NCBI RefSeq assembly: GCF_000702325.1
Contig: NZ_KL370891.1
Location: 1,941,306 to 2,005,305 of the forward strand
Direction of reading: 5' to 3'
Length of the DNA stretch: 64,000 nt
DNA from: Thiomicrorhabdus sp. Milos-T2
Lineage (GTDB): Bacteria; Pseudomonadota; Gammaproteobacteria; Thiomicrospirales; Thiomicrospiraceae
Position numbers and translations under genes: made by a program. Below are positions 1-64,000 of the stretch, piece after piece. The notes under the pieces were generated by a model. That model did no database searches. It was not told where the DNA came from and saw nothing but the letters and a program-made list of their open reading frames with translations. The number at the start of each line of letters is the position of its first letter. The first letter of the stretch is position 1.

Positions 1-26
1 TGCGGGTTATACTGTACTTCTGACAT
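1..26 (-). CDS. leuS: Start of probable leucyl-tRNA synthetase (partial)
   Basis: An ATG at 26-24 on the minus strand opens a frame reading MSEVQYNP before the window edge, preceded by a purine-rich stretch (gagaagtagaag) that could hold the ribosome site. LeuS proteins often begin with a short leader followed by YNP or YRP, and in E. coli leuS is divergent from ybeL, exactly as here. Only eight codons are visible, so the call rests mainly on gene order. Confidence 0.5.
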
Positions 27-139
27 GATGTATTTCTTCTACTTCTCAAACAGTGATAGCGAGTCAAAATTGCAACTTGCTAAATAAATTAAATAAGTTC
101 ATTATTATAGTTTAAGTAAGTCTAAAACAGGAAAAAAAG

Positions 140-529
140 ATGAGTGAAAATAAAATGCTTAAAGCGTATCGTGCGCTTTTAAATAATGCCAAAGAATTTG
201 TGATTAAAGCAGAAAATAAAAGCTGGGATACTTTAGAAGAAAGCATACAAAAAGCTGAGCAAGCCGATTCTGAACTAGGCGAATTAAGCGCACAAGAATT
301 TAAACAAGTACAAGATGATTTGCAGGCAGATATTAAACAAACTGCCCAATATTTAGCCGACGTAGACCAAGGTATTGAAGAGTTTATCGACATGGATTTA
401 CCCGTCCTTGAGCAATATTTAGCCGATAAAGCCTTAAGTTTGGCTGACCCAACAGAGATTACCCTGCTACGCTATCGCCTAGCCGCGGCAATGGATGAGA
501 ACCACCCTGTTTTTTCTAAACCTCATTAA
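140..529 (+). CDS. YbeL-like (DUF1451-type) protein without zinc ribbon
   Basis: The 129-residue product is acidic and helical, with no signal peptide or membrane segment. Its first ~90 residues (AYRALLNNAKEF onward, then a GELSAQEF turn) resemble the helical N-terminal half of YbeL/DUF1451 proteins. YbeL normally ends in a CxxC...CxxC zinc ribbon; this protein has no cysteine at all and stops after about 129 residues, so the metal-binding half is missing. Position supports the assignment: it is divergent from the probable leuS start and next to the lnt-corC block, as in enterics. A start at 140 is preceded by an A-rich spacer with weak AAAG purines. Function is unknown; the homology is modest and judged by eye. 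Confidence 0.5.
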   Translation: MSENKMLKAYRALLNNAKEFVIKAENKSWDTLEESIQKAEQADSELGELSAQEFKQVQDDLQADIKQTAQYLADVDQGIEEFIDMDLPVLEQYLADKALSLADPTEITLLRYRLAAAMDENHPVFSKPH

Positions 530-635
530 GTTTTCCTCATTAAGGTTTAATGTAACGACGAAGTCACTAAGGCAACAAGCTTAATTTTAAAAATTTCATG
601 CCTTTGTGACTTCAGGGTTAATCAAGAACATACAA

Positions 636-2165
636 TTAGTTAAATTTACCGCGTTGCAAATAGCGTTTAGCCAATAAAAATCCAAAATACGTAAACAATA
701 AGAATAGAATCGGCATCGTTTTCCATTCGGCATAAAACGTTAGGCCTTCATAGGGTTGCACTTTTCCACGTAAAACACCCTCTTCATAAGCGGGTATTTG
801 TTGCTTAATGTTTCCCTTAATATCCACAATAGCCGTGTACCCAGTATTAGTACTTCTCGCTATTTCACGCCCCAACTCTAAAGCACGCATTTGCACTTCT
901 TGCAATTGCTGAGCTGGCTCAAAAGTATTGGCAAACCAAGCATCGTTACTAACCGTAATAAGGTATTTCGCTTCGGGCAGTTGCCTAGCCAATTCATCAC
1001 CAAACGCCATCTCATAACAAATACTTAACCCCGCAGGTTGTCCACCCAACATAAGTGGTTTTTGATTAATATCGCCATGAGAAAACGTCGCAAATGGTAT
1101 ATCAAACAAGCCGCTCACAAAAGCAAATGCGCTAGTAAACGGAAAGTACTCACTAAACGGCACTAAATGCTGTTTGTAATAACGTTGTTTTGTATTGTGC
1201 ATATTAATTAAGGCATTGTAATAATTATCTGAATGAACGCCACCAGCAATCACTCCCACCAAAATATCCGTATTTAGCAATTCTGCATCTTTTATAAAAC
1301 CTTTTAAAGCGCCTTTTTCAACTACATCAAAGTAAGCTGGAATGGCGGTTTCCGGCCAAACTACTACATCTGCATCCATATTGCGTTTGGTTAATCCAAT
1401 ATAGGTTTTTAAGGTTGGATAAAATTCATCAGGTAACCATTTTTTATCTTGCGGGATATTCCCCTGAATTAACGCAACTTCTAATGGCTTATCAATAGGC
1501 TTAACCCATTCCACATTTTGTAAAAGACCGCCAATCGACCAAACTAAACATAATGAGATACTCGCAACCACCCAGTTCTTTTGCTTAAACAACCACAACA
1601 GCAGCCCCGCCGATATCGCCACCGCCCATGACATTCCCCAAACACCAAATACTGGGGCATAGCCATCCAGCCAAGTGTGTAAATGCGTGGTTCCACTAAT
1701 TAAAAATGGAAAACCGCCAAAAATAGTCGATCGAAACAATTCTAATAACACCCAAACAGCAGGAAATAAAAGGGTTAATACCAGGCCTGGTTGTTTCGAG
1801 TTTTTAAAATGCTGTGCAACCCAACCGCCTAACGCAACCGAGAGCGATAAAAACAATACAAATCCAGCGGTAAGCAAAACAGCAACGGGCAACACAACGC
1901 CTGAATAGAGATACATACTTGAAAGCAGCCAACTAACCCCTAAACCAAATTGCCCAAGACCAAACCATAAACCAATTTTTGCACCATCAAATCGCGATTC
2001 AGCATCCAACCACAGCATAAATAAACCAGCTATTGAAGCCAACATAATTGGAGGAATTTCAAAAGGCGCAAACGCAAACACACTCATTGCACCTAATAAA
2101 AGTGCAATCAAATGTGTTTTTTGTGGGAGGAATATATTTTTTAAGAATTGGGCAACTGGTTTCAA
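636..2165 (-). CDS. lnt: Apolipoprotein N-acyltransferase
   Basis: Lnt transfers an acyl chain from phospholipid to the N-terminal cysteine of lipoproteins in the inner membrane. The 509-residue length is normal. Several hydrophobic segments occupy about residues 18-215, followed by a nitrilase-like domain. The catalytic triad is visible: Glu272 in VVWPETAIPA, Lys331 in KQHLVPFSEYFP and Cys383 in LSICYEMAFGDE; the TVSNDAWF motif follows. The start is a TTG at 2165 with GGAAA upstream. It is downstream of corC on the same strand, the usual order of the ybeZ-ybeY-corC-lnt cluster, but a ~146-bp gap separates them. A copy of the 12-bp palindrome at 1780-1791 encodes P126-G-L-V129 near a membrane segment. 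Confidence 0.95.
   Translation of the reverse strand: MKPVAQFLKNIFLPQKTHLIALLLGAMSVFAFAPFEIPPIMLASIAGLFMLWLDAESRFDGAKIGLWFGLGQFGLGVSWLLSSMYLYSGVVLPVAVLLTAGFVLFLSLSVALGGWVAQHFKNSKQPGLVLTLLFPAVWVLLELFRSTIFGGFPFLISGTTHLHTWLDGYAPVFGVWGMSWAVAISAGLLLWLFKQKNWVVASISLCLVWSIGGLLQNVEWVKPIDKPLEVALIQGNIPQDKKWLPDEFYPTLKTYIGLTKRNMDADVVVWPETAIPAYFDVVEKGALKGFIKDAELLNTDILVGVIAGGVHSDNYYNALINMHNTKQRYYKQHLVPFSEYFPFTSAFAFVSGLFDIPFATFSHGDINQKPLMLGGQPAGLSICYEMAFGDELARQLPEAKYLITVSNDAWFANTFEPAQQLQEVQMRALELGREIARSTNTGYTAIVDIKGNIKQQIPAYEEGVLRGKVQPYEGLTFYAEWKTMPILFLLFTYFGFLLAKRYLQRGKFN
1780..1791. repeat. Iterated palindrome ACCAGGCCTGGT (copy 1)
   Basis: Perfect 12-bp copy inside lnt, read as PGLV. Confidence 0.9.
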
Positions 2166-2311
2166 AACCGTTTCCTTTGCTGGGTAATTTTGACTAGATT
2201 GGGTTTAATTAGGTTTGATTTAGTTTTATTAAATCTGCAAACGGTCTTAATGATCATAAATAATAAATCACTAAGCGCTAATCCCGTTTGCTAGAAAGGT
2301 CTCTATCAGTT

Positions 2312-3202
2312 TTAAAGCGAATTGGGATGATTTTCAATAATGTCTTGTGATTGCTCTTTGTTCACTTCAATCATTGAATCTTCAATCGGTTTAACCTCAA
2401 AAACTTCTGCACGTCTATCGGTAGCTTTTAGTACTTTAAAACACAAACCATGAGTTTCTAACGTTTCGCCAACTCGAGGAACATGACCCAATTCTGTACC
2501 AACAAAACCACCTACTGTCTCAGTACTTTCGGTTTCCAGGTTAACTTTAAAGAAATGGTTAAACTCTTCTAAGGTCGCCAATGCCTGCACTGAAAAGGAC
2601 TCGCCAGCGCGTTTTTGAATATTGGCATCTTCTTCAATATCGTGTTCATCTTCAATATCGCCAACAATTTGTTCCAGAACATCTTCAATAGTGACCAGGC
2701 CTGCTAACTCTGCATACTCATCAACCACTAAAGCTAAGTGGTTACGGCTAGTTTTAATTTCACGAAGCAGCACATTTAAGCGCTTACTTTCTGGAATAAA
2801 AATAGGTTTGCGATAAATTTTTTGTAAATCTTCTTTGCTATTTAACTCGCCTTTAACTACAGCACGCAGCACATCTTTGGCAAGTAAAATACCCACAATT
2901 TCTTTTCCCTGAATAACAGGGTAACGAGAGTGTGAACTCTCAAGCATAGTTTCTAAAATAGACTCTAAAGTTTCTGTCTCATCAATAAGTTCAATCTGCA
3001 AACGAGGAATCATAATGTCACGAACACGAGATTCAGAGACATCCAAGACCCCCTCAATCATCAATAAAGCATCCGCATCAATCACACCTTGTGATTGTGA
3101 CTCTTTTAAAACGGTTACAAGCTCTTCTCGACTCTCCGGTTCATCTGAAAATACTTTTCCAAGACGCTCTAACCACGAAGAGCCGCTACTACTGTCACTC
3201 AT
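2312..3202 (-). CDS. corC: HlyC/CorC-family transporter-associated CBS protein
   Basis: The 296-residue protein has two CBS domains (about residues 60-180: SRVRDIMIPRLQIELID opening the first, ALVVDEYAELAGLVTIEDVLEQIVGDI closing the second) and a C-terminal CorC_HlyC domain (about 195-280) with TVGGFVGTELGHVPRVGE. This is the YbeX/CorC type lacking the membrane DUF21 domain. It is known to be linked with magnesium/cobalt efflux and, by genomic context, with ribosome maturation through YbeY. It sits upstream of lnt in transcription order. The start ATG at 3202 has an A/G-rich but weak ribosome site. Confidence in the family is high, in the physiological role moderate. Confidence 0.92.
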   Translation of the reverse strand: MSDSSSGSSWLERLGKVFSDEPESREELVTVLKESQSQGVIDADALLMIEGVLDVSESRVRDIMIPRLQIELIDETETLESILETMLESSHSRYPVIQGKEIVGILLAKDVLRAVVKGELNSKEDLQKIYRKPIFIPESKRLNVLLREIKTSRNHLALVVDEYAELAGLVTIEDVLEQIVGDIEDEHDIEEDANIQKRAGESFSVQALATLEEFNHFFKVNLETESTETVGGFVGTELGHVPRVGETLETHGLCFKVLKATDRRAEVFEVKPIEDSMIEVNKEQSQDIIENHPNSL

Positions 3203-3230
3203 TTCTTTTTTTTCATCCTTTTTTTACATA

Positions 3231-3389
3231 GAGACCTTTGCACGAGAGTATGTACGAGTAAAAATGGTTAAAATTCACCCGATTTTTGTTGAAAAACTTG
3301 CGAATAGCTAGCTATTCCCTACGTTTTCCGCCGCAATCAGGTAAATTTTCCCTCATTTTTATTTCGCACCTATCTCGTGCAAAGGTCTC
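3231..3389. mobile_element. MITE-like element, family A copy 1 (159 bp)
   Basis: Terminal inverted repeats GAGACCTTTGCACGAGA are seen at both ends, and a direct ACATA duplication lies on each side (3226-3230 and 3390-3394). It has no coding capacity. The interior carries GCGAATAGCTAGCTATTC, a palindromic core shared with copies at 47405 and 49170. It sits between ybeY and corC. Confidence 0.85.
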
Positions 3390-3394
3390 ACATA

Positions 3395-3765
3395 TCTGGT
3401 TTTTACCACGAAGACACAAAGTCACGAAGCATTAAATTTATTATTTTAAATAAGTCTAGTTTTATACAACCACATTGAAAAACAACCAGGCCTGGTAACT
3501 CCAAGCCTTGCAGGTACATCCATACAAACGTCCATACAAACTGTTATACCCAAACTCCACTGTCACACCCAAAGCAATGGGCAATGGGCACTAGCCAAAG
3601 CAAAAGGCATTAACCAAAGCAAACGTCACTATCCAAAGCAACCGTCATTATCCAGCTTGACTGGATAATCTTTAATCAATCCAAACAGATTCCCGTGTCA
3701 AGCACGGGAATGACGTTATGTGATAGTGTTTAATCTTCTACTGAGTCTTCTACTGAATCTTCCAC
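3395..3765. repeat. Repeat-filled spacer between ybeY and corC
   Basis: The stretch holds a 'ccacgaagacac..gtcacgaag' repeat (about 3399-3430), the 12-bp palindrome at 3485-3496, a short low-complexity run of 'caaaagc/caaaggc' variants (about 3560-3650) and a paired hairpin unit at about 3654-3714 (CCAGCTTGACTGG and TTCCCGTGTCAAGCACGGGAA). No gene is visible. Confidence 0.7.
3485..3496. repeat. Iterated palindrome ACCAGGCCTGGT (copy 2)
   Basis: Perfect intergenic copy between ybeY and corC. Confidence 0.9.
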
Positions 3766-4239
3766 TTAACTTTCTTGATAAGGGTTTTCATACCCTAAAG
3801 ATTGCATAATTTCTATTTCAAGGCCTTCCATCTCTTCAGCATCATACTCATCTATATGGTCATAGCCTTGTAAATGCAAGGTACCGTGCACAATCATATG
3901 TGCCCAATGCTCTTCTAAGGATTTATTTTGGACTTTAGCTTCTTCAGCAACGACCTCTGCACAAATGACTAAATCGCCTAAATACGGAAGTTCTTCACCA
4001 ATATCTACCAGGCCTGGTGGTTGTTCAAATTCAAAAGACAAAACATTGGTTGGCTTATCTTTATTACGATAATCCGCATTAAGCTGTTGGCTTTCTTGTT
4101 TATCTACAATTCTAATTGTCATCTCAACGGGTTCAAAAGAACGTGGTTCTAAAACACTTGCATGTACCCACTTTTGGCATTGTTCAATAGTTGGAATAGA
4201 CTGCTCATCTATTCCCCACTGCAAATCAATATCAATCAT
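3766..4239 (-). CDS. ybeY: Endoribonuclease YbeY, rRNA maturation factor
   Basis: YbeY is a zinc-dependent single-strand endoribonuclease acting in 16S rRNA 3' maturation and ribosome quality control. The 157-residue product is of normal size. The UPF0054 metal motif [11 protein letters not shown] is at residues 118-128, with His118, His122 and His128 as ligands. NVLSFEF at about 65-71 is also typical. The gene lies directly downstream of ybeZ (21-bp gap), an arrangement conserved in many bacteria. The palindrome at 4007-4018 encodes P75-G-L-V78 in a loop between NVLSFEF and the next strand. Confidence 0.95.
4007..4018. repeat. Iterated palindrome ACCAGGCCTGGT (copy 3)
   Basis: Perfect copy inside ybeY, read as PGLV. 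Confidence 0.9.
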
Positions 4240-4260
4240 CTTAGTGCACCCCGTTGGTTG

Positions 4261-5250
4261 TTAATTAGAAGACAGGTTATCTTTATGACGCTCTAGCTTA
4301 CGATCATATTTATCGTAAGCCCTAACTATTTTTTGCACCAAAGAGTGGCGAACAACATCATGAGCTTGATAAAACGTAAAACCAATTCCATCAACGCCAT
4401 CAAGCACTTCAATAACATGACGCAAGCCCGATTTTTGATGTTTAGGTAAATCACACTGCGTGATATCGCCGGTAATCACCGCAGTTGATCCAAAACCAAT
4501 ACGAGTTAAAAACATTTTCATCTGTTCAACAGTGGTATTTTGCGCTTCATCCAAAATAATAAACGAATCATTTAAGGTTCTACCGCGCATAAACGCTAAA
4601 GGGGCAACTTCAATCACGTTTTTTTCCATTAAACGCTCAACCGTTTCAAAGCCCATCATTTCAAACAAAGCATCAAATAGCGGACGTAAATAAGGGTCTA
4701 CCTTTTGGCTTAAATCACCCGGTAAAAAGCCTAATTTTTCACCGGCTTCTACCGCTGGGCGAGTAAGAATAATTCTGCGAACTTTTTCATTTTCTAAAGC
4801 TTCAACCGCACAAGCGACGGCCAAATAAGTTTTACCGGTTCCCGCTGGGCCAATACCAAAGTTTACATCGTAAGACTGAATTGCCTCAATATAATTAGCT
4901 TGGTTAGGGTTACGGGTTTTAATGGTCTTGCGACGTGTTTTGACCAAAATCTGTTCGCTATCCAGCGTTTTTTCTTGATCTAAACCAAACTCATGTAAAA
5001 ACAAATGCACCTTATCTGGCGATAATGTTTCATGATTAGTCTCTTCATAGAGGTCTCTAATTAACTGCTCAGCTTGCACGGTACGGTTTTCTATACCGGT
5101 TACTGAAACCTGAAAACCACGAGAATTAATTTCAACCCCTAAACGCAGCTCGACTTGATCAAAATGCTCATTGCGCCAACCACATAAATTTTGTAAACGC
5201 TCGTTATCTTCAGGGTACAGTGAAAATTGAATAGTATGTAATGCTGGCAA
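4261..5250 (-). CDS. ybeZ: PhoH-like ATPase YbeZ
   Basis: The 329-residue protein has a Walker A motif GPAGTGKT at residues 134-141, Walker B in SFIILDEAQN (about 229-238) and the PhoH signature FLTRIGFGS...ITGDITQCDLP. The first ~100 residues form the N-terminal domain common to YbeZ. PhoH-type ATPases are linked to RNA metabolism and act with YbeY. The start is a TTG at 5250 preceded by GAGGC; no better ATG is in phase nearby. It is transcribed after miaB and before ybeY, with a ~120-bp gap to miaB. Confidence 0.92.
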   Translation of the reverse strand: MPALHTIQFSLYPEDNERLQNLCGWRNEHFDQVELRLGVEINSRGFQVSVTGIENRTVQAEQLIRDLYEETNHETLSPDKVHLFLHEFGLDQEKTLDSEQILVKTRRKTIKTRNPNQANYIEAIQSYDVNFGIGPAGTGKTYLAVACAVEALENEKVRRIILTRPAVEAGEKLGFLPGDLSQKVDPYLRPLFDALFEMMGFETVERLMEKNVIEVAPLAFMRGRTLNDSFIILDEAQNTTVEQMKMFLTRIGFGSTAVITGDITQCDLPKHQKSGLRHVIEVLDGVDGIGFTFYQAHDVVRHSLVQKIVRAYDKYDRKLERHKDNLSSN

Positions 5251-5370
5251 ATTGAGCCTCTAGGTCAAGATGAAATATATTTGTGTATATCAATAAACAA
5301 TTAAATCATAATAAAAAAACCAACAAGATGTTGGTTTAATTAATTTTTTATTAATTTGAGATAATGAATT

Positions 5371-6786
5371 CTAATTAAGAGAATGATACTGCGGCGCGAC
5401 ATGCCTATCTGCTTCTGGCGTTGCCACGAGCTTACCGCGTAAAGAATTTGTTAAGGCCTCAGTAATTTCAACGTCTACAAACTGGCCAATTAACTCAGGC
5501 GAACCTTCAAAGTTCACGACACGGTTATTTTCAGTTCGCCCAGCTACTTCACTAAATGAGTTACGTGATAAACGCTCAACCAACACACGTTGAAGGGTAC
5601 CAATCATGCCCTCACTAATAGCTAGAGTTTGCTTATTCAAGACTTCTTGCAACATAAACAAGCGACGTTTTTTCTTTTCCATCGGCTCATCATCCGGGAA
5701 CCCTGCCGCAGGTGTACCTGGGCGTTCGCTGTAAATAAAGCTAAACGAGCGGTCATAACCTAACTCTTCCACCAACGCTAAAGTCTCTTTAAAGTCATCG
5801 CAAGTTTCCCCTGGAAAACCAATAATGAAGTCACCCGATAAACATAAGTTTGGACGTAATGCACGTACTTTACGAATGGTAGACTTATATTCTAAAACCA
5901 TATGATTACGCTTCATCATTGCCAATACTTTATCTGAACCAGACTGAACCGGCAGGTGTAAATGAGAAACTAGCTCAGGAATTTCACCATAACAATCAAT
6001 AATACTTTGTGTCATTTCATTAGGATGAGAAGTGGTAAAACGAATACGATCAATCCCTGGAATGGTGCGTACAGCATGCATTAAAATTGCTAAATCGGCA
6101 ATTTCTCCATCCGCCATTAAGCCGCGATACGCATTCACATTTTGACCCAACAAATTCACCTCACGCACACCTTGTTCAGCCAAAGTGCGAATTTCGTGCA
6201 TCACATCCTCAAATGGACGGCTTACCTCTTCACCACGGGTATAAGGCACCACGCAGAAAGTGCAATATTTAGAACAACCTTCCATGATTGACACCATCGC
6301 CGAGACACCATTTACCTCTGGCTCAGGCAAATTATCAAACTTCTCAATTTCAGGGAAAGAGATATCAATAACAGCTTTTTTCTTTTTGATAGAGTCATCA
6401 CCACGAACACGCAATGCTTCATCAATCATCGTTGGCAAGCGGTGCAAAGTTTGCGGGCCAAAAATCACATCCACACTGGGCGCACGCTGACGAATCACTT
6501 TACCCTCTTGAGAGGCTACACAACCGCCTACACCAATCACACGGTTTGGCTTTTTCGCTTTCCATTTTGTCCAGCGACCCAATTCAGAAAACACCTTCTC
6601 CTGAGCTTTCTCACGAACCGAACAGGTATTCATCAAAACCACATCCGCTTCCTCTGGTTCTGTGACCAGCTTCAAGCCATACGTTTTTTCCAACAGACTC
6701 GCCATCTTGTCAGAATCATACTCGTTCATCTGACAACCATAAGTAATCACATAAAGACCGCCGGTAAAAGGAGTAGTTTGAGGCAT
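5371..6786 (-). CDS. miaB: tRNA-2-methylthio-N6-dimethylallyladenosine synthase
   Basis: MiaB is a radical-SAM methylthiotransferase that converts i6A37 to ms2i6A37 in tRNAs reading UNN codons. In the 471-residue product the N-terminal UPF0004 domain has Cys18, Cys55 and Cys89 ([27 protein letters not shown]). The radical-SAM cluster motif CxxxCxxC is at 171-178 (CSKYCTFC), and a TRAM domain lies near the C-terminus (about 380-450). The ATG at 6786 fits. It heads the miaB-ybeZ-ybeY-corC-lnt block. All catalytic cysteines are intact. Confidence 0.97.
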
Positions 6787-6813
6787 AGAAATTCCATAAC
6801 AATAAAAGGGTAA

Positions 6814-7271
6814 ATAAAACAGTAAAATTGAATCTATGTCACTGAATATACAGAAATTTTAATAGAAACAATCAAGGGCGCGTATTCTAACATAGAGAAA
6901 GAATAAAAAGAAAACTTGTGGTTAAAATAGAATTACCAGGCCTTTAATCCCTTTGCAGGGTGCTGTAATCATTAAAACATCTTAAATCATCATTCCCATG
7001 TCTGAGCAGAGAACCTTATATGGCAATGAGAGATTAACCAGTCAAGCTGGATAATGACGTTTGTTTTTGAGCTCTTAGCCTTAATCAACAGAATCACAAC
7101 ATTCATTTTTTCAATTAAACAGCCATGCCTTTATACCCCTTGCGGGCTGTGGCAATCATTACCCCCCCCTCTCGTCATTCCCTGGCTTGTCCAGGGAATC
7201 TTACTAGCCACCAATAGAGGACTTGTTACAAAATGTACTTTTTATAAAGATGGTTAAAAATCAAATAAAAA
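6814..7271. repeat. Spacer with palindrome variant and paired-hairpin repeats
   Basis: Between miaB and a pilin gene. A variant palindrome TACCAGGCCTTT is at about 6935. Degenerate paired-hairpin units are at about 6990-7055 (..AACCAGTCAAGCTGGATAATGACG) and 7172-7204 (CATTCCCTGGCTTGTCCAGG). The text 'cctttatcccctttgcagggtgctg' and a sibling at about 7125-7150 is another small repeat. No credible gene. Confidence 0.6.
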
Positions 7272-7838
7272 TTAAATTTGTAAACACATAGTATGAGTTT
7301 GGGCAGTATCAAAGTCAGAATCAGAACGGATAGTACCCGTATTCCATGCACCATCGTCAAGAGAAATATCAAACTGTCTAGCGTTATCTTTTTTTAACAA
7401 TGTAATACATACTTGGTTTTTACCCAAAATAGTACCTGTCAACAACCCAACTGAACCACTGGTTGGTAAAAACGTTGCAAAATAAATTCCAGAATCCACT
7501 AATGATGAAACAGGTTTAGGGTTTTTTATAAAACCTTGATCAAACAAATCCTGAAAAAAAGTACCATCATCCACACCAACAGCATCATAATCAATAAACT
7601 GATCAAACGCAGTACCATTGCCGGGATAATCACCAAGCCGACTATAATAGCCATAATATGCGGTTTGAAATGATTGTAAATCATTTATTAAACGGTTTAC
7701 TTTGGCATTTTCAACCATTGCTACGGCTTTAAAAGCACCCCCAACTAATAATGAAATAATCAATAAAACTATTGATAATTCTACTAATGTAAAGCCTTTA
7801 CTTCTTTTTACATTCAAAATATTACTTGTTTGCAGCAT
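7272..7838 (-). CDS. Type IV pilin-like protein
   Basis: The 188-residue protein begins with a prepilin leader ending RSKG, cleaved before FTLVELSIVLLIISLLVGG (from residue 16), with the conserved Glu+5. The remainder is a globular head with YYGYYSRLGDYPGNG, a motif shared with the 172-residue pilin at 9577-10095, and a terminal Cys pair (VCITLL, HTMCLQI) forming a likely disulphide loop. It overlaps the 3' end of the glycosyltransferase gene by 17 bp, so the two are co-transcribed. It is probably a pilus subunit assembled by machinery encoded elsewhere; no pilB/C/Q is in the window. Confidence 0.85.
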   Translation of the reverse strand: MLQTSNILNVKRSKGFTLVELSIVLLIISLLVGGAFKAVAMVENAKVNRLINDLQSFQTAYYGYYSRLGDYPGNGTAFDQFIDYDAVGVDDGTFFQDLFDQGFIKNPKPVSSLVDSGIYFATFLPTSGSVGLLTGTILGKNQVCITLLKKDNARQFDISLDDGAWNTGTIRSDSDFDTAQTHTMCLQI

Positions 7839-9510
7839 TGTTATTTAACTTTCCTAACGTTAGTGCTTTTAATAATCTTTCTTTATCTACATCTTCTGAA
7901 TAAGCATTTTTCTCAGACCATAAAACATATTGGTTTATATCATATTTATTACCTTGTTCAATCGCTTTATCAAACATTCGGTTCATTTCTTGACGTATAA
8001 AAGGTCGAGTTAAAGGATTTTTAGAAGCAAAGTAAAAATAACCATTTGACTCTTTTCCAGCATACTCAGACTGCTTATGTAAGAAAAGTCTTTTCTGATA
8101 ATAATAAATCTCTTCAATTGAGTTAAACATAGAATAAGCTAATAGACTTGTAAGTGAAAAATACCCAATAATAATTGGCAATAAGCTAATTTTTATCACT
8201 TTTGATTTATCAACGTGGAATGAATAGCTTTTAACTCTCGTGCTTCCAAAAGCCAAAAGAATGAGAAATAGAAATAAATGTAAGCTTGATAAAATAAACG
8301 GAAAAGACAATTGGGAATGAATCACAATAGGTATTAGTAAAAATAATGCAATAATTTTACGCTTATTATTGAACAAGCCTTTAATATAAAAGTAGATAAA
8401 AGCAATTACTAAAATTAATGTGATTACACCTGATTGCAGCATCCAAAACAGCAGTTCATTATGCGGGTGAGTTATATTACCTAAAATAGCTTTCAATTCA
8501 GGTGATGGAGTTAAATGACTATAAAATTGCACCATCACTGGATCATAATTACCGATACCGTAACCTAAAAAAGGTGACTGCATAAAGAGCTTAATAGCTG
8601 AGATATACAAATCCATACGCACATCATTGCCCGCAGCCACTCTTTCAAATTTGCTTAAAACGGTTGAACTTACGGCAGTTGAATCTACTACTGTATATTG
8701 CAAAATAAGAGAGGTTAACAATGCCGTTAAACCAGCAATTAATAACCAAACAAGAAAATAGCCAAACCTGGGTTTTATCACTCTAAAGTTTACTATTAAA
8801 AAAGTGACCAAACCGCCTATTAATGCAACCAAACCAGCCCTTGACTCCGTTAAGAAAAAGACTGTAAATATAAACATTGACAAAAATAATAGAAAAAATC
8901 GGGTTTTAGACGTAACCAAAACTTTAGATTTAATGGTTATTAAATATAAGACAGCCAATAATGAAACCGCCAAGAAGGAAGACATCATATTAACTTGTTG
9001 AAAAGAGCCTGTAGGCCGACCATTTATGGCAAAGGGCTCATAGCCAAAAAGAATATAAAAAATCTGTTGATGGTCAAAATACTGAATTAATCCAATTGCA
9101 GCTTGTAAAACGCCTAAAACCACAATAAAAAAAAGCAATTTATTAAAGATTTTAACGGTTAATAAAAACTGAAATAAGGCCAAAAAAAACAACCAGACAT
9201 TGAGTAAAAGTAAAAAGTAAAACAACAGCTCTTGATAATCTAAATGGCTTCTAATAATACCAAAACCGTAAATACCTAATAACAATAAACCAAGTAAGGT
9301 ATTAAACAAAGAATAATTTATTTTTTGGGTTTGCCATACTTTAAATGCGGCCAATACCACCACTATAGTAGAAGAAAACCAAAGGGCAATATTTGAAGGT
9401 ACAAGCCAACCTACCCCACCCATATTGGGTTGAGAATATAGGTAGCTAAATAAAAATAACCCTATAAAATAATGATAACGTTTTTTTTTAAAGGCAGATA
9501 GCATATTCAT
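7822..9510 (-). CDS. O-antigen ligase/PglL-family O-oligosaccharyltransferase
   Basis: A polytopic membrane protein of about 562 residues with some ten or more hydrophobic segments. The Wzy_C-type ligase core is visible: FFLTESRAGLVALIGG and, in the large periplasmic loop, GYGIGNYDPVMVQFYSH followed by THPHNELLFWMLQSGV. The soluble C-terminal tail (after ~residue 460) resembles that of PglL enzymes, which transfer lipid-linked glycans en bloc to pilins. Lying between two pilin genes makes pilin glycosylation the best guess (inference). The ATG at 9510 is preferred over a TTG at 9522. A transcription terminator just upstream separates it from the pilin at 9577. An O-antigen ligase role is the alternative. 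Confidence 0.8.
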   Translation of the reverse strand: MNMLSAFKKKRYHYFIGLFLFSYLYSQPNMGGVGWLVPSNIALWFSSTIVVVLAAFKVWQTQKINYSLFNTLLGLLLLGIYGFGIIRSHLDYQELLFYFLLLLNVWLFFLALFQFLLTVKIFNKLLFFIVVLGVLQAAIGLIQYFDHQQIFYILFGYEPFAINGRPTGSFQQVNMMSSFLAVSLLAVLYLITIKSKVLVTSKTRFFLLFLSMFIFTVFFLTESRAGLVALIGGLVTFLIVNFRVIKPRFGYFLVWLLIAGLTALLTSLILQYTVVDSTAVSSTVLSKFERVAAGNDVRMDLYISAIKLFMQSPFLGYGIGNYDPVMVQFYSHLTPSPELKAILGNITHPHNELLFWMLQSGVITLILVIAFIYFYIKGLFNNKRKIIALFLLIPIVIHSQLSFPFILSSLHLFLFLILLAFGSTRVKSYSFHVDKSKVIKISLLPIIIGYFSLTSLLAYSMFNSIEEIYYYQKRLFLHKQSEYAGKESNGYFYFASKNPLTRPFIRQEMNRMFDKAIEQGNKYDINQYVLWSEKNAYSEDVDKERLLKALTLGKLNNNAANK

Positions 9511-9526
9511 AATTATAACCAATAAA

Positions 9527-9550
9527 AAAGCCCGCTAAAAAGCGGGCTTT
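9527..9550 (-). terminator. Rho-independent terminator after the 172-aa pilin
   Basis: AAAGCCCGCT / AGCGGGCTTT stem with a 4-base loop, followed on the minus strand by a U run. It would end or attenuate pilin transcription before the ligase gene. Confidence 0.85.
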
Positions 9551-9576
9551 ATCACCAAGATAACTTTAATAAAGAA

Positions 9577-10095
9577 TTAAAGCTCTCTACATACTGTTAT
9601 TGGAGTACCAGCTGCATAAGCAGAAGTGGTTCTAAAAATACCTTTATTATATACACCATCATCCATTTTAGTATCCATTCCTTGAGCTACGGCACCGTCA
9701 ATATTCGTAGCACATACTTCATTCTTGTTAAATGTACTACTGAAATCAACAGAGAAAGTACCATCTAATGCATGCGTTGGGTGTGTTGAAGCAGAAGCGC
9801 CTTTAACAAAACCTTGGGTTCTTAATTGATCCCAAAAAAGTTGCTCACCTGTCGCACCTGAATCAATTTTACCATCACCATCACCATCACCAGGAACTGA
9901 GCCAAGACGATCTTGATAAGCATAGTATGCCGCTTGAATACCATCAAAATCTTGGGTTACGGATTTAATTTTTGAGTTAGTAATTAATTCCTGACCCTTA
10001 AGTACACCACCTAAAAGTAAACCGATAATAACTAATACGATTGCGATTTCAACTAATGTGAAACCTTTTTGTTGTTCTAAAGTGTTAACTTGCAT
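9577..10095 (-). CDS. Type IV pilin (probable major subunit)
   Basis: The 172-residue prepilin has a short leader ending QQKG and mature start FTLVEIAIVLVIIGLLLGG with Glu+5. The head contains AAYYAYQDRLGSVPGDGDGDGK, an Asp/Gly loop that could bind calcium, and two cysteines (EVCATN, TVCREL) near the C-terminus. A strong AGGAAG ribosome site and its own strong terminator suggest high expression, hence the major-subunit guess. The 188-residue pilin downstream has the same layout, so these are paralogues. Confidence 0.85.
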   Translation of the reverse strand: MQVNTLEQQKGFTLVEIAIVLVIIGLLLGGVLKGQELITNSKIKSVTQDFDGIQAAYYAYQDRLGSVPGDGDGDGKIDSGATGEQLFWDQLRTQGFVKGASASTHPTHALDGTFSVDFSSTFNKNEVCATNIDGAVAQGMDTKMDDGVYNKGIFRTTSAYAAGTPITVCREL

Positions 10096-10989
10096 AAGTA
10101 TCTTCCTTTTTTAAAATAAACGTTACACGTTCTGTGTAGGTTCCATAATACAGAGCCTAAAAATAAAAAAAAGAGTAAAAGTTTTTTACTCCCCCTCTTT
10201 TAACTATAAATACATGCAATTTAATTGTTTTGCTTGCAAACCCCCTAAATAAAAACCAACCATGCCATTATCCCCTCTTTTAGGGTTTTTGAATCATAAA
10301 ACACCAAACCTCGTCATTCCCTAGCTTGACCTGGGAATCTTAATATGGCAAACAGAGATTATCCAGTCAAGTTGAATAATGACGTTGATTTTGAGTTACT
10401 AGCCTTTTAAGCTGGATAACGACGATGTTTTTTGTCACAGGCCTCAATCAGAATAATAACCACATTCATTTTTCTAAAGCTAACAACTAGTCCTTTACTA
10501 TCCCTTTCGGGGTATGGCAATCATTAAAACATCTCAACCGGCACTCCCTGGCTTGACCAGGGAATCTTATATGGCCATAAAAGATTATCCAGTCAAGCTG
10601 GATAATGACAATGGTTTTTGAGTCACTAGCCTTTTAAACTGGATAACGACGATGTTTTTTGTCACAGGCCTCAATCAGTAAAATAACCAAATTCATTTTT
10701 CTAAAGCAAACAACCAGGCCAGGTAAACAAGAAACAATCTCACCACGTCATTCCCTGGCTTGACCAGGGAATCTGATATGGCAAACAGAGATTATCCAGT
10801 CAAGCTGGATAATGACGTTGATTTTGAGTCACTAGCCTTTTGAATTGGATAATGACGATAGTTTTTAGTTACTAGCCTTTTAAATTGAATAATGAGGAGG
10901 GTTTTGAGTCGCTAGCCTTTTAAACTGGATAATAACGTGGGCATTTTTAGCAGCTTGTCTATTAAGCATGAGCAATAGCATTTTGGTTA
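10096..10989. repeat. Array of paired-hairpin (BIME-like) repeats
   Basis: A ~900-bp gene-free stretch. At least three full units (about 10309-10383, 10540-10610, 10744-10819) carry hairpin 1, TTCCCTGG-cttga-CCAGGGAA, then 'atatggc', then hairpin 2, ATTATCCAG-tcaag-CTGGATAAT. Single copies of the second half ('actagccttttaaactggataacgacg') fill the gaps. An imperfect ACCAGGCCAGGT lies at about 10713. Copies elsewhere: about 3654, 6990, 7172, 21984 and 36518. Confidence 0.8.
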
Positions 10990-12135
10990 CTAGGCATTTT
11001 GCCCAGGTAGTTGAACCAAAAAACTGAATTCTTTATTGGATTGTTCAAAGTTAATTTGCCCATTAATCTGCTTGAGTAGCTCTCTGGCTAAAAACAACCC
11101 TAAGCCCATACCGCTCTCACTGGTTGTCCAAAAGGGTTCAAATAGTCGTTCTGATACCATTTCGTTTTCTAGCCCGTAAAGCTGACCAATTATTTTTATT
11201 TGTACCTTCCCATCCACATTTGGATTGCCAATCAATATCTTTACAGGTTCTTTTGATGAGGGATGGTCACTAAAGTTACCTAATATATTTTTAAACACTT
11301 CTATTAACAGTGTCCTAGATAATTTGACATTAGAAGCACCGTGAATCTCTGCATTTAAACCATACATTGCGACCACTTCTTGCATTAAGATTCGCAGGTT
11401 TATATAACTGCGTTCATTTTTTTCAGAAAGTGGCTGTTGCATATGTTGAATGGTTTTACGAGCTCTTTTAGCCATAATTGGCAAGCTCTCAGACAATCGA
11501 TCGATTAACATTATTTTGGATTGCGGTTGAGTCGCTTGCTTAACCTGCTCACTAAATAATTGAATAAACTGCGCAATATTTTTTATTTCATGTTGCACAA
11601 ACATTTGATAACGTTCTAATCGTTTTTGAGAGGTTAATATCTCGGCCTCTTTAAGCACTAAATCTTGCTCTAAGATATTTAAAAAGGTTTTAATTACTAA
11701 ATTAGACAGACTTTCTGGCTCAGCCGCTCTTCGGCTTAAAAACAGGTCGCCTTGAAAACTCATATCGTCACGTGAAACGTCAAAACTAACCTTTCGCCCC
11801 TTTTTGGCATTTTGCCCACCTCGTAAAACCTGGCGAACCTCTCCAAACCATTCCACATTAGCTTGTAACTGCAAGCACCCCGCGCATTCCAAAATTGACC
11901 AGGCCTGGTTGAAAAAACTCAAAGCATCTTGTTCAACTTCTTGATTAAGGGAATATAATTGAGAAAGTGCGTAACCAAGACGCTTAGATTTATATCTTAA
12001 ATAATAAACAAAGCCAATCATTAAAATACCAAGGATTACTAATATTAGCCAACCCCAATGCAGAAGTACTAATTTAATGTCTTCCGATACAAACTCGGTT
12101 AAATCAAGACTCTCTTTTAAGGTAATAAAATCCAC
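10990..12135 (-). CDS. Sensor histidine kinase
   Basis: The 381-residue protein has one membrane segment (about residues 22-46), a ~130-residue linker and a kinase core. The phospho-accepting His182 is in VQHEIKNIAQF, and the ATP-binding G box is SGMGLGLFLAREL (about 340-352). The start is a GTG placed directly after the TAA stop of the response regulator (TAAGTG), so translation is likely coupled. The periplasmic part is almost absent, so the signal is cytoplasmic or membrane-borne. It is the last gene of the pseudopilin operon. The palindrome at 11898-11909 reads Gln-Ala-Trp here (residues 77-79). Confidence 0.85.
   Translation of the reverse strand: MDFITLKESLDLTEFVSEDIKLVLLHWGWLILVILGILMIGFVYYLRYKSKRLGYALSQLYSLNQEVEQDALSFFNQAWSILECAGCLQLQANVEWFGEVRQVLRGGQNAKKGRKVSFDVSRDDMSFQGDLFLSRRAAEPESLSNLVIKTFLNILEQDLVLKEAEILTSQKRLERYQMFVQHEIKNIAQFIQLFSEQVKQATQPQSKIMLIDRLSESLPIMAKRARKTIQHMQQPLSEKNERSYINLRILMQEVVAMYGLNAEIHGASNVKLSRTLLIEVFKNILGNFSDHPSSKEPVKILIGNPNVDGKVQIKIIGQLYGLENEMVSERLFEPFWTTSESGMGLGLFLARELLKQINGQINFEQSNKEFSFLVQLPGQNA
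11898..11909. repeat. Iterated palindrome ACCAGGCCTGGT (copy 4)
   Basis: Perfect copy inside the histidine kinase gene, read in the QAW frame. Confidence 0.9.
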
Positions 12136-12744
12136 TTAGCGCTGTAAACCGTATTTTTTAATTAAGTAGTAAACATTTTCACGCTTTAGACCTAACCTTC
12201 TGGCCGCTTCATGAACATTAAATTGCGTGTCAGCTAATACCTGCCTGATCAATTTTTCTTCAGCCTGATTGCGAATGGCTTTAACACCATCGCCCAAGGT
12301 AACCTCTACTTGTAGCTGCTGAACGCCCTCGTCTTGTTTAAGCTTAGACGCTTGCTCATAAAACAAACAAGCTCGCTTAACGGCACTTAAAAGCAGCTCC
12401 GATGAAATGGGTTTTTCTAAAAAATCAAACGCACCATTTTTTAAAGCTAAATAAGAGGTTGCTTGTGCATCTTGCCCAGTTAAAACCAATACCTTAGCTA
12501 AAGATTGTCTAGACTTTAACCAGTCTAAAACCGCTAAACCTTCTTGAGGCGAAAATTCATGAGGCGGCATACCCATATCAAGCACAACCACTTGATACTC
12601 TGCACTCGATAAGGCTTTTATTGCCTCAACTCTAGAACCCGCCTCTACAACCTTATAACCAGCCAATTCCAAAGAAAAACCCAGCATACTGCGTAATGCT
12701 GGGTCGTCGTCAATAAGTAAAATTTTGTGATGGATATCAGACAT
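12136..12744 (-). CDS. Response regulator with Fis-type HTH (RegA/ActR-like layout)
   Basis: About 202 residues: a receiver domain with the acidic pocket DDD at 12-14, phospho-acceptor Asp56 in VVVLDMGMPP and Lys in FLEKPISSE, then a short linker and a C-terminal Fis-type helix-turn-helix (VHEAARRLGLKRENVYYLIKKYGL). There is no sigma-54 AAA+ domain, so it differs from PilR/NtrC and resembles RegA/ActR/PrrA regulators. The ATG at 12744 is preferred over a TTG at 12753. It lies between the pseudopilin genes and its kinase on the same strand and may control them (inference). Confidence 0.88.
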   Translation of the reverse strand: MSDIHHKILLIDDDPALRSMLGFSLELAGYKVVEAGSRVEAIKALSSAEYQVVVLDMGMPPHEFSPQEGLAVLDWLKSRQSLAKVLVLTGQDAQATSYLALKNGAFDFLEKPISSELLLSAVKRACLFYEQASKLKQDEGVQQLQVEVTLGDGVKAIRNQAEEKLIRQVLADTQFNVHEAARRLGLKRENVYYLIKKYGLQR

Positions 12745-12764
12745 AAAAGTCAACTGTAATCAAA

Positions 12765-14225
12765 TTATGGGCAAGCATCTGTACCACTTCCACCCCACTG
12801 ACAATATTGTCTATTCCCATAGCTATCATCAGCAAAAATAACGTACTCAATGTTTGTAATGTTTGTGGATAAATAAGAAGATGAAGTTGTCCATGCTGTT
12901 GCACTGGCAAAATTTTCTAACACTAAGATATCGGTTCCTGAACCACCATCGATTATTTCTTTAATATTTCCTGATGTAGAATCCGCTGTATTACCCACCC
13001 ATAAAACATCGTTATCAGACCCCAAATTAAGAGTTGAACCGGAATTAATATTACCTTGTATCCAAATTTTATCGTTACCACTACCAGCATCAAGAACATT
13101 AGTTAAATCTGTACCCAAAACAAATTGATCATCACCACTTCCTAATGAAACTGTACCTAATGCAGAACCAACAATATAAACAGCATCATCCCCATTACCC
13201 GCATCTAAGGTTGCGCCAGAATTTAAATTATTACCTATCGCAATATAATCATCTCCATTTTGAAGATCTAAATCTGCAGAAACATCACGATTAACCAAAA
13301 TCACGTCTGGACTATTACTATTTGACGTAGGGACATTACCGGCATCAATTTCAGCCTGTGTAACATCAAATATTTCCACCGTTGGAGTCAACCCACTTGT
13401 TGAGCTTGACGAAGTATAACTATTCCAAGCAATAACACCTGATAGCAATTTAGATTTAACCTCATAACCACTAATACTGGTAATGACATCATCAAAAAAA
13501 GCACCCTCTGCTACTGACAAAGTTTTTTGGTGATAATAAGCATCGGTATCACAATTTTCAGCATTAGCACCCGTAGCAGAACCACAAGATGCTAAGGTGG
13601 TTGCACCATCTTCGTTATAAGCAACCAGTACCACCGCTGCTGAGTCACTTTCTAGATTAGAATCGGATGGCGTACCAGAACAAGAAGTTGCACTATCATT
13701 ACAGATGTAATAATTCCCTGTCCCTCTATCTGCAGCAAATGGAGGGGTATCTGTTGCCGTAAACCAAAATATCCCCATTGACGAACCCGAATTACAAAAC
13801 ATACTTGCCGCACTTGTCTTATCACAAATGAGGTTTGCATTAGTGGTGTCAGTGTTTACCGCATAACGAATTGCATTGCTCCAACCATCATTTGCATCAG
13901 ATTCTTGTAAACCTAAATCAAGATAAGGCACGCCACCTAAATTTGCTGTACATCGTTCAACAGAACCTAACGTACCTGTTTGCGTAGTTCTATTTTCAAA
14001 ACCATCACCATCCGTATCTGGACACGGTAAAAACTTGTTAATGACACCAAAGTTAAGCGTTTGCTTTTTAATAAATGCTAAATTATTTTGGCTCTCTTTA
14101 GTATTGGATGAATGTTGAAAAGAACTAATACCCGTTAGCCCCCCGGTAAAAACTAGACCTAGAATCCCAAGAACAATGACCAATTCAATTAAAGAAAAGC
14201 CTTGCTGTTTTCTAACTAACACCAT
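12765..14225 (-). CDS. Pseudopilin fused to RTX-like Gly/Asp repeats
   Basis: A ~486-residue prepilin. The leader ends KQQG before FSLIELVIVLGILGLVF. Next is a head domain with the cluster motif FLPCPDTDGDGFENRT, C.ANLGGVPYLDLGL and SDANDGWSNAIRYAV. From about residue 320 onward come spaced G-x-G/N-x-D units (DAGNGDDAVYIVG, SLGSGDDQFVLG, DAGSGNDKIWIQG, NLGSDNDVLWVG, DGGSGTDILVLE) that match the pattern of calcium-binding beta-roll repeats of RTX proteins. A Cys pair closes the chain (QYCQWGGSGTDACP). The ATG at 14225 overlaps the stop of the previous gene (TGATG). Such a fusion suggests a calcium-stabilised tip or adhesive minor pilin (inference). Confidence 0.82.
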   Translation of the reverse strand: MVLVRKQQGFSLIELVIVLGILGLVFTGGLTGISSFQHSSNTKESQNNLAFIKKQTLNFGVINKFLPCPDTDGDGFENRTTQTGTLGSVERCTANLGGVPYLDLGLQESDANDGWSNAIRYAVNTDTTNANLICDKTSAASMFCNSGSSMGIFWFTATDTPPFAADRGTGNYYICNDSATSCSGTPSDSNLESDSAAVVLVAYNEDGATTLASCGSATGANAENCDTDAYYHQKTLSVAEGAFFDDVITSISGYEVKSKLLSGVIAWNSYTSSSSTSGLTPTVEIFDVTQAEIDAGNVPTSNSNSPDVILVNRDVSADLDLQNGDDYIAIGNNLNSGATLDAGNGDDAVYIVGSALGTVSLGSGDDQFVLGTDLTNVLDAGSGNDKIWIQGNINSGSTLNLGSDNDVLWVGNTADSTSGNIKEIIDGGSGTDILVLENFASATAWTTSSSYLSTNITNIEYVIFADDSYGNRQYCQWGGSGTDACP

Positions 14226-15745
14226 CACTCTAATCCCTCAGACTCTGTCACACCTGCGATGGGTGAAACACTTGGAAAGCTGGGGATTTCAGGTGGAGTG
14301 TCATACAAAGTTAATTGGATATTAGAAAAATCAACCACTTCATCCGTACCAGTTGTAGAAACTGTAAAATCTACAGAAACCTCTCCATTAGAGTCTAAGT
14401 CAACAACGTAATCCCACGAATCTTCCCAATAAACCATGTTCTTATAACTACCACTGTCAGCAGGATCATAAAACAAATTTGTTCCATCTATACTAGTCGC
14501 ATCAGCCGAATCATACTTAATCGTTTCAAGCTTATCACCATTAGCGTATATTCCAGCATTATCTGCATAGGTTGTATCCGAAGCATTGTTTGGCTGATCC
14601 CACGTTCCTCTTGATAGGGTATCTAATTCAAGTACAACCTTTTTACCAGCGTGGCTTGAGCCAAAATCAAAGTTTTGTGTATAAACATCCGTTGTTACAT
14701 TGGTACTTCTAGAATTATTATCACCTACTGCGCCGATTGCAGTTCCATCACCTGCATTAATTATATTTTGACCCGTTTTTATTGTGGGACCGCTCGAACT
14801 ACCTCCACTAGCAACTTCAACAGCCTCATCCTCATGTCGAGTTTTAATTTCATTAGCCGATATCCCTAAAATTAAATCATCGTAATACGGAGCTTCTGAG
14901 TAACTGTCATTAACAAAATCCTTATCACCATCTTGGTTCTCTGCTTCAGAGGCATCTAAACCCGAGGTAACTTGTCCATTTTCATTTAGCGCTAGCAACA
15001 CAGCAACTAACCCTTCCGACTCCACCGTTGAACATGCTGAATCTGCACATATTCTTAGGTTATTTGCTCCCAACGCACCTTTTAAAGGCTCTGTAGTTAA
15101 ATCAAAGGCAGGTAAAACGGAACCAGGAAAAATTTTTCCTGCGGGCAAAACTGGCTTAGAATCTCCATTAAAAAAGCAAGCGGTTGCTGCTGGGCAACGC
15201 AACATTTCGTCTGCAACCGTCACGCCTTGATCTACAGCGTAAACAAATAAATTACCCCAGCTATCTTGTACATCAGATTTACTTAAGCCAATCGCATCAT
15301 AAGGAACCGTACCGCTATTAGCTGTACAAGTAGAAACATCAATATTAGGAATCGCCGGTTGAGCCCCCGTGGATGGAATAGCGGGAATAGTTGGTGCCGT
15401 CGTTGTTTTTGGAACCGCTGGTGTAGCCGGTGTGGCAGGTATGGCTGGTATCTTTCCCTTAGCCGTCGTTCTAAAGTCAGCTCCCGTTCCATTGGTATCA
15501 GGACAAGGCATATACTTATTAACTTCTGCAAACTTTAAAATTGCTTTTTTAGCCACTTTTAGCTTCTGCTGACTCTCTTGCCATTTTGCATGAGTTGCCT
15601 GTTCAGAATAAACCAATACAGAACCTGCACCAAGCACCCCCACGATTCCTAAAACAATCGTTAACTCTAATAAAGAAAAGCCTTTTACTTTATTGTTTGA
15701 TTGTGAAGTAATATATTTTTTGTTTTTTCGACACTTACCAGGCAT
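14225..15745 (-). CDS. Large pseudopilin with Ala/Pro/Thr-rich linker
   Basis: 506 residues with a long basic prepilin leader (about 22 residues ending KVKG), then FSLLELTIVLGIVGVLGAG. The head carries the cluster motif YMPCPDTNGTG. It is interrupted at about residues 95-130 by a low-complexity stretch built from IPAIP/ATPATPAVP/TTTAP units. The PY...IGLSKSDVQDSWGNLFVYAV block follows, and the C-terminal ~150 residues are beta-rich (FDFGSSHAGKKVVLELDT, DSWDYVVDLDSNGEVSVDF), reminiscent of adhesin modules. AAAGGAGG gives an excellent ribosome site for the ATG at 15745. Ala/Pro/Thr-rich linkers are typical targets of PglL-type O-glycosylation, and such an enzyme is encoded at 7822-9510 (inference). 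Confidence 0.8.
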   Translation of the reverse strand: MPGKCRKNKKYITSQSNNKVKGFSLLELTIVLGIVGVLGAGSVLVYSEQATHAKWQESQQKLKVAKKAILKFAEVNKYMPCPDTNGTGADFRTTAKGKIPAIPATPATPAVPKTTTAPTIPAIPSTGAQPAIPNIDVSTCTANSGTVPYDAIGLSKSDVQDSWGNLFVYAVDQGVTVADEMLRCPAATACFFNGDSKPVLPAGKIFPGSVLPAFDLTTEPLKGALGANNLRICADSACSTVESEGLVAVLLALNENGQVTSGLDASEAENQDGDKDFVNDSYSEAPYYDDLILGISANEIKTRHEDEAVEVASGGSSSGPTIKTGQNIINAGDGTAIGAVGDNNSRSTNVTTDVYTQNFDFGSSHAGKKVVLELDTLSRGTWDQPNNASDTTYADNAGIYANGDKLETIKYDSADATSIDGTNLFYDPADSGSYKNMVYWEDSWDYVVDLDSNGEVSVDFTVSTTGTDEVVDFSNIQLTLYDTPPEIPSFPSVSPIAGVTESEGLE

Positions 15746-15757
15746 GGGAACCTCCTT

Positions 15758-16561
15758 TTACTTAAGTCCGCGATCAGATCTTAACAAGGCATACTTAACA
15801 TCATAGCCTGTTATCCATACCATTTGATCATCAAACTCTTGACCGCTAACATTACTGCCACTAGCCTGCCAAAAATAATTATCGTCATCAGCGTTTTCTT
15901 CTTCAGCCGCGTCTAACAAAGCAACAGCCGTAGACCCTGATGCTACTTTAGCCCACGTATCTGTCCCATTTTTACCAAAACTGACTACAATAGCGATGGC
16001 TTTCAATTCGATAACATCAGCATCTGCAGTGGAAGAAGTACAAGAAGTTATAACGTCTTCTCCACATACTGAAATATTACCAGCTCCACTTGTTAAACCA
16101 ACTGGTTTAGTTAGAGTGTTAAAAACCGGAGCGGCGGTATTATTAAAAAAGGATGCAGATTCTGCTGGTAAATCTATCTGCTGAACACCAGAGACATCTG
16201 CTCTTTCATTAATCGTATAATGCAATGGTTGATCCCAAGCATCATTGGAATCAACACCTAGCATCTGATAAGGCAAGAAACCATTTTTATCATTGCATAC
16301 GTTCCCAGTTCTGTTTTCAACGCCATCAGGAGTAGCATCTGAATCCGGACAAGGTAAGTAACCATTTGACTGGGCAAACATCAGTAAAGACGTTCTTACA
16401 TTGTCTAAAAGTTGTTTATTCTCGGCATACCTATCAAAATCATGTGTCGCCTTAACACCTAAAGTAATGGTGTAAGACAGGAAGGCAACAATGGCAAGCG
16501 CAATAGAGACCTCTAAGAGAGTAAAACCTTTATAAACTTTATAATGTTTATTAAACTTCAT
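15758..16561 (-). CDS. Pseudopilin of the PCPD-motif family
   Basis: 267 residues. The prepilin leader ends VYKG, and the mature chain starts FTLLEVSIALAIVAFLSYT with Glu+5. The head has YLPCPDSDATPDGVENRTGNVC, GFLPYQMLGV and SNDAWDQPLHYTI, the block shared with the neighbouring large pseudopilins, and ends near the conserved DDQMVWITGYDVK that is also seen in its paralogues. It has no extra C-terminal module, so it represents the core domain of the family. It is 12 bp from the next gene, in a tight operon. A minor subunit of a type IV pilus or pseudopilus is likely. Confidence 0.82.
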   Translation of the reverse strand: MKFNKHYKVYKGFTLLEVSIALAIVAFLSYTITLGVKATHDFDRYAENKQLLDNVRTSLLMFAQSNGYLPCPDSDATPDGVENRTGNVCNDKNGFLPYQMLGVDSNDAWDQPLHYTINERADVSGVQQIDLPAESASFFNNTAAPVFNTLTKPVGLTSGAGNISVCGEDVITSCTSSTADADVIELKAIAIVVSFGKNGTDTWAKVASGSTAVALLDAAEEENADDDNYFWQASGSNVSGQEFDDQMVWITGYDVKYALLRSDRGLK

Positions 16562-16582
16562 AAACTTTTTCGTCCTACAATT

Positions 16583-17554
16583 CTATGGGCATATTATTGA
16601 TCGCCAATTTTGACCAGTAATATTCTCTTCAGCTATTACAGTAGTGTTTGGACAAGTTGCAGGAAATGGACTGTCAGTAAAAGGCGGAATATTTGCCCCT
16701 GTATATTTGCACTCGTTAAACCAACTGATGTCAGTGTCCGCCAAGTCAACACATAAGTCTGGAATACCATCCTCTGGGGCTTTATCGATAGTAACTCTAG
16801 AAAGAATAGCACTTTGCCATTCAGAACGAGTAATCGCAATCACATAATCATTAAAAACAGAACTGCCTGCACCCACAGACCTAAAATCAATAGTATAACC
16901 TTCAGACACTGTTGGTTGTTCCAAATAATTTGAATAAACATTACTTGGTCTTGTTTGTCCGCTTAGGGGTTCACCTGAATAAAAAAGCACCATAACGATA
17001 TCTTCCTTGCCATCTAAGGTCATTGGAAAGACATCACTAGAACCTGCATCTTTCATTACATTTGCAATATTTATATTTAAAGTCGAATATCTTTGAGATA
17101 TTGATGTTGCAAAACGAGCACTAGAATTAACAAATCTAGAATCTACAGCATACCAAAACTTACTATTATCCAACTTTGAATCTAAAAAAGTAAAGTACCT
17201 AGTTCCAATCTTATAAGGTACTTTACCTAAAACAAATAATCGATTTATCCCCGCTCCATCCACATCACAACTTGTATCAGAATTCCCATCGCCATCAACG
17301 TCAGGACACGGAAAATAACCTGGCCCAGGAATATTGGTTGCATCAGAATATATTTCCGGATGCAAAACAGCGTAAGCTAACATTCTGTCTTTAATTCTAT
17401 TTAATTCCGCAATATTTTTATCCTCATGCGAAATTGACATCGTATTCGAACGTAAATTACCCAAAGTACCAAACCAAACCGCCGCTCCAAGCACAAGCGC
17501 GAGCATACCCATTAGGATAATAAAGCCTTGTTGTTTTTCTTTACCTGTATGCAT
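16583..17554 (-). CDS. PilX/GspK-like pseudopilin lacking Glu+5
   Basis: 323 residues. After a leader ending KQQG the mature start is FIILMGMLALVLGAAVWFG, so the usual Glu+5 of pilins is absent, as in GspK/PilX-type tip subunits. The head has PGPGYFPCPDVDGDGNSDTSCDVDGAG, the PCPD motif of its three downstream paralogues with an Asp/Gly loop that could bind a metal. It is the first gene of the six-gene run (four pseudopilins, response regulator, kinase). A tip-initiating role would fit the missing Glu+5 but is inference. Confidence 0.78.
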   Translation of the reverse strand: MHTGKEKQQGFIILMGMLALVLGAAVWFGTLGNLRSNTMSISHEDKNIAELNRIKDRMLAYAVLHPEIYSDATNIPGPGYFPCPDVDGDGNSDTSCDVDGAGINRLFVLGKVPYKIGTRYFTFLDSKLDNSKFWYAVDSRFVNSSARFATSISQRYSTLNINIANVMKDAGSSDVFPMTLDGKEDIVMVLFYSGEPLSGQTRPSNVYSNYLEQPTVSEGYTIDFRSVGAGSSVFNDYVIAITRSEWQSAILSRVTIDKAPEDGIPDLCVDLADTDISWFNECKYTGANIPPFTDSPFPATCPNTTVIAEENITGQNWRSIICP

Positions 17555-17930
17555 TGTTTAACAGCCTAATTTAATCTAATACTTATTTTGAGAGGGTTAT
17601 GTACAAGCCAGAAGATAATAAATAAAGTCAAAAGTAAAATACAAAAAACTAAATTAACATTAATACCAATTAACCCTATATATCCAAACTTATTTTATGA
17701 CACATTTACACAAGTCGATTACAGAACAAAATTGTGGTGAAAATTGCCTTATTCAAGCAGCAAACAATGATAACAACTAGCCATCAACAAGTTTTAAAAA
17801 ACAATCAGACAGTGTTAACTAAATTTATTCGTACAACCATCTCAAACAAAATTTCATTTATATCTTTAATTATAAAAGAAATTCACTTAATACATGAAAT
17901 TTATATTTAATGGCTTCATAAAAATGTGTT
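17555..17930. other. AT-rich spacer, probable promoter region of the pseudopilin operon
   Basis: About 375 bp, very AT-rich, without a gene or a clear hairpin. It should contain the promoter of the minus-strand pseudopilin operon, but no convincing -35/-10 pair stands out by eye. Confidence 0.4.
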
Positions 17931-18413
17931 TTACCACAACAAGTTACCTAATTCATTTTGCTCTAACACCCAATCCTGAAATGCAGGCGGACCATACGCT
18001 AAGGTTAAAGGATTTTTCTGTATTTCTTTAGAGTCTGGATCTTGTTGTTGATACACCAGTGGTCGCATATTTTTCTCAGCGTAATTCATTAACCATTTTA
18101 AAGTTTTTTGCGGTATCTCTCGCCCAACTGGCACCGCCACATCAACAGGCAAACCCTGCCAAAAAAAAGCAGAATCAATCACCAAAGCACCCGACTTATC
18201 AGGCCTAAAATTACCCGGCAGTTTTGAACCCTCTTTAACCCAAGCACACTCAAAGGTTTGACAAGGATTAACAGGCCTGTTCAAATAATCATCACAACCC
18301 GAACCTGTACTATGAGGGCAAGGCTTACCAGGGTATGCTTCACAACCCTTAACCTTTATTTGCACCCAACCATCACAACAAGCCGTACAAGGCTGGCATT
18401 CTCTCTTTTTCAT
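17931..18413 (-). CDS. YkgJ-like cysteine-cluster protein
   Basis: About 160 residues with an N-terminal cysteine cluster CQPCTACCDGW and further cysteines in GKPCPHSTGSGCDDY and PCQTFECAW. This spacing is typical of the YkgJ/UPF0153 family, thought to bind zinc or an iron-sulphur cluster; function is unknown. Two in-frame ATGs lie at 18416 and 18413; the GGGAG ribosome site is better spaced for the second. It is a single gene with no operon partner, and a REP-like sequence hosting an IS begins within ten bases of its start. Confidence 0.7.
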   Translation of the reverse strand: MKKRECQPCTACCDGWVQIKVKGCEAYPGKPCPHSTGSGCDDYLNRPVNPCQTFECAWVKEGSKLPGNFRPDKSGALVIDSAFFWQGLPVDVAVPVGREIPQKTLKWLMNYAEKNMRPLVYQQQDPDSKEIQKNPLTLAYGPPAFQDWVLEQNELGNLLW

Positions 18414-18423
18414 CATTCTCCCT

Positions 18424-18439
18424 AAAAGGGGTCAGTACC
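18424..18439. repeat. REP-like half-site interrupted by the IS (RAYT left end)
   Basis: AAAAGGGGTCAGTACC; joined to CTT at 19722 it restores AAAGGGGTCAGTACCCTT, the inverted counterpart of 20507-20525 on the other side of the RAYT gene. GGGTCAGTACC (18429-18439) is duplicated at 19711-19721. Confidence 0.8.
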
Positions 18440-19710
18440 ACTGCTGTCCCACTTAGCTAAAATGAAAAAGCCTGAATCCATACAGATTGTTACAATGTAA
18501 GTACCACCAAACATATGTAATAACAGAGGATTCAGACTATGAGCTTTCATAATACAGTATTATCACAAGTCTTAAAAATGTTTCCGAGACTTGAATTTGA
18601 AAAGCTTTCAAGCATTCATGATGGGAAAAGACGAAGTGACGCTTTAAGTCGCTGGTCTCAATTTGCAGCCTTGGCGATTGGCCAGATAGGTGCACGCCAT
18701 AGCCTTCGAGATATTGAAGCCACAATAGAGTCACAACCCCAACAGCAATATCATTTAGGCAGCCAAAAAATAAAACGCACGACATTCAGTCGAGCCAATG
18801 AAAAGCTAGATTATCAGTTCTATTCTGACTTGTTTTCTAAGCTTTACAAACAATGCTCTCAGCACTCACCAAAACATAATTTCAGATTCAAATCAAAGCT
18901 ATTCTCGTTGGATGGTTCTCTTATTGATCTTTCCATGAAGCTTTTTCCATGGGCGGATTACAATAAGAAAAAATCAGCCATGAAACTGCATATTGGACTT
19001 GATCATGATGGCCTTATCCCAGCTTTTGCATCCTTAACAGGAGCCAAAGAGTCTGAAATGAAACAAGTTGATTTATGGAAGTTTCCAAAGGGAAGTGTAC
19101 TCGTTTTTGACAAAGGTTATAACAACTTCAGCTGGCACAAAGCCTTGAGTTCAAAAGGGTTGGTATGGGTAACAAGAATCCGAGGCAATGCAAAGTATAA
19201 AGTTGTAAAAACGTTACCGACGACAAAAAACTTAAACATTATTTCTGATCAGATCATTGAATACACTGGACAGAAATCCCTTAGAGAAAACTTACCCGCT
19301 ATTCGCTTAGTGAATTATTACGACCCCGTCACGCAAAAAGATTATCAGTTTATTACCAATCAAATGAACTGGTCAGCTCAGACAATTGCAGATATATATA
19401 AAGAGCGTTGGCAGGTAGAACTCTTCTTTAAATGGATCAAACAAAATCTAAAAATCAAAGCTTTTTTAGGTAACTCTAAAAATGCGGTAATGACTCAAAT
19501 TCATGGCCGCATTATGTGTTTATTTGATTATCGCTTTTCTTAAGTTTCAATCAGGATCGAAAAAGAGTTTTCAGCAGATTTTAAGATTACTACAAATGAA
19601 TCTATTTATTAGAAGGCCGTTAATAGAACTTTTGAAGCCACCACCTAATGTAGAAAACTTGAGGCCCCAAATGAGTTTAGGCTTGGTGAGAAATTAAGTG
19701 GGACAGCAGT
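18440..19710 (+). mobile_element. IS4-family insertion sequence, copy 1 (1271 bp)
   Basis: Ends are inverted repeats ACTGCTGTCCCACTTA / TAAGTGGGACAGCAGT. An 11-bp target duplication GGGTCAGTACC flanks it, a length known for IS4/IS231-type elements. It differs from copy 2 (22077-23346) by one extra T near 19500 that breaks the transposase. Confidence 0.93.
18539..19696 (+). pseudogene. Frameshifted IS4-family transposase
   Basis: The frame is open from ATG 18539 to a stop at 19541-19543 (334 residues), diverging after MTQI; the rest of the protein (MAALCVYLIIAFL...) continues in another frame to 19696. Compared with the intact copy at 22176 there is one extra T (ACTCAAATTCATGG versus ACTCAAATCATGG) at about 19499. 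The DDE core survives, including the Y..RW..E-type motif YKERWQVELFFKWIK, but the C-terminal ~50 residues are lost. It is probably inactive or impaired. Confidence 0.9.
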
Positions 19711-19738
19711 GGGTCAGTACCCTTATTGCCTTTAACAA

Positions 19739-20488
19739 TCAATTATCATCAATTACATCTTTTGTAACTTTAGGTCGCCCACGACTTGCATACCCAACCT
19801 TAACACCTAACAAAACCTCAACTTGTTCCCTAAAACCTTTACCTCCTAATGGAGTTCCAGTTTGCACAGCATTACGAATTTCATCAACTAGCTGACTTTC
19901 TATATTTTCCTTAAACCCTTCACTATAGACATCAGCCTGCTGCTGTCTTGTTTCACCTAATTCTGTTATAACGGGATGCAAAGTTATTATAGAACTAGGC
20001 TCAGCCAATGCGTTGGTTCGATAACTTGACCATTCATAATCCTCAGGATGAGTCACCATGTCTGCCCTAACTGGATTGATTTCTATATACTGATAACAAC
20101 GCAATAAATATTTATCTGTATTAATTAAACTCGATTTAAAGCGTCCCTCCCAAAGAGTACCCGTCTTGTCGTATTTATGATTGAAATAAGGCACATATTT
20201 TCTACCTAAATACTGCATAAATTTAGATAAATTTTCAGGGACAGCACTACTAATTAACCAATGAACATGATTATCCATTAGAACATAAGCATGTATTAAA
20301 ACCTGCAAAGACTGTGAGGCTTCTTTAGCGATTTCTAAATAAGCGGACTTATCTGCATCATCAACAAATATAGCTTTTCTGTCATTCCCTCTAACAATCG
20401 CGTGGATAGGAATATCAGGCAAAAAAAACCTTGGCTTTCTGGGCACAATCACAACCTTAACTTTATTAACTCTTTCATTATACCCCAT
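19739..20488 (-). CDS. REP-associated tyrosine transposase (Y1, RAYT)
   Basis: The ~249-residue protein of the IS200-like Y1/HUH superfamily has the HUH motif in DNHVHWLIS (His74, His76) and the probable catalytic Tyr134 in QYIEINPVRAD. The C-terminal segment has GTPLGGKGFREQVEVLLG and GRPKV. RAYTs process REP hairpins and are typically single chromosomal genes flanked by inverted REPs; here AAAGGGGTCAGTACCCTT-type sequences bracket the gene on both sides (18425-18439 joined to 19722-19724, and 20507-20525). A GTG at 20446, giving VPRKPRFFLP, is the typical family start and may be the real one; the ATG at 20488 adds 14 residues. Confidence 0.88.
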   Translation of the reverse strand: MGYNERVNKVKVVIVPRKPRFFLPDIPIHAIVRGNDRKAIFVDDADKSAYLEIAKEASQSLQVLIHAYVLMDNHVHWLISSAVPENLSKFMQYLGRKYVPYFNHKYDKTGTLWEGRFKSSLINTDKYLLRCYQYIEINPVRADMVTHPEDYEWSSYRTNALAEPSSIITLHPVITELGETRQQQADVYSEGFKENIESQLVDEIRNAVQTGTPLGGKGFREQVEVLLGVKVGYASRGRPKVTKDVIDDN

Positions 20489-20506
20489 TAGGATATTTAA
20501 ACAATT

Positions 20507-20525
20507 AAAGGGTACTGACCCCTTT
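20507..20525. repeat. REP-like sequence, right side of RAYT
   Basis: AAAGGGTACTGACCCCTTT, the inverted counterpart of the sequence split by the IS at 18440. Confidence 0.75.
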
Positions 20526-20533
20526 AAGGGGAT

Positions 20534-20574
20534 ATAAAAAAACCCCGCCTATTTATTTAAATAGACGGGGTTTT
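20534..20574 (-). terminator. Terminator of the porin gene
   Basis: AAACCCCGCCTATTTA / TAAATAGACGGGGTTTT stem with one mismatch and T/A runs on both sides, so it may serve both strands. Confidence 0.85.
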
Positions 20575-20614
20575 GATACAAAGTTTAATCAAACTGTCTT
20601 ACGACAGCGGTTGA

Positions 20615-21691
20615 TTAGAACTTGTGAACCATACCAACAGATAATGCACTAACTGAATCCGGAGTTCCGCCAGTAGTATCACCTTTGCTATTTGTAAAAG
20701 CAGCTGTTTGCATATCTTTATCAGAGTTTGCATATTCTACGTATGCAGTAGTTTTCTTACCTAATGCATAGTTAAGACCTAGAGCATAAGCTGAACCATC
20801 TTGATATGAAGATGTTTTGAAGTCAGTTGTAGAGTACTTAACTTTAGGCATGAATTTACCCATTTTGTAGCCAAGACCGACTTGAATATTAGTACCTTCT
20901 TTACCGTCAGCAGTTTTAGCATTGAAATCTTGCCAAATACCCGTAGCAATTAAACCACCAGTAGCATATTGCGCAGAAAGACGAGTATGATCCCATTCCT
21001 GTGTAGCACTTCCCATGTAAGTATTATCAGCGTGATCAACTGCAGCCGCTAAGTATAGACCTTTTTTCTTTGAACCATACATTGCAGCAGCTGAGTAAGC
21101 GTTAGACAAATTTGAGTCAGAAGTACCGTCTTCTGCACCAACACCAGCAACAACTAATTTAATACCTGCAAAAGAAGGAGAGACATAAGCAACAACATCG
21201 TCAAAACGGTTTTCACCAGCTTTACCCTTAGCACCTAGCTTACCAGTCATTGTTGTTTTAGCGATATCCGCATAAGTTGAATCACCAAATAAATCTTTTG
21301 GCTTAGACATTTTAAATGGAGAATCATGACGACCTACTAAAACTGTACCAAAACCACCAGCTAAACCAACATAAGCGTTACGACCAGAGAAAGTTGAATC
21401 AGAACCTTTACCTAAAGAATCACCAACTTTTACACCGAATTCCATTTTATAAACAGCTTTCAGTCCGTTACCTAGGTCTTCAGAACCTTTAATACCAAAA
21501 CGTGAATCACGATCAGTAGTTTTCATACCTTCTGGCTGTAGTTTATTTGCAGAAGTATCTACAACTGTCTGATCACCAGAAAGTGAGTCAATAGCAACGT
21601 TAATTTGACCGTAAACAACTGGAGCGTCAGCCATAGCAACTGGAGCAGCGATAGCAGAAGCAACTGCTAGAGCGATAATATTCTTTTTCAT
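20615..21691 (-). CDS. General porin (Gram-negative porin family)
   Basis: 358 residues. A Sec signal peptide (MKKNIIALAVASAIAAPVAMA, cleavage near residue 21) precedes APVVYGQINVAID, the classic first strand of trimeric porins, and later FSGRNAYVGLAGGFGTVLVGRHD, the loop-3 region. The chain ends in Phe (VGMVHKF), as needed for BAM recognition. It forms an outer-membrane diffusion channel. It is a single gene with a strong terminator and an isolated promoter region, suggesting high expression. Mobile elements flank it on both sides, but the gene looks intact. Confidence 0.92.
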   Translation of the reverse strand: MKKNIIALAVASAIAAPVAMADAPVVYGQINVAIDSLSGDQTVVDTSANKLQPEGMKTTDRDSRFGIKGSEDLGNGLKAVYKMEFGVKVGDSLGKGSDSTFSGRNAYVGLAGGFGTVLVGRHDSPFKMSKPKDLFGDSTYADIAKTTMTGKLGAKGKAGENRFDDVVAYVSPSFAGIKLVVAGVGAEDGTSDSNLSNAYSAAAMYGSKKKGLYLAAAVDHADNTYMGSATQEWDHTRLSAQYATGGLIATGIWQDFNAKTADGKEGTNIQVGLGYKMGKFMPKVKYSTTDFKTSSYQDGSAYALGLNYALGKKTTAYVEYANSDKDMQTAAFTNSKGDTTGGTPDSVSALSVGMVHKF

Positions 21692-22065
21692 TTGAAAATC
21701 CTTAAATTAGTTAAAACTGCCTACGCTTTGCAGGCTTGAGATGCACTATATGGAATAAAAGTTTTATGCGCAACCCCAAGTTATAAAAAAAACCACAAAG
21801 ATTTACTGTGTTGTTTTTTTGCAACATTCATAGCTTTAAAAACTGATTAACCACGAAGACACGAAGGCACGAAGGCACGAAGGCACGAAGACACGAAGGC
21901 ACGAAGGCACGAAGTTTTTAAGTTACCAGGCTCGCCTCTTGTTTATTCTTTATTGCTAGACTTGACTCGACAATCTTGATTTGCTGCATAAGATTCCCTG
22001 GTCAAGCCAGGGAATGACGTGGTGAATTCAATTCCAAAGTGCAACACTTAAAATATAGCTTAAAG
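21692..22065. repeat. Porin upstream region with tandem and hairpin repeats
   Basis: After the porin promoter region there is a tandem run of 'cacgaaggca/cacgaagaca' units (about 21850-21916), then a half paired-hairpin unit, TTCCCTGG-tcaag-CCAGGGAA (about 21991-22013). No gene. Confidence 0.7.
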
Positions 22066-22076
22066 GGGTCGGTACC

Positions 22077-23346
22077 ACTGCTGTCCCACTTAGCTAAAAT
22101 GAAAAAGCCTGAATCCATACAGATTGTTACAATGTAAGTACCACCAAACATATGTAATAACAGAGGATTCAGACTATGAGCTTTCATAATACAGTATTAT
22201 CACAAGTCTTAAAAATGTTTCCGAGACTTGAATTTGAAAAGCTTTCAAGCATTCATGATGGGAAAAGACGAAGTGACGCTTTAAGTCGCTGGTCTCAATT
22301 TGCAGCCTTGGCGATTGGCCAGATAGGTGCACGCCATAGCCTTCGAGATATTGAAGCCACAATAGAGTCACAACCCCAACAGCAATATCATTTAGGCAGC
22401 CAAAAAATAAAACGCACGACATTCAGTCGAGCCAATGAAAAGCTAGATTATCAGTTCTATTCTGACTTGTTTTCTAAGCTTTACAAACAATGCTCTCAGC
22501 ACTCACCAAAACATAATTTCAGATTCAAATCAAAGCTATTCTCGTTGGATGGTTCTCTTATTGATCTTTCCATGAAGCTTTTTCCATGGGCGGATTACAA
22601 TAAGAAAAAATCAGCCATGAAACTGCATATTGGACTTGATCATGATGGCCTTATCCCAGCTTTTGCATCCTTAACAGGAGCCAAAGAGTCTGAAATGAAA
22701 CAAGTTGATTTATGGAAGTTTCCAAAGGGAAGTGTACTCGTTTTTGACAAAGGTTATAACAACTTCAGCTGGCACAAAGCCTTGAGTTCAAAAGGGTTGG
22801 TATGGGTAACAAGAATCCGAGGCAATGCAAAGTATAAAGTTGTAAAAACGTTACCGACGACAAAAAACTTAAACATTATTTCTGATCAGATCATTGAATA
22901 CACTGGACAGAAATCCCTTAGAGAAAACTTACCCGCTATTCGCTTAGTGAATTATTACGACCCCGTCACGCAAAAAGATTATCAGTTTATTACCAATCAA
23001 ATGAACTGGTCAGCTCAGACAATTGCAGATATATATAAAGAGCGTTGGCAGGTAGAACTCTTCTTTAAATGGATCAAACAAAATCTAAAAATCAAAGCTT
23101 TTTTAGGTAACTCTAAAAATGCGGTAATGACTCAAATCATGGCCGCATTATGTGTTTATTTGATTATCGCTTTTCTTAAGTTTCAATCAGGATCGAAAAA
23201 GAGTTTTCAGCAGATTTTAAGATTACTACAAATGAATCTATTTATTAGAAGGCCGTTAATAGAACTTTTGAAGCCACCACCTAATGTAGAAAACTTGAGG
23301 CCCCAAATGAGTTTAGGCTTGGTGAGAAATTAAGTGGGACAGCAGT
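22077..23346 (+). mobile_element. IS4-family insertion sequence, copy 2 (1270 bp, intact)
   Basis: Same inverted repeats as copy 1. The 11-bp target duplication is GGGTCGGTACC (22066-22076 and 23347-23357), inside AAAGGGGTCGGTACCCTTTT. The duplication differs by one base from that of copy 1, so the two were inserted independently. Confidence 0.94.
22176..23333 (+). CDS. IS4-family transposase, intact
   Basis: 385 residues. The N-terminal domain (FAALAIGQIGARHSLRDIEATIES) resembles the DUF4372 module found in one IS4 subgroup. The DDE core follows: first Asp in KLFSLDGSLIDLS, second in GSVLVFDKGYNN, Glu in YKERWQVELFFKWIKQNLKIK. The C-terminal MAALCVYLIIAFL helix is present, unlike in copy 1. 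It spans almost the whole element and starts about 100 bp inside it. It could act on copy 1 in trans, since the ends are the same. Confidence 0.93.
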   Translation: MSFHNTVLSQVLKMFPRLEFEKLSSIHDGKRRSDALSRWSQFAALAIGQIGARHSLRDIEATIESQPQQQYHLGSQKIKRTTFSRANEKLDYQFYSDLFSKLYKQCSQHSPKHNFRFKSKLFSLDGSLIDLSMKLFPWADYNKKKSAMKLHIGLDHDGLIPAFASLTGAKESEMKQVDLWKFPKGSVLVFDKGYNNFSWHKALSSKGLVWVTRIRGNAKYKVVKTLPTTKNLNIISDQIIEYTGQKSLRENLPAIRLVNYYDPVTQKDYQFITNQMNWSAQTIADIYKERWQVELFFKWIKQNLKIKAFLGNSKNAVMTQIMAALCVYLIIAFLKFQSGSKKSFQQILRLLQMNLFIRRPLIELLKPPPNVENLRPQMSLGLVRN

Positions 23347-23420
23347 GGGTCGGTACCCTTTTAGTCTTAATTCAGCGTATTTACTTATAAACATACAAAG
23401 CAAAGTAGGTTTTAATTATT

Positions 23421-23431
23421 ACCAGGCCTGG
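23421..23431. repeat. Left arm of a long palindrome split by an IS
   Basis: ACCAGGCCTGG followed by CACTAGTG; together with 24722-24740 it makes a perfect 30-bp palindrome once the IS is removed. Confidence 0.88.
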
Positions 23432-23439
23432 CACTAGTG

Positions 23440-24721
23440 TCCGGAATAAATATTAAAAGCCTTGACAAAAAAGCCGTAACTCCTAGGATAGAAGTATTTC
23501 CACCACGAAATAGACTTCAAAAACAATGAGATTACGGCTATGTTTAACTCTACCCGATTTGCCCAATTTTTAAAACCCATTCGTACCACTTTTCAATCAC
23601 TTGTTCATCAATATCAAACCGATAAACACGCCAAAGGGTTTAGTAGCTGGAATCAATTAGTCGCGATGATGTACGCACAACTTAGTGGCACTAAATCATT
23701 ACGCCAGTTGGTTGAAGGGTTTAACGCCCAATCCTCTCACCACTACCACTTAGGCGTAAAAGAGCTGAAACGCAGCACATTATCTGAAGCAAACCGTAAA
23801 CGCTCTGCTGATGTCTACCAAGCACTTTGCCAACAACTCATGGCTGGTGTGAATCGACAATTACGAAAAGAACTCCACGCTTTTACCTATCTAATAGACT
23901 CTTCTCCAATTCAACTGCTCGGTAAAGGTTTTGACTGGGCAGTACAAGGTTCTCGAGTCACAGGCTTTAAGCTGCATATGCAACTAGAACTATCCAACCA
24001 AGTCCCTGTTTGTTTTGAAATCACACAGGCCAATATTCCTGATATTACTCAAGCACGAGAGTGGAATTTAGAACCAGGTTCAACCTATGTGATGGATAAA
24101 GGGTACTTAGACTACCTCTGGTGGAAAAAGCTCAATGACCAAAAAATCAAGCTGGTCTGTCGTTTGAAAAAAAGAGCGGCAATTACCGTCATACAATCCT
24201 ACGAACTCGATGAAAAAGCCCCTCATATTCTTGAAGACCAATGCATTGAGTTTAGTGGTTCAAGCCAGAAAAAACGTCTTGGTCAATTCCAGATGCGCCG
24301 TGTTGTTGTCAAACGTGACGATAATAAAGGTGAATTGGTATTGATTACCAATGACTTCGAGCGTTCAGCTCAAGAGATTGCCCATCTATACAAGCAACGC
24401 TGGCAAATTGAATTATTTTTTAAATGGATTAAACAACACCTCAAAATCAAAAGCTTCATTGGCCAAAACAGTAATGCTGTTCGTATCCAAGTGCTATCAG
24501 CCCTTATTGTGTATCTATTGATTAAGCTTGAACAGATGAAAAATAAGTCAGCAGAACCGTTGAGAGTAACGTTTTGGCGGCTTGCTCATGGGTTGTTTGA
24601 AAGACCTATTCAGCAGAGTGAATACTTTAGGCGAAAACAACAACGGGAAGAGTTTAAGAAATACCAACTTCCGCTATGGGAGGCTGGTATATGAATTGTG
24701 GTACTGAAATATTATTCCGGA
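23440..24721 (+). mobile_element. Second type of IS4-family element (1282 bp)
   Basis: Ends share TCCGGAATAA as inverted repeat, with partial extension through TATT. An 8-bp duplication CACTAGTG flanks it (23432-23439 and 24722-24729), fitting the 7-8 bp duplications known for the ISPepr1 group. The element sits at the centre of a palindrome built from two ACCAGGCCTGG arms. Confidence 0.92.
23540..24694 (+). CDS. IS4-family transposase (second element)
   Basis: 384 residues, clearly related to but distinct from the transposase at 22176. It has a DUF4372-like N-terminus (WNQLVAMMYAQLSGTKSLRQLVEGF) and DDE motifs: Asp in FTYLIDSSPIQL, Asp in GSTYVMDKGYLDY and YKQRWQIELFFKWIKQHLKIKSF. The reading frame is intact. 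Its host element uses an 8-bp duplication whereas the first type uses 11 bp, consistent with two IS4 subgroups. Confidence 0.93.
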   Translation: MFNSTRFAQFLKPIRTTFQSLVHQYQTDKHAKGFSSWNQLVAMMYAQLSGTKSLRQLVEGFNAQSSHHYHLGVKELKRSTLSEANRKRSADVYQALCQQLMAGVNRQLRKELHAFTYLIDSSPIQLLGKGFDWAVQGSRVTGFKLHMQLELSNQVPVCFEITQANIPDITQAREWNLEPGSTYVMDKGYLDYLWWKKLNDQKIKLVCRLKKRAAITVIQSYELDEKAPHILEDQCIEFSGSSQKKRLGQFQMRRVVVKRDDNKGELVLITNDFERSAQEIAHLYKQRWQIELFFKWIKQHLKIKSFIGQNSNAVRIQVLSALIVYLLIKLEQMKNKSAEPLRVTFWRLAHGLFERPIQQSEYFRRKQQREEFKKYQLPLWEAGI

Positions 24722-24729
24722 CACTAGTG

Positions 24730-24740
24730 CCAGGCCTGGT
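24730..24740. repeat. Right arm of the split palindrome
   Basis: CCAGGCCTGGT, mirror of 23421-23431. Confidence 0.88.
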
Positions 24741-25012
24741 GTTTTGTTGATCATTAGATTCTTAATACCTTTTAATTATGTAAATAGACTTTGACCATGG
24801 ATTGCTTCACTTTGCTCGCAATGACTGTTTTAATCTGTGTTTTTTTTGCAGAAGACATACGAGATGACAAATAAAAGACAAAAGCTCTAACTAAATGACA
24901 TATAGAGCTATGACTAATCAAACTAAAACCACATCCAGCAAGGCCTCATTCCTTATCGCTTGAAAATCTTCGTGCCTTCGTGTCTTCATGGTCAATCAAA
25001 AATTCAAGCTAT
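24741..25012. repeat. Spacer with dispersed short repeats
   Basis: Contains 'ggattgcttcactttgctcgcaatgac' (about 24799-24825), a common bacterial dispersed repeat also found at about 33597-33622, and 'cttcgtgccttcgtgtcttcatgg' (24969-24992). No gene. Confidence 0.6.
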
Positions 25013-25051
25013 AAAAAAACCCGCAGAAGAAATTCTCGTGCGGGTTTTTTT
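25013..25051 (-). terminator. Terminator of rplM-rpsI
   Basis: AAAAAAACCCGCA / TGCGGGTTTTTTT stem with a 13-base loop, 26 bases after the rpsI stop. Confidence 0.9.
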
Positions 25052-25076
25052 GTTTTCAAATTGTAATATATAAATA

Positions 25077-25469
25077 TTAACGTTTTGAGAACTGTGGACG
25101 ACGACGTGCTTTGCGTAGACCAACTTTTTTACGCTCAACTTGGCGAGCATCACGAGTTAGTAACCCACGTTCACGAAGTGCTGAACGGTTACCCTCTTCA
25201 TATGCAACTAGTGCACGAGAAAGTCCGTGACGTACTGCGCCAGCTTGACCCGTTGTACCACCACCTGCAACAGTGATGTTTGCATCAAACTGTTCTAGGC
25301 TAGCCGTTGCTTCTAGAGGCTGGTTAATTACCATTAAGTCTGTTTCACGAGCAAAGTACTCGTTAATATCACGACCGTTTACTGTCATCTTACCTGAACC
25401 CGCTTTTAGGAATACGCGAGCTACTGAGCTTTTACGACGACCTGTTCCGTAGTATTGTTCTGTTGCCAT
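25077..25469 (-). CDS. rpsI: 30S ribosomal protein S9
   Basis: 130 residues. The start [17 protein letters not shown], the [19 protein letters not shown] block and the basic C-terminal tail [12 protein letters not shown], which reaches into the ribosomal P site, are all canonical for S9. It lies 15 bp downstream of rplM in the universal rplM-rpsI operon and is followed by a strong terminator. Confidence 0.98.
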
Positions 25470-25484
25470 TTTAATATTCCTTTA

Positions 25485-25913
25485 TTACACGTCTAGAGTA
25501 GTTGGTTGCTGAGCAGTATGTGGATGATCAGTTCCAGCATATACTTTTAGCTTTTTAAACATTGCACGACCTAATGGTCCTTTTGGCAACATTCCTTTAA
25601 CAGCAAACTCTAATGGGCGACCAGGAGCTTTTTCATTTAACTTTTCAAAGTTAGTTGATTTTAAGCTACCAATATAACCCGTATGGTGGTGATACATTTT
25701 GTCTGTACGCTTTTTACCTGTGACCGCTACTTTCTCAGCATTGATAACAACAATATAGTCACCACAATCTGCATGCGGAGTATATTCAGGCTTGTGCTTT
25801 CCACGTAAACGTAGAGCGATTTCTGCAGCTAAACGACCCATAGTCTTGTTTTCTGCATCTACAATATACCAGTCGCGTTTAATTTCAGCTGGTTTTGCAA
25901 CAAATGTTTTCAT
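25485..25913 (-). CDS. rplM: 50S ribosomal protein L13
   Basis: 142 residues, the family's standard length. [34 protein letters not shown] and the [21 protein letters not shown] block are canonical. It is the first gene of rplM-rpsI. The 5' leader carries a perfect long hairpin (25974-26009). L13 is known to control this operon through its leader in E. coli; whether the hairpin here serves that role is inference. Confidence 0.98.
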
Positions 25914-25973
25914 AATTTGTTCCTAAGTTTCATGAGGTCAAATTTATTAACCTCTAAATAATCCAAATCCAAG

Positions 25974-26009
25974 ATTTGGTTTAACAATTTTAAGTTTGTT
26001 AAACCAAAT
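25974..26009 (-). promoter_or_regulatory. Perfect 14-bp stem in the rplM leader region
   Basis: ATTTGGTTTAACAA, 8-base loop, TTGTTAAACCAAAT, about 60 bp upstream of rplM. There is no U run after it on the minus strand, so it is not a standard terminator. It could be a leader hairpin or an operator. Confidence 0.5.
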
Positions 26010-26128
26010 CAACTTACTGTTTAACGGGCAATAAGGGGGAAGGATTAACAAGACGCGTGATTATATTAGTTTTTTACCTTACTTTCAAATCTAATTATAA
26101 ATAAATTCTATTTATTATTTAACTAATT

Positions 26129-26140
26129 ACCAGGCCTGGT
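26129..26140. repeat. Iterated palindrome ACCAGGCCTGGT (copy 5)
   Basis: Perfect intergenic copy between rplM and the TorF-like gene; it extends to TTACCAGGCCTGGTAC. Confidence 0.9.
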
Positions 26141-26175
26141 ACCTTCGCACATTAAAACTAAATCTAAAAAAGCAA

Positions 26176-26209
26176 AAAAGCCAGTTGATTTATAACCAAC
26201 TGGCTTTTA
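26176..26209 (-). terminator. Terminator of the TorF-like porin gene
   Basis: AAAAAGCCAGTTG / CAACTGGCTTTT stem-loop just beyond the stop codon. Confidence 0.88.
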
Positions 26210-26242
26210 AGGCTTTAACTAATTTTTTTGTAATTTACTAAA

Positions 26243-26920
26243 TTACATAATATCAAAAGATTTTGTAACGCCAAGAATCAAGTAATCCTTATCATCTACA
26301 GTACTATCATCATCCATTGCTTTAATATATGAGACAGTTCCATCAAACCCTTTAGCGACTTCAAAGCCATAATCTAATTGCAAATAAGGCATATTTTTAT
26401 CAGCTTCAGCCTCGTTAACACCATAAGTTCCAGTAAAACCAGCATATGTTCCAGAAATTGCTTTGTGAGTATACCAAGTATCTGATCCACCCTTAACACC
26501 TGTTGTACCATTATCATACGCAATAGAGATAGGACCATAACCCAATGAAGCGTTAAACTCTTCATAAGTATCAGCATTACTATCAGTATAGTAATAACCT
26601 GTGGCACCTAAACCAACGCTTACTCCAGAAAATTCACCACCCCAACCTCCATAAAGGTCGTACTCAAGACTAGAGGAATCTTCCAATGAAGAACCCCATG
26701 TACCAATATAGAAACCTGAATCATGTTCATAATCAAGCCCTGCAGAAGCGGTTGGTTTCTCCGTTGTTGTTTGCAATGCACCGCGGAACACGTATGTTGA
26801 GACCAAACCAGCGTTAGCCGAAACACCCGCTTGCGCTACTGCTGGAACCATCGCTACTGAAGCTGCGCCAGCAATTGCCAATGAAAGCGCTAAAGTTTTT
26901 AGTTTTAAAGTTTTTTTCAT
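26243..26920 (-). CDS. TorF-family putative porin
   Basis: About 225 residues. A Sec signal peptide (MKKTLKLKTLALSLAIAGAASVAMVPAVAQA) precedes GVSANAGLVSTYVFRGALQTTTEKPTASAGLDYEH, the signature of the TorF/Gcw_chp outer-membrane family, with alternating beta strands after it (SGFYIGTWGSSLED, YDLYGGWGGEFSGVSVGLGATGYYY). The ATG at 26920 has GGAGAG upstream and is better than a TTG at 26932. It is a single gene with its own terminator. The transported substrate is unknown. Confidence 0.85.
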   Translation of the reverse strand: MKKTLKLKTLALSLAIAGAASVAMVPAVAQAGVSANAGLVSTYVFRGALQTTTEKPTASAGLDYEHDSGFYIGTWGSSLEDSSSLEYDLYGGWGGEFSGVSVGLGATGYYYTDSNADTYEEFNASLGYGPISIAYDNGTTGVKGGSDTWYTHKAISGTYAGFTGTYGVNEAEADKNMPYLQLDYGFEVAKGFDGTVSYIKAMDDDSTVDDKDYLILGVTKSFDIM

Positions 26921-27092
26921 TTTTCTCTCCAAAGAAATGATTTAAGTAAATTTAGTTTCGCATTTTACTTAACCAGTTAAATGCCATAATTGAATTAATA
27001 CTTAATTTTCAACACTTTATTAAAAAAAATAATTAGCACCGTTTTTTTAAAGCTTCTTTCTGCACCAAAATTTTCAATTTAAAGCACCAAAG

Positions 27093-27461
27093 TTAATCAA
27101 ACAGTTTACTCATTTGTTGTAAAACTAACACTAACTGTTGCTCTACTACCCTAAATTCCTTTATTAACGCTTTTCCTTTTGGGGTTAACACACTCCCACC
27201 GCCTGATTTTCCGCCTTGTGCTTTTACAATTAAGGGTTCGTCATACATCGCATTTAATTCATCAATCAACTTCCAGGCTTTTTTATATGACATTCCCATA
27301 CTTTTTGCTGCTTGACTCATAGAACCATGCTTTTCAATTTTTTCCAGCAGTTCAATTCGACCTATTCCAATATACCCAGCATGTTTACCGGTAATCCAGA
27401 AACGCGCTCTTATATTATCTGAATATGCCTCGCCAGGAAGTTTACTCTTGTCTTCTGACAT
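27093..27461 (-). CDS. ModE-type winged-helix regulator (HTH domain only)
   Basis: 122 residues. RIELLEKIEKHGSMSQAAKSMGMSYKKAWKLIDELNAMYDEPLIVKAQGGKSGGGSVLTPKGKALI is the LysR-like winged helix of ModE N-terminal domains. The molybdate-binding MOP domains of full ModE are missing, so the effector is unclear; free-standing members of this type are common. No molybdate transport genes are adjacent. It could regulate the divergent 66-residue membrane protein (inference). Confidence 0.85.
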   Translation of the reverse strand: MSEDKSKLPGEAYSDNIRARFWITGKHAGYIGIGRIELLEKIEKHGSMSQAAKSMGMSYKKAWKLIDELNAMYDEPLIVKAQGGKSGGGSVLTPKGKALIKEFRVVEQQLVLVLQQMSKLFD

Positions 27462-27746
27462 GTATTTACCTTTTATGTCTTATATATATGAGTTAGTCTT
27501 GCATCTATGACTTTATTTAGCCGACTAACATGATAAGCAACTATGATTGACAATGAACGTTGTTATTATCAATAATATTAAAGTGAGACTTATATTTTAG
27601 GTCATCAGTCTGAAATAGAGACTGAATAGATACTATTTCTAGATTCTATTTCATTCATTATAATAAAAATAATTAAAAATGATTAAAACAACCAGCTTCG
27701 CTCTTTAAAAGAAGCAAAAGCTATATTAAAAACTCTGGAGCATATT

Positions 27747-27947
27747 ATGAACGTAGGAACATTAGACAGAATTATTCGTATTATTTTAGGATTAGCTTTA
27801 ATTGCACTTGCTTATACTGGTACAACTGGGGCGTGGGCTTATATTGGTGTTATTCCCTTAGCTACTGGACTTTTAAAATGGTGCCCTCTTTACACGCTTT
27901 TAGGTGTTCAGACTTGTCTTTTACATGAAACTGTAAAACGTGACTAA
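27747..27947 (+). CDS. Small DUF2892-family membrane protein
   Basis: 66 residues starting MNVGTLDRIIRIILGLALIAL, the typical opening of DUF2892 proteins, with two hydrophobic segments (about 10-25 and 28-45) and a CPLY..LGVQTC pair. In other bacteria this domain occurs alone or fused to rhodanese (YgaP), hinting at a link to sulphur chemistry. GGAG lies 8 bases upstream of the ATG. Monocistronic, with a terminator at 28029. Confidence 0.85.
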   Translation: MNVGTLDRIIRIILGLALIALAYTGTTGAWAYIGVIPLATGLLKWCPLYTLLGVQTCLLHETVKRD

Positions 27948-28028
27948 CCCTTTAAGAACTTACATTTTTTAATATGAGAACGTTTCAAGAATCTCACTGT
28001 TAATAAAATACAACGTTAGTAAACTCAG

Positions 28029-28069
28029 AAGCCAAGTTATTCTACTACTAGTTTAACTTGGCTTTTTTT
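28029..28069 (+). terminator. Terminator after the DUF2892 gene
   Basis: AAGCCAAGTTA / TAACTTGGCTTTTTTT hairpin with a T run on the plus strand. Confidence 0.88.
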
Positions 28070-28171
28070 GTGCATAATTAACCAAAACAGCTCATCTGGC
28101 TTTAAAAGCCTTGCAATTAAACGTAAAAAATTAAAGAATGGACAAGTATTTCACTTAATCGATTAGTAATT

Positions 28172-29224
28172 ATGCAAACAGATGCTTTTAAAAAACTAGT
28201 TAACAGATATCGAGCCAATAATTCGAGCAAACTTGACTCTAAAGTAATGGCTGAAAAAGCGCTTAAGGAAATTAAGCAACTAGCACTCCCAGCCACTCCT
28301 ATTTACTTCACGCTAATGTATGAAGTGGTGAGTCAAATTGATCCTGACCTGGCAAATTCAATTCAAGATGCCATCAATACCAACACGTTAAACAACAGCA
28401 AAGCTGAAGAACTTTTTATTGGTTTTTTAACTCAATATATCTATAACGGACTACCACCAGAAGAAGTTGAAAGCATTCTAAACACCCTTTTAGAAGAAAT
28501 ATCCTCTTGGCTTCATCAAAGCAAAATTAATGAAAAGATTTTGACTTCGGAAATAACACTCCTTAGCCAAGAAAAGCTTCCAACTCATGTTGCTGAACAA
28601 GTTAACAACAAGATTTTACCTACTTTACAGAATTTCTTTAACGCCAATGACAGCTTAAAAAAACAAGTTGAAGACTCTTCTCTTGAAATTACTCAACTTA
28701 AAAATGAATTGCAACATGCTCGTAATGAGGCTAAGACAGATGCATTAACTAATATTCCAAACCGACGTGGCTTTAATGAAATTATTGCTTGCATGATGAA
28801 TGAAGCGGATTTAAAAAACACCCCTTTTTCAATTATTATTTTGGATATTGATTTCTTTAAATTTATTAACGATGAATTTGGTCATTTGATTGGGGATAGT
28901 GTTTTGCGCTATTTAGCCAAACAACTCAATGAAGAAACAAAAGGGAAAGATGCGGTTGCTAGGATTGGTGGTGAAGAGTTTGTGGTTTTATTGCCTAATA
29001 CTAACTATGAGAATGCGATTAATGTCGCTAATAATTTACGCCAAAAAATAGAAGATAATCGCCTAAAAGTTAAAAACCAAAATGCAAAGTTAAAACTAAC
29101 TGTTTCAGCGGGGGTAGCTACCTATGATTTTAACGAATCCAGTGATGAGTTGTTGAATCGAGCCGATCAAGCCTTGTATAAAGCCAAAAACAGTGGGCGT
29201 AATAAAGTCTGCGGTGCGGAATAA
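28172..29224 (+). CDS. Diguanylate cyclase (GGDEF)
   Basis: 350 residues, soluble. The N-terminal ~170 residues are helical without a recognised sensor, and a coiled-coil stretch (160-190) leads to the GGDEF domain, starting DALTNIPNRRGFNEI. The active-site motif is GGEEF at 266-270 (ARIGGEEFVVL), so the enzyme should make c-di-GMP. The RxxD inhibitory site five residues upstream is not present (KGKD instead), so product inhibition may be missing. Single gene; a c-di-GMP signalling role in surface behaviour is likely given the pilus genes nearby and a GGDEF/EAL protein at 55-58 kb. Confidence 0.92.
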   Translation: MQTDAFKKLVNRYRANNSSKLDSKVMAEKALKEIKQLALPATPIYFTLMYEVVSQIDPDLANSIQDAINTNTLNNSKAEELFIGFLTQYIYNGLPPEEVESILNTLLEEISSWLHQSKINEKILTSEITLLSQEKLPTHVAEQVNNKILPTLQNFFNANDSLKKQVEDSSLEITQLKNELQHARNEAKTDALTNIPNRRGFNEIIACMMNEADLKNTPFSIIILDIDFFKFINDEFGHLIGDSVLRYLAKQLNEETKGKDAVARIGGEEFVVLLPNTNYENAINVANNLRQKIEDNRLKVKNQNAKLKLTVSAGVATYDFNESSDELLNRADQALYKAKNSGRNKVCGAE

Positions 29225-29379
29225 ATTTTTAGCGCAAAATTAATCGAGACATTTCGTTTATTAATCATACCTAGATAAACGTTTCTCGTGCAAATTTTCG
29301 CATATTCACGCATATTTTTAAACCTGTCTAAACCTATCTAAATCTAATAAAACACCCTAAAAAGTTGCCCATCATTCTT

Positions 29380-30450
29380 ATGTTTCAATCCATTAAAAAA
29401 CAAACGGCTGTTAACCTTATTACTGGCTCACTCGGCGCAGGTAAAACAACACTTTTAAAGAATTTAATTAAATTTAAACCTAAAGATGAAAACTGGGCTA
29501 TTTTGGTTAATGAGTTTGGCGCCATTGGCTTAGACGGTGCCATTTTAGAACAAAATTTAGATATCACTATTGCACAAATACCGGGAGGTTGCATTTGTTG
29601 TAGTGCTCAAGGTGAGCTTAAAGATGCTATTGAAACCTTACTTAAAAGCCAAAATTTAGACCGATTATTAATTGAACCGACCGGTTTAGGTGAGCCTGAT
29701 GTCTTGGTTGACCTATTACAAAGCCCCTTTTTTCAAGAACGCTTTAATGTACAGACGGTTTTTGCCGTTCTTGATGCCTTTAGCACAGGCATAAAAGAGA
29801 TTGAGCAATACACTATTTACCAAAATTTACTCAATATGGCTGATGTCGTCATTCTCAACAAAACAGACCAAACCTCACCAGAGCAAGTACAAGAGCTTGA
29901 GAATTATGCAAACAACCTTTTCCCCGCTAAAACCTCTGTAATCAGCACTAATCACGCTAAAATCGAGCACAACTATTTAAATTTAGGCCGTCAACAAAGC
30001 CATCAAGCCAATACCCGTCAATTAAACGCTAATATTAACCAAAGTCAGCCGTCTAAACACCATCAATCCTCTAGCGAATTTAGCCAAACTGAGGATTTTA
30101 CAATCCCCTCTCATGTTGAATTACCAGGCCTGGTAGCCCGTAAAACTCAAAATCAACTCGATACCCTTTCGGTTGGTTGGATTTTTAATGACAGCATTGA
30201 GTTTGACTGGACATTAATTCAGGAGCAATTTAGTCATTTAAGCACTCTGCCTAAAAATCAAGAGCCTTTGCGTGCTAAAGGTATTTTTAAAGTAGGTAAA
30301 CCTTGGATGTTGTTTCAATGGGTTAATAACCAAACGTCTAGAGAGATTATTGCCTACCGTCGCGATTCAAGAATTGAACTACTTCTACCCAATACGACAG
30401 AATTTGACTTTAGCCAGTTTGAAGAGATGCTTAAAAAAGCTCAGAAATAA
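29380..30450 (+). CDS. COG0523 (CobW/ZigA-type) metal-chaperone GTPase
   Basis: About 356 residues from ATG 29380 (a TTG at 29365 is the alternative). P-loop GSLGAGKTT, the metal-binding GGCICCS motif (CxCC) and the guanine specificity motif LNKTD are all present; a CobW_C domain lies after ~260. COG0523 proteins deliver metals, often zinc, to client proteins. Between the G domain and CobW_C is a His/Gln/Asn/Ser-rich linker (about 205-240), which holds the palindrome at 30123-30134 encoding PGLV near its end. No Zur box was found by eye. Confidence 0.88.
   Translation: MFQSIKKQTAVNLITGSLGAGKTTLLKNLIKFKPKDENWAILVNEFGAIGLDGAILEQNLDITIAQIPGGCICCSAQGELKDAIETLLKSQNLDRLLIEPTGLGEPDVLVDLLQSPFFQERFNVQTVFAVLDAFSTGIKEIEQYTIYQNLLNMADVVILNKTDQTSPEQVQELENYANNLFPAKTSVISTNHAKIEHNYLNLGRQQSHQANTRQLNANINQSQPSKHHQSSSEFSQTEDFTIPSHVELPGLVARKTQNQLDTLSVGWIFNDSIEFDWTLIQEQFSHLSTLPKNQEPLRAKGIFKVGKPWMLFQWVNNQTSREIIAYRRDSRIELLLPNTTEFDFSQFEEMLKKAQK
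30123..30134. repeat. Iterated palindrome ACCAGGCCTGGT (copy 6)
   Basis: Perfect copy inside the COG0523 GTPase gene, read as PGLV. Confidence 0.9.
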
Positions 30451-30961
30451 GCTTTAGCTTCTTAATATCCCTTTAAACATTTTAGTGCGAAACCCACCCC
30501 TTTTTGACGCATAGAAAACTCGTAAAATGACGCACAATTGACATTAACTACTTTTTTAAAAAATCAAGTATTTTCTGCTCTTTTTTCCATAGAGTTTTTT
30601 TTAACCTAATAGATTTTTTTTAACCTAATTTTTTTCAGGTAGTCACAGACTTATCCACAGGCTCATAGGCAAGTTTTTTGGGCTTTTAGCCATTTTTTCC
30701 ACAGATTTTCATCCAACAGTTTGCCAATATTGTGGTTTTTTTAACACTTGCACACATTTGCAAAATCTACTATATTTTGCGTTATCGTTTTTACGCTAAA
30801 ACTAGATGTTGTGTAATTGAGTTAAAAATATACAACACAATTAATACCCTTATTTACAATTGATTTTCTAATGTTACGCTAAGATGATGAATTTACTACG
30901 GATTCGTTTTTAAATGATTTTTTAGTTCATCTTTTTTATACACAGGTTGAAAAAAGCACCC
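30451..30961 (+). promoter_or_regulatory. nrdA upstream region with DnaA boxes
   Basis: 510 bp without a gene. A perfect DnaA box TTATCCACA is at 30651-30659, with near matches TTTTCCACA (30695-30703) and TTATACACA (30936-30944, just upstream of nrdA). The nrdAB promoter of E. coli is bound by DnaA, so control of dNTP supply with replication is plausible. An inverted TTGTGT...ACACAA pair (about 30811-30840) might be part of an NrdR or other operator; this is weak. Confidence 0.55.
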
Positions 30962-33229
30962 ATGACTAACAAAAATATTCAAGTTACCAAACGTAATGGA
31001 ATACAAGAATCCATCGATTTGGAAAAAATTCATAGAGTAATTACATGGGCTGCGGAAGGGCTCGAAAATGTCTCTGTTTCTGAAGTAGAATTGCGTTCTC
31101 ATATTCAGTTTTATGATGGAATTACAACCTCTGATATTCACGAAACTATTGTTAAGTCAGCTGCCGATTTAATTTCTGAAAACGCACCTGATTACCAACA
31201 TTTATCAGCACGTTTAGCCATTTTTCACCTAAGAAAAAAAGCATTTGATCGTTTTACGCCACCTGCATTATTTGAACACACCAACAAAATGGTTCGTAGT
31301 GGGCATTATGACAGCCAGATATTAGAAGATTATTCTAAAGCGGATATTGATGAACTTGATGCTTACATTGACCATGCGCGTGATTTAACCTTCAGTTATG
31401 CCGCGGTTAAACAATTAGAGGGTAAATATCTAGTTCAAAACCGTGTAACGGGTAAAATTTACGAAAGTCCGCAGTTTATTTATATGCTGATTCCAATGTG
31501 CTTATTTGCTCATTACCCTGCAGAAACTCGCTTACAATATATTAAAGATTTTTACGATGCCTCTTCACAGTTCAAATTGTCATTACCAACGCCAATTATG
31601 TCTGGTGTGCGTACCCCAACGCGTCAATTTAGTTCTTGTGTATTAATTGAGTGTGGTGACTCTTTAGACTCCATTAACGCCACTTCATCATCCATCGTTA
31701 AGTATGTTTCACAGCGTGCGGGGATTGGAGTCAACGTTGGGCGAATTCGTGCATTAGGAAGTGAAATTCGCGGTGGCGAAGCGTATCACACTGGAATGAT
31801 TCCATTTATTAAGCACTTTCAAACAGCCGTAAAATCTTGTTCGCAAGGTGGCGTACGTGGTGGTGCAGCAACGCTTTTCTATCCTATCTGGCATTTAGAA
31901 GTAGAATCTTTACTGGTACTTAAAAATAACCGTGGTGTTGAAGAGAACCGTGCACGTCACTTAGATTACGGTGTACAAATCAATAAAATGATGTACACCC
32001 GAATGATTGAAGGTGGAGATATTAGCCTATTCAGTCCATCGGATGCTCCGGGTCTATATGATGCGTTTTTTGAAGACCAAGATGAGTTTGAACGTCTTTA
32101 TAAAATCTATGAAGCCGATGAAAATATTCGTAAGAAAAAAGTCAAAGCCATCGACTTGTTCACTCAAATGGCTCAAGAGCGCGCTCAAACCGGACGTATT
32201 TATATTCAAAACGTCGATCACTGCAATACTCACAGCCCATTTGATCCAAGTAAAGCGCCTGTTCATCAATCTAACTTGTGTTTAGAAATAGCCTTGCCTA
32301 CAGCCCCTCTGAATTCGGTAGAAGACCCAAATGGTGAAATTGCATTATGCACACTTTCAGCATTCAACTTGGGTGCACTAGAAAACCTAGAAGAATTAGA
32401 ATCACTTTCAGATTTAGTCGTTCGAGCCTTAGACAGCCTATTAGATTATCAAGACTACCCAGTAGAAGCCGCACGCCGAGCAAGTATGGGACGCCGTACT
32501 TTAGGTGTAGGTGTTACCAATATGGCTTACTACTTAGCTAAAAATAAAACTAAATATTCTGATGGTTCCGCAAATGGCCTAATACACCGTACCTTTGAAG
32601 CCATTCAATACAACTTGTTAAAAGCCTCTAATAATTTAGCTCAAGAACAAGGGGCTTGTAGCTATTTTGCAGACACAAATTATGCACAAGGTATTTTACC
32701 GATTGATACCTACAAAAAAGAGCTTGATGAAGTTTGCAGTGAACCGCTACATCTTGACTGGGAAACATTACGCTCTGATATCAAAGAACACGGTTTACGT
32801 AACTCAACCTTAACGGCATTAATGCCTTGTGAAACTTCTTCACAGATTACTAACTCGACCAATGGTATTGAACCACCCCGAGGCTATGTCTCTGTTAAAG
32901 CTTCTAAAGACGGCATATTAAAGCAAGTTGTTCCAGGTTTTAAAGAACACCGTGATGATTATGAACTACTATGGCAGATCCCCGATAATAAAGGTTATTT
33001 ACAGCTTGTCGGTATTATGCAGAAGTTTGTTGACCAAGCGATTTCATCCAATACAAACTACGACCCAGCCAGATTTAATGAAGAAAAAGTTCCTATTAAA
33101 CTGGTTCTTCAAGATTTGCTTTACGCCTATAAAATGGGGCTTAAAACGCTGTATTACCATAATACGCGTGACGGGGCGGATGACAACCAAGAGGATGATG
33201 GCTGCGCTGGCGGGGCTTGCAAACTTTAA
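30962..33229 (+). CDS. nrdA: Ribonucleoside-diphosphate reductase, alpha subunit (class Ia)
   Basis: About 755 residues from ATG 30962 (an in-phase TTG lies 15 bp upstream). The ATP-cone allosteric domain covers residues 1-90 (KRNGIQESIDLEKIHRVITWAAEG). The catalytic barrel follows with the substrate-binding loop TPTRQFSSCVLIECGDS (first redox Cys) and the NLCLEIALPT stretch (second active-site Cys). The C-terminal tail DDGCAGGACKL carries the Cys pair that receives electrons from thioredoxin or glutaredoxin. It reduces NDPs to dNDPs with NrdB. Its partner gene is not adjacent but about 8.8 kb downstream at 41988. Confidence 0.97.
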   Translation: MTNKNIQVTKRNGIQESIDLEKIHRVITWAAEGLENVSVSEVELRSHIQFYDGITTSDIHETIVKSAADLISENAPDYQHLSARLAIFHLRKKAFDRFTPPALFEHTNKMVRSGHYDSQILEDYSKADIDELDAYIDHARDLTFSYAAVKQLEGKYLVQNRVTGKIYESPQFIYMLIPMCLFAHYPAETRLQYIKDFYDASSQFKLSLPTPIMSGVRTPTRQFSSCVLIECGDSLDSINATSSSIVKYVSQRAGIGVNVGRIRALGSEIRGGEAYHTGMIPFIKHFQTAVKSCSQGGVRGGAATLFYPIWHLEVESLLVLKNNRGVEENRARHLDYGVQINKMMYTRMIEGGDISLFSPSDAPGLYDAFFEDQDEFERLYKIYEADENIRKKKVKAIDLFTQMAQERAQTGRIYIQNVDHCNTHSPFDPSKAPVHQSNLCLEIALPTAPLNSVEDPNGEIALCTLSAFNLGALENLEELESLSDLVVRALDSLLDYQDYPVEAARRASMGRRTLGVGVTNMAYYLAKNKTKYSDGSANGLIHRTFEAIQYNLLKASNNLAQEQGACSYFADTNYAQGILPIDTYKKELDEVCSEPLHLDWETLRSDIKEHGLRNSTLTALMPCETSSQITNSTNGIEPPRGYVSVKASKDGILKQVVPGFKEHRDDYELLWQIPDNKGYLQLVGIMQKFVDQAISSNTNYDPARFNEEKVPIKLVLQDLLYAYKMGLKTLYYHNTRDGADDNQEDDGCAGGACKL

Positions 33230-33331
33230 ACAGGTCTTTTTGCCCAAACTCTGCGTTGGATAACCGCTCGTTTACAGATGTAAACTTCGCAATTATCCGC
33301 CTTGATTTTAGGCAAAAATACTCTGTTTAAA
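33225..33331. repeat. Nested palindromic element overlapping the nrdA stop
   Basis: Outer arms TTTAAACAG..TTTTTGCC (33225-33244) and GGCAAAAA..CTGTTTAAA pair. Inside are GGATAA/TTATCC and, at the centre, GTTTAC-agat-GTAAAC. The outer arm includes the TAA stop of nrdA. It looks like a REP-type or structured RNA element. Confidence 0.7.
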
Positions 33332-33352
33332 GAGATGTACTTTTTGAATATT

Positions 33353-33387
33353 AAAGCGATTGAATTTAGTTATTCAATCGCTTTTTT
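33353..33387 (+). terminator. Terminator of nrdA
   Basis: AAAGCGATTGAA / TTCAATCGCTTTTTT hairpin with a T run. Confidence 0.85.
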
Positions 33388-33442
33388 ATTGATAATTTAA
33401 GGCTATCCGAAGCCCACTATTACAATATTGCCCACAGGAGTT

Positions 33443-33454
33443 ACCAGGCCTGGT
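33443..33454. repeat. Iterated palindrome ACCAGGCCTGGT (copy 7)
   Basis: Perfect intergenic copy, extended to the 18-bp palindrome GTTACCAGGCCTGGTAAC. Confidence 0.9.
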
Positions 33455-33526
33455 AACTTGGTAAAAAGTAATTTTAATCACTCAATAAAGAACCCAGCAA
33501 CAAGACCCATCACACATCTATTAGAT

Positions 33527-33624
33527 AAGTCATTGCGAGCAGAGCGAAGCAATCTATGGCTAACCTCTAATTCTTTATTTTGCCGATAACCCTGGATTGC
33601 TTCACTTCGTTCGCAATGACGATA
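33527..33624. repeat. Dispersed inverted repeat of the 'cattgcgagc..gcaatgac' type
   Basis: Inverted halves CATTGCGAGCAGAGCGAAGC and GCTTCACTTCGTTCGCAATG enclose about 50 bp. This repeat type is widespread in bacteria. A single half is at about 24799-24825. Confidence 0.75.
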
Positions 33625-33727
33625 GGGTTGGTTGATAACGAGTTTGGTGCAGAGCTGGTTAATATAGTTAATTAAAATATCTAATTAATATAGTTAATTA
33701 ATAGAACTAATTAAAAACTCAATAAAC

Positions 33728-34687
33728 TCACATCACTTCCGCAAATGCTGGCCAATTATGGTCTTTATGGCTTACAGCAATAAAAAACGGGTTTAGCAGT
33801 GATTCGGTTTGAATGTATTCAAGAGGATGTCCGGCGGCATTTAAAACCGCTCCACCTGCGACTTCTAAAATACATTGTGCTGCTGCCGTATCCCATAAAG
33901 AGGTGGGGCCAAAGCGTGGGTAAATATCGGCCTTACCTTCTGCGACTAAACAGGTTTTTAAAGCCGACCCCATTTTAATTTTAGAACAGTAACCCAGCTG
34001 CGCCATAAAGCGTTGCAACTCTCCTCCATGCCTTCGGCTTACTGCCACTTTATAAGATGCTTCGCTTGATTGACCATCAGGTAATGTTGCTACCTGAATA
34101 TTTACGGCTTGTTCAACTAAGTTTTGCCAATCTAGTTCTGCTTCAGTCTTAATCGGCAGCAAATTGCTGATTTTTGCCGCTCTATCAGAATCTATAAGGC
34201 TGTTTTCTGCAGTTTCTTTGTTTTTATGCTTTTGGTGTTTATACTTTGGATTTTTATGCTTTTGGTGTTTATAAGCAAAATACATATTCCCCAATTCAGT
34301 TCCATAAACTACGCCTAAAACGGGGCGATGATTATGAATTAGAGCAATATTTACACTATATTCTCCAGTATTGGCAATAAATTCTTTGGTGCCGTCTAAA
34401 GGATCTACTAACCAATAGGTTGACCAGGCCTGGCGTTTTTCAAAAGGCACGTGTTCAACACTTTCTTCGGTAATAAGGGGAATATCTGGAGTGAGCTCTT
34501 TGAGGGCCAAACAAATTAAATCATCGGCTACTTTATCAGCCACTGTAACAGGAGTGCCGTCGGCTTTTCGTTCTATATCAAGCGCAACATTTTGATGGTA
34601 GTATTTAGAAATGAGTAACCCAGCGTTATAAGCAATCTCACAAACTTGGGGTAACCACTCTTCTAACTCTAAAGACGTGTCTGTCAT
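33728..34687 (-). CDS. cysQ: 3'(2'),5'-bisphosphate nucleotidase CysQ
   Basis: CysQ hydrolyses PAP, a by-product of sulphate assimilation. The lithium-sensitive phosphatase motifs are present: DGTPVTVADK (43-52), EES (74-76), DPLDGTKEF (95-103) and SLWDTAAAQCIL near the C-terminus. At 319 residues it is longer than usual because of a ~35-residue insertion around 137-170 with an exact internal duplication, YKHQKHKN at 139-146 and 149-156. A palindrome variant ACCAGGCCTGGC (34423-34434) encodes QAW at 86-88. It is 36 bp downstream of nudE and co-transcribed with it. Confidence 0.93.
   Translation of the reverse strand: MTDTSLELEEWLPQVCEIAYNAGLLISKYYHQNVALDIERKADGTPVTVADKVADDLICLALKELTPDIPLITEESVEHVPFEKRQAWSTYWLVDPLDGTKEFIANTGEYSVNIALIHNHRPVLGVVYGTELGNMYFAYKHQKHKNPKYKHQKHKNKETAENSLIDSDRAAKISNLLPIKTEAELDWQNLVEQAVNIQVATLPDGQSSEASYKVAVSRRHGGELQRFMAQLGYCSKIKMGSALKTCLVAEGKADIYPRFGPTSLWDTAAAQCILEVAGGAVLNAAGHPLEYIQTESLLNPFFIAVSHKDHNWPAFAEVM
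34220..34273. repeat. 30-bp tandem duplication inside cysQ
   Basis: Two copies of a 'tttttatgcttttggtgttt' unit encode YKHQKHKN twice in a His/Lys-rich loop. Confidence 0.85.
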
Positions 34688-34723
34688 GATATGCCTACAT
34701 GTATTAAGCTGAATAACACCTAG

Positions 34724-35272
34724 TTAGATGTAATTACGTTCTTTTAATAAAAGCATTAACGCCGCATAAGCTCTGCCTTCACTAAAATCGGGGTCTTCAA
34801 GCAACTTAGGCCAATCTGAAAGATGCCATTTTACCACCTCAAGCGGTTCAGGCTCATCCCCTTCGGCCTCTTGCACCGTTAAGTCTGTTGCTAAGACAAT
34901 ATGAGTAAGATGTGTCATATAACCTGCCGCTAAACTGACTGAATCTAACAGTTTTACGTTAGCAGGCAAAAAACTTATTTCTTCTTGGCTTTCCCGAATA
35001 CTGGCTTCTTTCCAAGTTTCGCCAGGGTCAATTTTACCTTTTGGAAACCCTAATTCATACCGCCCTACCCCGGCTCCATATTCACGAATGAGTAAAATAT
35101 GATTGTCCTCTAACAGCGGTATAATCAACACCGCACCCGCTTCACTGCCCAATAACCGCTCATACGTGACTTGCATGCCATTTGAGAATTCAATCTCTTG
35201 TGATTGCACAGTAAAAATCCGCGACTTAGCGGCAATATTTTCAGCTAAAATGGAGGGCATCTTTTTTGACAT
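34724..35272 (-). CDS. nudE: ADP-compounds hydrolase NudE
   Basis: 182 residues with a full Nudix box, GKIDPGETWKEASIRESQEEISF (G..E...REUxEE), within the ELGFPKGKIDPGE context typical of NudE. It hydrolyses ADP-ribose, NADH and similar ADP compounds. It precedes cysQ on the same strand and is divergent from the yrfG-like gene; this trio is seen in other gammaproteobacteria. Confidence 0.93.
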   Translation of the reverse strand: MSKKMPSILAENIAAKSRIFTVQSQEIEFSNGMQVTYERLLGSEAGAVLIIPLLEDNHILLIREYGAGVGRYELGFPKGKIDPGETWKEASIRESQEEISFLPANVKLLDSVSLAAGYMTHLTHIVLATDLTVQEAEGDEPEPLEVVKWHLSDWPKLLEDPDFSEGRAYAALMLLLKERNYI

Positions 35273-35374
35273 ATAAGCTTACTCGTTTTAGATTATTTGC
35301 GTTTATACATTAATGAGACCCTTGCTCAAGGTCTTTTAGTTTTATTAAACTCATCATACGCTACAGGATAAAAA

Positions 35375-36058
35375 TTGCCAATGACTCACTCTGTGACAAA
35401 TCCGTTAATAAATTGGTCTGAAATTGATACCGTATTACTCGATATGGATGGGACTTTGCTTGATTTGCACTTTGACTGGAACTTTTGGATGCACGTCATT
35501 CCTCAAGCCTATGCAGACAAAAACAATCTCTCATTAGAAGATGCTAAAGCACTGATACATACTAAAATTCACTCTCAAACGGGTACGTTAAATTGGTATT
35601 GCTTAGATTATTGGACTGAAACGTTAAACCTACCAATTGCAGAACTCAAGCATGAACTTCGCAATCAAATAAAAGTACACCCTCAAGTCATGACCTTTTT
35701 AGCTTTTCTAAAAGCACAAAACAAAACCGTAGTCATGGTAACTAATGCTCACAGAGACAGCTTGGTGATTAAACTTGAAATGACAGAAATAGAGCCCTAT
35801 TTTGACAAAATGGTTTCCGCACATGATTTTGGGATGCCTAAAGAAGATATTGCTATCTGGTCAGAGATTCAAAATATTATTTCTTACAATCCACAAAAAA
35901 CCTTACTAATTGATGATAATGTTCACGCCTTAACAACCGCAAAAAAATATGGCATTAAACATTTACTTTGTGCAACCTTCGTTAGCCCTAAATTAGACAG
36001 AATAGATCCTAAAGATTTCCCTAGTTTTCATCATTATTCTGAAATTATGCCGAGTTAA
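35375..36058 (+). CDS. yrfG: GMP/IMP nucleotidase YrfG (HAD family)
   Basis: 227 residues. HAD motif I is LLDMDGTLLDLHFDWNFW, motif II is MVTNAHRDSL and motif IV is LLIDDNVHAL. The DLxFDxxFW stretch after motif I is characteristic of YrfG, a 5'-nucleotidase for GMP and IMP. The gene is divergent from nudE, which makes it part of a nucleotide-housekeeping cluster. The start at 35375 is followed closely by MTH; either Met could be used. Confidence 0.9.
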   Translation: MPMTHSVTNPLINWSEIDTVLLDMDGTLLDLHFDWNFWMHVIPQAYADKNNLSLEDAKALIHTKIHSQTGTLNWYCLDYWTETLNLPIAELKHELRNQIKVHPQVMTFLAFLKAQNKTVVMVTNAHRDSLVIKLEMTEIEPYFDKMVSAHDFGMPKEDIAIWSEIQNIISYNPQKTLLIDDNVHALTTAKKYGIKHLLCATFVSPKLDRIDPKDFPSFHHYSEIMPS

Positions 36059-36125
36059 ATTTAGCCTTTAAGCTACTAAACCTTAAATAATTAACTCGTT
36101 TATTTAACTGTGAAAGATTGTATTA

Positions 36126-36480
36126 AATCAGACAGTACAGAAATTGAGAAGCCTTTTTAAATAGGATACTTTGCCTGTAATTTTGTCACTCAGGCTTCCC
36201 GTTACTTTTTGCAATTTGGCAAAAAAGTAACCAAAAAACAAACCCCACTCCATAAATGGGCAAGTTCTAAGCTTGTGAACTGAAAACGCTGAACTCGCTG
36301 CGCTCAAACAGCAGCGTTTTTTTACCGTTCACTTCGCTAAGAACCTTGCACCATTTATTACAAGGGGACTTTAGGCGTTTGTCCAAGCATCAATATAAGC
36401 ATCACAAACGTGAAAAATAATTCTAATCTTATTATGATTGGTTATTAAATTAGTATCCTAATTGACTGTTATCCGTTCAG
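36126..36480 (+). repeat. ~350-bp interspersed repeat, family B copy 1
   Basis: Starts ATCAGACAGTACAG..TTGAGAAGCC and includes CTCAGGCTTCCCGTTACTTT, the inverted words GCAATTTGGC and CAGCGTTTT, and ends near 'aattgactgttat'. The same unit is at 43291-43640 in direct orientation and at about 40710-41072 inverted. No open frame of note. Confidence 0.85.
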
Positions 36481-36636
36481 ATTAAATTCAAATTATTACA
36501 ATTTAATGTTTAAAATTTTCCACATCAAGTGCGGGAATGACGTTAATTATTTTTCCGAATATAACGCAGAGAGTTGGTCATTATCGGGTTTGACCCGATA
36601 ATCTTGGTCTTTATTCAACGTCCTAATTTACAAACA
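36481..36636. repeat. Paired-hairpin unit upstream of tpm stop
   Basis: Degenerate copy of the paired hairpin: CACATCAAGTGCGGGAATGACG (about 36520) and TTATCGGGTTTGACCCGATAA (about 36582-36602). Confidence 0.6.
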
Positions 36637-36648
36637 ACCAGGCCTGGT
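36637..36648. repeat. Iterated palindrome ACCAGGCCTGGT (copy 8)
   Basis: Perfect intergenic copy 16 bp beyond the tpm stop. Confidence 0.9.
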
Positions 36649-36663
36649 AAAGACCAAACAGGT

Positions 36664-37296
36664 TTATTCCCCTTCAATTACAAAAACCTTTTCTAGGGCT
36701 TTATGCCCTTTACGACTAAAAGGCACTTCTTCTACTTTGGTTACCCTAGCAAAAGGTTCAAATAGACTTCTTACTTCTTCTTCAGAAACTGAAAATGGAG
36801 GACCTGGCATTTTAGTTTGGTCGAACTCCATTGTGACAAGTAAATAGCGAGATTTTTTTGGCAAAATAGCCTGTAAATGCAATACATAGTCTTGACGCAT
36901 TTGCGGTGGCAAAGCCACCAAAGCCGCTCTATCATAAACAACATGAATATCACGACACTGCTCAGCGGTTAGGTGAAAAAAATCACCGCACAACAACATC
37001 ATATTGGGTAATTGATAACCACAATGATTCCCTTGCTGAATAGCTTGCGCCTGCAAATTATTTTCGACTAAAAACTCCTCTAAAGCTTTAGGACTTAATT
37101 CTATGCCTAATACGGAATGCCCTTGTTGAGCAAGCCAAAGCATATCTAAGGTTTTACCACACAAAGGAACTAAAACATTTTCATTGCCCTGTAAACCCAG
37201 CTTTGACCAATGATTTTTTAAATATTCATTAATCTCCGACTGATGAAACCCTACAACACCGCTCTCCCACATGTCATGCCAAAAATTAGCTTCCAT
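36664..37296 (-). CDS. tpm: Thiopurine S-methyltransferase family protein
   Basis: 210 residues. FWHDMWESGVVGFHQSEINEYLKNHW and VLVPLCGKTLDMLWLAQQGHSVLGIELS are hallmark TPMT sequences, with the SAM-binding motif in the second. In bacteria TPMT methylates thiols and can detoxify selenium or tellurium compounds. It is divergent from the thioredoxin-like gene at 37348. The original substrate is unknown. Confidence 0.93.
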   Translation of the reverse strand: MEANFWHDMWESGVVGFHQSEINEYLKNHWSKLGLQGNENVLVPLCGKTLDMLWLAQQGHSVLGIELSPKALEEFLVENNLQAQAIQQGNHCGYQLPNMMLLCGDFFHLTAEQCRDIHVVYDRAALVALPPQMRQDYVLHLQAILPKKSRYLLVTMEFDQTKMPGPPFSVSEEEVRSLFEPFARVTKVEEVPFSRKGHKALEKVFVIEGE

Positions 37297-37347
37297 TACT
37301 CTAATCCTAATCCGTTAACCGTCTTATAATGAGCGCTATATTAACAC

Positions 37348-37923
37348 ATGGTAAAAACCTATTTTATGAGCAATCAACCAAATTCCGAACAAAAATCCCA
37401 GCCATTACCAACGGTAAAATTTTGGCAAAAAAAATGGGTTAAAAACCTCATCACTGTTGTAATTTTTGTGGCGATTTATCTGTCAGTACGCCCATTTATG
37501 CAAGGTGATGTTATTCATGGGCAAGCACCTATCATGCAAGTGACGACTATCAATGGAAACACCATTGATTTACAAGCCTTAAACCAGCAAGGCAAACCCG
37601 TTTTAATTCATATTTGGGCTACCTGGTGCCCGATTTGTAAGGTAAGCAAAGGCGGCGTTGAATCCATTGCTAAGGATTATGCGGTGATTAATATTGCCAC
37701 TCAATCGGCTGACAATGACCAGCTACTGACTTACGCTAAAGAGAATGAGATGAACCCCAATATTATCGTCAACGATTTAGAGGGAAAGTGGCTTAAAACC
37801 TTTGGTGCCAAAGCGGTCCCTGCAGACTTTGTGGTTGCGCCTAATGGTAAAATTGAATTTGTGGAAGTTGGTTTTACCACAGCATGGGGCTTACGCTTAA
37901 GACTTTGGTGGGCTGGGCTATGA
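37348..37923 (+). CDS. Membrane-anchored thioredoxin-like protein (TlpA/ScsD type)
   Basis: 191 residues with an N-terminal membrane anchor (about 33-50, NLITVVIFVAIYLSV) and a periplasmic thioredoxin fold. The active site is WCPIC in IHIWATWCPICKVSKGG, and the cis-Pro is in KAVPADFVV. This layout matches ScsD/TlpA proteins that reduce or oxidise periplasmic disulphides. The ATG at 37348 or an internal MSNQPN could be the start. Its stop overlaps the next gene's ATG (ATGA), so they are coupled. Confidence 0.85.
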   Translation: MVKTYFMSNQPNSEQKSQPLPTVKFWQKKWVKNLITVVIFVAIYLSVRPFMQGDVIHGQAPIMQVTTINGNTIDLQALNQQGKPVLIHIWATWCPICKVSKGGVESIAKDYAVINIATQSADNDQLLTYAKENEMNPNIIVNDLEGKWLKTFGAKAVPADFVVAPNGKIEFVEVGFTTAWGLRLRLWWAGL

Positions 37924-38633
37924 AGTATGATGGCATGATTATTCACAGTGAGCGTGATGAGTTTGGTTTAATTGAAGTAGTGGATAACCGAGTCACTCGC
38001 AAACTCTATTTTGACTCTCCTATTGAGCAAAGTTGTTTATATCTTAATGCCCCCATGACTCTCAATTTTGAATACCAAGAAAAAATCATTGAGCGTGTGC
38101 ATGCTTTTGCCGCAAATAAAAAAAAGCAACAACCTATTCGAGCCTTAATGCTTGGTATGGGTGGGGGCTCAATGGCAACACACCTGTTTCACACTCAACC
38201 TAATCTTCAAATGACCATTGTAGAACTACGCCAAGCGGTAATTGATTGCGCTTATCGTTTTTTTCAATTACCCAACGAACCTGAAATTGAAACCGTACAA
38301 GATGATGCGATTGCCTTTATTAACCAAAACCCATTCGCCTACGATGTCATTATTGTTGATATATTTGACGCTGAAGGCCTACCCTCAGCATTAAGCGATA
38401 CCCAATTTCATGAAAACCTTTGGCACTCAACACAATCACCAGGCCTGGTGATTTTTAATCTTTGGTATCAATGGGATAAACAACAGACTAACGGTAAACC
38501 AATTACAACTTCAGAAACCCAACAAGTATTAAATTTTTGGGAGGCGCTTGATAATGAAAATACCGACTGTCATTTAAATCGCTATAATATCAAGTCCAGT
38601 CAAAACTTAATTTTAGAAGTTTTGAAAAGCTGA
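37920..38633 (+). CDS. Spermidine-synthase-like methyltransferase-fold protein
   Basis: About 237 residues with the start chosen at the ATGA overlap (37920). The SpeE-like core has ALMLGMGGGSMATHLFHTQPNLQMTIVELRQAV, the nucleotide-binding glycine loop, and later YDVIIVDIFDAEGLPSAL. It lacks an N-terminal beta domain of full polyamine aminopropyltransferases, so substrate is uncertain. The palindrome at 38438-38449 encodes PGLV just before VIFNLW and here extends to 20 bp. Confidence 0.8.
   Translation: MKYDGMIIHSERDEFGLIEVVDNRVTRKLYFDSPIEQSCLYLNAPMTLNFEYQEKIIERVHAFAANKKKQQPIRALMLGMGGGSMATHLFHTQPNLQMTIVELRQAVIDCAYRFFQLPNEPEIETVQDDAIAFINQNPFAYDVIIVDIFDAEGLPSALSDTQFHENLWHSTQSPGLVIFNLWYQWDKQQTNGKPITTSETQQVLNFWEALDNENTDCHLNRYNIKSSQNLILEVLKS
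38438..38449. repeat. Iterated palindrome ACCAGGCCTGGT (copy 9)
   Basis: Perfect copy extended to AATCACCAGGCCTGGTGATT inside a gene, read as PGLV. Confidence 0.9.
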
Positions 38634-38712
38634 ACGGTTTGATAAAGAGTCAATTCATAGTCAACTCATCATCAACCCCCAACTCTAACCCACATTTACT
38701 TAGCGAATCTTT

Positions 38713-40650
38713 ATGGCATTACTTTTCTTACGCGACATCTCTTTGAGCTTTGGCGCGGCTCCTTTACTTGATAAAGTCTCTTTTCAACTAGAACCACAAG
38801 AACGAGTGTGTATTGTTGGCCGAAATGGTGAGGGAAAATCGACCCTATTAAAAGTCATAGAAGGTATTGTCAATGCCGATTCGGGTAGTCGTATCGTGCA
38901 AGATGGCGTAAAAATAGCCAAACTTCAGCAAGAAGTGCCTCATGATACCATCGGCAGTGTATTTCACGTTATAGCCCAGGGTATGGGAAATATTGGTGAT
39001 CTCTTAGAAAAGTTTCATCAATTAAGTTTAGAACTAGAACAAAACTATACGGAAGAAGTCTTAGCAAAATTCACCCAAACCCAACAAGCCATTGAAAGCC
39101 AAAACGGTTGGGAGATGAAACAGCGGGTAGATACCATTATTTCAAAACTGGGTCTCCCGGAAGATAGTGAGTTTTCTAAGCTTTCTGGGGGAATGAAACG
39201 CCGAGTTTTGTTAGCCCAAGCGTTAGTTCAAGAACCAGATGTTTTATTACTTGATGAGCCAACTAACCACTTAGATATTCCCTCTATTCAATGGCTAGAA
39301 GGCTTTTTAAAAAACATTCGTTGCTCACTCATTTTTATTACCCATGATCGTGCCTTTTTACAAGCTTTAGCCACCCGTATTATTGAATTAGATCGCGGTA
39401 ACTTAAGTAATTGGCAGTGTGATTACCACACCTACTTACAACGTAAAGCAGAAACGCTGGAAGCCGAAGCCAAACAAAATGCGCTGTTTGATAAAAAACT
39501 AGCCCAAGAAGAGACCTGGATTCGTCAAGGCATCAAAGCCAGACGTACCCGAAATGAAGGCCGAGTTAGAGCCTTAGAAAAGTTACGTGAAACCCATAAA
39601 GCACGTCGCAGCCAGCAAGGTACGGCTAATCTTCAAGTTAACCGCTCCGACGCCTCTGGAAAACAGGTCTTTGAAATTGATAACTTAACCTTTAATTGGC
39701 CTAAAAAACCCATTGTTAGCGATCTTTCTACCATGATTATTCGTGGTGATAAAGTTGGGATTATTGGTGAGAACGGTTGTGGTAAATCCACCCTATTGAG
39801 CTTATTACTCGAAAAACAACAACCCGATTCAGGAACCGTTAAAGTGGGTACCAATATTGATATTGCCTATTTTGATCAACACCGCGCACAATTGGATGAA
39901 AATAAACCGGTTGTTGAAAGTGTTTTAGAAGAGAGTGATCACGTAGAGATTAATGGCCAGCGTAAACATGTTATGAGTTATTTGGCTGACTTCCTATTTT
40001 TACCCGATCGTGCTCGTCAGCCAGTTAAGTCACTTTCAGGTGGTGAACGTAATCGACTTTTATTGGCGCGAGTGTTTGCCAAACCGTCTAACTTACTTAT
40101 TTTAGATGAACCCACTAACGATTTAGATGTTGAAACCTTAGAACTGCTGGAAGAGTTGTTAATGAACTACCAAGGAACCGTTCTCATTGTTAGCCACGAC
40201 CGTGCTTTCTTAAACAACGTATGTACCAGTAGTTTAGTGTTTGATGCACCAGGTGAGGTCAATGAATATGTTGGCGGTTATGACGACTGGTTACGCCAAA
40301 GACCAGCAGAATACGGTGACGTCACTAAAATAACCGGTACTCGCCAACCAGAAGCTGAAAAAACAACACCGGTTGAAAAGCCTCAACCTTCTCAAACTGC
40401 TGTTGATAAAAAGCCCAAAAAACTCAGTTATAAAGACCAACGCGAATACGATGCTTTGCCAGAACGCTTAGAGAGTTTAGAGACTGAATTAGAAGCGATT
40501 AATGAACAAATCGCCCAGCCTGATTTTTATCAACAAGGTGAAAAAGTGGTGCAAGCAACACTTAAAACCTTAGATGATAAAGAGAATGAATTAGAAGCCG
40601 CATTTGAACGTTGGGAAGTACTAGAAGCTCTAGTAATGGGTGAAGCGTGA
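38713..40650 (+). CDS. uup: ABC-F ATPase Uup
   Basis: 645 residues with two ABC domains: Walker A GRNGEGKST (about 36-44) with signature LSGGMKRRV, and GENGCGKST (about 352-360) with signature LSGGERNRL. Between them lies the ABC-F linker (ETWIRQGIKARRTRNEGRV), and the C-terminal ~90 residues are a charged coiled coil typical of Uup. ABC-F proteins act on the ribosome or, for Uup, on DNA intermediates; there are no membrane segments. It follows the SpeE-like gene on the same strand. Confidence 0.94.
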   Translation: MALLFLRDISLSFGAAPLLDKVSFQLEPQERVCIVGRNGEGKSTLLKVIEGIVNADSGSRIVQDGVKIAKLQQEVPHDTIGSVFHVIAQGMGNIGDLLEKFHQLSLELEQNYTEEVLAKFTQTQQAIESQNGWEMKQRVDTIISKLGLPEDSEFSKLSGGMKRRVLLAQALVQEPDVLLLDEPTNHLDIPSIQWLEGFLKNIRCSLIFITHDRAFLQALATRIIELDRGNLSNWQCDYHTYLQRKAETLEAEAKQNALFDKKLAQEETWIRQGIKARRTRNEGRVRALEKLRETHKARRSQQGTANLQVNRSDASGKQVFEIDNLTFNWPKKPIVSDLSTMIIRGDKVGIIGENGCGKSTLLSLLLEKQQPDSGTVKVGTNIDIAYFDQHRAQLDENKPVVESVLEESDHVEINGQRKHVMSYLADFLFLPDRARQPVKSLSGGERNRLLLARVFAKPSNLLILDEPTNDLDVETLELLEELLMNYQGTVLIVSHDRAFLNNVCTSSLVFDAPGEVNEYVGGYDDWLRQRPAEYGDVTKITGTRQPEAEKTTPVEKPQPSQTAVDKKPKKLSYKDQREYDALPERLESLETELEAINEQIAQPDFYQQGEKVVQATLKTLDDKENELEAAFERWEVLEALVMGEA

Positions 40651-40667
40651 TTTTGAATCTATAAATC

Positions 40668-40679
40668 ACCAGGCCTGGT
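40668..40679. repeat. Iterated palindrome ACCAGGCCTGGT (copy 10)
   Basis: Perfect intergenic copy 18 bp after the uup stop. Confidence 0.9.
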
Positions 40680-40709
40680 AGTTTATTTGTAAAAAATTGA
40701 ACTTAACCT

Positions 40710-41072
40710 GTCAGGACAACAGTCAATTAATATTCTAATTTAATAAACAATCATAAAGTGGTTAGAATTATTTTTCAGTTTTGTGATTCCAAGTATGAAT
40801 ATTGAGTTTTGGATAAACGCCCTAAGTCCCCTTGTAATAAATGGTGCAAGGTTCTTAGCGTAGTGAACGGTAAAAAAACGCTGCTGTTTGAGCGTAGCGA
40901 GTTCAGCGTTTTCAGTTCACAAGCTTAGAACTTGCCCATTTATGGAGCGGGGTTTGTTTTTTGGTTACTTTTTTGCCAAATTGCAAAAAGTAACGGGAAG
41001 CCTGAGTGATAAAAATTAAGGCAAAGGCGTAATATTTTAAAAGGCTTCTCAATCTCTGTACTGTCTGATTAC
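40710..41072 (-). repeat. ~350-bp interspersed repeat, family B copy 2 (inverted)
   Basis: Reverse-complement match to 36126-36480 and 43291-43640. With copy 1 it brackets the tpm-to-uup block in inverted orientation. Confidence 0.85.
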
Positions 41073-41093
41073 ATCTACACTTTTTTCAGCTTA

Positions 41094-41558
41094 TTATTTG
41101 GCTAATGTCGCTGCTGGGGTTATATCTCCTCGCATAGCGTTCCAGTGAATTAAGCTTTGTAATAATGCCAAAAAGTCTTTTGCCATTATTGGGTGAGTTA
41201 ATTGGCTATGAAAGTGTTTAGCATCAATCAGCGGTTGTGCCCTAGCTATTTCATCATTCGTTAACGTTAAAATTAACGGCGTCTCTTTAATACTTGGATT
41301 TACGGCAACAATTTCCTGCCACGGTTGCTCTAAAGCTTCAGCTAACTTTGGGCAAACAAAAACCGCAAAATAAACTCGATGAGTTGAATAGCGGCGGGAC
41401 TCTAAATCAAGCAACATTTGCTCGGCGTCTCTTAACCCGGTTACCTCAACATCATAACGTTGCAAAAACTGCTCCATCTGTGAAAACTGAATATCATCCG
41501 TTTCACACACCGCAATTTTTTTACCTTTTAACCAAATCAGCTTTTCTTTAAATGACAT
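41094..41558 (-). CDS. Degenerate receiver-like protein
   Basis: 154 residues with the alternation of strands and helices of a response-regulator receiver: KKIAVCETDDIQFSQM supplies acidic residues at the end of strand 1. The strand-3 aspartate is absent (VYFAVFVCPKL), and the usual Lys-Pro is replaced (QLTHPIMAKDF). It would not be phosphorylated in the normal way. No output domain. It has no clear operon partner; family assignment is by pattern and uncertain. Confidence 0.5.
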   Translation of the reverse strand: MSFKEKLIWLKGKKIAVCETDDIQFSQMEQFLQRYDVEVTGLRDAEQMLLDLESRRYSTHRVYFAVFVCPKLAEALEQPWQEIVAVNPSIKETPLILTLTNDEIARAQPLIDAKHFHSQLTHPIMAKDFLALLQSLIHWNAMRGDITPAATLAK

Positions 41559-41987
41559 CCATTGTCCTCACCTGATTTGCCAACAATTAATATAGAGATC
41601 TTTGCACCCAAGGGCATAAACACGAGCCTGTGATATCAGGAAAAAGTGAAAGAATCCTTTAGATTTACATATAGAGGATTATCGCCTTTTTTAACCATTT
41701 ATCCACTCTTGCAAATACCTCAAAGAACTCTCATTATCTAATAATTCGACGATTAAAACCATCTAAATCGGTTAAATTAAAGGGTTAAATTAAAACGCTA
41801 AGCTCGCAATCAATTAAACCTACCAGGCCTGGTAGATCACTTTTATATTGTGTCATTAAAAATCACAACCACAACATAAGCGATTTTTTGGGTAATATAA
41901 CAACCTCCTTACTATTTTTAAACCTAAAACTGTACTACAATACTGCAACGAAATTAAATCCCCATCACATACTTAGGTGAACCGTAC
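41559..41987 (+). promoter_or_regulatory. nrdB upstream region
   Basis: About 430 bp without a gene. It starts with a decayed end of the MITE family (TATAGAGATCTTTGCAC at about 41591), has the 12-bp palindrome at 41822-41833 within CTACCAGGCCTGGTAG, and should hold the nrdB promoter. No clear DnaA box was seen. Confidence 0.5.
41822..41833. repeat. Iterated palindrome ACCAGGCCTGGT (copy 11)
   Basis: Perfect intergenic copy about 155 bp upstream of nrdB. Confidence 0.9.
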
Positions 41988-43121
41988 ATGAGCTGCCAAG
42001 ATAAACATACTTATTCTACTTTTTGTCGTTCAACTAACGATGCTTTAAAAGAGCCTATGTTCTTTGGGCAAAACGTTAACGTTGCGCGCTATGACCAGCA
42101 AAAATATCCCTTTTTTGAAAAACTAATTGAAAAACAATTAAGTTTTTTCTGGCGACCTGAAGAGGTAGATTTATCTAGTGACCGCACGGAATTTTCTGAG
42201 CTACCTGACAATGAAAAACATATTTTCATTAGCAATCTTAAATATCAGACCTTATTAGATTCAGTGCAAGGTCGTTCACCTAATGTGGCATTGCTCCCTT
42301 TGGTGTCGATTCCTGAACTTGAAACTTGGATAGAAACCTGGGCGTTTTCAGAGACGATTCATAGCCGTTCTTACACCCATATTATTCGTAATATTGTGGC
42401 TGATCCGTCTTTGGTTTTTGACGACATTGTGACCAATGAAGAGATTGTAAAGCGTGCCGAAAGTGTTACCGAGTATTATGATGAGCTGATTGCGTTAACT
42501 AACTACATGTATGCCAATAAAATTGATATTAACCAAGATCACGAATTCCGTAAAAAAATTAAAACCGTGCTTTATCTAACCGTTGTGTCGGTTAATGTTT
42601 TAGAAGCGATTCGTTTCTATGTTTCCTTTGCTTGTAGCTTCTCGTTTGCAGAGCGTTCACTAATGGAAGGAAACGCTAAAGTTATCAAGCTTATCGCACG
42701 AGATGAAGCACTGCACCTTTCCGGCACACAAAACATGATTACCATGATGGCAGATGGTCGAGATGATCCAGAAATGACTGAGATTGCAAAAGAGCAAAAA
42801 GAGGCGACTTATGAAATCTTTAGAGTCGCTGCTGAACAAGAAAAAGAGTGGGCAGAATACCTATTTAAGGATGGATCAATGATTGGTTTGAACGCCAATA
42901 TCCTTAAAGATTATGTTGAGTACATTACTAACGTGCGTTTAAAAGCGATTCACTTAGATCCTATTTTTACCAATACTAGCAACCCACTTCCATGGATGAA
43001 TAATTGGCTCGTCAGTGATAATGTTCAAGTAGCTCCGCAAGAATCAGAAATCAGCTCTTACTTAGTGGGTCAGGTCGATTCAAAAGTAGGTACCGATGAT
43101 TTTAGTGATTTCTCTCTATAA
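41988..43121 (+). CDS. nrdB: Ribonucleoside-diphosphate reductase, beta subunit (class Ia)
   Basis: 377 residues, very close to enterobacterial NrdB ([43 protein letters not shown]). Di-iron ligands are in [15 protein letters not shown] and [13 protein letters not shown], and the radical tyrosine is expected in the [11 protein letters not shown] region. The C-terminus [22 protein letters not shown] is the tail that docks on NrdA. The gene is alone, with a good terminator, about 8.8 kb from nrdA; most gammaproteobacteria keep the pair adjacent. Confidence 0.97.
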
Positions 43122-43163
43122 GAGACCTTTACGAGAAAATGTTTACTAATAAGATGAAGATAT

Positions 43164-43203
43164 AAAAAAAGGTCATTTAACACATCGTTAAATGACCTTT
43201 TTT
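43164..43203 (+). terminator. Terminator of nrdB
   Basis: AAAAAAAGGTCATTTAAC / GTTAAATGACCTTTTTT with a 5-base loop. Confidence 0.9.
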
Positions 43204-43290
43204 ATTGGTTTAGCTTATAAATTTAGAAGCTTAGATTGAATCCTGCAATACAGTTGTCTTGAAATCTCTTGAATAAATACCTTTGCATTA

Positions 43291-43640
43291 ATCAGACAGT
43301 ACAGCGGTTGAGAAGCCTTTTTAAATATTAGCCTTTGCCTTAAGTTTTGTTACTCAGGCTTCCCGTTACTTTTTGCAGTTTGGCAAAAAGTAACCAAAAA
43401 ACAAACCCCGCTCCATAAATGGGCAAGTTCTAAGCTTGTGAACTGAAAACGCTGAACTCGCTGCGCTCAAACAGCAGCGTTTCTTTACCGTTCACTACAC
43501 TAAGAACCTTGCACCATTTATTACAAGGGGAGTTAAGGAGTTTGCCCAAGCTTCAATATTAAGCATCACAAAAGTGGAAAATAACTTAAATCTAATAATG
43601 AATTTTTATCAAGTTAGGTTAGTAATTAACTGTTATTTTG
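43291..43640 (+). repeat. ~350-bp interspersed repeat, family B copy 3
   Basis: Direct match to the copy at 36126-36480. Confidence 0.85.
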
Positions 43641-43711
43641 TCAACTTAAGTATAATTTTTTACACTTAAATTTCATCACTCAGACTTCCCGTTTAGCATA
43701 TAGTACTAGCA

Positions 43712-46405
43712 TCAAACTTGATTTAAATTCAACTCTATTTCCACTACCGTAGAATCTCCTTCCATGTGTTTTACGCTAAAGTTATGCTTTTTGACCAATT
43801 CAATCATTGAACTATTTTCGCTCAAAACCTCTCCCATCATCTGTTGAAGACCTTTTGCTTTAGCATGCTGAATTAAGCTTGCAAGCAAAGCACTGGCAAC
43901 TCCTTGATGTTGGTAATCATCACGCACGACTACAGCCATTTCGCAACTTTTACCATCAGGGTTGGTTGTATAACGGGTAACGCCAATTTCAATATTATTA
44001 CCCTGTTTATCTTGAGTCGTTGCAATAAATGCCATCTCACGGTCATAGTCTATCTGAGTAAATCTAGATAGCATTTTTGGTGACAAAGCTTGCAGGCTAT
44101 GCATAAAACGTAAATAACGACTGCGTTCTGACAAGTTACGCACAAAATCTATCTCTAATTCCGCATCTTCTGGACGAATAGGTCTTATGGTAAGGTCTAA
44201 ACCTTTATGAGTTTCTTGATGCTTAATTAACTCACTCGGATAAGGATGAATAGCCATATGTTGATAAGGTTTATAATTTAATGGCAAGGCTTTAATACTA
44301 ATTCTAGCATCCACGGCCATTGCACCGTTTTCGTCAGCAAATAAAGGGTTAATATCTAACTCCATAATTTCTGGCAACTGCGCCACCATATCAGAAATTC
44401 TTAACAATACATTTTCTATTGCGGCATGATCTACTGCAGGTAAGCCTCTAAAATCCTTAAGCATTTTGGCAACTTTAGTCTGCTGAATCATTTTTTTGGC
44501 TAAAAATTCATTAATAGGAGGCAAAGCAATGGCATTATCCTTAAGAACTTCTACACTTGTACCACCGCTACCGAAGGTTATAGCTGGACCAAATACTGGG
44601 TCTCTAGAGACACCAATCAACAGCTCACGGGCATGAGGACGTTTGAACATGGGTTCAACCGTCACACCATGAATATTTGCATTAGGTTGCTCCCCTTGAA
44701 TGCGTTCAACCATTCTACTGTATTCACTTCTAACCTCTTGCACACTTCTTAAATTAAGCTTTACGCCGCCCACATCTGATTTATGCGTTAAGTCTGGTGA
44801 ATTAATTTTTAAACTCACTGGAAAACCTATAGACTCGGCTGCAACCATTGCTTGACTGGGAGAATTTGACTCAATCGCTGGGGTAATAGGCACGCCAAAG
44901 GCATTCATAATGGCTCGAGTTTCAGTACTACTCAAGATATTACGGTGTTCACTCAATACCGACTCTATTATCGCTCGCGCACCAGAAACATCAGACGGCT
45001 TAGACAACTGATTGGCTGTTGCAGGAGATTGCATTAACAATACCTGGTTATTATGATAGGTTGAGATAAAACTAAAGGCTTCTACCGCAGCTTCAGGAGT
45101 TATAAAGGTTGGAATTTTGGCATTACTAAAGAGTGTTCTAGCTTCAGCAACCAGTGACTCACCTAACCAAGCGGTAAAAATTGGCTTATGATTTTTTGTA
45201 GCTTTTGTATAGTCAATAATGGCTTGGGCAATCCCTGTAGGGTCGCTCATCGCTTGAGGTGTGAGTAGAATTAATGTGCCATCAAATTGATCATCGTTTT
45301 GTAACACATCCAAAGCTTGAGTATAACGTTCACCTGTGGCATCTCCCAAAATATCAATCGGGTTACCGTGCGACCAATGTTCTGGTAAAAACGCATTCAG
45401 TTTTTCCATACTTTGCTCACTAATATCAGGCATTTTCACACCTAACTCTGCAGCACGATCCGTCGCCATGACTCCTGGCCCGCCGCCATTCGTTAAAATA
45501 GCAAGGCGATTATTTTTAATTTGAATATTATCTGATAACGATTTAGCCGCCGCGAATAACTGTGATATAGATTGAGCTCTCACTGCTCCTGAAAGTTCAA
45601 TAGCCGCGTTAAAGACATCGTCACCCCCAACTAAAGCTCCAGTATGCGAAACTGCAGCTTTAGAACCTTCAGGCATACGACCAGACTTTAATAAAATAAC
45701 CGGTTTCATACGTGCAGCAGCTTTTAAACCACTCATAAATTGACGAGAATTAGCTACCCCTTCAATATAGAGAAGAATATTTTTTGTTTGCGGATCTAAC
45801 GCTAAGAAGTCTAAAATCTCACCAAAATCAATGTCTGCAGCATCACCGGTAGAGATAACTTGAGAAAAGCCAACACCATTGGCTTCTGCCCAATCCAATA
45901 CCGCTGTACAAATAGCACCTGATTGCGAAACTAGAGCTAAGTTTCCTGGAATCGCTTGGTTTTTACTAAACGTTGCATTCAAGCCAATTTCTGGTCGCAG
46001 AATACCTAAGCAGTTAGGTCCAATTAAACGCATGCCATAATTTTTTGCAATCGATGCCATCTTCTGCTGCAAAACTTTACCCGCTTTATCTTCAAAACCT
46101 GCCGATAAAATCACCGCATTAGCAACGCCACGCTCACCACAAGCCTGAATAATAGAAGGAATGCTTTTAGCCGGCGTGGCAATTACGGCTAAGTCTGGAA
46201 CCTTAGGTAAAGTTTCAATATTGGCATAACAGACTTGATTTTGTACCGTATCATGCTTAGGATTAATAGGATAAATATCGCCTTTAAAACCCGCTTTAAG
46301 TAAATTTTGAAAGGCATTTCCGCCAACTGATTCAGCACGTTCACTGGCACCAAAAACGGCAATACTACTCGGTTTGAATAATTTAGTAAGATAATGAGGA
46401 CCCAT
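43712..46405 (-). CDS. Protein lysine acetyltransferase, Pat/YfiQ type (acyl-CoA synthetase-like + GNAT)
   Basis: 897 residues. An NDP-forming acyl-CoA synthetase-like part covers about 1-690: CoA-binding domain (SSIAVFGASERAESVGGNAF), succinyl-CoA-ligase-like domain and ATP-grasp (GFPVSLKINSPDLTHKSDVGGV). A C-terminal GNAT domain covers about 735-890 (LTIRPIRPEDAELEIDFVRNLSERSRYLRF; acetyl-CoA loop VVVRDDYQHQGVASALL). This is the architecture of YfiQ/PatZ, which acetylates acetyl-CoA synthetase and other proteins. The only other gene at this locus is a divergent deacetylase-family gene 28 bp away. Confidence 0.92.
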   Translation of the reverse strand: MGPHYLTKLFKPSSIAVFGASERAESVGGNAFQNLLKAGFKGDIYPINPKHDTVQNQVCYANIETLPKVPDLAVIATPAKSIPSIIQACGERGVANAVILSAGFEDKAGKVLQQKMASIAKNYGMRLIGPNCLGILRPEIGLNATFSKNQAIPGNLALVSQSGAICTAVLDWAEANGVGFSQVISTGDAADIDFGEILDFLALDPQTKNILLYIEGVANSRQFMSGLKAAARMKPVILLKSGRMPEGSKAAVSHTGALVGGDDVFNAAIELSGAVRAQSISQLFAAAKSLSDNIQIKNNRLAILTNGGGPGVMATDRAAELGVKMPDISEQSMEKLNAFLPEHWSHGNPIDILGDATGERYTQALDVLQNDDQFDGTLILLTPQAMSDPTGIAQAIIDYTKATKNHKPIFTAWLGESLVAEARTLFSNAKIPTFITPEAAVEAFSFISTYHNNQVLLMQSPATANQLSKPSDVSGARAIIESVLSEHRNILSSTETRAIMNAFGVPITPAIESNSPSQAMVAAESIGFPVSLKINSPDLTHKSDVGGVKLNLRSVQEVRSEYSRMVERIQGEQPNANIHGVTVEPMFKRPHARELLIGVSRDPVFGPAITFGSGGTSVEVLKDNAIALPPINEFLAKKMIQQTKVAKMLKDFRGLPAVDHAAIENVLLRISDMVAQLPEIMELDINPLFADENGAMAVDARISIKALPLNYKPYQHMAIHPYPSELIKHQETHKGLDLTIRPIRPEDAELEIDFVRNLSERSRYLRFMHSLQALSPKMLSRFTQIDYDREMAFIATTQDKQGNNIEIGVTRYTTNPDGKSCEMAVVVRDDYQHQGVASALLASLIQHAKAKGLQQMMGEVLSENSSMIELVKKHNFSVKHMEGDSTVVEIELNLNQV

Positions 46406-46433
46406 ATCGTTGCCTTAATTGAGAAATTAATAG

Positions 46434-47357
46434 ATGAACCTATATATTAGCAACCCTTTATGTCTTTTGCATGACAATGGTAATGATCATCCTGAAACAG
46501 CTGAAAGAATTACCCGTATTCAAGACCAACTGATTAGCGCCCAAATGTTTGACTGGTTTCACCATAAAGAATCAAGAGCCGCTAATAATGATGAAATTGC
46601 TCTAGCGCACCATCCTAGATTAATAGAGCACATAGAAAACAGCCTACCCAAAGAAGGCGTGGTAGAAATATCAGAAGATGTGAACCTTTGTCCTGATTCA
46701 ATGAGTGCCGCACGCTATGCCGTTGGGGCGGTATTAGATGGTATTGATGCCGTACATAACGACAACTATAAACGAGTTTTTTGCAGTGTGAGACCTCCCG
46801 GTCACCACGCAGAATATGATGAAGCACAAGGATTTTGCTTATTTAACAATGTCGCTATTGGTGCCGCCTATGCCATTGAAAAATTAGGCTATGAAAGAGT
46901 CGCGATTATTGATTTTGATGTCCATCATGGTAATGGCACTGAATCTTTTGTGCGCAAACAACCCAAAGCTTGGTTTGCATCGAGCTTTGAACACCCTCTC
47001 TACCCTTTTACCGATCCTAAATCGGATATTAACAATATGGTAAAAATTCCCTTAGAAAAATACTCAAATGGCGAGGTATTTCGTCAGGCCTGGTCTGAAC
47101 AAGGACTACCAGGCCTGGTAGCTTTTAAACCAGAATTAATTTTAATTTCGGCAGGATTTGATGCCCACGCTTTGGACCCTCTTGCTAACCTACAACTACA
47201 TGAAAACGACTTTGCTTGGATTACCTCAGAAATCGGTAAAATTGCCGATAAATACTGTCACGGCAAAATAGTATCCGTACTAGAAGGCGGTTATGACTTA
47301 GGGGCAGTCAGTGTTTCTGCTCGTGAGCATATACGAACTTTGTTTGAGTTAGATTAA
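46434..47357 (+). CDS. Histone deacetylase/AcuC-family protein
   Basis: 307 residues. HPETAERITRIQD at the N-terminus, RPPGHHAEYDEAQGFCLFNNVAIGA with the catalytic His pair, and IIDFDVHHGNGTES with zinc ligands Asp and His are all conserved; the third Asp is in SAGFDAHALDP. Members deacetylate lysines or polyamines. Its ATG lies 28 bp from the ATG of the divergent Pat gene. The palindrome at 47108-47119 encodes PGLV. Confidence 0.93.
   Translation: MNLYISNPLCLLHDNGNDHPETAERITRIQDQLISAQMFDWFHHKESRAANNDEIALAHHPRLIEHIENSLPKEGVVEISEDVNLCPDSMSAARYAVGAVLDGIDAVHNDNYKRVFCSVRPPGHHAEYDEAQGFCLFNNVAIGAAYAIEKLGYERVAIIDFDVHHGNGTESFVRKQPKAWFASSFEHPLYPFTDPKSDINNMVKIPLEKYSNGEVFRQAWSEQGLPGLVAFKPELILISAGFDAHALDPLANLQLHENDFAWITSEIGKIADKYCHGKIVSVLEGGYDLGAVSVSAREHIRTLFELD
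47108..47119. repeat. Iterated palindrome ACCAGGCCTGGT (copy 12)
   Basis: Perfect copy inside the deacetylase gene (CTACCAGGCCTGGTAG), read as PGLV. A one-sided variant TCAGGCCTGGTC encoding QAW lies at about 47085. Confidence 0.9.
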
Positions 47358-47374
47358 AGGCAGACACCATTATT

Positions 47375-47386
47375 ACCAGGCCTGGT
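47375..47386. repeat. Iterated palindrome ACCAGGCCTGGT (copy 13)
   Basis: Perfect intergenic copy just after the deacetylase stop. Confidence 0.9.
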
Positions 47387-47404
47387 TGTTTATAGTTATT
47401 TATA

Positions 47405-47644
47405 GAGACCTTTGCACAAGAGTATGCACGAGTAAAAATGGTTCTAGGTGCCCCTTGAGGGTAAAAATTCACCCGAATTTTGTTGTACCCCAAGGGCACT
47501 TCCGTTGGGCGACAACTTGTGAATAGCTAGCTATTCACTGCGTTTTCCGCCGCAAACGAAGAACTCGACGCCCGAAGGGGTAAGTCGAGAATCAGGCAAA
47601 TTTTCTCTCATTTTTCTTTCGCACCTATCTCGTGCAAAGGTCTC
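47405..47644. mobile_element. MITE-like element, family A copy 2 (240 bp)
   Basis: Terminal repeats GAGACCTTTGCAC..GTGCAAAGGTCTC and direct repeat TTATA on both sides (47400-47404 and 47645-47649). It carries an internal hairpin GTGCCCCTTGAGGG / CCCCAAGGGCAC and an extra ~40-bp segment (GAAGAACTCGACGCCCGAAG) absent from the other copies. Confidence 0.85.
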
Positions 47645-47712
47645 TTATAATTTAACAACCAGAACAAAACAGTAATCTTTAATATCGTTCGTTAAATCTC
47701 ACACAACAAACA

Positions 47713-48561
47713 TCAAACAAATCGTACCGCTTTAAAAAAACGTGCTTGGGCTAATAACACTTGGTCCATCGTATTACCGACAATGGCAACAACACCGCCT
47801 TTCACGGGAATCATCTCTCCATGATAACCACTTTTTTGAAAAGCCTCCATTGCCGCTAATTTCTGTCCTGGCATCACAATCACCGTAACAGGGTTTCCTG
47901 AATCTTGTAGAACAATATGCAAGCCTTGTTGACCTTCTACATCACAAATACCGGCATAACTCATGCCTTCTACGGGTTTATTAAGCTGAGCACCTACACT
48001 GGCAAATAGTTGATTTAGCTCTTGATTAGTTTTGGGAAGTTTTACCGCTGTCATTAAGGTTGGGTCTTCCTGAATATGCGCCAAAATATGATTAATGGTA
48101 TCTTCACCAGAAATAGCATGTGGCGCATTTGGGTTTTGCCAAACGCTAAAGAGTATTGCAAAACCTAATAGGCTAGCAGCAATGCCTCCTAATCGACCTA
48201 ATTGGCCTAATGCCCCAATACTTCCTAAGCCCGTCAACCTAAATAAATGAGTAAACCAAGGCCCTTTCACCACATTATTATCTTCAATAATTTCAAGTTC
48301 ATCAGTCGTCCCCATTTCATTATTATTTTTAGAATCAGCAACCGATTCCGCTTGTTGCTGGTAACTCTGCTTTAATAAGATTCGGGCATGCAAACCCTCT
48401 GGGACATCTACATCTAAAGCATCTGAAATGTGTTGGTCAAACTCACGTGTTTTTTGAACCAATGTTTTTTTATCTGGGTTCTGTTCTAAAAATGTCAGCA
48501 TCTCATCATCTAACTGGTGAGGGTGCATCAGTAGCTTGCTACGAAAAGTCATTTCATTCAT
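47713..48561 (-). CDS. DUF3379-family protein, probable anti-sigma factor
   Basis: 282 residues. The cytoplasmic N-terminal ~115 residues (LMHPHQLDDEMLTFLEQNPDKKTLVQKTREFDQHISDALDVDVP) match DUF3379. One membrane segment (about 138-155, GGIAASLLGFAILFSVW) is followed by a periplasmic domain with FASVGAQLNKPVEGMSYAGICDVEGQQGLHIVL. DUF3379 proteins are encoded next to ECF sigma factors and are inferred to restrain them. Its start overlaps the sigma gene's end by 4 bp. Confidence 0.82.
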   Translation of the reverse strand: MNEMTFRSKLLMHPHQLDDEMLTFLEQNPDKKTLVQKTREFDQHISDALDVDVPEGLHARILLKQSYQQQAESVADSKNNNEMGTTDELEIIEDNNVVKGPWFTHLFRLTGLGSIGALGQLGRLGGIAASLLGFAILFSVWQNPNAPHAISGEDTINHILAHIQEDPTLMTAVKLPKTNQELNQLFASVGAQLNKPVEGMSYAGICDVEGQQGLHIVLQDSGNPVTVIVMPGQKLAAMEAFQKSGYHGEMIPVKGGVVAIVGNTMDQVLLAQARFFKAVRFV

Positions 48562-49091
48562 TGTTTTGCTCCCTCCGGCTTAGTGTTGAAATTAATTGAT
48601 TCGTTTTCATCATTCATAATCTGTTTAAGTTGCTGTCTTGCTCTAAAAAGGCGGGTGTTTACCGTAGCTAACTTTAAGCCCAACTCAGCAGCAATTTCTT
48701 CACCGCTAAATCCCCACATAATTTGTAAGATTAGCGGTTCTTTGTATTCATCTTCTAAGGTCAACATTATTTGGTGTAACTGCTGTTTTTCTAGTTTATG
48801 ACTAGGTTCATTATGGTAGTCATCCGCCACTAAACTCTCTTCTATTTCTAGCAATTGTGGTTGGTATTTCTCATATAAACGCGCATTTTCTCTGCGTAAA
48901 ATAGTAATTAACCAGGCTTTTGCGGCATTTTCATCTTTGAGTTTATCAATGGATTTCCAAGCACGCGCAAAAGTCTCTTGCACCAAGTCTTCCGCTAAAG
49001 GCGGTTGCTTACATAACCAGTAGGCATAACGATATAAGTCATTAGCGTACGCGGATACAAGCTGTTCAAAAAAACGCTGCTTATTCTGCAT
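48558..49091 (-). CDS. ECF RNA polymerase sigma factor
   Basis: 177 residues. Region 2 is LYRYAYWLCKQPPLAEDLVQETFARAWKSIDKL and region 4 is LEDEYKEPLILQIMWGFSGEEIAAELGLKLATVNTRLFRARQQL. No region 3 or 1.1, as in group 4 sigma factors. It lies upstream of and overlaps the DUF3379 partner, so the two form a sigma/anti-sigma unit; the signal is unknown. Confidence 0.92.
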   Translation of the reverse strand: MQNKQRFFEQLVSAYANDLYRYAYWLCKQPPLAEDLVQETFARAWKSIDKLKDENAAKAWLITILRRENARLYEKYQPQLLEIEESLVADDYHNEPSHKLEKQQLHQIMLTLEDEYKEPLILQIMWGFSGEEIAAELGLKLATVNTRLFRARQQLKQIMNDENESINFNTKPEGAKQ

Positions 49092-49169
49092 TTTGGCTTC
49101 TCATTAAAACCCTTGCTCAAGCTATGAACAAAAGTCTTGTTGTTAAAAAGTTAATTGAAATATCCCAAT

Positions 49170-49361
49170 GAGACCTTTGCACGAGTAAAAATGGTTCTAG
49201 GTGCCCCTTGAGGGTAAAAATTCACCTGATTTTTGTTGTGCCCCAAGGGCACTTCCGATGGGCGACAACTTGCGAATAGCTAGCTATTCCCTGCGTTTTC
49301 CGCCTCAATCAGGCAAATTTTCCCTCATTTTTCTTTCGTACCTATCTCGTGCAAAGGTCTC
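49170..49361. mobile_element. MITE-like element, family A copy 3 (192 bp)
   Basis: Terminal repeats GAGACCTTTGCACGAG..CTCGTGCAAAGGTCTC. Only AAT is repeated directly at the edges. The GTGCCCC..GGGCAC hairpin and GCGAATAGCTAGCTATTC core are present. Confidence 0.85.
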
Positions 49362-49841
49362 AATGTTAATAAAGTAGACCGTAATCGTTTGTAAAAATTT
49401 CAGCTCTATAAAAAATATTGGGTATATGTCTTTTATGATTGATTAAATAAATCTTTTAACCACGAAGACACGAAAGCACGAAGATTTCTAATCTTTAATA
49501 CCAGTTTAAATTTAACGAATAACCACTCTAAACGTAATAAATTAATCGCTTTTAAAGCTTACAAATACAGAGCTTATAGAAATAACTTAAGAACGTTAGG
49601 CTATGATTTTCGAATCACTTTTATTTATTTTTTTTATCTTCGTGCCTCTGTGTCTTCGTGGTTAATTTTTACAATACTGGATAATCAATCACAAAATATG
49701 GATACCCAAAATGTTTAAATTTAAGCCTTATTGACAAAGTTTTAAATAAAAATCAGGCGGTATTTAATCACTTTTACTAAACTCTGTATCTTGAAAAAAG
49801 CGCTCAACAAATATTAAGGATGACTAATTAAGAGTAACTTA
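49362..49841. repeat. Spacer with inverted 'cacgaag' repeats
   Basis: 'aaccacgaagacacgaaagcacgaag' (49459-49484) and its inverse 'cttcgtgcctctgtgtcttcgtggtt' (49639-49664) face each other about 155 bp apart. No gene is seen. Confidence 0.65.
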
Positions 49842-50696
49842 TTAAGAGTGACTGAAGTCAGTCACAATCATGGGGTTTTTGGCTCCATCTAAAGGTAGCA
49901 CGACCACATTCAAACCCAAGGTTAAATTAATATTATGAGGGGTTAAGACCTCTTTTGGCTCACCTTCTAATACAAGCTTGCCGTCCTGAAGAATTTTGAC
50001 ATTATCTGCAATTTGACTCGTGAGGTTTAAATCATGCAAAACCATAATAATGCCTAGCCCCTGTTGCGCCCACTGAGTAAAAAATGCGCTAAGTTGCTGT
50101 TGGTGATGTAAATCTAGACTGGTTGTCCATTCATCTAAAAATAACCACTTACCTTCAAACGGTTTTAAATGGTGACTATTCATTGCTTTTAATGGCCAAA
50201 TTTGTGCCAAAACACGTGCTAATTGAGCACGTTTTTGTTCGCCGCCTGACAAGGTCATCACATCGCGTTGAGCTAAATGAGTCACATCACAAATCTGCAT
50301 AACCTCTAACGCAATCTGCTGAATATTTTGCGGATCGACTTTACCCTCTTTTTGCACCTCTGCACCGAGTTCAATCAGCTGCTGTACGCTAATAGAAAAG
50401 ACAATATTTTGGAGTTGTGGCAACACCGCGCGTTGTTGAGCGAGTTCTGCAAACGTAAGCGTACTTAAAGACGTTTCTTGCCATAAAACGTCACCTTCGT
50501 GAGGCTCTAGTTCTTTAGTCATCAAAGATAATAAGGTGGATTTCCCTGCGCCATTTTTTCCTAAAATAACGCTAATTTTTCCCGCTAAAAAATCACTATT
50601 TAATTGATCAACCAAGCGATTACTTTGAACGACATAACTTAGATTTTGACAAGTAATAGATTGTGTTGCTGGTAGCGAATTAACGGGGAAAGCCAT
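49842..50696 (-). CDS. hmuV: Haem/iron ABC transporter ATPase (HmuV-like)
   Basis: 284 residues. Walker A is GKNGAGKST (about 46-54), the signature is MTLSGGEQKRAQLARVLAQIW, Walker B is WLFLDEWTTSLDL, and the H-loop is in VLHDLN. The 'LSYVV..N.LVDQLNSDFLAGKISVILG' opening and a longer stretch before the Walker B (LKAMNSHHLKPFEGKW) resemble HmuV haem ATPases. It abuts the permease gene without a gap. No periplasmic binding protein or outer-membrane receptor is nearby. Haem, siderophore or cobalamin are all possible substrates. Confidence 0.85.
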   Translation of the reverse strand: MAFPVNSLPATQSITCQNLSYVVQSNRLVDQLNSDFLAGKISVILGKNGAGKSTLLSLMTKELEPHEGDVLWQETSLSTLTFAELAQQRAVLPQLQNIVFSISVQQLIELGAEVQKEGKVDPQNIQQIALEVMQICDVTHLAQRDVMTLSGGEQKRAQLARVLAQIWPLKAMNSHHLKPFEGKWLFLDEWTTSLDLHHQQQLSAFFTQWAQQGLGIIMVLHDLNLTSQIADNVKILQDGKLVLEGEPKEVLTPHNINLTLGLNVVVLPLDGAKNPMIVTDFSHS

Positions 50697-51743
50697 TTAC
50701 TTCACCCAAGCTTTACGTTGTTGTAGCAACATCATTAAAAAGAACGGCCCACCTAGCAAAGCCATAAATAAACCAATTGGCAGTTCTGATGGCGCAATTA
50801 AAGTTTTGGCGACCCAATCAGCAAACACTAATAAAATCGCCCCGGTTAAAGCGCTAAGAGGAATCAGTTGTCGATGATCTGTACCAATCCATAAACGGAC
50901 GATATGCGGCACAATTAACCCAACAAAACCAATCACTCCAACCGTCGCGACGGCGACACCGACCATTAAGGCACTGCCCCACATAATTTGCCACTTAATG
51001 CGTTTAGCATCGTACCCCATATGTAAGCTGATATTTTCGCCTAACATAAATGCATTTAAAGGCTTGGCTAATCGCCATAATCCCACTGAGGTTAACAGGG
51101 TTACCACCAAAACAACCGTTACTGACGGCCAACTGATATTGGCAAACGATCCCATCATCCAAAATATGGCACTACGCATCTGTAAATCGTCAGAAATACT
51201 GATTAATAATTGCGTGCTTGCGCCAGCTATGGCATTGATAGCCACCCCCGCCAGAAGCATTAAGGCAACATCGGTTTTACCATAACGAGTCGCTAAAGCG
51301 TAAATAAACCAAGTGGCTAAGCCCGCACTTAAAAATGCCGCCAGACTCATCTGCCAATAACTCACGGAACCAAACAGTGTGGAGCCTAAAACGATCATAA
51401 ATACAGCGCCTAAAGCAGCACTACTCGATACACCAATTAATCCGGGTTCTGCTAAGGGGTTTCTAAACAAGGCTTGCAGAGCAACACCGGCAACTGCCAG
51501 CCCTGCTCCAACAACCGTAACAACCACTAAACGTGGCAGTCTAAGCTCCCAAAACACTAATGATTGTTGAGCATTAAAGCCTTGAAGATAGGCCTGCCAA
51601 CCAATAGAAAGACTTCCCGAACTGATGTGTACCATCATGCCCACTAACAACAGTAATAAAAGCATACTGCTCACAAACCCAATTGATTTAACCCAATTTG
51701 ATTTGTGTAATGTTTGGATATGCGTTGAAGACTGGGTATTCAC
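50697..51743 (-). CDS. FecCD-family ABC permease (HmuU/BtuC-like)
   Basis: 348 residues with about nine to ten membrane segments and the FecCD motifs WELRLPRLVVVTVVGAGLAVAGVALQALFRNPLAEPGLIGVSSSAALGAV and VGVIGFVGLIVPHIVRLWIGTDHRQLIPLSALTGA. GTG start at 51743 overlapping the stop of the YihY-like gene (GTGA). Forms a homodimer that works with the adjacent ATPase to import haem, iron-siderophore or vitamin B12. Confidence 0.9.
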   Translation of the reverse strand: MNTQSSTHIQTLHKSNWVKSIGFVSSMLLLLLLVGMMVHISSGSLSIGWQAYLQGFNAQQSLVFWELRLPRLVVVTVVGAGLAVAGVALQALFRNPLAEPGLIGVSSSAALGAVFMIVLGSTLFGSVSYWQMSLAAFLSAGLATWFIYALATRYGKTDVALMLLAGVAINAIAGASTQLLISISDDLQMRSAIFWMMGSFANISWPSVTVVLVVTLLTSVGLWRLAKPLNAFMLGENISLHMGYDAKRIKWQIMWGSALMVGVAVATVGVIGFVGLIVPHIVRLWIGTDHRQLIPLSALTGAILLVFADWVAKTLIAPSELPIGLFMALLGGPFFLMMLLQQRKAWVK

Positions 51744-52732
51744 TTGGATTGACCTGTTGTCACTTCAGATTTAATTGCTGTGGATTGAATATTTTCTTGG
51801 TCATGAATGGTTTTATTTTCCTTAATCTGCCATTTAAGTAACGTCACCACTACCGCACCATTCCAAATCACAATAAACCAAACTAGGTATAGCCAAAGAA
51901 GAAATAACGGTACGGCAGCAAAGGCACCGTAAACAACCGCATAAGTTGGGAACCATTCAACATACAAGGCAAATCCAGATTTTAATAACTCAAGTTCAAG
52001 CATGGCAAATAAACCACTCATTAAAGCGATTTTAAACGGTACCTTAGCTACCGGAACTAATTTATAAAGTGCAGTAAACCCTAACCAGGCCAAAATTAAA
52101 GGAACTATCTTCATGCCTGAGGTAATTTTATCAATCAACGGCGTTGTCTCTACAATCAACGGCAAGGCCAATAGAGATGAACTTAACACTAAACTCATAC
52201 CCAAAAAAAGTGGCCCAAGTAAGCTAATGCCTAAATAATGTAATAAACTCACCCACCATCTTCGCTGCAAACGTTCTGACCAAAGTCCGTTTAATTTTTG
52301 GTCAACCTTCCATAACAACATCAAAGTGGTAAACAACATAACAACCAGGCCTGGTCCTTTTAAACTGGCGGCTTGCTGAGAAAACTTAAAAAGATACTCT
52401 TGAATCACAGGCTGCGAGTTCGGCATCAAGTTACGCACAACCTGCTCCATCACCAAACTTTCAAATGAAGAAAAATAAGGCGATACCGAAAACAATCCCA
52501 ACATAACCGCTAACATCGGAACAATGCCCACTAACGAGGTATAAGCCAAAATGGCAACGGCATCAGAACCTTGTCGAAGTTTAAAATTCAGAAACACTTG
52601 CTTCCAAAATGGCCAACTTGCAACCTGTTTAAGTAATCTCAATAGTGTTAAAGGGTTGGATTTTAATAAAGGGGTTGACGCTAATTTTGATTCAAGCGGT
52701 GGTTCAACGTGAGAATGCAAAGGTAACTCCAA
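51740..52732 (-). CDS. YihY/BrkB-family inner-membrane protein
   Basis: 330 residues with six membrane segments. The family stretch SDAVAILAYTSLVGIVPMLAVMLGLFSV (about 56-83) and PTYAVVYGAFAAVPLFLLWLYLVWFIVIWNGAVV near the C-terminus mark the YihY (formerly RNase BN) family; the function is not established. The TTG at 52732 is the only start in phase. It is translationally coupled to the ABC permease, which is unusual company. The palindrome at 52344-52355 encodes PGLV. Confidence 0.85.
   Translation of the reverse strand: MELPLHSHVEPPLESKLASTPLLKSNPLTLLRLLKQVASWPFWKQVFLNFKLRQGSDAVAILAYTSLVGIVPMLAVMLGLFSVSPYFSSFESLVMEQVVRNLMPNSQPVIQEYLFKFSQQAASLKGPGLVVMLFTTLMLLWKVDQKLNGLWSERLQRRWWVSLLHYLGISLLGPLFLGMSLVLSSSLLALPLIVETTPLIDKITSGMKIVPLILAWLGFTALYKLVPVAKVPFKIALMSGLFAMLELELLKSGFALYVEWFPTYAVVYGAFAAVPLFLLWLYLVWFIVIWNGAVVVTLLKWQIKENKTIHDQENIQSTAIKSEVTTGQSK
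52344..52355. repeat. Iterated palindrome ACCAGGCCTGGT (copy 14)
   Basis: Perfect copy inside the yihY-like gene, read as PGLV. Confidence 0.9.
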
Positions 52733-52863
52733 ATATTAGGCTACAAGAGAGATTTGAATTCAAAACTCTCTTTTAAAAACGCAAAAATTATTGATTATAA
52801 TTATCGCATAAACATTCAGAGTATAGAGAGCTTTACACTAGCAGTGCACAAAAGCAAAGAATA

Positions 52864-52875
52864 ACCAGGCCTGGT
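52864..52875. repeat. Iterated palindrome ACCAGGCCTGGT (copy 15)
   Basis: Perfect intergenic copy between hvfC and yihY. Confidence 0.9.
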
Positions 52876-52927
52876 AAATTCAAACAGGAATAAAAAAGAA
52901 ATCTATTATGAGAGATAAATTAAGGTT

Positions 52928-53791
52928 TTAAGCTGCCTTAACAACTCCCAAACCTTGTAATTTTTGTAAGGTTTGAACCGCGAACTCGGTTAACTCTTCA
53001 AGCTTAATCTGCTTACTCGCTAACAAAGGTTCACTAATAGCCAAAAGAGAATCATAAGCAGAAACGCCCGATTTAAAAGACAACAGCCATTGATAAAGCA
53101 ATGGGGTTAAGACCATAAAATCAATACGTTCTTGCTCAGAGTTTTCACTGTAAACCAATAACGTTGTCGCTTGATTAGGTTTGGTTTTTGGTTGATTCTC
53201 TTCAGATAATTGATGAACCGGCCACTCATACGCTAATAACCAAGCTACAGGAGAAATTTCATATTCCAGCTGTAAATCAATTTCAGATTGATTATCGCTA
53301 TCAAAACCTTGCTCTTCAGAAACCCCTAAAGCTAATTCAACCCACTCATAGTGAGCTAGCTCTAACAAAAATTCAGGATCATTCTCTAAAGGGGTATACT
53401 CCGTTTGCAGAAAGTCTAAAAACTCCTCGCCCAACTCATGAAATAACGGGGTTTGAGCCTTATGTTTCGCCATATATTCTCGCACCAATAAAAGCCAGCG
53501 CGACTCACCTAAAATTTCATTACACACCGGAAACAATTGACTAAAAAAATCTTGAAGATTATTAAAAAACAACTCTTCGTAAATTTTTAAACGGCGGGCT
53601 TCAATGGGTTTTTCGGTCTCTGGCTGATAATTAAATTGTTGCGGATTACGAATATGAGCCGTAAATTGCAGTTGTAATTGCTGAAAATAAGGTAAGCTCT
53701 CTAAATCACCCAACTCCGCAAAAGCTTCTGACAAAGCGACCAGGCCTGGTAGTCTTTTAGAATGCGTTGATTTATTTAAATCAGCTCCCAT
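52928..53791 (-). CDS. hvfC: HvfC-family RiPP maturation partner (DUF2063)
   Basis: About 287 residues from ATG 53791, which overlaps hvfB by 11 bp; a start at 53833 would overlap by 53. The DUF2063 domain is seen as LQLQFTAHIRNPQQF..IEARRLKIYEELFFNNLQDFFSQLFPVCNEIL and HELGEEFLDFLQTEYTPLENDPEFLLELAHYEWVELAL. HvfC-type proteins pair with DUF692 enzymes and help bind the precursor peptide. Older annotation as 'putative DNA-binding' is misleading. The palindrome at 53739-53750 lies in the N-terminal tail, encoding PGLV. Confidence 0.88.
   Translation of the reverse strand: MGADLNKSTHSKRLPGLVALSEAFAELGDLESLPYFQQLQLQFTAHIRNPQQFNYQPETEKPIEARRLKIYEELFFNNLQDFFSQLFPVCNEILGESRWLLLVREYMAKHKAQTPLFHELGEEFLDFLQTEYTPLENDPEFLLELAHYEWVELALGVSEEQGFDSDNQSEIDLQLEYEISPVAWLLAYEWPVHQLSEENQPKTKPNQATTLLVYSENSEQERIDFMVLTPLLYQWLLSFKSGVSAYDSLLAISEPLLASKQIKLEELTEFAVQTLQKLQGLGVVKAA
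53739..53750. repeat. Iterated palindrome ACCAGGCCTGGT (copy 16)
   Basis: Perfect copy inside hvfC, read as PGLV near the N-terminus. Confidence 0.9.
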
Positions 53792-54638
53792 GATTCGCTC
53801 TCCAAGCCGTTTGATAGGCACGAATTTGTTCAACTTCCTTTAGCAACTCTTCCATTGGCGGAATATTAAAATCACGTTCCAATAAAGTCGGAACCAATCC
53901 ATGGTATTGATAGGTTTGCTCTAACAGCTCCCAGACAGCTTCTTTTACAGGCTGCCCATGGGTATCAACTTTTAAATCATCCGCTTCATCAAAATGCCCT
54001 GCCATATGAAAATAAGCCATACGTTTTGTAGGCATGGACTGCATATAATCCTGTGCATTATATTTATGATTAATTGCATTCACATAGGTATTATTGACAT
54101 CAAATAACAGTTCGCAATCGGCTTCTTGCAATACCGCATTAACAAACGCTTGTTCACTCATTTGACTGGTGGGCAGGGCATAAAAAGAGACATTTTCTAT
54201 ACCAATTTTTTGTTCAAGAATATCCTGTACACGTTGAATTCTTTGCGCAACATACTTAACCGCTTCTTCGGTAAATGGAATTGGCATTAAATCATATAAA
54301 TGACCGCTATCACCGCAATAACTTAAGTGTTCGGTATAAGCACGAATTTGATGGGTTTTAAAAAAGTCTTTAAGCTGAAATAAATAGTTTTCATCTAAAG
54401 GCTTAATACCACCTAAATCAAGAGACAAACCATGACAAACAAAAGGAAAACGCTCCGTGAGCGTGCGCAATTTTTTACCCTGTCCGCCACCAAAATGTAA
54501 CCAATTTTCAGGAGCAATCTCCATAAAATCGACGGCAAAATCTGGCGTATTTAACACTTCATCAAAAAAGCTTCTGCGTAACCCTAAGCCAACGCCTTCA
54601 ACGGCATATTTTTGTGAACTCATTTTTGGCTCTCTCAT
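53781..54638 (-). CDS. hvfB: HvfB-family MNIO peptide-modifying enzyme (DUF692)
   Basis: 285 residues, a TIM-barrel multinuclear non-haem iron oxidase. The family pattern is visible: VGLGLRRSFFDEVL, VDFMEIAPENW, VCHGLSLDLGG, YTEHLSYCG, ENVSFYA, LLFDVNNTYVNAINH and YFHMAGHFDE..VDTHGQPV, which supply the His/Asp/Glu iron ligands. Relatives (MbnB, TglH, HvfB) modify cysteine residues of peptides; HvfB converts EGKCG cysteines to copper-binding oxazolone/thioamide groups with HvfC. It lies downstream of the EGKCG-rich precursor and overlaps hvfC. A start at 54623 (MSSQK) is an alternative. Confidence 0.93.
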   Translation of the reverse strand: MREPKMSSQKYAVEGVGLGLRRSFFDEVLNTPDFAVDFMEIAPENWLHFGGGQGKKLRTLTERFPFVCHGLSLDLGGIKPLDENYLFQLKDFFKTHQIRAYTEHLSYCGDSGHLYDLMPIPFTEEAVKYVAQRIQRVQDILEQKIGIENVSFYALPTSQMSEQAFVNAVLQEADCELLFDVNNTYVNAINHKYNAQDYMQSMPTKRMAYFHMAGHFDEADDLKVDTHGQPVKEAVWELLEQTYQYHGLVPTLLERDFNIPPMEELLKEVEQIRAYQTAWRANHGS

Positions 54639-54695
54639 TTAGAGGACTTTACACGAGAGGAGTGCAAAGTTTTCTTTTAAACACATTTTAAAATA

Positions 54696-54707
54696 ACCAG
54701 GCCTGGT
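54696..54707. repeat. Iterated palindrome ACCAGGCCTGGT (copy 17)
   Basis: Perfect intergenic copy between hvfA and hvfB. Confidence 0.9.
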
Positions 54708-54777
54708 TGATTTGAAATGAACTGATCATTTTAAAAAAATGCTCACATTTATAGCGGTTTAAGAATTTTAATAAAAT

Positions 54778-54805
54778 AAAGCACACAAATTTGATTGTGT
54801 GCTTT
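54778..54805 (-). terminator. Hairpin between hvfA and hvfB
   Basis: AAAGCACACAA / TTGTGTGCTTT stem-loop followed by U-rich sequence on the minus strand. A partial terminator here would make precursor transcript exceed enzyme transcript. Confidence 0.8.
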
Positions 54806-54877
54806 ATGCATTGCAAGGTTTAAGGGTTTACAATGCTTTATTTCTAATAGATAAAACCCTAATGAGCAGGTAAATAA

Positions 54878-55279
54878 TTAGCTTGGTTTCGCACCACATT
54901 TACCTTCACCGCACTTGCCTTCCTTTTTCTTGCCGCCACTTTTACCTTCCATCTTCATGCCGCCGCATTTGCCTTCCATCTTCTTGCCACCGCATTTACC
55001 TTCCATCTTCTTGCCACCGCATTTACCTTCCATCTTCTTACCACCGCACTTACCTTCCATCTTCTTGCCACCGCACTTACCTTCCATCTTCTTGCCACCG
55101 CACTTACCTTCGGCATCAGATTTGGAACCACCACATTTACCTTCCATTGCCACTTGTGAGTAGCCTGACTCCATCTCTTTAAAGCCAAATGGATTCTCAG
55201 CAGCAGAAGCAACGCCGGTTACCGATACCATTGCTGCGCCAGCTAATTTTAAAAAATCTCTACGTGAATTCGTTTTCAT
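54878..55279 (-). CDS. hvfA: HvfA-like RiPP precursor with EGKCG repeats and Tat signal
   Basis: 133 residues from ATG 55279, which has GGAG upstream; a longer start adds an unlikely tail. The N-terminus is a twin-arginine signal, SRRDFLK, then LAGAAMVSVTGVASA with a cleavage site before AENPF. The mature part has ENPFGFKEMESGYSQVAMEG, as in HvfA/bufferin-like precursors, then nine EGKCG motifs and one EGKSG, mostly as a 9-residue unit EGKCGGKKM. EGKCG cysteines are the known substrates of HvfB. The product is probably a copper-binding, modified peptide exported to the periplasm. A 240-bp gap with a hairpin separates it from hvfBC. Confidence 0.9.
   Translation of the reverse strand: MKTNSRRDFLKLAGAAMVSVTGVASAAENPFGFKEMESGYSQVAMEGKCGGSKSDAEGKCGGKKMEGKCGGKKMEGKCGGKKMEGKCGGKKMEGKCGGKKMEGKCGGMKMEGKSGGKKKEGKCGEGKCGAKPS
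54942..55112. repeat. 27-bp tandem repeats inside hvfA
   Basis: About six near-identical copies of a 27-bp unit encode EGKCGGKKM. Third-base differences (T/C in the Cys codon, A/G in Lys) show some age. Confidence 0.88.
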
Positions 55280-55425
55280 GACTAATCTCCGATTTCTATT
55301 TTTAATAAGAATTTGTAATCCTTGCAATAAATAAGACCTGCAAAAAATTTATTTATTTCAATTAATAAATTTTTTTAAGTTTGATTATAGATGAAAACAG
55401 AAAAAGTGAGGTGAGGATTAAAAAA

Positions 55426-58263
55426 CTAGGCGGTTTTCTTTAAGTCTAAAAGCTGTTTTTGAGTCAATAACTCAACTTCTGGTTTACCAATGTAGTACCC
55501 CTGAGCAAAATCAACTTGAAGACTAACTAGCTCATCAAGAATCTCTTTATCTTCCACAAATTCAGCGATTGTTTGCATGCCAAAAGCTTTTGCCATAATA
55601 ACAACACTCTGAATAAACGCTTGGTTTTGCGGAATATTATTTATATTTTGAATGTATGAACCATCTAATTTTACGTAGGTTAATGGCAGCTTTTTTAAAT
55701 AACTAAATGATGAATAACCGACACCAAAGTCATCTAAAGCAATTGAAACCCCAATTCCGTCGAGATCTTCAAGGTTTTTTAACACTTGTACGAAATTATC
55801 GATATAAGCAGTTTCAGTCAACTCAACAATCAAATTCTTAGAGCTAATTGAATATTCCTCCATTAATTGAATAAAGTTTCTGGAGAATAATTGCTCTTGT
55901 AATGAAGGGGCCGAAACGTTAACCGAAAATTTTAAATTGGGCTGTTCTTTTAATACAGCTTGTAAATAAGTAAATACGTTTCTAATCACCCAAAAATCAA
56001 TATCTCGAATCAGTCCAACACGTTCTGCAACAGGTATAAACACCTCTGGTGAGATCCATTCTCCATTTTCTGTCTTTAAACGTAGTAGCACTTCATAGTG
56101 ACTCACATGATGATTTTTAATAGTTAAAATAGGTTGATAAACGAGTAAAAACAAATCTTTTTGCAACGCTTTTTTTAAATACTCCGTCAACTTATGCTCA
56201 GCTTTTAAGTCACTCAACTGGTCATCTTTATAGTCAAAAATATGCCAGTTTTTTAAACCTTTTTTCTTGGCTTTATACATAGCCATATCGGAATGAACAA
56301 TCAATGTTTGCTCATCAGTGCCGTGTTCTGGAAACAAGGCCCCACCTAAACTCACACTATATTCAACTTTTCTCTCATCATCCAATTTAATTGTACGGCT
56401 TAACTTATCAGATAAATTAGCTAAAACATTAGGTAAATGGTCAGCTGAAACGCCTGGTAAAATAATGGTGAATTCATCACCTGCTAAGCGACTGATTGAG
56501 TCATTTTCACGAGTATGCTTTTTGAGCTGTTCAGCGATATCAACTAAGACTTTATCTCCGGAAAGATGTCCATAAATATCGTTAATTTGCTTAAAACGGT
56601 TAACATCAATAAAGATTACTGCTCCACTTTTTTCACGAGACAGTACCGTATCTAATTCTTTATTAAAGGCACGACGGTTTCCTATTTTAGTCAAACTATC
56701 ATTGTTTGCTAACCAATGAAGAGCTATTTCATCTTTTTTGCGTTGGGTTATATCCATTCCTATAGATAGAATTTGGTCGTTACCGCTATCATCTTTAACT
56801 AAAGTATGTGTCCATGCAAGTGTACGATCTTCACCCTGCTTAGTATGCATATTCACTTCTTGTTGAAAGCTTTCAACTAAGCCATTTTTTAAACTCTCAA
56901 CACCATCTTCAAACGACTCTCTGTCAAAAGAAGATATAAATAAATCCAAAAAATTAGTATGTTGATTTTTTAACAAATCATTGGCAAATAAGTTGTTATG
57001 GCTGGTTGTTTTAAATTTATAGGATTGCGTTAATATGTAAAGATTAGCGTTATCAAAGAGTCTTTGCAAAAAGGCTTTAGAGCGAGTCAACATCTTTATC
57101 TTTGAATTTAATTCTTGTTTAGAGATCTCAACCTCATTATGTAATGAGTCAAGTTCGTTAGATAAATAAAGCGTACTATCTTCAAGTTGAGTCAGTTCAT
57201 CTCGAATATAACCTTGAGAAGATTTTACTAATTCAGACGCTGCTTTATATTGATGTTTTGGCAATAACTCTAGGGCTTTCGCGATTATTAATAAACGTTT
57301 AATCGGCCCAAGCATGACGAATATCAAAAATATCTCAGCGACAAACCAACCCACTAAACTTGTAGAGACCTCGCTCATAATTTCTAACTTGAGAAGCTCT
57401 TGACGTTTTAATTCATTAGCAATATTCAAGAAATAAGCAGCTGAGCCAACCTGTTTATAGCTACTTGGAATCATTTTTTGAACAGAATAGTTATTATTCC
57501 AAGCATTCCATAAAGAAACTGCTTGAATTGAATGAATATCATTTTGTGTGCTGTATTGTTTAAGAATTGGAAACATCTCATCAAAGTTTGTCATTGCCCA
57601 AATATAGGCGTTCCATTCTTCTATGTAATGCCCATTTTTTGCGCTAACTTTTTCTTGAGCATCTATAATCACCGCTATATCGGAAGAGCTTACCGCTTGA
57701 TAACGGGTAATAACATCAGTCATATTTTGACCTAGAATGATAACCCCCAAGCTACCATTTTCAAAGACAAAAGGCTCCATTACAAGTTGTTGACAAGACT
57801 CTCTGCAAAAAATAAAATTTTGAGGTTTACGTGTTACTTGAGAAACAAAGAGACGAAGTGAATCATGCAGGCTTTCAAGGGATGCTTGATTTTCAAACTG
57901 ATGTGCCTCAGCTATAAATTCTTTGTTAACGTTTAGAATGGCAACATAATCAATACCAATATTTAAATTCCAGGCAAACCATTGGTCTTGTAGATATTGA
58001 TTAACGGATTTTGAGATTTCGGTAACGCTTTTAGATTTTATTTGAGGATTATCGACAATTAACTGTGAATATTGCGATAACTTTATATAGTTATCCGTGA
58101 TGAGTTGATCTAATATCTTTTGGTGTCTATTTTGGTTTTGCTCTATGCCCACACGGTAGTTGTCTATGTTTTGATAAATACTTTGCGTCACCCATGCCAG
58201 GGTAATTAAAAATAGAACCAAACTTAAAAATATTACCGCTTTCCATTTGATGCTAATAAACAT
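55426..58263 (-). CDS. Membrane GGDEF/EAL protein with periplasmic sensor
   Basis: 945 residues. Membrane segments at about 7-27 and 300-320 bracket a ~270-residue periplasmic sensor, followed by a coiled coil (350-395), a PAS-like domain ending ITQRKKDEIA, a GGDEF domain (DSLTKIGNRRAFNKEL; active-site motif SRLAGDEF) and an EAL domain (YEVLLRLK, LDDFGVGYSSFSYLKKLPLTYVKLDGS). The AGDEF variant can still be active in some proteins; the EAL motif reads EVL with the metal residues kept, so either c-di-GMP synthesis or breakdown is possible. It is last in an operon with an outer-membrane protein and a PstS-like protein. Confidence 0.9.
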   Translation of the reverse strand: MFISIKWKAVIFLSLVLFLITLAWVTQSIYQNIDNYRVGIEQNQNRHQKILDQLITDNYIKLSQYSQLIVDNPQIKSKSVTEISKSVNQYLQDQWFAWNLNIGIDYVAILNVNKEFIAEAHQFENQASLESLHDSLRLFVSQVTRKPQNFIFCRESCQQLVMEPFVFENGSLGVIILGQNMTDVITRYQAVSSSDIAVIIDAQEKVSAKNGHYIEEWNAYIWAMTNFDEMFPILKQYSTQNDIHSIQAVSLWNAWNNNYSVQKMIPSSYKQVGSAAYFLNIANELKRQELLKLEIMSEVSTSLVGWFVAEIFLIFVMLGPIKRLLIIAKALELLPKHQYKAASELVKSSQGYIRDELTQLEDSTLYLSNELDSLHNEVEISKQELNSKIKMLTRSKAFLQRLFDNANLYILTQSYKFKTTSHNNLFANDLLKNQHTNFLDLFISSFDRESFEDGVESLKNGLVESFQQEVNMHTKQGEDRTLAWTHTLVKDDSGNDQILSIGMDITQRKKDEIALHWLANNDSLTKIGNRRAFNKELDTVLSREKSGAVIFIDVNRFKQINDIYGHLSGDKVLVDIAEQLKKHTRENDSISRLAGDEFTIILPGVSADHLPNVLANLSDKLSRTIKLDDERKVEYSVSLGGALFPEHGTDEQTLIVHSDMAMYKAKKKGLKNWHIFDYKDDQLSDLKAEHKLTEYLKKALQKDLFLLVYQPILTIKNHHVSHYEVLLRLKTENGEWISPEVFIPVAERVGLIRDIDFWVIRNVFTYLQAVLKEQPNLKFSVNVSAPSLQEQLFSRNFIQLMEEYSISSKNLIVELTETAYIDNFVQVLKNLEDLDGIGVSIALDDFGVGYSSFSYLKKLPLTYVKLDGSYIQNINNIPQNQAFIQSVVIMAKAFGMQTIAEFVEDKEILDELVSLQVDFAQGYYIGKPEVELLTQKQLLDLKKTA

Positions 58264-58279
58264 AGATTATTAAAAAACC

Positions 58280-59530
58280 TTAGAATTGGTACGTTAATTG
58301 TAGTCCATAAGTATTCCAATGCTCTTTTAACTCAACATCACCAATACCGTCATAGATAGGTATCCAAGCAGTACCATCATTTACAGTCATTTCACCCCTT
58401 AAGGTCCAATTTTCATCAAAAAGCCATTTAGCGCCTAAAGTTAGCCCTCTTCCATAACCAGAGTAAATATCAGTCGGACGAGCCACCGTGCTATACGATC
58501 TATTATTATTTACTAAATAAAGTTCTTCATAACGAATAAGCGTTTGTATTTGTGGCGTCGTAAACCATTCTGCTTGAATAGAAAAGGCTTCACTCACTGG
58601 ATCGTTTATCACTTCATTGCCTAAAACCTCATTAGTAATGTCACTAAATATATTTAGATATTCAGCGGTAAATAACCAGTCTTGATAACCATATTGGGCC
58701 GATGCTATTACAAATAATGAATCTAACGCCCCACCCGTTATATAATTTCGATAATCAAAAGGGGTGCCAGCCAGTGAATCTAATACAGACTGTGTTTTAG
58801 CCTTAGTAACAGACTGCGCCCCGCTCAATTTGGTATTAACTTGAAGAAAACTTAATCCAAAGTTCAAATCATGTTCACTTTCTGGTTTAAAGGTAAGTTG
58901 AAATATTTTCAACTCTACGTTTTTAACCTCGCCTTCAACATCTTTACCTAACAAGTAATTTTCCATACTAAGCCCTTCTAGCTCTCGACCACCTGCATAA
59001 GCGTTAAAACTAAATAAACCTAGTTCAGAAATATGGCTACCGTATAAATTAATACCATCTGTTGCCAATAACGGATCGCGAAATGCGTCAAAATAAATAG
59101 CATTAGGTACCGAAATGCCTGGACGACTTGAAGGTATATCACGGGTAGAATTATACAAACCTAACGCACTTTTAATACGTCCTACACGCACGCCAAAAGA
59201 AGTTGTAGCGTTACTATAAGCCAAATAATCTGCAAGTAAAAAATCTACTTTTAAACTACCGTCAGAAGCTTCATCCATAGTACGACTTAATACTTGGCCA
59301 GCAAATCTTAATTTAGGGGTTGCCTCCCATGAAGCATTGAGACCCAACTCTCTAAACTCAAAACTTCCATCTTCAGCTTTCGTACCAGAAAATGGGTTAT
59401 CTGGACTAAGCATATAGCCTTGAGAAACAAATCCATGCAACTGAACTGAATCACTAATATCCAAAGAATAAGCGTGAATAGAAATAGAAAGCAAAAGAGG
59501 TAAAGTCATTTTTTGAATTATCGTTTTCAT
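58280..59530 (-). CDS. Outer-membrane beta-barrel protein (porin-like)
   Basis: 416 residues with a Sec signal peptide (MKTIIQKMTLPLLLSISIHAYS), then VQLHGFVSQGYMLS, alternating amphipathic strands (LGLNASWEATPKLRFAGQVLSR) and a C-terminal strand ending in Phe (TYGLQLTYQF). No specific porin family was recognised. The 17-bp gap to the GGDEF/EAL gene and zero-gap junction with the PstS-like gene make a three-gene operon. Possibly a phosphate-selective or oxyanion channel (inference). Confidence 0.75.
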   Translation of the reverse strand: MKTIIQKMTLPLLLSISIHAYSLDISDSVQLHGFVSQGYMLSPDNPFSGTKAEDGSFEFRELGLNASWEATPKLRFAGQVLSRTMDEASDGSLKVDFLLADYLAYSNATTSFGVRVGRIKSALGLYNSTRDIPSSRPGISVPNAIYFDAFRDPLLATDGINLYGSHISELGLFSFNAYAGGRELEGLSMENYLLGKDVEGEVKNVELKIFQLTFKPESEHDLNFGLSFLQVNTKLSGAQSVTKAKTQSVLDSLAGTPFDYRNYITGGALDSLFVIASAQYGYQDWLFTAEYLNIFSDITNEVLGNEVINDPVSEAFSIQAEWFTTPQIQTLIRYEELYLVNNNRSYSTVARPTDIYSGYGRGLTLGAKWLFDENWTLRGEMTVNDGTAWIPIYDGIGDVELKEHWNTYGLQLTYQF

Positions 59531-59980
59531 TTACTTTTCCACCGTTAAAGCCTTGACACCTGTCAAGCTTTCTTCTGTTTCTACGTATCCAATTGCACCA
59601 GGCGTCATTCGCACTTTTTGCAACATCTCTTTTTCATTTCCTACCACCACGGGGACTCGGCCTGTTCCCGTAAATATTAACCGGCTCCATAACCTTTCTA
59701 ATTGATGAGGTTGCATTTTGACTTGAGAAATCATGAAGTGACGATACAACTCTTTTTGAGTTGAATAAGTGTATACCTTGATGGGGTGACCATCAGGCCA
59801 ATGTTTTACCTGCATGGCATAAATACGACCTAGAGATTTAGCACTAATGGTATCTATTTGTACTTGAGAATTCACAACAACGACTGTTTCTGCGTTTATA
59901 ACCTGAGCTGGAAGCCACAGAATCATAAACACAAAAAATCTTTGTATTAACAAAGTAATATTAAATTTTGATAAGATCAA
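59531..59980 (-). CDS. Small PstS-like periplasmic protein
   Basis: 149 residues. A signal peptide (FFVFMILWLPAQVINA) precedes VVVNSQVQIDTISAKSLGRIYAMQVKHWPDGHPIKVYT and WSRLIFTGTGRVPVVVGNEKEMLQKVRMTPGAIGYVE, which resemble half of a phosphate-binding protein of the PstS type (T/GTG loop and GAIGY motif). The TTG at 59980 has GGAGAG in front and is the best start. Too short for a full substrate-binding protein; it may act as a sensor partner of the adjacent c-di-GMP protein. Confidence 0.75.
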   Translation of the reverse strand: MILSKFNITLLIQRFFVFMILWLPAQVINAETVVVVNSQVQIDTISAKSLGRIYAMQVKHWPDGHPIKVYTYSTQKELYRHFMISQVKMQPHQLERLWSRLIFTGTGRVPVVVGNEKEMLQKVRMTPGAIGYVETEESLTGVKALTVEK

Positions 59981-60071
59981 AATTTCTCTCCATTGGTACT
60001 TAATCGTTGCTTATAAATTAACCTTAACAGATTCAAGTTTAATTTGGGATTTTGTACGCATTAAATTTACT

Positions 60072-60632
60072 CTAACTACGAACGAGACCCTTTTCAACAT
60101 TTATTCTCACTTCTTGTCCTTGTAACGTTTCTAATAAAACTAAAGCAAAATCCATTGCTGTACCTGGACCACGAGAAGTAATTACTTGACCATCAACAAC
60201 GACTGGTTGATTGAGATACTTCATGCCTTTGGCTGAATTAATGTCAATGACTCCAGGATAACTGGTGGCATGTTTATCATCTAATAAGCCTGCACTCACC
60301 AAAACTTTAGGTGCTGCGCAAATTGCCGCAGATATACCGCCGCGTAACACTGTTTTTTTAAGTAACACAATTATTCTAGGGTCTTGATTTAGGTAATCTG
60401 CACCTGGTAACCCACCTGGTAAAACAATCATGTCAAAAGATTCTTCTAAAACTTCATTTAACGTTTTATTAGCGACTAATTGCACTCCACGACTCGCTGT
60501 AACCACCTTATTGTCATCTAAGCTTGCAGTGATAACTTCAACCTCACCTCGCACTAAAATATCAATAATTGTTACTGCTTCTATTTCTTCACAGCCTTGT
60601 GCTAAAGGCACTAATACTTTTTTTAAATTCAT
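60072..60632 (-). CDS. yajL: DJ-1/PfpI-family protein (YajL-like)
   Basis: About 186 residues from ATG 60632 (GTG at 60650 is less likely). KVLVPLAQGCEEIEAVTIIDILVRGEVEV, VLPGGLPGADYL and the nucleophilic elbow AAICAAPKVL with the reactive Cys are typical of YajL/DJ-1 deglycase or chaperone-like proteins. Single gene between ctpA and the PstS-like operon. Confidence 0.88.
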   Translation of the reverse strand: MNLKKVLVPLAQGCEEIEAVTIIDILVRGEVEVITASLDDNKVVTASRGVQLVANKTLNEVLEESFDMIVLPGGLPGADYLNQDPRIIVLLKKTVLRGGISAAICAAPKVLVSAGLLDDKHATSYPGVIDINSAKGMKYLNQPVVVDGQVITSRGPGTAMDFALVLLETLQGQEVRINVEKGLVRS

Positions 60633-60701
60633 ATTATCCCCATCATTCACTTTTTATTAGAGACCTTTACACCTAAATGTCTCTATTATCCAATTACGGT
60701 A

Positions 60702-60742
60702 AAAAAAAAGCCGTATGTCATTTAATTAACATACGGCTTTTT
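60702..60742 (-). terminator. Terminator of ctpA
   Basis: AAAAAGCCGTATGT / ACATACGGCTTTTT stem with a 10-base loop, with T runs on both strands. Confidence 0.88.
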
Positions 60743-60768
60743 AAGACGAAACTTACATGTGTATTTTG

Positions 60769-62130
60769 TTAATTTGCCATTTTTTGAGCCAAGGCCATTG
60801 CTTTAACAATGCGTAAAGCTTCATTCAGCTCATAATCCTTTTCTAGAATCGTGTTCAGTTCAGAGGCTTTTTTAGCATCTTTATCTGCATCAGTTTTATT
60901 TGAAGTATCTGCTTCACTATTTTCTAAATGACCGGCTAAATCACTCTCTTTAATATTGGTCAGATTTTCTTTTTCTACCTTTTCAACTTTAACTAAATCA
61001 ATTTTTAAATCAGGCTTAATCCCTTCCGCCTGTATTGAACGTCCAGATGGCGTGTAATAACGAGCCGTGGTGACTTTTATTGCCGCACCATTATTTAATT
61101 GTAATAAAGTTTGAACTGAACCTTTACCAAAGCTGGTTCTACCGGCTATAAGCGCACGTTTTTGATCCTGTAAAGCTCCCGCTACAATCTCGGATGCTGA
61201 AGCCGAACCTTCGTTAATTAAAACGACAATTGGCTTACCGTTCATTACATCGCCTTTTTTAGCTTCAAAGCGCATTTTTGAATTTTTAATACGGCCTTCT
61301 GTGTAAACGATTAAACCATCATCTAAAAATGCATCTGAAACTTGAACGGCTGCATTTAAAACACCACCAGGGTTATTTCTTAAATCAAGCACGAGTCCTT
61401 CTAAAGGCGCTCCGTTCTCTTTTTCTAGTTTAGCAATAGATTTTATTAAATCTGGACCCGTACGAACTTGAAACTGACTAATTCTAGCGTAACCAATATT
61501 GTCTTTTAACATGCGTTGTTTAAGACTCTTAACTTTAATAACCGCACGAGTAATTTCAATTTTTAAGGGTGCATCTTCACCTTTTCTAACTATGGTTAAA
61601 TTCAGTTTAGTGCCTGGTTTGCCGCGCATAATTTTAACGGCTTCACTTAAGGTTTTGCCTTTAACAGGCTCTTTACCCAGTTTAATGATTAAATCACCCG
61701 CTTTAATTCCCGATTTTTGAGCAGGAGTATCATCAATGGGCGAAACCACTTTTACAAAACCATCTTCCATTCCAACTTCCATTCCCAGCCCACCAAATTC
61801 ACCTCGGGTATGTTCTTCCATCTCTTTAAAATCTTTGGGTGGTAGATAAGCTGAATGCGGATCAAGATGCGAAAGCATTCCACTGATTGCGCCTTCAAGT
61901 AGTTGTTTATCATCAATTTCATCAACATAGTCATGTGAAACGCGTTCAAAAACTTCTACAAAAGCGCGTAATTCTTGAAGAGGTAATGAAATTTGATCAC
62001 TTTTGGCTTCTGAAACAGCCTCTTTGTCAGCCCAAACCGTAGTACCAATAGCGATTAAAGCCCCTAATACCACTCCAGACCCAATCAACATTACTTTTTT
62101 TATTCCAGATGTACTCACACTGCTCTCCAT
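60769..62130 (-). CDS. ctpA: C-terminal processing peptidase (S41, CtpA/Prc type)
   Basis: 453 residues. An N-terminal anchor (about 12-32) is followed by the S41 N-domain, a PDZ domain (about 100-185, GGLGMEVGMEDGFVKVVSPIDDTPAQKSGI) and the peptidase core with the catalytic Ser in NEGSASASEIVAGAL and Lys in FGKGSVQ. Charged C-terminal tail. It trims periplasmic or envelope proteins at their C-termini. A single gene divergent from the ArsR-family regulator. Confidence 0.94.
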   Translation of the reverse strand: MESSVSTSGIKKVMLIGSGVVLGALIAIGTTVWADKEAVSEAKSDQISLPLQELRAFVEVFERVSHDYVDEIDDKQLLEGAISGMLSHLDPHSAYLPPKDFKEMEEHTRGEFGGLGMEVGMEDGFVKVVSPIDDTPAQKSGIKAGDLIIKLGKEPVKGKTLSEAVKIMRGKPGTKLNLTIVRKGEDAPLKIEITRAVIKVKSLKQRMLKDNIGYARISQFQVRTGPDLIKSIAKLEKENGAPLEGLVLDLRNNPGGVLNAAVQVSDAFLDDGLIVYTEGRIKNSKMRFEAKKGDVMNGKPIVVLINEGSASASEIVAGALQDQKRALIAGRTSFGKGSVQTLLQLNNGAAIKVTTARYYTPSGRSIQAEGIKPDLKIDLVKVEKVEKENLTNIKESDLAGHLENSEADTSNKTDADKDAKKASELNTILEKDYELNEALRIVKAMALAQKMAN

Positions 62131-62292
62131 GGATATTTTATTTTGTTCTTTATTATCAATGCATTACGAATTATTTAAAATTTAGTCCCAAAAATAACTA
62201 GTTCATTATAAATTAACTTAAGGTGACAAATGAGATGGATTTCATTAGAATTCATAACTAATTAATATATGGTTATATAGTGAAATATTAAA

Positions 62293-62610
62293 ATGACAAT
62301 GCAAGACAGTTCATACTTTGAAATGAAAGAAGATAATATCAACAGAGCGTCCAAGGCCTTAAAAGCAATGGGACACCCTTTAAGACTTAAAATTCTGTGT
62401 GTTATCGGTGAACAAGAATTACCTGTTATGGATATTGTTAAACAAGTGGGAACAACTCAAAGTAACATTTCTCAACATATTGATATTTTGCGTGAAAAAG
62501 AAATTATTACTTCTCGCAGAGAAGGCAGCAAAATCTTATGTAAGGTTCGTGACCACAATATTCTAATGTTGATGAACGCCATGCAAGAAACATTTTGCCC
62601 AGTAGACTAA
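62293..62610 (+). CDS. ArsR-family transcriptional regulator
   Basis: 105 residues. The winged helix is visible: GHPLRLKILCVIGEQELPVMDIVKQVGTTQSNISQHIDILREKEIITSRREGSKILCKV. Cysteines are at 36, 83 and 102. In BigR/SqrR persulfide sensors one Cys sits in the same 'RL.ILC' helix and a second near the C-terminus, which Cys36 and Cys102 would match; metal-sensor motifs of ArsR/SmtB are absent. The target gene is not obvious, since ctpA is divergent and the downstream gene faces the other way. Confidence 0.88.
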   Translation: MTMQDSSYFEMKEDNINRASKALKAMGHPLRLKILCVIGEQELPVMDIVKQVGTTQSNISQHIDILREKEIITSRREGSKILCKVRDHNILMLMNAMQETFCPVD

Positions 62611-62751
62611 ATATAAATAAACTTTATATTAATTAAACTTTTCATAACATATTGCAAGAATAAGACTCGCTAAAAACACCCCAATCTGGCTGATTCACAA
62701 CCTTATTAGTGAATTAGGGATTCGCCGCATTATTATCATTAGGCAACATCA

Positions 62752-63570
62752 TTAAGCAACATCAATCGGCAACTGAACTCTTAAATCAAATTGTTGACGT
62801 TGAGCGTTCAGTAACGCTGCACCTTCATCTTTGCTACTGCCTTGAATTTGATTATTTTGAGTTTGATTCTCTAGAACCTGATTATCTTGATTTGAATTAG
62901 ACCCCACGGAGTTTGCATTATCGTTTTCAGAATCCGTTTTGTTTTGCTCTTCAATCTTGGCATTTGCAATATCCAAACGAGCCTGAATCATCATTTGTGA
63001 AGCACTTTGAGCCACTTTGTAATCTTGAGAAGAAGGCTCTGCGGGAGCAAGTGCGGCCCGTTGAACAACCATCGCTTTTTGTAATGTCGCCTCAGGATCT
63101 CCACTAATAGGTGATGTATCTATCCCCACTTCGCCACCAATAGCGTAACGTTTACCATCAGGGCCAGTTTGATAGCTAAAACTCATTCCTCCAGTTGAAT
63201 AACCTCCAGCAGCAGATAAATGTGCCATCTCATGAGCTCTAACCTCTTGGTCACGGGCTTTTAACTGGGCAATAACCTGCGCTGTTTGCTGCTCTTGAAG
63301 GGCTTGGTCACTACCAGAAGATTGATCCTGTGAACTATCAGAACCGCTTGGTACTTCATTCGTAAAATTAACAGGTTTTGAGGGCTGAGAAGCAAGATGA
63401 TTTGATTCAGAAGAGTCTAATGTAACGTTTGTAGCAGTTTTTTGTGCAGAGATAATTTTGGAATCTTGAGAATTTAAGACATTAGCAGAATTAGCTGACG
63501 CCCGCATATCACTGCTAGGCAATGTATACGCACTACTCGCTGCTAAGGCTCCATTGATAGAATTTATCAT
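62752..63570 (-). CDS. SprA-related putative metallopeptidase
   Basis: 272 residues. A low-complexity Ser/Gln/Asp-rich N-terminal part (about 1-95) precedes the conserved SprA-related domain, DQEVRAHEMAHLSAAGGYSTGGMSFSYQTGPDGKRYAIGGEVGIDTSPISGDPEATLQKA, with a HEMAH zinc-like motif. The C-terminus is again Asn/Gln-rich. No signal peptide. Family function is not established; it is often predicted as a metalloprotease. Confidence 0.82.
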   Translation of the reverse strand: MINSINGALAASSAYTLPSSDMRASANSANVLNSQDSKIISAQKTATNVTLDSSESNHLASQPSKPVNFTNEVPSGSDSSQDQSSGSDQALQEQQTAQVIAQLKARDQEVRAHEMAHLSAAGGYSTGGMSFSYQTGPDGKRYAIGGEVGIDTSPISGDPEATLQKAMVVQRAALAPAEPSSQDYKVAQSASQMMIQARLDIANAKIEEQNKTDSENDNANSVGSNSNQDNQVLENQTQNNQIQGSSKDEGAALLNAQRQQFDLRVQLPIDVA

Positions 63571-63882
63571 TTCAAGATACTCTCAAAACACTCCGATAGA
63601 TTTATTATAAATAATTTAATCTTATTAATCAATTACTTATAAATACACCGAAATATTAAACCCCGCCAATAAATAGGATATTAGACCTTAATCGAAAAAC
63701 TTATCGCTCAATTAACCGTCTAAAGAAGTTACATACTCCAGAATTTCAGTTATTATTAAGCTCAAAAGAAAACCTTACACCACCCATTGAATCCATAAAA
63801 CTTGTTTTAAAAAACTTGATTTAATCGAAAAAATCTTTTTTACACATTAAAAAATACAATAGTTAAAAGGACTACATTAACT
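63571..63882. other. AT-rich spacer
   Basis: About 310 bp between the SprA-related gene and the partial HDOD gene; no gene, hairpin or repeat stood out. It should hold both divergent promoters. Confidence 0.4.
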
Positions 63883-64000
63883 ATGCAAGAAAAACTCGCC
63901 CTAGCTGCCAAAATACTTTCTCAAAACAATATTCCTTCCATTCCAGAAGAGATTATTCGTCTAAAAGAAGAGTTAAATAAAAAATATCCAAACACGGTCT
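63883..64000 (+). CDS. Start of a probable HDOD-domain signalling protein (partial)
   Basis: ATG at 63883 preceded by AAAAGGAC. The visible 39 residues read MQEKLALAAKILSQNNIPSIP, then EEIIRLKEELNKKYPNT, which looks like the start of an HDOD domain (helix, 'P.LP..v..l......'). The gene runs off the window edge, so family is tentative. Confidence 0.5.
   Translation, partial: MQEKLALAAKILSQNNIPSIPEEIIRLKEELNKKYPNTV

Follow-up and report, generated by a model that had tools for sequence, protein, structure and literature searches.

Does the precursor peptide of an HvfABC-type cluster whose signal is of twin-arginine (Tat) type leave the cytoplasm by the Tat pathway, and what would this say about the order of modification and export? 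The question is raised by a stretch of 64,000 nucleotides, referred to here as the window, from the sulphur-oxidising bacterium Thiomicrorhabdus sp. Milos-T2. Published work describes Sec export for precursors of this kind, their Sec signal doubling as the leader peptide (PMC12452194, PMC13419390), and a 2025 survey lists how premature Sec export before modification is avoided as an open question (PMC12452194). A lineage in which the same precursor has moved to Tat, together with its Sec-type relatives, makes that question directly testable. We consider it likely, with a probability of about 0.77, that the locus is an HvfA-type (oxazolin/fontiphorin-like) thiooxazole metallophore cluster in which the Sec signal has been exchanged for a Tat signal and whose product buffers periplasmic copper.

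The hvfABC locus

The three genes lie on the minus strand in the order hvfA, hvfB, hvfC, with hvfB and hvfC overlapping. The precursor gene hvfA (54878..55279) codes for 133 amino acids that score 24.5 bits against the NCBIfam HvfA domain model NF050137 (cut-off 19.5), and hvfB (53781..54638) for an MNIO-type peptide maturase of 285 amino acids (NF003818, 424 bits, cut-off 360; PF05114, 342 bits, with a match spanning the full length). The partner gene hvfC (52928..53833) codes for a DUF2063 domain and an RRE-like C-terminal domain (NF050145, 221 bits, cut-off 142; PF09836; PF22106). The locus is thus an HvfABC-type cluster, a known RiPP system, and the family models bear out the first-pass annotation, made from the sequence alone, which had recognised such a cluster from nine EGKCG motifs followed by hvfB and hvfC on the same strand. 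The strict equivalog model NF050188 (cut-off 95 bits) gives no match to the window HvfA at E 0.001 and only 26.9 bits for one Tat-type relative, far under its cut-off; it is a narrow HvfA equivalog, and the wider EGKCG family falls outside its naming.

The start of hvfA is the ATG at 55279, which has a GGAG ribosome site and is the Met at which the alignment of relatives begins; a TTG at 55327, giving a longer reading frame, finds no support among relatives. For hvfB, an alternative ATG at 54623 would give 280 amino acids, and for hvfC the ATG at 53791 is more likely than the TTG at 53833. HvfA contains nine cysteines in nine EGKCG motifs, plus one EGKSG in which a cysteine has been lost. In the DNA they correspond to a tandem repeat with a unit of 27 bp, so that a motif recurs every nine residues, where the repeat unit described for the family has 17 residues with two motifs (PMC12452194). 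A terminator-like stem-loop with a T-rich tail (54776..54807, minus strand; 13-bp stem, fold z-score -3.7) occupies the gap between hvfA and hvfB, and may result in more hvfA than hvfBC transcript. A scan for sigma-70 promoters yielded matches no more numerous than in shuffled sequences. The predicted structure of HvfC, which is of good confidence, has matches in NGO1945 (3DEE) and in the TglHI/MbnC partners; nothing in this model suggests a partner protein different from the HvfC type.

The window has 17 copies of the palindrome ACCAGGCCTGGT (e.g. at 52344, 52864, 53739 and 54696) and the genome 498, against 0 for a reversed control. Two other members of the genus have 454 and 399 copies and several others 0-2, which makes it a highly iterated palindrome in some members of the genus.

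The signal peptide of HvfA

The signal MKTNSRRDFLKLAGAAMVSVTGVASA (55202..55279, minus strand) contains the motif SRRDFLK, which the first-pass annotation had read as a strong Tat motif. The curated Tat model TIGR01409 agrees, at 20.6 bits against a cut-off of 16.7, while the Pfam Tat model PF10518 reaches 16.2, under its cut-off of 22.7. The n-region, the moderately hydrophobic h-region and the A-x-A fit the Tat pattern S/T-R-R-x-F-L-K, and the probable cut site, read by eye, lies before AENPF (A-x-A). A Sec signal is the usual, though perhaps not the defining, trait of HvfABC/oxazolin-type RiPPs; the window HvfA has a Tat-type signal instead. Across the whole genome of the window, TIGR01409 exceeds its cut-off at four sites only, HvfA being one of these, and tatA, tatB and tatC are found in one operon (TatC identified by Pfam, TatA and TatB from sequence and position). 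At the level of sequence, assignment of the HvfA signal to the Tat type is well supported. Some RR signals are able to use Sec too.

Distribution of the Tat-type signal

That a Tat signal is unusual in this family had been proposed at the outset, with a comparison of signals across HvfA homologues as the check. The comparison upholds it: TIGR01409 matches 31 of 32 Tat-type HvfAs from the order to which the window's genome belongs, and 0 of 101 other HvfAs, nearly all of them from other Gammaproteobacteria and spread across the class, in agreement with the published statements of Sec export (PMC12452194, PMC13419390). By the rule of three, which ignores relatedness, the true share of Tat-model matches elsewhere is probably below 3 percent. 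A rule-based Tat check gives a similar division (29 of 30 Tat-type sequences, 1 of 101 others). One HvfA (L051, MSRRSTLKP) has the RR and no TIGR01409 match, and two signals that read SKQNRRDFLK (L148 and L149) are counted as Tat-type in the tree described below.

Within the window's genus, every readable hvfB-linked HvfA has the pattern (T/S)RR(D/N)FL(K/R)LAG, and the same RR signal pattern recurs in relatives from no fewer than three other genera of the order; carriers of Tat-type HvfA are found in Thiomicrorhabdus (T. arctica, T. chilensis), Hydrogenovibrio (H. halophilus and others) and one Thiomicrospira strain. R-R-x-F is invariant across the 32 aligned Tat-type sequences while the codons of the invariant Arg vary at both positions (CGT, AGA, CGA, CGC), which argues that the motif is not due to chance. 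The Tat-type signals are also less hydrophobic than those of other HvfAs (mean best 12-residue Kyte-Doolittle value 1.59 versus 2.02; Mann-Whitney p 2e-10, which is optimistic since the sequences are related), and Gly is commoner in them. A profile of the Tat-type sequences, searched against 369 genomes of the class, recovered HvfAs in many, and nearly all its alignments outside the order begin downstream of the RR columns. These computations show a signal of predicted Tat type that is conserved in, and restricted to, the order. We found no report of Tat-exported MNIO precursors in the literature; the RiPP system itself is known, and the lineage-wide Tat variant of HvfA is new.

Evolution of the signal switch

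In a phylogeny of 109 HvfB sequences, the 27 from the order form one group (support 100/100) on a long stem. Twenty-six of these are associated with a Tat-type HvfA and one, from Sulfurivirga (G795), with a Sec-type HvfA. Two label changes are enough to explain the tree, and a single Tat clade is not rejected (p-AU 0.43). The topology thus fits a single switch from Sec to Tat, with the Sec-type Sulfurivirga placed beside or inside the group. The part of the precursor behind the signal (NPF...GY...EGKCG) can be aligned between Tat-type and Sec-type HvfAs, with a profile-profile probability of 99.6 and with NPF and GY in register; in the window this shared NPF...GY portion is the segment ENPFGFKEMESGYSQ directly behind the signal (55154..55198, minus strand). 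We therefore conclude that the signal changed and the remainder stayed. Moreover, three genomes of the genus with a Tat-type HvfA have Bufferin-1 (BufA1) precursors of Sec type, so the change concerns HvfA and not secretion by the whole cell; a genome-wide drift to Tat is ruled out by these BufA1 signals together with the mere four Tat-model sites in the window's genome.

HvfA-like proteins are also found apart from a maturase. Genomes G022 and G031 (L159 and L160) code for a Tat-type EGKCG-like protein, MNTRRGFIRQLAA, in which TRRGFI is kept, and no MNIO gene was found in either genome. The same search found none in G005 and G030, where the HvfA-like protein is Sec-type (L162 and L157). As Tat-type relatives exist without an MNIO gene, Tat is not strictly tied to modification. 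In Thiomicrorhabdus sp. ZW0627, two short tandem HvfA-like precursors precede hvfB (L165, 1411 and 1849, minus strand; L200), the first with a degenerate TRRGFM and few motifs.

Gene neighbourhood and copper

In five genomes (G021, G026, G781, G793 and G805), genes resembling cusB, cusA and cusC share the strand of the Tat-type hvfA and lie directly ahead of it or adjoin it, in the order cusB-cusA-cusC-hvfA(BC) (L280, 3264-9526; L281, 7927-14165; L288; L291; L293), and in three of the five hvfA is followed by hvfBC. At L209 and L213, hvfBC comes directly after cusA or cusAC, and hvfA was not found in the stretches analysed. The CusA of these relatives scores far above the cut-off of TIGR00914 (CusA/CzcA). 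The adaptor resembles CusB and falls below the CusB cut-off, so that copper or silver is likely rather than shown. Linkage to cusBAC in several relatives supports a copper role for Tat-type HvfA, and the cusBAC-hvf order connects peptides of this class with metal efflux pumps of a known type, a link not found in the literature searched. The CusB-like adaptor of G793 (L293, 8246-9562), which adjoins the Tat-type hvfA, has its own start with a Tat-like RRQFLR.

In the window, no copper gene adjoins the cluster, and inspection from 40 to 60 kb showed no DoxX gene (hvfX); in G788 and G789, hvfA adjoins a DoxX-like gene and the MNIO gene is elsewhere in the genome. The cluster is flanked by a diguanylate cyclase gene before it and by genes for YihY, a FecCD-type ABC transporter and an ECF sigma factor after it, and these flanks recur in G029. 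The ECF sigma factor and a likely anti-sigma partner (47713-49091) are near the cluster, in a neighbourhood that G029 shares. ECF control is known for some bufferin genes.

Modification and export

HvfBC converts the cysteines of HvfA to 5-thiooxazoles (PMC13419390, PMC13097082), and works best on the full-length precursor including the signal peptide (PMC13419390). Given the gene identities, the Tat-type signal, tatABC and the cusBAC linkage in relatives, all established by computation, the exchange of Sec for Tat can be set out as a pathway. Most likely, HvfC and HvfB would recognise the signal/leader region of the precursor while it is still in the cytoplasm, and would turn the cysteines of its EGKCG motifs into 5-thiooxazoles; the Tat signal would thus serve both as leader and for export. 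The finished peptide would then exit through TatABC, signal peptidase would cut after ASA to give a product of 107 residues, and this product may buffer copper in the periplasm, in some relatives beside a CusBAC pump. The first-pass annotation had taken EGKCG to be the substrate of HvfB/HvfC and the groups installed to be oxazolone/thioamide, a chemistry since reassigned to 5-thiooxazole (PMC13097082, PMC13419390). It had also argued from Tat to modification before export; that order is likely, but Tat is not evidence for it, since Sec-type members are thought to be modified in the cytoplasm too (PMC12452194).

Dedicated chaperones hold the signals of Tat redox enzymes. A tentative extension of the pathway is that Tat serves as a checkpoint, HvfC/HvfB holding the signal until the thiooxazoles are made, and that the released peptide, perhaps loaded with copper, passes this copper on to a CusBAC pump whose genes share the operon in some relatives.

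In a stronger version of the main explanation, which does not exclude it, Tat would carry HvfA out already folded around copper acquired in the cytoplasm, as suggested for the copper storage protein Csp1. Tat signals are present in Csp1/Csp2 and in a gonococcal Csp, and cytosolic loading has been proposed (PMC5171941, PMC12510493), and the Tat-type relatives that have no MNIO gene are in line with this. However, AlphaFold predicts HvfA to be disordered (mean pLDDT 47, on an alignment that is shallow and repetitive), with no fold beyond the signal helix and hence no four-helix bundle with Cys in its core as in Csp proteins; this disorder, predicted for the unmodified peptide, includes the mature part of 107 amino acids. 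Tat accepts short cargo of this kind, passing some 100-120 unstructured hydrophilic residues (PMC6708511). Tat targeting is therefore no proof of folding or metal-loading, and we consider copper-folded export rather unlikely. The suggestion that HvfA is exported metal-loaded, made in the initial reading of the locus, loses its footing for the same reasons, and because Tat-type proteins persist in G022 and G031.

It is also conceivable that HvfA, its RR notwithstanding, is in practice exported by Sec or by both routes and so resembles its counterparts in other bacteria. The h-region has kept a moderate hydrophobicity, the c-region is without a Sec-avoiding positive charge, and Sec export is what published HvfA/bufferin work shows (PMC12452194). 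Against this stand an R-R-x-F that is invariant across at least four genera while its Arg codons vary, signals with lower hydrophobicity and more Gly than in Sec-type relatives, and the near-complete separation by the Tat model (31/32 versus 0/101), all of which make export by Sec, alone or alongside Tat, improbable. Signal peptides do act as leaders in HvfA and bufferin (PMC13419390 and Junger 2026 cited there), but retention of RRDFLKLAG solely as a leader for HvfC/HvfB is very improbable, given that the motif reproduces the complete Tat consensus S/T-R-R-x-F-L-K, that the HvfA-like proteins of G022 and G031 retain TRRGFI in genomes with no detected MNIO gene, and that leaders of Sec type fulfil this role with no RR.

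Comparison with known systems

Among the closest described systems, HvfA/oxazolin of Haemophilus influenzae (HvfABCX) has the same EGKCG precursor, HvfB MNIO and HvfC partner in the order ABC. The window differs from it in having a Tat-type rather than a Sec-type signal, single-motif repeats of nine residues, and no hvfX seen adjoining the cluster. Fontiphorin (FonA, Fontimonas thermophila) likewise has EGKCG repeats that an MNIO and a DUF2063 partner convert to thiooxazoles (PMC13097082), and bulbicupramide (MmrA, Microbulbifer) derives from an EGKCG precursor and is reported to bind copper (PMC12538549); unlike for the window HvfA, a Tat signal is not mentioned in either paper (PMC13097082, PMC12538549). 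Bufferins (BufA1/BufA2) are also MNIO-modified, exported by means of a signal peptide and involved in copper buffering, but belong to other precursor families and have Sec-type signals, in Thiomicrorhabdus as well. Csp1, like HvfA, is a Cys-rich copper sponge with a predicted Tat signal (PMC5171941), yet it forms a four-helix bundle with plain thiols and involves no MNIO. Csp1-type proteins offer a precedent for Cys-rich copper carriers with Tat-type signals (PMC5171941, PMC12510493).
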